DNA of 19,913 nt from Desulfobacteraceae bacterium. GTDB lineage: Bacteria; Desulfobacterota; DSM-4660; Desulfatiglandales; Desulfatiglandaceae. Shown in pieces: positions 1 to 19,913 of the stretch. Position numbers and translations under genes: made by a program. The DNA lies in contig CP070700.1 of assembly GCA_020349865.1 (NCBI GenBank), forward strand, positions 3,536,941 to 3,556,853, given 5' to 3'. The notes under the pieces were generated by a model, which was not told the origin of the DNA, ran no database searches, and saw nothing but the letters and a program-made list of their open reading frames with translations. Each line of letters starts with the position of its first letter. Positions within the stretch are counted from its first letter, which is position 1.

Positions 1-1
1 T

Positions 2-388
2 ATAAACGGATTTGACCCTTTCCAAATTGTGCTTTACCCCATGATATTTTCGGTCCCATTCTTTTTTATTGCAGGTTTTATATGGGACAACACAATGATA
101 GGACATATAAATCTGAAAGTTCTGGCTTCTCTCTTATACCAGGCTCTTTTAACTGCGTCTTTCGGTTTTGTAGCATGGAATAATATGCTCCAGAAGTACG
201 GGGCTGTTTCACTGCATTCCTTTATTTTCATTATGCCAATAGCCGGGGTTATTCTGGGTGGGGTGGTTCTTGGAGAACCTATCACTTTCAATATTTTGCT
301 TGCACTTATGTTAATAGTCTCAGGAATACTGGTGGTAAACTGGAAGACAAAAAAATACACACCGTTATTTCCTCCAAGGGGTATTTAG
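2..388 (+). CDS. EamA/DMT-family transporter, C-terminal part (cut by window start)
   Basis: The reading frame is open from the window edge, so the true start lies outside; the GTG at 29 is only the first start-like codon inside. The visible 128 residues are almost entirely hydrophobic and fall into about four membrane helices. The stretch with WNNMLQKYG, then a helix with MPIAGVILGG and LGEPITF, is the typical end of the second EamA repeat of drug/metabolite transporters. Such inner-membrane proteins export amino acids or other small metabolites; the substrate cannot be read from this fragment. It ends with a short basic tail. About 105 bp without a gene separate it from the next transporter on the same strand. 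The family call is firm, the substrate unknown. Confidence 0.85.
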   Translation: MNGFDPFQIVLYPMIFSVPFFFIAGFIWDNTMIGHINLKVLASLLYQALLTASFGFVAWNNMLQKYGAVSLHSFIFIMPIAGVILGGVVLGEPITFNILLALMLIVSGILVVNWKTKKYTPLFPPRGI

Positions 389-493
389 GTGGAGCCGGGA
401 ACAGTGTTTTTTGTAATCCCGCCTTTTGATATGTCAGGTATCAATGGCGTTTCTTGTGAAGGCCTTTGGATGGAGGTGACGAAGTAAGATTCC

Positions 494-1795
494 ATGAATA
501 ACAGGACATATCCACCGGCATACCAGGCATGGGTCGTTTGGGCCTTGGGGGCAGCCCTATATTTTACAGGCTTCTATCAGCGGGTATCTCCGGCCGTAAT
601 GACCGACCAGTTGATGGCCGATTTTAACATAGGCGCTACGGCTTTAGGAAACTTTTCGGCCTTCTACTTTTACAGCTATGTCGCCGTGCAGGTCCCCACT
701 GGCATTCTTGCCGATCATTGGGGTCCCCGAAAACTGCTATCAGCCGGTTCCCTCATCGCTGCTCTTGGAACATTTCTCTTTGCTGTGGCGCCGAACATTA
801 TTCTGGCCAACTTTGGCCGGCTGCTCATCGGCGGGTCGGTGGGGGTAGCTTATGTCTCCTTACTCAAGCTCGCGACGCACTGGTTCCATCCCAAACGTTT
901 TGCCTTAGCGAGCGGTCTGGCCCTTTTCTGCGGCATTGCCGGCGCAGTTTCAGCCGGTGTGCCGCTGAGGTTTCTGGTGGATCATTTTGGATGGCGACTG
1001 GTGATGTTCGTTTCAGCAGTAGTGACGCTGATGGGAACAGCAGCGATCTGGTTGATAGTACGTGATGACCCTGCGGATAAGGGTTACAAAAGCTTTGCTG
1101 CCACCGCGGGAAAAGCTGCTGATTCCTCTGTGGCTTCACTGCTGGAAGGATTAGGAGCGGTGTTTCGGTATAAGAATACCTGGATTTTGACGCTGGCCCC
1201 GGGCGGAATTGTGGGGCCGTTGCTGGCATTTTCCGGGCTGTGGGGTGTGCCATTTCTCTCCACCCACCACGGCCTATCTCCCGCTGAAAGCGCAGCAATA
1301 ACTTCAACGCTCTTATTGACTTGGGCAGTTGGGGGGCCTACTTTAGGAGCACTGTCAGACCAAATCGGCCGCAGAAAGCCTCTGTATCTTGCAGGGACCA
1401 TCATCGCAAGTGCCGGGTGGCTTTTGTTACTGTACAACCCTTCACTGCCGATTTGGGCCTTCATAGCACTGATTATCATCGTGGGGTATGCTTCCGGTGC
1501 GATGATAATTGGATTTGCCTTTGCCAAGGAATCGGTTCCGCCGCCCCTCGCTGGCACGGTTTCCGGCGTATGTAATATGGGCGTGATGCTTGGACCAATG
1601 ATTTTACAACCGCTTATGGGGTGGATGCTCGACCGAAACTGGAACGGGGCACTGGAAAACGGCGTGCACATCTACAGTCTTGATGCATATCAGGCAGCAT
1701 TTGCCTTCATGATTGGGTGGTCCATTCTGGCTGTTGTGGTAATGGTCTTTGCGACCGAGTCTAACTGTAGACAGATGGTTGGGAATAGTTCATGA
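494..1795 (+). CDS. Major facilitator superfamily permease
   Basis: A 433-residue protein with about 12 hydrophobic helices, the normal MFS length. The MFS signature loop between helices 2 and 3 is present near residues 71-81 (GILADHWGPRK), and its counterpart in the second half is GALSDQIGRRKPL. The family moves small solutes across the inner membrane by proton or solute coupling; substrate specificity is not visible. The start is the only ATG near a purine-rich GGAGGTGA (about 471-478), with a longer than usual spacer of about 15 nt; an in-frame TAA at 485-487 excludes an earlier start. The gene is followed by a fresh promoter-like sequence, so it is probably not co-transcribed with the selenoprotein gene downstream. 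Confidence 0.9.
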   Translation: MNNRTYPPAYQAWVVWALGAALYFTGFYQRVSPAVMTDQLMADFNIGATALGNFSAFYFYSYVAVQVPTGILADHWGPRKLLSAGSLIAALGTFLFAVAPNIILANFGRLLIGGSVGVAYVSLLKLATHWFHPKRFALASGLALFCGIAGAVSAGVPLRFLVDHFGWRLVMFVSAVVTLMGTAAIWLIVRDDPADKGYKSFAATAGKAADSSVASLLEGLGAVFRYKNTWILTLAPGGIVGPLLAFSGLWGVPFLSTHHGLSPAESAAITSTLLLTWAVGGPTLGALSDQIGRRKPLYLAGTIIASAGWLLLLYNPSLPIWAFIALIIIVGYASGAMIIGFAFAKESVPPPLAGTVSGVCNMGVMLGPMILQPLMGWMLDRNWNGALENGVHIYSLDAYQAAFAFMIGWSILAVVVMVFATESNCRQMVGNSS

Positions 1796-1808
1796 GAAAC
1801 CCTCCTGC

Positions 1809-1837
1809 TTGACAGATAAACGCAATTCCCCTACACT
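1809..1837 (+). promoter_or_regulatory. Candidate sigma-70 promoter of the selenoprotein gene
   Basis: A perfect -35 TTGACA (1809-1814) is followed after 17 bp by TACACT (1832-1837, 4 of 6 consensus). It starts just after the MFS stop and would give a leader of about 50 nt before the ATG at 1898. The leader contains a small GC hairpin (CGGGG at 1854-1858, CCCCG at 1866-1870). Judged by eye only. Confidence 0.45.
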
Positions 1838-1897
1838 CCCTAAACTCAAAAAACGGGGTCTTATGCCCCGCTATCAATTCAATAGGAGGTTCTCAAT

Positions 1898-2779
1898 ATG
1901 TGTAGTGCCAACAAGGTCGTCGATGGATTTCGTTTTCTGCCCCCCTCCCTAAGAGCATGGATCAGCAGGGGTATTCCTGAAGAACCATTCGGTGGGACTA
2001 TTCCGTGGACTCCCTTACAAAGGCCCATCAAAGAAACAACTTTTTCGCTCATGACGTCCGCGGGGATCAGCATGAAAAGCGATCCGCCTTTTAACGTAGA
2101 ACGGGAAAAACGTGAGCCCGCATGGGGTGACCCGAGTAGTAGGGAGATCCCCAAAACCGCTCATGAATCAGATATTGATGTCAACCATCTCCACATCAAC
2201 ACCGACTACATCAAGCAAGACATTAATGTGATGCTTCCTTTGGCGAGGTTCCGGGAGTTTGAGGAAGAAGGTGTAATCGGGAGGCTTGCACCCACGTGCT
2301 ACTCATACTACGGTTTCCAGATGGACCCAAAAGAACTTCTTGAACAGACTATGCCAAAAGTCGCTTCAAGTATGCGGGAAGAAGGAGTGGAGGCAGTCCT
2401 GCTTACACCGGCCTGACCGCTCTGCTGCCGGTCAGTTGGACTGGTCGCACGATTTTTGGAAGAAAAAGGTTTTTCAACCGTGACTCTCACCGTGAGCCCC
2501 GAATTCAACCGAGAGATTGGCATTCCGAGGGTCGCGGCAATCGAATACCCCTATGGCCGACCGGTGGGGCAGGTTAACGATAATGAGGGACAAACAAAGG
2601 TGCTCCTTGAGGCTTTATCCGTGCTGGAAAATGCTCAAGACCCCGGGCAGGTATTTCACCTCCCTTTTGATTGGCCCGAAGAACCAAAGGATACTAAATG
2701 GCATCCACCGGTGGCCTCCCCCATGATAGAATTATACTTAGACGAAATAAGAAAGGCAGGCGCCGAAGCACGAAAATAA
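1898..2779 (+). CDS. GrdB-like selenoprotein (glycine/sarcosine/betaine/D-proline reductase B family) with in-frame UGA
   Basis: One open frame runs from ATG 1898 to the TAA ending at 2779, broken only by TGA at 2414-2416. Both halves belong to the same family (PF07355-type): the first has TPLQRPIKET, a DPPFN segment, WGDPS.REIP and EGVIGRLAP; the second has VGLVARFLEEKGF and the conserved VAAIEYPYGRPVGQ end. The TGA falls exactly where relatives carry a redox Cys or Sec, giving LLTPA-U173-P-L-C176-C177, a U-x-x-C motif. Read through, the protein has 293 residues. A strong AGGAGG (1884-1889), 8 nt before the ATG, fixes the start. Family members catalyse or assist reductive cleavage chemistry through the selenol; this short form lacks recognisable GrdA/GrdC partners nearby, so the substrate is unknown. 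The alternative is a simple nonsense mutation, less likely because conservation continues across the codon. Automatic annotation would split it into two ORFs (1898-2416 and about 2456-2779). Confidence 0.85.
2414..2444 (+). promoter_or_regulatory. Sec UGA codon and SECIS-like hairpin
   Basis: Downstream of the UGA (2414-2416) lies a 6-bp stem, CCGGTC (2428-2433) with GACTGG (2439-2444), including one G-U pair, closing a 5-nt loop AGTTG with G in second position. The loop begins 17 nt after the UGA. Bacterial SECIS elements, bound by SelB, have a small apical loop with a G among the first two bases at roughly 16-37 nt from the UGA, so this fits. The fold was drawn by hand. Confidence 0.6.
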
Positions 2780-2839
2780 GACTTTACTAGTTGAATAGTG
2801 GTGTAATTTTGTACCCTAATTGAGCCAAAAGGTGATAAT

Positions 2840-2917
2840 AAATCCCCTCTATCTCCCCTTTACAAAAGGGGAGGACTTATGTTTCCCCCTTTAATAAAGG
2901 GGGATTGAGGGGGATTT
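2840..2917. repeat. Palindromic intergenic repeat (REP/MITE-like)
   Basis: A 78-bp C-rich then G-rich element. It holds two perfect hairpins, CTCCCCTTT/AAAGGGGAG (2853-2861 with 2865-2873) and CCCCCTTT/AAAGGGGG (2885-2892 with 2896-2903). The whole unit is also an imperfect inverted repeat: its first 22 bases (from AAATCCCC) match, with a few differences, the reverse complement of its last 22 (to GGGGGATTT). It has no coding potential. The form resembles dispersed palindromic repeats found between genes in many environmental bacterial genomes; only one copy is in this window, so repetition is inferred. Confidence 0.6.
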
Positions 2918-3178
2918 CGCTCAATCAATGTGGAAAAATATCTACCTATTTTATAAAGTGTCTATGAGTGAGTTATGAAAGACGCTTTGTAGTTTTGCAA
3001 GAGCCTTGTATGCCAACGCATCTATCGAAAATTTACTGGTTTGTTTCGCTCGATTAGGGTTGTATTAAATACTTTAGGATTTTTCGGTTTTTTCAAAGGC
3101 GTCAGATTGCCACAGGTTACCTCATAACCGGGCCAAAAAACTCCTTAAATTGATTGACGAAACAAGGAGATATCTTTT
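2918..3178. other. Non-coding gap before the flavoprotein gene
   Basis: The rest of the 399-bp gap between the selenoprotein gene and the reductase gene, after the palindromic repeat. No convincing ORF, RNA gene or strong promoter was seen; the AT-rich stretch at about 3060-3100 is the likeliest promoter region for the next gene. Confidence 0.4.
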
Positions 3179-4081
3179 ATGGCGATAGAATTTTACGACG
3201 TTTTGATTTTGGGAACCGGTCCTGCTGGGCTACAGGCAGCTATTCACGCTGCCCGCAAAAAAGTTGCCGTACTCGTTTTAGGGAGACAGCATAAAAGCAG
3301 TGCATACCGCGCCCATATCGAGAATTACTGCTGCATCAGTGGGATCGCCGGCGAGGCACTATTGAATGAGGGTAGAACGCAAGCCGAAAAATCCGGGGCG
3401 CGATTTCTAAGTGAGGACGTGGTTGACCTAACTCAAAACGAGGGATTGTTTGTAGTCCGTTCAGAGAACGGCACAATATTCAATACCAAGTCCCTGATTC
3501 TCGCCATGGGTATATCGCGCAAAAAACTTAACGTGCCGGGAGAGAAAGAACTTTTGGGCCGTGGGGTAAGCTACTGTGTTGAATGTGACGCTAACTTTTA
3601 CAAAGGTGAGCCTGTAGCCGTAACCGGGTGCGAGAGTGCCGCAGTTGCTGGCGCTCTGACCTTGCTCTTTTACGCAAGTGAGGTTCATCTGGTGTGTGAA
3701 AAACTTGAGGTGTCTGAACCTATGGCTCAACAATTAAAAGATGCTTCTATCCATTTTCATGAAGGCAGAAAAATCAAAGAGATCACAGGCGAGTCCGGTG
3801 TTGACAGTGTCCTCCTCGATGACGGAACTCGCCTTGATGTAACCGGAATCTTCATTGAACTGGGGGCAAAGGGTGCCATCGAATTGGCCACGAAAGTGGG
3901 TGTCACCCTTGACAGCGAGTCAATGCAGTTTATCGTCACCAATAAGAAGCAGGAGACGAACATTCCTGGTGTTTATGCTGCCGGGGACATTTGCGGGCCA
4001 CCGTGGCAGATGGCCAAAGCTGTGGGAGAAGGCTGCGTGGCAGGGCTGGAAGCAGCGGCTTATGCAAAAAAGTCTAAGTAA
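3179..4081 (+). CDS. Thioredoxin-reductase-like FAD disulfide oxidoreductase
   Basis: A 300-residue protein, the length of low-Mr thioredoxin reductases. The FAD-binding GTGPAG lies at residues 12-17, the redox pair C133-V-E-C136-D at the usual place, and the second FAD motif GVYAAGDICG near the C-terminus. The dinucleotide domain is atypical: the glycine motif is VTGCESAAVAG in place of the usual GGGDSA, and the HRR that grips the NADPH 2'-phosphate is replaced by VCEK. NADPH use is therefore doubtful; NADH, ferredoxin or another donor is possible. AAGGAG (3164-3169) sits 9 nt before the ATG. It lies 399 bp after the GrdB-like selenoprotein on the same strand. In glycine reductase operons trxB/trxA feed electrons to the selenoproteins, so this enzyme may reduce that protein; this is inference. 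A Cys pair at 51-52 replaces the Pro-Gly usual near that position. Confidence 0.85.
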   Translation: MAIEFYDVLILGTGPAGLQAAIHAARKKVAVLVLGRQHKSSAYRAHIENYCCISGIAGEALLNEGRTQAEKSGARFLSEDVVDLTQNEGLFVVRSENGTIFNTKSLILAMGISRKKLNVPGEKELLGRGVSYCVECDANFYKGEPVAVTGCESAAVAGALTLLFYASEVHLVCEKLEVSEPMAQQLKDASIHFHEGRKIKEITGESGVDSVLLDDGTRLDVTGIFIELGAKGAIELATKVGVTLDSESMQFIVTNKKQETNIPGVYAAGDICGPPWQMAKAVGEGCVAGLEAAAYAKKSK

Positions 4082-4300
4082 AAATCATACCGAAATCCCC
4101 ATTAACTTAAGGTAAGAGTTCTCCTTTCGGGTTCATCCGGTTAATGAATACCGCGAAACTGATCGGATATGAAGTTGGCAGATGGGAAGGTCGAAGCAGT
4201 CTTTTCTTTGATTCCGGGCTTCTCAGCCTGGTGATTTCAGGCAGTTATGGGCGGGTGAAGCGGCACTAATATCCGTTTAACTGTAACATTGGGCCTTTTC

Positions 4301-5320
4301 ATGAAGTTTATACACACCGCAGACACCCATCTCGGATTTGAAACAACCCGCGTACCCCAAAGTGATCCGAAAGGCCGTAAGAGGAGAGCTGAGGCGATCT
4401 TTCAGAATTTCCTGGCCGTTGTCCAATACACCAAAGACATAGAGGCAGATATTTTCATCCACAGCGGAGACCTGTTCAACAAGTACTATATCCCCAGAGA
4501 AGAACTTGATGAGCTTGTTCAGCCCATTTTGGGTCTGACAAAAGCAGGCATCAGGGTTGTGATTATCCCGGGCAACCATGAAAGGTCGGAATTCCCCTTT
4601 GATCTTTTCCACGGTGCTCGCGGCATCTTTGTCTTTGACTGTCCAAAAACAATTTCTCTGTATCTCAACGGATACTCCTTGGGCATAGCGGGTTTCCCTT
4701 TCATAAGAGATGACTCGAGAAGGACCTTTATTAAAGCGCTGGAAGAAACTGATTATGGAGGTTTGAGATCAGATCTCAATATCCTGGTAACCCACCAGGC
4801 CTTTGACCAGGCGACAGTTGGCCCGGGCGACTTTGCTTTTAGGGAAGGTCGAAGGGACACAGTTTCAAGACATGCGGTTCCAACGGATTTCGAGTATATT
4901 GCCGCCGGTCATATCCATCGATATCAAATCCTCCCGCACCCTTATAAGCCAGGACTGAACTTTGTCTATCCGGGATCAATTCAACGGGTCAGTTTTGCTG
5001 AGATGTATGAAGAAAAGGGTTTTGTTGAAGGAGAACTACTCAACGGCAGAATCGAAACCCGTTTCATTTCTCTGCCTGTATATGACATGGAAATTGTGGA
5101 GATAGAGGCGGCCGGACTTACGGCAAAAGAATGTGAGGATGAAATAGCCTCTCAATTTTGGCGTTTCAGGGAAGACCTGGTGATTCGTTTTAATCTTGTC
5201 GGGGGAGCCCGAGCATCTGACTATCCGGATGTTGATTTCAAAGGTATTAGGCGCGGAATGCCCCCAGCTTTAGAATGCCAGTTCCTCATTAAGGCCGGGA
5301 AGAGGCGAGTCATGAAATGA
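4301..5320 (+). CDS. SbcD/Mre11-type metallophosphoesterase
   Basis: The protein has the calcineurin-like phosphoesterase metal ligands in order: HTADTHLG at the N-terminus, HSGDLFNK, IPGNHERSE, a VTHQAF histidine and AGHIHRY. It is about 339 residues, close to SbcD nuclease subunits and to stand-alone YhaO-like proteins. The family cleaves DNA ends or hairpins using two Mn ions, normally with the ATPase SbcC. No sbcC lies on either side: a 220-bp gap precedes it and a convergent cyclase follows, so this is a solitary subunit or a phosphoesterase of other specificity. ATG 4301 was chosen because it starts directly at the conserved MKFIHTADTHLG; a TTG at 4289 would add four residues. Neither start has a clear ribosome-binding site. 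Confidence 0.82.
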   Translation: MKFIHTADTHLGFETTRVPQSDPKGRKRRAEAIFQNFLAVVQYTKDIEADIFIHSGDLFNKYYIPREELDELVQPILGLTKAGIRVVIIPGNHERSEFPFDLFHGARGIFVFDCPKTISLYLNGYSLGIAGFPFIRDDSRRTFIKALEETDYGGLRSDLNILVTHQAFDQATVGPGDFAFREGRRDTVSRHAVPTDFEYIAAGHIHRYQILPHPYKPGLNFVYPGSIQRVSFAEMYEEKGFVEGELLNGRIETRFISLPVYDMEIVEIEAAGLTAKECEDEIASQFWRFREDLVIRFNLVGGARASDYPDVDFKGIRRGMPPALECQFLIKAGKRRVMK

Positions 5321-5351
5321 CCTTAGAATTAAATGAACATTTTTCAGGCAG

Positions 5352-5397
5352 AGCCTAAAGAATCTGACCAGGCCCAAAGGACCTGGTTGTTTAGGCT
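5352..5397. terminator. Hairpin between convergent genes, possible terminator
   Basis: A two-part stem: outer AGCCTAAA (5352-5359) with TTTAGGCT (5390-5397), inner ACCAGG (5367-5372) with CCTGGT (5382-5387). It sits between the convergent phosphoesterase and cyclase genes, as expected for a shared terminator, but there is no long T-run on either strand. Confidence 0.5.
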
Positions 5398-5454
5398 TAA
5401 ATAAAGCTCGAATAAATAAAGCATTATCGAAATGCTTAAGGATATCCCTCTTTT

Positions 5455-7023
5455 CTACAAAAGCTTGTAAATCACGATTTTTTCTTTTTTGCCTTTGACC
5501 TTCACAGCCGGCAATTGCTTGGTGTGGAAAGATCCGGTGAGTAGATTATAGGTGGTCTGACTGACAATAATGTCCGTGGAGAATTCCTTGGTGAGCCCCT
5601 CGATTCTTGATGCCAAGTTCACCGTATCACCCACCAGAGCATAGGAGATCCGATCTTTACTCCCGATATTTCCGGCCAGGACAGCGCCGGTATGAATACC
5701 GATCCCATGTTGGAGCGGGGCAAACCCTTGCTTCTCAAAACTCTGATTCAACAGAATCAGACGCTTTCTCATTTCCAATGCCGCCTCAACGGCCCTTTCC
5801 GGATGATCATCATAACTCACGGGGGCTCCAAAAACGGCCTCAATTTCATCACCCACATACTGGAGAACCAGACCCCGTTTATCTTTGATGGCCTCAGTCA
5901 TTTGGGAAAAATATTGGTTCATAATCGCAATCACCTGCTTGGGGTGGGTAGATTCCACAAAGGGGGTGAAACCACGGAGGTCTGAGAACAACAAGGTGGC
6001 CCTTTTCATTTCTCCATCCAAAGACAGTCTTCCAGCCAGTATTTCATCCCTTATTTCCTGAGTAACGTATTTCCCAAAAGACTCCTTAACGAACTGGGAC
6101 TCTTCCAGTCCCCTCACCATGTGATTGAAGCCTTCGGCAACAGAGCCAATTTCATCGTTTGAGATGATCTCTACACGCACATCCAGGTTCTCTTCCTCCA
6201 CTTCTTTCATAGCATTCTCCAGGTTTCTCAGGGGGTCTGAAACACTTTTGGCCACAAAGATGGACAATAGCAGAGAGGTGGCTACACAAATGACTGTAAT
6301 AAAGATGACTTCAAGCAGTAAAGACGACATAATTTGGGTGCGCGTGATGGCATCGGCTGTATGCAAGGCCTGTGCTTTTGTGTAGGCTGCTGCTCCAAGA
6401 AGCGGGAGCGGGAACAAGCTGATCGCAAGAAAAACAACAATGAGACGCATCTTGACGCTGATCTTGAGGGCCTCTTTGACCTGACTCAGATCGCCTTCCG
6501 GAAAGAATTTGGAGACGACCTTACGCCACATATTCTCGGCAGCAAAATAGATAACGAGGGCGGCGATGGTTCCGCCGATCACGGTGATGGCAAAGAACAC
6601 CCTCAGGCATTCGATGAGATCACGGGGCTCGGCACCAAGGAAAACTTGAGAGAAGACCGGCTCAAGGAACCCGAAGATGAAGCCTGCAAAGATCCAGGCC
6701 ACAAAAGTGGTTACGGCCAAAAAAGTGGCAAAATGAATGGCTCGCCTTTTGAGCTTAGAAGCATAGATGCTGTCCAGGGTATCTACCAGTGTTTCACCCT
6801 CGACCACGCGCATCAGAGGTCCGGTCCATCGCCTGATAAACCAGTAAAAGATGCAAACAAGGGCACCTGTGCCGATTGCAAAAATAAGGTATCCTTGAGT
6901 ATGGGAGATCTCCGGCTGTCCATGAAAGCCAGGGCTGATATATCTGAAATAGAGATAGGTCAAAAAGCCTCCCAGAGGATTTACAGTGATGTTCAACAAT
7001 AGCAATTTTCTGCCCATAGTCAT
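5455..7023 (-). CDS. Membrane class III adenylate/guanylate cyclase with HAMP domain
   Basis: A 522-residue inner-membrane protein. About six hydrophobic helices occupy residues 1-275, followed by a HAMP linker (KSVSDPLRNLENAMKEV onward, about 265-320) and a class III cyclase domain (about 340-515). Catalytic features are FSDLRGFT (first metal Asp), QYVGDEIEAVFGAP (second metal Asp) and LVGDTVNLASRIE (Asn and Arg for the transition state). The residue before YVGD, usually the purine-selecting Lys, is Gln, so ATP specificity is likely but not shown. The six-helix-HAMP-cyclase layout resembles mycobacterial cyclases such as Rv3645. ATG 7021-7023 lies only a few bases from its AGAGGGG, so the second ATG (7015-7017, Met3) may be the real start. 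No dedicated effector gene is adjacent. Confidence 0.9.
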   Translation of the reverse strand: MTMGRKLLLLNITVNPLGGFLTYLYFRYISPGFHGQPEISHTQGYLIFAIGTGALVCIFYWFIRRWTGPLMRVVEGETLVDTLDSIYASKLKRRAIHFATFLAVTTFVAWIFAGFIFGFLEPVFSQVFLGAEPRDLIECLRVFFAITVIGGTIAALVIYFAAENMWRKVVSKFFPEGDLSQVKEALKISVKMRLIVVFLAISLFPLPLLGAAAYTKAQALHTADAITRTQIMSSLLLEVIFITVICVATSLLLSIFVAKSVSDPLRNLENAMKEVEEENLDVRVEIISNDEIGSVAEGFNHMVRGLEESQFVKESFGKYVTQEIRDEILAGRLSLDGEMKRATLLFSDLRGFTPFVESTHPKQVIAIMNQYFSQMTEAIKDKRGLVLQYVGDEIEAVFGAPVSYDDHPERAVEAALEMRKRLILLNQSFEKQGFAPLQHGIGIHTGAVLAGNIGSKDRISYALVGDTVNLASRIEGLTKEFSTDIIVSQTTYNLLTGSFHTKQLPAVKVKGKKEKIVIYKLL

Positions 7024-7609
7024 GCCCCTCTTTGTTTTGAAAATGTGTTGGGAGTCCGGTCAAATATCCAATGCCCAAAGACCTTACAAGCCCAAAAAGC
7101 TGATGTGCACTTTGATTATACCGGCTAGAATTATCTTTGTCACCGTGCTTTGGTAGAGCTTCAACATGAGACCGCCCAGCTTCTTGTCTAACATGTTGAA
7201 ATTAAAGTAAAGAGGAACGTTGGTTTTAAAGGGGTAATGATTGCTTATGCCATACAGGCAAGGCTGGATGCACCCGCAGCCTTACATCCTGTTACGGGGA
7301 GGGGCATTGATAGAATAGAGATATTCAGGAGCAGACTGCGTGAGAAAAGCAGGGCATCCTGTAGTGCCCCTGTCAGGTAAATTGAAAGAACAAGTTCGGT
7401 ATTACGCAGCGCCAATACATAAATAGTCCACTTTTAGATAAATCTGTCAGCGGATTTCTCTTGACTTAATGAACCTTTCATCATTTCATAGAATTGAAAT
7501 TTCGCCACATCTTTGAACCCATATCCACGAGGTTCCCACATAGAGAAGCTTATGGAAGTGTGTGCGTATCCCCTAACAAAATAAAGAGTTCCATTGGGAG
7601 GGTCCTTCT
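7024..7609. other. Long non-coding gap with transposase remnant
   Basis: 586 bp between the divergent cyclase and iron-sulfur genes. It holds the transposase remnant at 7237-7380, listed separately. The remainder has no convincing ORF or RNA gene. A weak promoter candidate for the downstream gene is TTGACT (7461-7466) with TTTCAT (7484-7489), spacer 17. Confidence 0.5.
7237..7380 (+). pseudogene. N-terminal remnant of a REP-associated (Y1, IS200-like) transposase
   Basis: A 47-codon frame from ATG 7237 to TAA 7378-7380. Residues 8-31, from ARLDAPAALH to GRGIDRIEIFR, match by eye the conserved N-terminus of REP-type tyrosine transposases (typically ARLDAPGALHH..., RGIERR.IFR). Homology stops after IFR: the expected D-E-D-R segment, the catalytic HUH histidines and the Tyr helix are absent, and no continuation was found in other frames. 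It is therefore a decayed fragment of a gene of about 200-300 codons. Confidence 0.6.
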
Positions 7610-8704
7610 ATGGAGGATGTCTACGTTCGTTTGGCCGATCACTTGAAAGATTTGATAATGGGCTATCCTTTCAACGATGGCCTCCTAGACCTGCTTAAGA
7701 AGATGTTTACCCCGACTGAGGCGCAAGTCGCTCTGGCTATCCCGAACAATCTTGCTCCTTTGGAAGTGGTTGATGTGGAAACCATCGCTGCCCGCTCGCA
7801 CCTGCCAGCTTCATCTGTTGCAGAGGCACTTGAGTCTCTTTCAAGCCGCAACATGATTTACACCGCCACTACGAAATCCGGAGTTAAGGGTTACGCATTG
7901 CTCCAGATAGGTTACGGAATGCCCCAGACCTTTTTCTGGGGAGGCAGGAAAGACGACCATGCCAGGGAAATGGCCAAGCGAGTCCTGAAATATTTCTCCG
8001 TGTCAACGACCAGGCAGGTTTATGGCGGTGTACCTACCAAGTCATACAAATACAGTCCAGCCAGCCTGGCCGTGGACGTTCCGATGCAAGGGGTGTTACC
8101 TCACGAGCAGATGGAACCCGTTATCGACGCTGCAACCAAAATAGCTGTCGCTCATTGTCCCTGCCGCATGTCGGCCACTATACTTGGCAGGACAGATTGC
8201 CATCACAGTTTAGAGGTGTGCATCAAGTATGATGAAATGGCCGAGTTTGTAATATCAAGAGGTCTGGCCCGGGAAATCTCTAAAGATGAGGCAAAGAAAA
8301 TACTTGAGGACTGTGAAAAAGAGGGCCTGGTTCACATGGTCGACAATACCCAGAGTCAGGTCAAGCACACATGCAATTGCTGTGGTCACTATTGCTGGAA
8401 TGTGGGCATAATACGACGTCGTAAGATCCCCCGTGATGCCCTGATGGCTGTATATTTCACACGGGAAACCGATCTTGCTGAATGCATAGGCTGCGAGGCA
8501 TGTAAGGACATATGCCCTGTGGATGCAGTGAATATGGTTAAAGAAAAAGCAGACGTAGACCTTAATTGGTGCATTGGGTGCGGGGTGTGCGCTGTTTCCT
8601 GCCCTGCCGGCACAATCTCTATCAAACGTCGCTCAGAAGCACGATCTCCGAAAAGCTTTGCTGATCTTCATCAACAAATAAAAGTGGAAAGAGCTCTAGC
8701 TTAG
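7610..8704 (+). CDS. Winged-helix-like plus Cys-rich 4Fe-4S dicluster protein
   Basis: A 364-residue protein starting MEDVYVRLADHL, an opening I recognise from a widespread uncharacterised family in anaerobes. Residues about 30-100 look like a MarR/TrmB-type winged helix (ETIAARSHLPASSVAEAL, LSSRNMIY). The middle has extra Cys/His groups, C183-P-C185-R followed by a CHHSLEVC segment, and HTCNCCGHYCW; these may bind a further cluster. The C-terminus holds two 4Fe-4S ferredoxin motifs, CIGCEACKDICP from residue 292 and CIGCGVCAVSCP. It is likely a cytoplasmic electron carrier or redox-responsive protein; no partner enzyme is adjacent. GGGAGGG (7595-7601), 8 nt before ATG, supports the start. 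No membrane helix or signal peptide was seen. Confidence 0.8.
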   Translation: MEDVYVRLADHLKDLIMGYPFNDGLLDLLKKMFTPTEAQVALAIPNNLAPLEVVDVETIAARSHLPASSVAEALESLSSRNMIYTATTKSGVKGYALLQIGYGMPQTFFWGGRKDDHAREMAKRVLKYFSVSTTRQVYGGVPTKSYKYSPASLAVDVPMQGVLPHEQMEPVIDAATKIAVAHCPCRMSATILGRTDCHHSLEVCIKYDEMAEFVISRGLAREISKDEAKKILEDCEKEGLVHMVDNTQSQVKHTCNCCGHYCWNVGIIRRRKIPRDALMAVYFTRETDLAECIGCEACKDICPVDAVNMVKEKADVDLNWCIGCGVCAVSCPAGTISIKRRSEARSPKSFADLHQQIKVERALA

Positions 8705-8953
8705 TGCCCATCCATAGTTTCAAATCACTGAACTATCAAAATAGCACCGCACCACAATCCTGTATCTATAATAAAACAGCAACAGGGGGCTTTTCTTTAC
8801 GGTCACTAATCTACGGCGAAATTAACCAGAGTTGGCTTTTACATTTGGTAAAATATCTGAAACGGATGAAGAACCAAATACAGTAAATAATTCTTATGCC
8901 TATCCTGGAATAGTTGGAGGGATTTCAGGCGCCTTTAACCAAAGGAGGAAGCT

Positions 8954-9265
8954 ATGGCTTTTTGGGACTTGGATAGCTTGGGGTTAGATGAATTCAGGCC
9001 TGGTATCAAGAGTAAGGCCGAAATGGGTGACAATCTCATAATGGTTTGCATGGAAATAGGCCCGAACCGGGAAGATACCGGACACGAACATCCTTTTGAC
9101 CAATGTGGTGTCGTCATACAAGGTCAAATAGAAGTTTTTATCGGTGACGACCGAAAGATTCTTAATCCTAATGAAACCTATTTTATACCCTCCGGGAAGA
9201 TCCATGGCTGGAAGACCTTCGACGATTCGGCAAAACTTTTGGATATATCTTTGAAACAGACTTGA
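8954..9265 (+). CDS. Small single-domain cupin protein
   Basis: A 103-residue protein consisting of one conserved cupin barrel. Motif 1 is visible as TGHEHPFDQCGVVIQG (two His, with Gln where Glu is common), and motif 2 as YFIPSGKIHGW (P-x-G-x-x-H). The three His would bind a metal. The usual Glu ligand is replaced, so the metal or function may differ. Such proteins act as small isomerases, dioxygenases or ligand sensors; the substrate cannot be told. An excellent AAGGAGG just before the ATG supports the start. The 249 bp upstream contain nothing convincing. It lies between the iron-sulfur protein and the DUF362 gene on the same strand. Confidence 0.82.
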   Translation: MAFWDLDSLGLDEFRPGIKSKAEMGDNLIMVCMEIGPNREDTGHEHPFDQCGVVIQGQIEVFIGDDRKILNPNETYFIPSGKIHGWKTFDDSAKLLDISLKQT

Positions 9266-9415
9266 CCATGAAAAAGACCTGTCGATGAACCGCCATGATC
9301 ATCCTGTAGTGCGTTAAACAAGCAGTCTATCTTTTGACCTCAAATTCATCATTTACAAGTTGCATATGACGCCTTAGATTATTTAAGGGGGAAAAGAATA
9401 CGGAAAGGAGATCTT

Positions 9416-10507
9416 ATGAATAAAATCAGCAGAAGACAATTTATGAAGAAGACAATAGTTATGGGCACTGCCATCGCTGCATTTCCTACAGTCATTTCAC
9501 GTGAGAGCCGAGCGCGAACTAGTGCGAAAGTAGTTGTTCACCCTAATATAGATAATCTCCGCGTTGTAGGTATTACCGATACTTCGATGACAAAAGGCCA
9601 TGAACCCGGTGTTCCGTGGGCAAATCAAGATAAACTCGTGGTCTCAAAAGCGGTAGGGGAAAACATTGACAAGTTAGCATGCGGTCTCGCCGAAACGGGA
9701 AATCCTGCAGAGGCATGGCGTACGATCTTTATTAAACCGCCCCGCAAATCGTGGACAGATACGGTGGTAGCCATTAAGACGAATAATATTGCTCAACAGC
9801 ATACTCGCAGTGCCGTTATGGCAAAGGTCTGCCATACACTCACCCGTATAATGGGGGTCAATCCGCACAACATACACATCTACGATGCGTGTCACGGTGA
9901 TAGCATAAAAAGGAAATCACCTTTTTACGGTCTTCCTGAGGGGTGCCGAGTTGAAAATGAGTGGGGGGGAAGCACTACCTATACGGCTATACCGAAACCA
10001 TGGAAGGACGGTAAAGACAAATCCAAGTGTTTGAAACACTTAGTAGATGGATCAGTTGACATCCTTATAAACATAGCTTTGTGCAAAGGACACAGCGAGC
10101 GGTTTGGCGGATTCACATCGACAATGAAAAATCATTTTGGTACTTTTTCTCCGGGACCAGGTCACAGAAGAGGAAGTGAGGATTATCTCATTGCCATTAA
10201 TCGAACCCCTGAAATTCTCGGTACAATGGACAAGCAAACGGGAAAGGTTCTTTTCCCACGCCAACAGCTTTGTCTCGTGGATGCACTATGGGCCAGCAAA
10301 CGTGGTCCCGGAGGCAATCCAAGTCATCAGCCAAACTTTCTTGCAATGGGGGTTCTTTCACCAATTGTGGACTTTCAACTGGCGACCAAGTTTAGGGGTA
10401 AAAAAATGGGTTGGCGGCCCAATATGAAGATGGCCCGAAGAATGCTAACGGAATTCGGCTATGCTGAAAGTGACCTTCCGGAAGGCGGTAAATTGATAGA
10501 GATTTGA
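9416..10507 (+). CDS. Tat-exported DUF362-family protein
   Basis: A 363-residue protein with a twin-arginine signal: SRRQFMKK at residues 5-12, a short hydrophobic stretch (IVMGTAIAAFPTVI) and an A-x-A-like region near 33, so export in folded form to the periplasm is likely. The mature part resembles DUF362 (PF04015) proteins: VVAIKTN, HIYDACHGD, VDILINIALCKGHSERFGG.TSTMKNHFG and the LCLVDALWASKRGPGG end. Their activity is not established; some relatives carry ferredoxin clusters, but this one has only scattered Cys and no CxxCxxC motif. AAAGGAG lies close before the ATG. The gene is preceded by a 150-bp gap and followed by the inverted-repeat element, so it is probably its own unit or pairs with the cupin gene. 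Confidence 0.8.
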   Translation: MNKISRRQFMKKTIVMGTAIAAFPTVISRESRARTSAKVVVHPNIDNLRVVGITDTSMTKGHEPGVPWANQDKLVVSKAVGENIDKLACGLAETGNPAEAWRTIFIKPPRKSWTDTVVAIKTNNIAQQHTRSAVMAKVCHTLTRIMGVNPHNIHIYDACHGDSIKRKSPFYGLPEGCRVENEWGGSTTYTAIPKPWKDGKDKSKCLKHLVDGSVDILINIALCKGHSERFGGFTSTMKNHFGTFSPGPGHRRGSEDYLIAINRTPEILGTMDKQTGKVLFPRQQLCLVDALWASKRGPGGNPSHQPNFLAMGVLSPIVDFQLATKFRGKKMGWRPNMKMARRMLTEFGYAESDLPEGGKLIEI

Positions 10508-10556
10508 TTTAAGGTAACACTTTAGCGTTTTGAAAAAACCAACCGTGGATTGTAGA

Positions 10557-10777
10557 GCCATAGGGATCTCTTTTTCAAAAGCCGCATAAGCCGGCCTCAT
10601 TCCATCGAACGGCAGATTGGCCCTAAAATTCAGCCCAGGACAGCCTCAGAAGGGAACCTTCAAAAAAAGAGGTCGCCTTCTCTGCCTGCTCCTCACCCCT
10701 GTTCAAGGCCCAGGGGGCGTGAAACGAGCTTTGTATATTTTTTGTGATGCGGCTTTTGAAAAAGAAATCCCTATGGC
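10557..10777. repeat. 221-bp element bounded by 31-bp inverted repeats (MITE-like)
   Basis: The 31 bp at 10557-10587 (GCCATAGGGATC...GCCGCAT) and at 10747-10777 (ATGCGGCTTTTG...CCTATGGC) are reverse complements with a single mismatch. The 159 bp between them code for nothing convincing. No target duplication is obvious at the edges. It fills most of the 353-bp gap between the DUF362 and crotonase genes. It could be a non-autonomous transposable element or the ends of a deleted insertion sequence; as RNA it would form a long hairpin. Only one copy is in the window. Confidence 0.65.
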
Positions 10778-10860
10778 CCATCTTATCCCATTTTCAAACA
10801 GCCAAACTGTTACCACGCATCAAAGATAGGTACGTTTAAAGATTTGGAGGGATAATCAAA

Positions 10861-11718
10861 ATGGGGTTTGAACAAATTCTGTATGAGGTGGATGACCGAA
10901 TTGCGACAATTACACTTAATAGGCCGGAGAGACTGAATGCCTGGACAACTGTCATGATGGAAGAACTCATTAAGGCCTTCGATATGTCGGATAGGGATGA
11001 TGAGGTTCGTGCTATCATTGTGACCGGGGCCGGCAGGTGCTTTTGTGCCGGGGCGGACTTGGATCCCAGTAACTTAGCCAAGAAGCTAAGGGATATAAAA
11101 CCCCATGAGGTTTCCCGTGACACTGCGGGTCAATTTACCCTGAAAGTCTATGAAATGAGAAAACCGGTCATTGCTGCAATAAACGGCCCGGCCGTGGGTG
11201 TTGGCACTACAATGACTTTACCCATGGATATTCGTATCTCATCAGAAACTGCGAAAATGGGCCTTGTTTTCAACCGCCGAGGTATGGTGCCTGAAGGATG
11301 CAGCACATGGTTCCTTTCGCGCATTCTTGGGGTTAGCCGGGCTGCCGAATGGATCTTGACCGGAAGGATATTTTCAGCCCAGGAGGCACTGGAAGGTGGG
11401 TTGGTGAGCAAAGTGCTGCCGGCAGAAAAGCTGCTGCCGGGCGCCCGTGAATTGGCAAGGGAAATTGCGGACAACACCTCTGCAATCTCTGCCGCCCTTT
11501 CCCGCCAGATGCTCTGGCGTATGCTGGGAGCGGACCATCCAATGGAGGCACATAAAATAGAATCCAAATGCCTCCATTATATGTTTCAGTCACCAGACAT
11601 TCGAGAGGGGGTGGATTCTTTTCTACAAAAGCGGCCTCCAAAGTTTCAGATGAAACTTAATGATGATATGCCCGGGTTTTATCCATGGTGGGTCGATCGT
11701 CCATACAAGGACGAGTAA
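10861..11718 (+). CDS. Enoyl-CoA hydratase/isomerase (crotonase) family protein
   Basis: A 285-residue crotonase. The N-terminal ITLNRPERLNAW, the oxyanion-hole segments CAGADL and INGPAVGVG and the AQEALEGGLVSKVLP motif are clear. The two Glu residues of classical hydratases (rat E144 and E164) align by eye with Thr (in GVGTTM) and Arg (in FNRRG); instead E145 lies in the segment GMVPEGCSTWFL, as in a subgroup of crotonases with PEA/SSWFLPRL. It may therefore be an isomerase, hydrolase or CoA-ester enzyme other than a hydratase. Cytoplasmic acyl-CoA metabolism is expected. A TTTGGAGGGAT precedes the ATG by a suitable distance. No beta-oxidation partner lies next to it; the genes downstream converge from the other strand. 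Confidence 0.9.
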   Translation: MGFEQILYEVDDRIATITLNRPERLNAWTTVMMEELIKAFDMSDRDDEVRAIIVTGAGRCFCAGADLDPSNLAKKLRDIKPHEVSRDTAGQFTLKVYEMRKPVIAAINGPAVGVGTTMTLPMDIRISSETAKMGLVFNRRGMVPEGCSTWFLSRILGVSRAAEWILTGRIFSAQEALEGGLVSKVLPAEKLLPGARELAREIADNTSAISAALSRQMLWRMLGADHPMEAHKIESKCLHYMFQSPDIREGVDSFLQKRPPKFQMKLNDDMPGFYPWWVDRPYKDE

Positions 11719-11790
11719 TTGAACTTCCCTCCGGCACGCCGCGGGGTAACTCCCAAAGGACAAATAATTCTGATAACCCTGATTGCAATA

Positions 11791-12942
11791 TTAATAGACC
11801 GGCACCGGGACGTTCTCGTACCTGATCGTTTCAGGAGGGTTTTGCAGTTTAGCGACTTTTCCTTGTGTCACATCAAGCCACACTTCGACAATTGGCGTTA
11901 TGGATACGGTATTCAACAATAACGCTTTGCCTTGCACATCACGATCAGTTCGGAGACCCGCTTTGGTGAAAATGATTTTGTAGAAAGGCTTGTCATAATC
12001 ATTTGACCGAAGAAAGTGGTCCGGGTTGCCTGAAACGACATTCATCGGGATTTCCGAGATATACCACTCAGCCGGCACCACATAGTTGAGGAATTTTGAA
12101 TGTGCGCTGTCTTTCGCACTGCCAAGTTCATTCTGAACGTCTTCATTGGCAAACGCTATTGCTACTATCTTCTCCAACTTATCTGGCTCTAATTTGTTCA
12201 CAGAGATATAGGCGGAATCTTCTGAATAAAACGCGTACAAACTGTCCAGGGCGAAAGATTGGAGCCCTCTTGCCAGGCCAAGAGAGGCCATGATTGTCAG
12301 GACATACAGGGCAAGGATGGACAGGGACTTTTTGAGCCTTGATCGAGGCAAATGAGGCAGTTTCTCTGTCAAAGGTATCCTGAATGGCAGAAATCTATTG
12401 GTTCTGTTTTTATAGTCTCTGTAGGATTGTCCGAACTTTTTTTCACACTCCCTTTCCTCTACCCTGGCGAGAAAGTAGTAGGCAAAGAGCACCGTTATAA
12501 ACATAACAAGGACCAGGTACCGTGGCCAGATGAGCAGTAAGCCAAGGCTACAGAGTGCCAAAGAAGCATATTGAGGATGCCTGATAATGTTGTAGATACC
12601 GCCCGTTACGGCCCCTTTCCTCGTTAATTTGTAGTAATATACCTGGCCTGCACCCACGCAAAACGCCACAAACCCGAGAATAGCCAGCACAGCACCTATT
12701 GTGTTATGCAGATTCACGAGCGTAGAAGACGTCTCGAGCACAATATGCGGGAGAAAGAAACTGATGGGCCATGCCATCCCCGGGACCTGATTAAGAAAGT
12801 TCAATCCCGGTCTGTAAACGGAATAGAAGTAGAGTGCAAAGGGACTGGCCATATAAAAAAATTCAAATGCAATCAACATATAAAAGGCCGCGACGGCCCA
12901 GGTTGTTCTTTTCACAGATTTTCCCTGACTTCGTGCAAACAT
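11791..12942 (-). CDS. ICMT/phospholipid-methyltransferase-like membrane protein with extra C-terminal domain
   Basis: A 383-residue membrane protein. Residues about 15-165 hold several helices; the isoprenylcysteine carboxyl methyltransferase signature runs from about 113 to 186: TGGIYNIIRHPQYAS (R121-H-P), then ARVEERECEKKFGQSYRDY and RFLP. Family members methylate membrane-embedded substrates using SAM. A further helix at about 206-226 anchors a C-terminal domain of about 155 residues that I do not recognise; it has no further helix and probably faces one side of the membrane. TAGGAG (12950-12955, - strand), 7 nt before the ATG, fixes the start. An operator-like palindrome shared with the tetR gene lies just upstream. 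The natural substrate is unknown; bacteria lack prenylated CaaX proteins in general, so a lipid is more likely. Confidence 0.8.
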   Translation of the reverse strand: MFARSQGKSVKRTTWAVAAFYMLIAFEFFYMASPFALYFYSVYRPGLNFLNQVPGMAWPISFFLPHIVLETSSTLVNLHNTIGAVLAILGFVAFCVGAGQVYYYKLTRKGAVTGGIYNIIRHPQYASLALCSLGLLLIWPRYLVLVMFITVLFAYYFLARVEERECEKKFGQSYRDYKNRTNRFLPFRIPLTEKLPHLPRSRLKKSLSILALYVLTIMASLGLARGLQSFALDSLYAFYSEDSAYISVNKLEPDKLEKIVAIAFANEDVQNELGSAKDSAHSKFLNYVVPAEWYISEIPMNVVSGNPDHFLRSNDYDKPFYKIIFTKAGLRTDRDVQGKALLLNTVSITPIVEVWLDVTQGKVAKLQNPPETIRYENVPVPVY

Positions 12943-12975
12943 TTTTTAACTCCTACATAAAATTAAGAGTTTGCC

Positions 12976-12993
12976 TAACTGACTGTTCGGTTA
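12976..12993. promoter_or_regulatory. TetR operator, copy A (before the ICMT-like gene)
   Basis: TAACTGACTGTTCGGTTA, an 18-bp imperfect palindrome with half-sites near TAACYGA. It lies 34 bp upstream of the ICMT-like start and is identical at 16 of 18 positions to copy B and to copy C in front of tetR. Confidence 0.7.
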
Positions 12994-13016
12994 ATAATAC
13001 GGACAAAAAAATTAAC

Positions 13017-14243
13017 TTACTCACTACCCAAGTCTTCACCTCCCCTCAGATTGGAATTTTCATGAGGATTTATCATAGATAGCCCTCCGTCCGAGACTTT
13101 CGGTAATAACCGGGAGATCAACGGATCTGGCAATGATCCGGTGACATCGTGGTTGTTTCGGGGCTTCCCTGAGTCCGACATGTCTCGGGCTGAAGCCGGA
13201 AGCGGCGACACATCTCTTCCCTCGCCGAACTGTAAAATCCAAAATCGGGACGGCGGCACGTTGTATTTTTCGAGGGCGTCTGATAAGTCCTTTTCGTGGG
13301 TGTCAATGGCTTGCTCGGGGTGTTCGGCAAAAGTTCCGAAATGAACCCCAATACTTTGGTGGGCTTTGATGAGTTTGTGAGCCCGGACGGCGTCATGGGG
13401 ATTCATATGCTGGCTCTTCATAAACCATCTTTTCTCATAACTGCCTATGGGCAAGATAGCGAGCCTGATCCTATTGAACCGTTCGCTAATGGAACTTAAA
13501 GAGCCACCGTAAGCCGTGTCGCCTGCAAAATAGACCTGCCCGCTGGGACTTTCGATTACGAAACCTCCCCAAAGGGTCTTGTTTTTCATGAAAGGCCACC
13601 TGCCGGAATTGTGTCTGGCCGGCGCAAAGGTAAATCCAATTTCGGCGATGTCCGGCCTATGTTCCTGCCACCAGTCCATTTCCTCAACTCTCTCGAGTCC
13701 CTTGGCCGACAGGAGTGCCTTTACCCCCAAACCGACAAGAATTGTGGGGCGATGACGTTTTACAATTTTTTTTAAAGAATTCAGATCCAGATGATCGTGG
13801 TGATCGTGGGAAATCAGGACGTAATGGATCTTTGGCAGTTCATCCATACGCACACCGGGTGCGCGTACCCTTTTGGGGCCCGCCCAGGAAACCGGGCTCG
13901 CCCTAAACGACCAAATGGGATCGGTCAGGATATTCAGGCCATCCATCTGTATCAAGACCGTAGCCTGGTTGATGAAGGTAACCCGAAGGACTCCTTTTCC
14001 TACGCTTTCAACCAGCGGAGGCTGCCCGGGGTCCTCGATCCACTCCGGCCACGGGACGGTTTCCATCTCCCAGAGCCATTTCACCATATCCATAAAGGTA
14101 TGATCAGGTTCGCTATTGAAAAAACGAGATCCGTCATAATGATCCGAAGGCGGCCCCTTATAAGCATTACGGCAGCCTTGAAAATACATTGCGAATAAAA
14201 GGACGGACATCAAAACAAAAAAGTGACTTTCAAGAACTTTCAT
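13017..14243 (-). CDS. NAPE-PLD/UlaG-like metallo-beta-lactamase-fold hydrolase
   Basis: A 408-residue protein. The metal site is HxHxDH at 146-151 (SHDHHDHLD), with H211 in the ARHNSGR segment, D242 in GDTAYGG and H301 in VHFGTF. The segment AGPKRVRAPG ahead of the metal site and the overall order resemble N-acyl-phosphatidylethanolamine phospholipase D and its bacterial relatives, which hydrolyse phosphodiesters of lipids. The N-terminus is a hydrophobic signal-like stretch (8-23) ending in FQGC, an imperfect lipobox at C24, so export, perhaps as a lipoprotein, is likely. The last 60 or so residues, rich in Ser, Pro and Asp, exceed the usual fold. AGGTGAG 5 nt before the ATG supports the start. 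It lies between tetR and the ICMT-like gene on the same strand, with its own operator copy. Confidence 0.82.
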   Translation of the reverse strand: MKVLESHFFVLMSVLLFAMYFQGCRNAYKGPPSDHYDGSRFFNSEPDHTFMDMVKWLWEMETVPWPEWIEDPGQPPLVESVGKGVLRVTFINQATVLIQMDGLNILTDPIWSFRASPVSWAGPKRVRAPGVRMDELPKIHYVLISHDHHDHLDLNSLKKIVKRHRPTILVGLGVKALLSAKGLERVEEMDWWQEHRPDIAEIGFTFAPARHNSGRWPFMKNKTLWGGFVIESPSGQVYFAGDTAYGGSLSSISERFNRIRLAILPIGSYEKRWFMKSQHMNPHDAVRAHKLIKAHQSIGVHFGTFAEHPEQAIDTHEKDLSDALEKYNVPPSRFWILQFGEGRDVSPLPASARDMSDSGKPRNNHDVTGSLPDPLISRLLPKVSDGGLSMINPHENSNLRGGEDLGSE

Positions 14244-14316
14244 TTAACTCACCTGCTAGGCATGGATTGCACTCAACAATCGAATCAAAATTGTTTAGTA
14301 AATTGACCTACATAAT

Positions 14317-14334
14317 TAACTGAATGTACGGTTA
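14317..14334. promoter_or_regulatory. TetR operator, copy B (before the MBL-fold gene)
   Basis: TAACTGAATGTACGGTTA, matching copy A at 16 of 18 positions. On the - strand a TATATT-like -10 lies immediately before it, so a bound repressor would cover the start of transcription. It is 73 bp upstream of the ATG of the MBL-fold gene. Confidence 0.68.
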
Positions 14335-14374
14335 ATATAATGAGCAAAAAATATTTTCCTTTACACCTGAATCC

Positions 14375-15007
14375 TTACTTGTCAATGGCAACCATATGGG
14401 AGGCCAGATGAGAACTTGTAAATGAATCAATAAAGTATTCCAAAACTTTGTCACTATCACACTTGAAATACTCAGCCCATTTGTCCCGGAGGGCAACAAA
14501 AGCAACGACAGGGATAAAACCTGTAAAAAACTCGTGGACTAAAAATCGTTGTTTTTCCGGGAATTTTTCTCTTTTCCGCTCCCCGATTTCTTCCATGAGC
14601 CTTTTGGCATCATGATTGACAACAATCTCAGCGCATTGAAAGAGGAAATTGTCTTTGGCCTTACTTTTGAATGATTCCATCAGCATGACTGAGATAATCT
14701 TTTTTCTTTTTGCAAGAAATTTTATTTCCTCTTGTATCTCTTTCTGAATGTTTGCATCCATATTATCATTATCAACAGCATCAAACGAACGGTCTACGTA
14801 CTCCTCAACTTCTTCAACAATATTTTTAAAAAGAGAGACTATAATGTCATTTTTATTCTTAAAATGATAATATATCAGTGCCTTATTAACGCCAGCAGTC
14901 TTTGCAATTTTATCCACGCTGGCTCCATCAAAACCCTTCTCAGAGAACAATTTTTCCGCAACCTTCAGAATCTTTTTTTTTGTTTTTTGGCCGTCCTTTT
15001 TAGTCAT
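14375..15007 (-). CDS. TetR/AcrR-family transcriptional regulator
   Basis: A 210-residue protein with the N-terminal TetR helix-turn-helix at about residues 10-57: ILKVAEKLFSEKGFDGASVDKIAKTAGVNKALIYYHFKNK, with the typical YYHF end of the recognition helix. The all-helical C-terminal half is variable and would bind a ligand; which one is not visible. Its own promoter region carries the same 18-bp palindrome that precedes the two downstream genes, so autorepression and control of these genes are likely. It diverges from fprA. The ATG at 15007 is preceded by a modest AGGA. The Lys-rich start fits a DNA-binding N-terminus. The family call is firm; the regulon is inferred from the operator copies. 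Confidence 0.92.
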   Translation of the reverse strand: MTKKDGQKTKKKILKVAEKLFSEKGFDGASVDKIAKTAGVNKALIYYHFKNKNDIIVSLFKNIVEEVEEYVDRSFDAVDNDNMDANIQKEIQEEIKFLAKRKKIISVMLMESFKSKAKDNFLFQCAEIVVNHDAKRLMEEIGERKREKFPEKQRFLVHEFFTGFIPVVAFVALRDKWAEYFKCDSDKVLEYFIDSFTSSHLASHMVAIDK

Positions 15008-15023
15008 TTCCTGACCCCCTTTT

Positions 15024-15041
15024 TAACTGACCATTCGGTTA
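15024..15041. promoter_or_regulatory. TetR operator, copy C (tetR autoregulation)
   Basis: TAACTGACCATTCGGTTA, 16 of 18 positions identical to copy A. It lies 16 bp upstream of the tetR start and directly downstream of the tetR -10, the classical position for repression. Confidence 0.7.
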
Positions 15042-15043
15042 AC

Positions 15044-15072
15044 AAATTAGATTGTCTTTTCCCTTTTGTCAA
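15044..15072 (-). promoter_or_regulatory. Candidate tetR promoter
   Basis: On the - strand a perfect -35 TTGACA (15067-15072) is followed by TCTAAT (15046-15051, spacer 15) or TAATTT (15044-15049, spacer 17). The operator copy begins right after it. Confidence 0.5.
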
Positions 15073-15170
15073 GTTTTTTTATTAAAAATTTAGGCTTATG
15101 GATATAACTCCGTTCGACGTGCGGGGTAATAATATTCTGCAATTACTTATATTTTTTCTTTACTTCAGCA

Positions 15171-15202
15171 TGTAAAATGCTTTACACCTGAACATATATA
15201 AT
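15171..15202 (+). promoter_or_regulatory. Candidate fprA promoter with palindromic site
   Basis: A perfect -10 TATAAT lies at 15197-15202 without a -35 at the normal distance. The -35 zone is occupied by the inverted repeat TGTAAA-ATGC-TTTACA (15171-15186). A 6-4-6 palindrome here could bind a redox regulator of the Rex or FNR/CRP type; the identity is a guess. Confidence 0.4.
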
Positions 15203-15240
15203 GGAAATCAGAACAATTACTCAGGAGGAAAAATAAAGAA

Positions 15241-16425
15241 ATGAAGCCGATTGAAATTTCAAAGGACATTTACTGGTTAGGGGTAATTGACTGGAACATA
15301 AGGGATTTTCATGGGTACTCTACCTATGAGGGGTCTACTTATAATGCTTTCCTGATCATGGATGAAAAGATCGCGCTCATTGACACGGTGAAGAAGGGTT
15401 TTGAAGACGAACTGATCGAGGGCATCACTCATCTGGTCGATCCCAAGAAAATCGATTATGTGATCAGCAACCACACGGAAATGGATCATTCGGGAGGACT
15501 CCCCAGGATTATGCACAGGATTGGTGAGGATAAACCCCTTTATTGCTCCAAGATAGGGCACAAAAACCTATCACGGCATTTCCCCCAGCAATGGAACTAC
15601 CAACCGGTTGAAACTGGAGGGGAATTGAGCCTGGGGAAGCGAAACCTCACCTTTGTGGAAACCAGGATGCTTCACTGGCCAGACAGCATGTTCACCTATT
15701 TAAAGGAGGATAAGATCCTCTTTTCCAGTGATGGTTTCGGACAGCATTACGCAGGCATTGAAAGGTTTGATGACGAAATTGGAGAGGCCATCATGCCTCA
15801 CGCCAGGAAGTACTTTGCCAACATCCTGCTCCTTTACGCCCCTTTGGTACTCAAACTGGTGGATAAGGTGAACGAAATGGGGCTGGCCATTGATATGATC
15901 TGTCCTGACCACGGGATTATCTGGAGAAAAGACCCCGCAAAGATCATAAGCAGTTATGTGGAATGGAGCCTCCAGAAGCCCAAGCGAAAAGCTCTGGTCA
16001 TTTACGATACCATTTGGCACAGCACCCAAGTGATGGCTGAGGCCATTGTGGCATCCCTCGGCGAGGAAGGGGTGAATGCCCGGCCCATGCACCTAAGGAC
16101 CTACCACCGAAGCGATATTATGACTGAAGTGCTTGACGCAGGAGCTGTCATTGTCGGCTCACCCACTTTAAACAATGGTCTGTTCCCCACAGTGACCGAT
16201 TTTCTTGCTTATATGAAGGGCTTAAAGCCCAATAACAAGGTGGCAGCCGCCTTCGGCTCCTATGGCTGGAGTGGGGAAGCGGTCAAACTGATAAATCGCG
16301 AATTTGAACAGATGAAATTTGATGTAATAGATCCCGGTATCAGAATCAGTTATGTGCCTGATAATCAGGGCTTGAAGGCCTGTTATGAGCTCGGTAAAAA
16401 GATCGCCAAGGCACTTCCTGGTTGA
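15241..16425 (+). CDS. fprA: A-type flavodiiron protein (oxygen/nitric oxide reductase)
   Basis: A 394-residue flavodiiron protein. The N-terminal beta-lactamase-like half carries the diiron ligands: H78-x-E80-x-D82-H83 (SNHTEMDHSGG), a His in MLHWPDS, an Asp in SSDGFGQHY and a His in CPDHG. The C-terminal half (about 255-394) is a flavodoxin domain with the FMN loop YDTIWHST and the SPTLNNG and GSYGWSG segments. It reduces O2 to water or NO to N2O in the cytoplasm, normally taking electrons from rubredoxin, which is not encoded nearby. It is full length with no extra NADH or rubredoxin domain. AGGAGG (15223-15228) lies 12 nt upstream of the ATG, slightly long. larE follows after 68 bp, so co-transcription is possible. 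A Rex/FNR-like palindrome lies in its promoter region. Confidence 0.93.
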   Translation: MKPIEISKDIYWLGVIDWNIRDFHGYSTYEGSTYNAFLIMDEKIALIDTVKKGFEDELIEGITHLVDPKKIDYVISNHTEMDHSGGLPRIMHRIGEDKPLYCSKIGHKNLSRHFPQQWNYQPVETGGELSLGKRNLTFVETRMLHWPDSMFTYLKEDKILFSSDGFGQHYAGIERFDDEIGEAIMPHARKYFANILLLYAPLVLKLVDKVNEMGLAIDMICPDHGIIWRKDPAKIISSYVEWSLQKPKRKALVIYDTIWHSTQVMAEAIVASLGEEGVNARPMHLRTYHRSDIMTEVLDAGAVIVGSPTLNNGLFPTVTDFLAYMKGLKPNNKVAAAFGSYGWSGEAVKLINREFEQMKFDVIDPGIRISYVPDNQGLKACYELGKKIAKALPG

Positions 16426-16493
16426 CATGAAAGGTCATCCGGGGCTCGCCCTCTATTATGGAGAAATGTTTGAGGTGATCACTTTTTTATAAA

Positions 16494-17336
16494 ATGAATG
16501 AAGACATCGCGAAATCGAAAAGGGAAGGCCTGGTCCGTCTGTTAAAGGACATGGATTCCCTCCTGGTGGCGTTTTCAGGCGGGGTTGACAGCACATTTCT
16601 TTTGGCACTTGCCCACGAAACCATGGGGAAAAAAGTAGTGGCTGTCACGGCAAGCTCTGTCATCCATCCTATCCGGGAAACCGAAAGCGCCCGAGAATTT
16701 GCCCGGGAAAAGGAAATTGGTCATATCATTATTCACCCAAACGAGCTGAGCCTTACTGACTTTACTTCAAATACCTCCGAACGCTGCTACTACTGCAAAC
16801 GAAATCTATTTGAGCTTCTCCTTCAAATTGCAAGGGATAAGGGCATCAAACAGGTGGCCCACGGCGCCAACATGGACGACCTGAGGGACTATCGCCCTGG
16901 ATTTAGGGCAGCCGGGGAGATGGGAGTCATGGCTCCGCTTGTGGATGTTCAATTGGGCAAAGAAGAGATACGTTTCCTCTCAAAAGATATGGGCTTAATA
17001 ACATGGGATAAGCCAGCTATGGCCTGCCTTGCAAGCAGGGTCCCTTACGGAAGTCCGATTACCGAAAAGAAGCTCAAGATGATCGAAGATGCCGAAACAT
17101 TTCTTATTGACCGGGGTTTTAAGAAAGTGAGGGTCCGCCATAACGGGTCTACGGCCAGGATTGAGGTGGAAAGGTCTGGACACAAAAAGATTATTGATGA
17201 AGGACTCGCCTATGCGGTTGTAGCTGAATTTCGCGGGATCGGTTTTAACCATATTACGCTGGATCTGGAAGGATATATTCCCGGGAGCCTTAATCGAGAT
17301 CTGGGGAATAAGAAAAAGAAGGAGTCAGCTGAATGA
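16494..17336 (+). CDS. larE: LarE-type ATP-dependent sacrificial sulfur transferase
   Basis: A 280-residue PP-loop protein. SGGVDS at residues 28-33 binds and activates ATP; the RCYYCK motif (C98, C101) and DDLRDYRPG are typical of LarE; C178 in MACLASRVPYG corresponds to the sulfur-donating Cys176 of Lactobacillus LarE. LarE adenylates and sulfurates the pyridinium cofactor precursor of lactate racemase, giving up a Cys sulfur or using a cluster-bound one. No larA, larB or larC is in the window. Instead the stop overlaps the start of a YcaO gene (ATGA, 17333-17336), which indicates translational coupling and a shared task, possibly sulfur delivery for a thioamide or similar. The ATG is preceded by GAGGTGA at long spacing; an in-frame TGA at 16476-16478 excludes an earlier start. 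Confidence 0.88.
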   Translation: MNEDIAKSKREGLVRLLKDMDSLLVAFSGGVDSTFLLALAHETMGKKVVAVTASSVIHPIRETESAREFAREKEIGHIIIHPNELSLTDFTSNTSERCYYCKRNLFELLLQIARDKGIKQVAHGANMDDLRDYRPGFRAAGEMGVMAPLVDVQLGKEEIRFLSKDMGLITWDKPAMACLASRVPYGSPITEKKLKMIEDAETFLIDRGFKKVRVRHNGSTARIEVERSGHKKIIDEGLAYAVVAEFRGIGFNHITLDLEGYIPGSLNRDLGNKKKKESAE

Positions 17337-19060
17337 GCCATAGAATTATTCTAAATGATGCATACAAGGGCTACACCCTGGATCAGGATAAGATCGTTTC
17401 ACCAGAGAAGACGATCCAGCGGTTCAGGGAAAAGCTCAAGCAAATCGATATGAATATCCTGGAGCAGACAATAAGAATTGATAAGGGCCGCCTCGATATC
17501 CCGGTATATTTCAGTATCTGCGGCCGTGAGGCCGAAGAGGTCATTGGAACAAAAAAGCAAATGGGAAAGGGGGGAACACCCAACCAAGCAGAAGCCAGTG
17601 CCGTAATGGAGTTGGCAGAGAGATTCAGTTTCTTCAGTTTCTGGAAGAATCCAAAGAACTTCTCAGTTGCAGAGTACAGAAACGTAAGGGGTCCCGCCCT
17701 CCCCTTTAAGAATGTTGCCCAGTCCGTTCATGACGACTCTGAAGATCTTGACCTTGTGAAGGAGGTCTTTTCAAGACTTCCGCTAAAATGGACCTGGGGC
17801 TACAACTTGACTAAGGGTGAGGAAGTGCTCATACCTTTTGACTGGTTTTTTACCATAAATGAGTTCAACGGTCCCTCTGCCGGAAACTGCACGGAAGAAG
17901 CAATCCTCCAGGGAATATGTGAGGTGGTGGAAAGGCATGTCTCGTCAATCATCAGCCGAAATAAGTTAAAGGCCCCTTCAATTGATCTTGGTTCGGTTGA
18001 TGATCCGCTCGTTATGGAGTTGATTCACAAATACCAAAAAGCGGGGATCAAACTGTATGCTTCTGATTTTTCGCTTGATACCGGAATCCCCTCTGTCGGT
18101 GCCCTTGCCTACGATCCTTCTACCTTTCCTCACAGGAGCGAAATCGTCTGGACAGCCGGAACAACCCCCAACCCGCAAAAGGCCCTGAGCCGGGCTTTGA
18201 CGGAAGTCGCCCAGCTGGCCGGTGATTTTGATACCAACTCAAACTATGTGGCAAGCGGTCTTCCCAAATTCAAAGACCTGACTGAGGCCGATTTTATCAT
18301 GCATCCGGGAAATGATGTCCTCATTTCCAGCCTGCCGGATCTTTCTAATGACAACATCAAGGTAGAGGTTAATAACTGTGTCGATGCCCTTTCGAAAATA
18401 CACATGGAAGTGATCCTTATTAATGTGACCCATCCCAAATTGGGTATTCCGGCCTTCTACACCATCATTCCCGGAGCCCATTTCAGGGAACGGTCAGCGG
18501 GTACGAGCGTCGGGATGTTTTCGGCCAAGTTGATTGCCGAAAGCGGAGATCATGAATGGGCCGTCAAGGAACTTAAAAAGATAGATCAACTCCTGCCAGG
18601 AAAATACTACATCAAATTCTTCTTGGGAGTATCCCACATCTCAATCAATGAGCCATTGAAGGCCTTAAGATATTTGGAGGAAGCACTAAACCTTGACCCC
18701 AAAGAGCAGGACATCCCGAGCATCTATTCATACATGGGAGTCTCCTTGAAAGAGCTTGAACGTTACGGCGAAGCCATTGAGACGCTTAAAAAAGCAGAAG
18801 AATATGACAGTGAAAGAACAGACGTCTATAACCTCATGGGCTTCTGTTATTTCAAGCTCAAGGACCACCAGAAGGCCATTGAATGCTTTAAAAATGTCCT
18901 ACAACTGGATCCCGGTTCCGCCATTGACTATGCCAATATCGCTTCCAACTACCGGGATATGGGTGACAGGGATAAGGCCCTTCAGTATTACAAGTTTGCA
19001 CTAGAACTTGACCCAACCATTGATTTCGCCAGAGACAACCTGCAGATGCTGGAACAATGA
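17333..19060 (+). CDS. YcaO-domain protein with C-terminal TPR repeats
   Basis: A 575-residue protein. Residues about 60-390 form a YcaO domain: GKGGTPNQAEASAVMELAER (E93, E96, R97) and N185-C-T-E-E-A...E197-V-V-E200-R201 match the ATP/Mg-binding Glu and Asn/Arg pattern of the family, and HFRERSAG supplies a further Arg. YcaO enzymes use ATP to activate backbone amides, making azolines, amidines or thioamides. Residues about 415-575 are TPR repeats (EALNLDPKEQ, AIETLKKAEEYD, AIECFKNVLQLDPGS, ALQYYKFALELDP), a protein-binding platform. This resembles the long, housekeeping E. coli-like YcaO rather than peptide natural-product cyclases, and no precursor peptide or TfuA was found. It overlaps larE by 4 nt. 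Its target is unknown; a protein or ribosomal target is conceivable. Confidence 0.88.
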   Translation: MSHRIILNDAYKGYTLDQDKIVSPEKTIQRFREKLKQIDMNILEQTIRIDKGRLDIPVYFSICGREAEEVIGTKKQMGKGGTPNQAEASAVMELAERFSFFSFWKNPKNFSVAEYRNVRGPALPFKNVAQSVHDDSEDLDLVKEVFSRLPLKWTWGYNLTKGEEVLIPFDWFFTINEFNGPSAGNCTEEAILQGICEVVERHVSSIISRNKLKAPSIDLGSVDDPLVMELIHKYQKAGIKLYASDFSLDTGIPSVGALAYDPSTFPHRSEIVWTAGTTPNPQKALSRALTEVAQLAGDFDTNSNYVASGLPKFKDLTEADFIMHPGNDVLISSLPDLSNDNIKVEVNNCVDALSKIHMEVILINVTHPKLGIPAFYTIIPGAHFRERSAGTSVGMFSAKLIAESGDHEWAVKELKKIDQLLPGKYYIKFFLGVSHISINEPLKALRYLEEALNLDPKEQDIPSIYSYMGVSLKELERYGEAIETLKKAEEYDSERTDVYNLMGFCYFKLKDHQKAIECFKNVLQLDPGSAIDYANIASNYRDMGDRDKALQYYKFALELDPTIDFARDNLQMLEQ

Positions 19061-19066
19061 TAAAGT

Positions 19067-19115
19067 GGTCTGCCCTTGACTCATGTAGAATGTTAGTAAG
19101 AGTCAAGAGCAGACC
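19067..19115 (+). terminator. Long hairpin after the larE-ycaO operon
   Basis: A 16-bp stem with one mismatch, GGTCTGCCCTTGACTC (19067-19082) with its complement at 19100-19115, and a 17-nt loop, starting 6 nt after the YcaO stop. A short TTTT follows about 10 nt later. It is a likely operon end, although not a textbook terminator. Confidence 0.55.
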
Positions 19116-19410
19116 CCAGGCCTTTTAAACGGTACTTCTTGTGCGGTTTCGCTATCATATTATCACGATTCGTAAAGAACAGGAGACGCCTCTCCTTGCC
19201 CATCGCCGGGTAAGAACCTCGGCACGACTCAAAGGCATCCGTTGCAGAGTAGAACCTCATCTCCCACCGGATGTGTTAGGGATTTACGTATATTTACCTG
19301 TGATATGAGGTATTATTTGAAAAGCAAAGAGTGAAATGTTAAAATAATTACAAAGGATTATCTTACAAAGAAAGATCCTTATAAAATCTGAAGCTTGCAG
19401 GAGGTGGATT
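19116..19410. other. Intergenic region before the MntA/HepT operon
   Basis: Apart from the hairpin at its left end and the promoter at 19317-19345, the gap after ycaO shows no ORF or RNA gene that can be supported. Confidence 0.4.
19317..19345 (+). promoter_or_regulatory. Candidate promoter of mntA/hepT
   Basis: TTGAAA (19317-19322, 5 of 6) and TAAAAT (19340-19345, 5 of 6) with an ideal 17-bp spacer. Transcription would begin near 19352, about 60 nt before the GTG start. Confidence 0.55.
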
Positions 19411-19707
19411 GTGAATAAGAGCGAAGTTCTTGAAAAGCTCACATTTTTCCGGGATGAGCAGAAAACATATTCCGTAAAGGGTCTTTATCTTTTTGGTTCT
19501 TACGCACGAGAAGAGGCGAGAGAGGAAAGCGACCTGGATATTCTTGTTGAGTTTGAGCCGGATGCACCGATCGGTTTATTCGAGTTCGCCAGACTTCGGC
19601 GTAGGCTTAGCGAGCTGGTGGGCAGAGAGGTGGATCTGGTCACTCGCGATGCGATACGCCCGGAGATGAGGGATGAGATATTGCGGGAGGCTGTGCATGC
19701 CGCTTAG
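19411..19707 (+). CDS. mntA: MntA-type minimal nucleotidyltransferase antitoxin
   Basis: A 98-residue minimal nucleotidyltransferase. The active-site motif G-S-x10-D-x-D is complete (GSYAREEAREESDLDILVEFE, residues about 30-50), and the C-terminus VGREVDLVTRDAIRPEMRDEIL is typical. MntA antitoxins neutralise the HEPN ribonuclease HepT by attaching AMP to a Tyr next to its active site. Start GTG with AGGAGG (19399-19404) 6 nt upstream. It overlaps the downstream HEPN gene by 11 nt, the usual toxin-antitoxin arrangement. All catalytic residues are present, so this half appears functional. Confidence 0.88.
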   Translation: MNKSEVLEKLTFFRDEQKTYSVKGLYLFGSYAREEAREESDLDILVEFEPDAPIGLFEFARLRRRLSELVGREVDLVTRDAIRPEMRDEILREAVHAA

Positions 19708-19913
19708 AGACTGGAAGTTGCGAATTAAAGACATCGTGGATGCCGTTATACGAAATCTGACTGTTATTGGAGAAGCGGCTGGCCACGTACCAGATGACAT
19801 TGTATCAGCTTACCCTGACATCCCATGGCGAGATATGCGAGACATGCGGAACTTTGTCGTTCACGAGTATTTTGGTATCAGTGATAAGATCATTTGGGAT
19901 ACCGTCTATAACA
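19697..19913 (+). CDS. hepT: HepT-like HEPN toxin, internally shortened, cut by window end
   Basis: The frame from ATG 19697 runs open to the window end (72 codons). It starts MPLRDWKLRIKDI and continues directly into VDAVIRNLTVIGEAAGHVP, YPDIPWRDMRDMRN and FVVHEYFG. Both parts match HepT (PF01934-type) proteins, but the roughly 25 residues normally lying between the I-x-DI/LEAI helix and VDAVIRNL are missing, an in-frame loss of about 75 bp. The ribonuclease motif R-x4-H-x-Y (RNFVVHEY) is intact, including the Tyr that MntA AMPylates. The first helices of the HEPN bundle are thus truncated or fused, so folding or toxicity may be lost. The C-terminal end lies outside the window. It may be an inactivated toxin with a retained antitoxin. 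Confidence 0.72.
   Translation, partial: MPLRDWKLRIKDIVDAVIRNLTVIGEAAGHVPDDIVSAYPDIPWRDMRDMRNFVVHEYFGISDKIIWDTVYN

Follow-up and report, generated by a model that had tools for sequence, protein, structure and literature searches.

The forward-strand gene at positions 1898–2779 of the window, by which we mean the whole 19,913-nucleotide stretch of DNA analysed here, very probably encodes a selenoprotein in which an in-frame UGA is read as selenocysteine (Sec), and the comparative sequence evidence for this reading is strong. It forms a single frame from the ATG at 1898 to the TAA at 2777–2779 and would yield a complete product of 293 amino acids with Sec at position 173, the codon of the TGA at 2414–2416. 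With high confidence, we see one joint explanation for the observations described below: a single gene, the UGA of which is decoded as Sec via a SECIS element and SelB, and which specifies an oxidoreductase of the PrdB branch without a pyruvoyl subunit, its chemistry being predicted to reside in Sec173 and Cys176.

Sec-containing PrdB-type proteins with a UxxC motif and pfam07355 membership have been in print since 2005, and the gene in the window is a member of a partnerless subfamily within this known Sec family. As far as the consulted portions of the two reports go, the Sargasso Sea metagenome contained 42 Sec-encoding PrdB genes with a UXXC motif (PMC1088965), and the Global Ocean Sampling data contained 235 Sec and 110 Cys forms assigned to pfam07355 (PMC2398784). 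This marine ‘Proline reductase PrdB’ family resembles the window gene in its pfam07355 membership, its UxxC motif and its occurrence in Sec and Cys forms; unlike our description, these portions keep the proline-reductase name and mention no test for PrdA (PMC1088965, PMC2398784). Excerpts of two further papers list a proline reductase among the proteins of Geobacter uraniumreducens (PMC1794560) and include three Desulfosarcina genomes in a table of deep-Sep (PMC12013277). A PrdB-like selenoprotein without PrdA was not found among the listed titles and abstract beginnings of a literature that excludes most subscription papers and preprints.

Gene structure

The initial annotation described two open reading frames (ORFs) in the same frame, split by the TGA at 2414–2416 alone, and this TGA is indeed the sole stop between the ATG and the terminal TAA. 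The motif around it reads U173-P-L-C176-C177, and the codon of Cys176, the putative resolving cysteine of the UxxC motif, lies at 2423–2425. A ribosome-binding site, AGGAGG at 1884–1889, can be read from the sequence 8 nt ahead of the ATG. The gene starts 102 nt after a gene for an MFS transporter, and the gap between them may hold a promoter of its own, TTGACA-17-TACACT at 1809–1837 on the forward strand (10 of 12 consensus matches; weak evidence, from a scan that found three sites in the window against 1.9 expected by chance).

We took 17 ORFs as the main genes of the window, out of 46 listed of at least 80 amino acids. Eight of the 17 terminate in TGA, beyond which the frame stays open for 7, 120, 1, 1, 5, 15, 5 and 0 codons, the 120 belonging to the selenoprotein gene. 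An alternative genetic code was set aside, as this gene is the only one of the 17 to stay open far past its TGA. A random open stretch of 120 codons has a probability of about 0.005 at the GC content of the window; the real evidence for read-through, rather than this value, is the homology of the second half, which aligns through codon 173 in a 39-row protein alignment (the window, 27 loci and 11 of the 120 homologues listed from a database search). The annotated continuation of family sequence across the TGA is thereby borne out.

Conservation of codon 173

All 36 close orthologues obtained in two genome scans contain one TGA within the match. The first scan covered 291 genomes of the order to which genome G002 belongs; a match of any kind was obtained in 90 of these, and a close orthologue, at 54–80% identity, in 22. 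The second, across 395 genomes of the phylum, returned 15 with a match at an E-value no higher than 1e-60; 14 of the 15 were new, each with one TGA. In every orthologue that could be placed (35 of 35; 22 of 22 in the first scan and 13 of 14 in the second), this TGA falls at the same motif, the remaining one, L080, having a TGA that the motif filter could not place. One genome (G017) has two TAA codons at the end of the match besides the single TGA. A scan of genome contigs yielded three loci, two of them from the genomes G001 and G002, with TGA at the position of codon 173 in all three; one of these loci, L003, is a fragment with an additional frame break. Of the named loci, the three nearest come from a Desulfosarcina, a Desulfobacterales bacterium and a deltaproteobacterium.

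In protein databases, phmmer found 1929 homologues. Among the best 120 of these, which were listed, 104 stop exactly at the codon position, the type of stop being invisible in protein records. Gene callers treat UGA as the end of a gene, so that many database copies consist of the front part alone, and the suspicion that this gene is likely to be misannotated as fragments is supported. The remaining 16 read past the codon: 14 carry Cys, P0002 has Arg and P0008 has Trp. The latter two are full-length, and the Trp could stem from a gene call with TGA read as Trp. Taken together with the TGA in all placed orthologues, this column bears out the annotated claim that relatives hold Sec or Cys here, with Arg and Trp as the exceptions among the listed homologues that read on.

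The part of the gene beyond the codon is under the same constraint as the part before it, as judged by equal mean pN/pS values on the two sides (0.263 upstream and 0.265 downstream of it, averaged over the 21 pairs formed with the window; L024 and L026–L033, the latter being distant paralogues, were not included). These values bear on a first alternative, according to which a Cys-type gene has become a pseudogene, its TGA being due to a nonsense mutation or a sequencing error. The Arg and Trp in P0002 and P0008 speak in its favour, in that other residues appear to be allowed at this codon and a single base change can separate the codon of either from TGA. A pseudogene is nevertheless hard to reconcile with the single TGA found in every one of the 36 orthologues, with equal constraint on either side of it and with the conserved hairpin that follows it, and we give this alternative almost no credence.

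A second alternative is that the UGA acts as a regulated stop, such that the 172-residue and the Sec-containing products both matter, in a ratio that depends on selenium. Inefficient decoding of Sec is common, and the 172-residue N-terminal half is well conserved, as this alternative would have it. Against it, the UxxC motif at and after the codon is conserved as well, and 14 Cys homologues do without such a stop. We therefore regard a regulated stop as improbable and read the UGA as a Sec codon within one gene.

A SECIS-like hairpin

According to the consulted parts of two publications, bacterial SECIS elements are stem-loops after the UGA with a small apical loop that bears a G (PMC1088965, PMC9312934). 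A hairpin of this kind, GCCGGUC-AGUUG-GACUGGU, lies at 2427–2445 on the forward strand, right after the UGA; it emerged from folding, from a consensus fold of 21 sequences and from a comparison of 36 genes with a synonymous-codon null. Most relatives have a loop of 3 nt, which starts at the G equivalent to position 2435.

For the consensus fold, we aligned 21 of the 31 sequences placed at that time, leaving out 10 on the minus strand. In it, 93.3% of the cells are paired, against 16–48% in slid versions, and its covariation score was reached by none of 500 shuffles. Just two pairs are changed on both sides, a count attained by 42 of 500 shuffles, and the variety of pair types is that of shuffles (equalled by 271 of 500). 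As coding constraint can mimic a stem, we also applied a null in which synonymous codons were drawn at their pooled usage in 36 genes (L080 was lost to the motif filter). On average, 7.69 of 8 pairs are kept in these genes, whereas the null retains 5.43, and the folding energy is better than the null by more than one standard deviation (z below -1) in 28 of the 36, the locus L014 lying at +0.60. The first base of the loop is G in 36 of 36, the Ser codon is TCC in 34 and the Gly codon is GGA in 32; the locus L025 has six pairs, equalled by 51% of its synonymous shuffles.

Within the family, these comparisons are strong evidence for a conserved hairpin of the bacterial SECIS type after the UGA. 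The copy in the window is a slightly weakened one, as seen from its pairing against the strong family mean: an A replaces the closing C, leaving 7 of 8 pairs, which 14.5% of synonymous shuffles equal. Its energy is unremarkable against dinucleotide shuffles (z = -1.25).

Selenocysteine machinery in relatives

The machinery for Sec incorporation is widespread in related genomes. SelB scores above its cut-off in three of three relatives, SelD was found in eight of eight, with a TGA inside each best match, and SelA lies above its cut-off in the same number (8/8). A wider test of 37 genomes with a close copy of the gene detected SelA above its cut-off in 36, the remaining one having a piece of SelA at a contig edge. 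SelA is likewise found in 38 of 40 listed genomes without a close copy (20 without any match in the first scan and 20 without a close match in the phylum scan); its presence is therefore consistent with Sec decoding, and we dropped it as a discriminating test because it is nearly universal among the genomes compared.

A tRNA-Sec was detected above the Rfam cut-off in one of three relatives and confirmed by ARAGORN, and DNA similarity to selC was found in six of eight relatives' genomes, all six sequences being called tRNA-Sec. Neither Rfam, which scored 150 candidates per genome out of totals of 591 and 510, nor DNA similarity to the selC of a relative located this gene in G002 and G003, two genomes in which SelA, SelB and a TGA-containing SelD are present. 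The copy of the selenoprotein gene in G002 sits on a contig of 5.3 Mb.

Relationship to PrdB and GrdB

The predicted protein matches PF07355 (GRDB) with 39.1 bits (E = 7e-10), above the curated cut-off of 22, over positions 215–345 of the 347 in the profile. Its best NCBIfam model is that of PrdB (TIGR04483), at 157.5 bits and below the cut-off of 300; for comparison, a plasmid-borne PrdB encoded near PrdA reaches 424.7 bits. The GrdB model (TIGR01917) gives 38.6 bits, far from its cut-off of 602. The label ‘GrdB-like’ in the initial annotation is a loose one: the protein belongs to PF07355 but is closer to PrdB than to GrdB.

The protein aligns with PrdB (TIGR04483, PF07355) over 224 of its 293 residues, with about 33% identity in the plasmid matches listed, and both have a UxxC-type motif at the same place and a short form restricted to the later section of the PF07355 profile. 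Unlike PrdB, the window protein attains half of the PrdB cut-off, extends further at either end (293 amino acids in total, against 241) and belongs to a subfamily without a conserved operon. With GrdB it shares PF07355 and, judging from the consulted part of a 2026 review, the position of Sec within a UxxC motif (PMC13188914), whereas the GrdB model is much longer, with 431 positions.

Further differences concern the partner subunits, for which we searched the genomes of 23 relatives, many of them drafts. PrdA was found above its cut-off in none, with one match of 22 bits in G002, and the 14 control genomes of this search gave no match either. As a positive control in hmmscan, the PrdA of Terrisporobacter, encoded near the PrdB that scores 425 bits, attains 976 bits with the PrdA model and 80 bits with PF09338. 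GrdB works together with GrdA and a PF09338 subunit. This pyruvoyl family (PrdA/GrdE) was found in one of the 23 genomes, G002, and GrdA in two. Given this scarcity of the PrdA/GrdE family and of GrdA in the 23 relatives, the sequence data make it very unlikely that the subfamily belongs to a proline or glycine reductase.

The gene could still encode the PrdB of a true D-proline reductase, or the B subunit of a glycine reductase, with its partners elsewhere in the genome. PrdB being the best NCBIfam model and the match to PF07355 are in line with this, as is the name PrdB that JGI gives to many homologues among the matches listed. However, the score of 157 bits falls well short of the cut-off of 300 and of the 425 bits of a PrdB encoded close to PrdA, and PrdA above cut-off and PF09338 occur in 0 and 1 of the 23 relatives. 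This possibility thus appears very improbable to us, and we place the protein in a partnerless subfamily of the PrdB branch. The view that it is a short stand-alone protein is supported as far as the relatives go, with its PrdA, GrdA and GrdE partners nearly absent from the relatives' genomes and its neighbours unconserved across lineages.

Genomic context

Clustering of the ORFs around 20 orthologues and the window gave no cluster with more than five loci, barring the two halves of the gene itself and one cluster of seven loci that we read as its antisense shadow. Likewise, when three genes on each side were compared in 36 neighbourhoods including that of the window (L094 was unplaced), no neighbour family occurred in more than six loci. 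The two families reaching six do so in the same six loci, which probably represent one lineage, and are divergent from the selenoprotein gene; we take them to be holB-like and tmk-like. An operon or partner genes thus offered nothing usable as a clue to function, with no neighbour conserved across lineages. A mobile-element origin was also discarded: there were no matches in 50,697 phage records, and the 24 plasmid records matched are all distant, at less than 60% identity (33–35% in the 20 listed), their named features being prdB.

Downstream of the selenoprotein gene in the window, at a distance of 399 nt, lies a thioredoxin-reductase-like gene (3179–4081, forward strand) with a CVEC motif, which scores 228 bits with TIGR01292, below the cut-off of 343, and is a possible route for electron donation. 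The space between these two genes contains a palindrome, CCCCCTTTAATAAAGGGGG, at 2885–2903 and a copy with two mismatches at 2854–2872, where none would be expected by chance; the copy falls inside a terminator-like site.

Further along the window, the region 16494–19060 (forward strand) encodes a LarE-like sulfur transferase that scores 308 bits (cut-off 150) and, overlapping its end by 4 bases, a YcaO-domain protein with a TPR-like C-terminal part; the two look like a thioamide- or thiolation-type pair. Just upstream of it is a flavodiiron-like gene (15241–16425), the best model for which is flavorubredoxin, below cut-off. The ORF at 19411–19707 (forward strand) presumably encodes a small nucleotidyltransferase-like protein, named from its GSYAREEAREESDLDILV motif, and its end is overlapped by a second ORF (19673 onward); together, they resemble an MNT/HEPN toxin–antitoxin pair.

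Structural model and proposed mechanism

An AlphaFold model of the protein, with Cys in place of Sec, has a pLDDT of 94.9. In it, residue 173 is located between a strand (166–170) and a helix (176–189), which would be a usual place for a reactive chalcogen, and Cys176 is invariant in all 39 rows of the protein alignment. Comparison of this high-confidence model with the PDB gave no clear fold match, and fold comparison was accordingly abandoned as a guide to function; sequence searches for solved relatives returned nothing convincing (best E-values of 1.5 with the single protein and 0.38 with the profile).

By established biology, SelB would bind the hairpin and deliver Sec-tRNA to the UGA, giving rise to a selenoprotein of 293 residues within the PrdB branch of PF07355. 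We propose that this product is a soluble oxidoreductase that acts without the PrdA/GrdE pyruvoyl subunit. The selenolate of Sec173 would attack the substrate, Cys176 would resolve the intermediate by forming a Se–S bond, and a thioredoxin-type donor would reduce this bond again. By analogy with PrdB and GrdB, our guess for the substrate is a small molecule with an activated C–X bond.

Evolution of the subfamily

A rapidly built tree of 45 proteins served to trace the residue at codon 173; two plasmid PrdBs formed its outgroup, and support was poor for 15 of its 42 inner branches. Left out of it were the partial P0022 and three rows (L024, L029 and L030) in which further stops occur close to the match end. 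The minimum number of changes on this tree is three for the Cys label, four for Sec against all others, and two when Sec and Cys rows alone are counted. From these counts, Sec and Cys seem to have been exchanged more than once. In each of four genomes (G002, G069, G213 and G154), the protein has four or five distinct matches; most of these contain an in-frame TGA, and a few are short or interrupted by other stops. Such multiple matches possibly reflect an expansion of Sec-containing paralogues.

Our more far-reaching proposal, which we put forward tentatively and at slightly less than even chances, is that these PrdB-like proteins of about 290 residues form a self-sufficient subfamily that has left the pyruvoyl-dependent two-subunit reductases and has a substrate site of its own. 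In sulfate-reducer-like bacteria, it would reduce a small molecule and would often share its cell with several Sec-containing paralogues that are more distant.

For the family as a whole, the analysis has a practical side. In 104 of the best 120 homologues, the entry is a stub, in most cases of some 172 amino acids, that breaks off ahead of the UxxC motif, while the full-length forms bear the name of an enzyme the partner of which, PrdA, is not found above cut-off in 23 relatives' genomes. Read correctly, the gene becomes a defined and cloneable target: a predicted oxidoreductase with a UGA codon that is kept in 36 orthologues and with close relatives that carry Cys.
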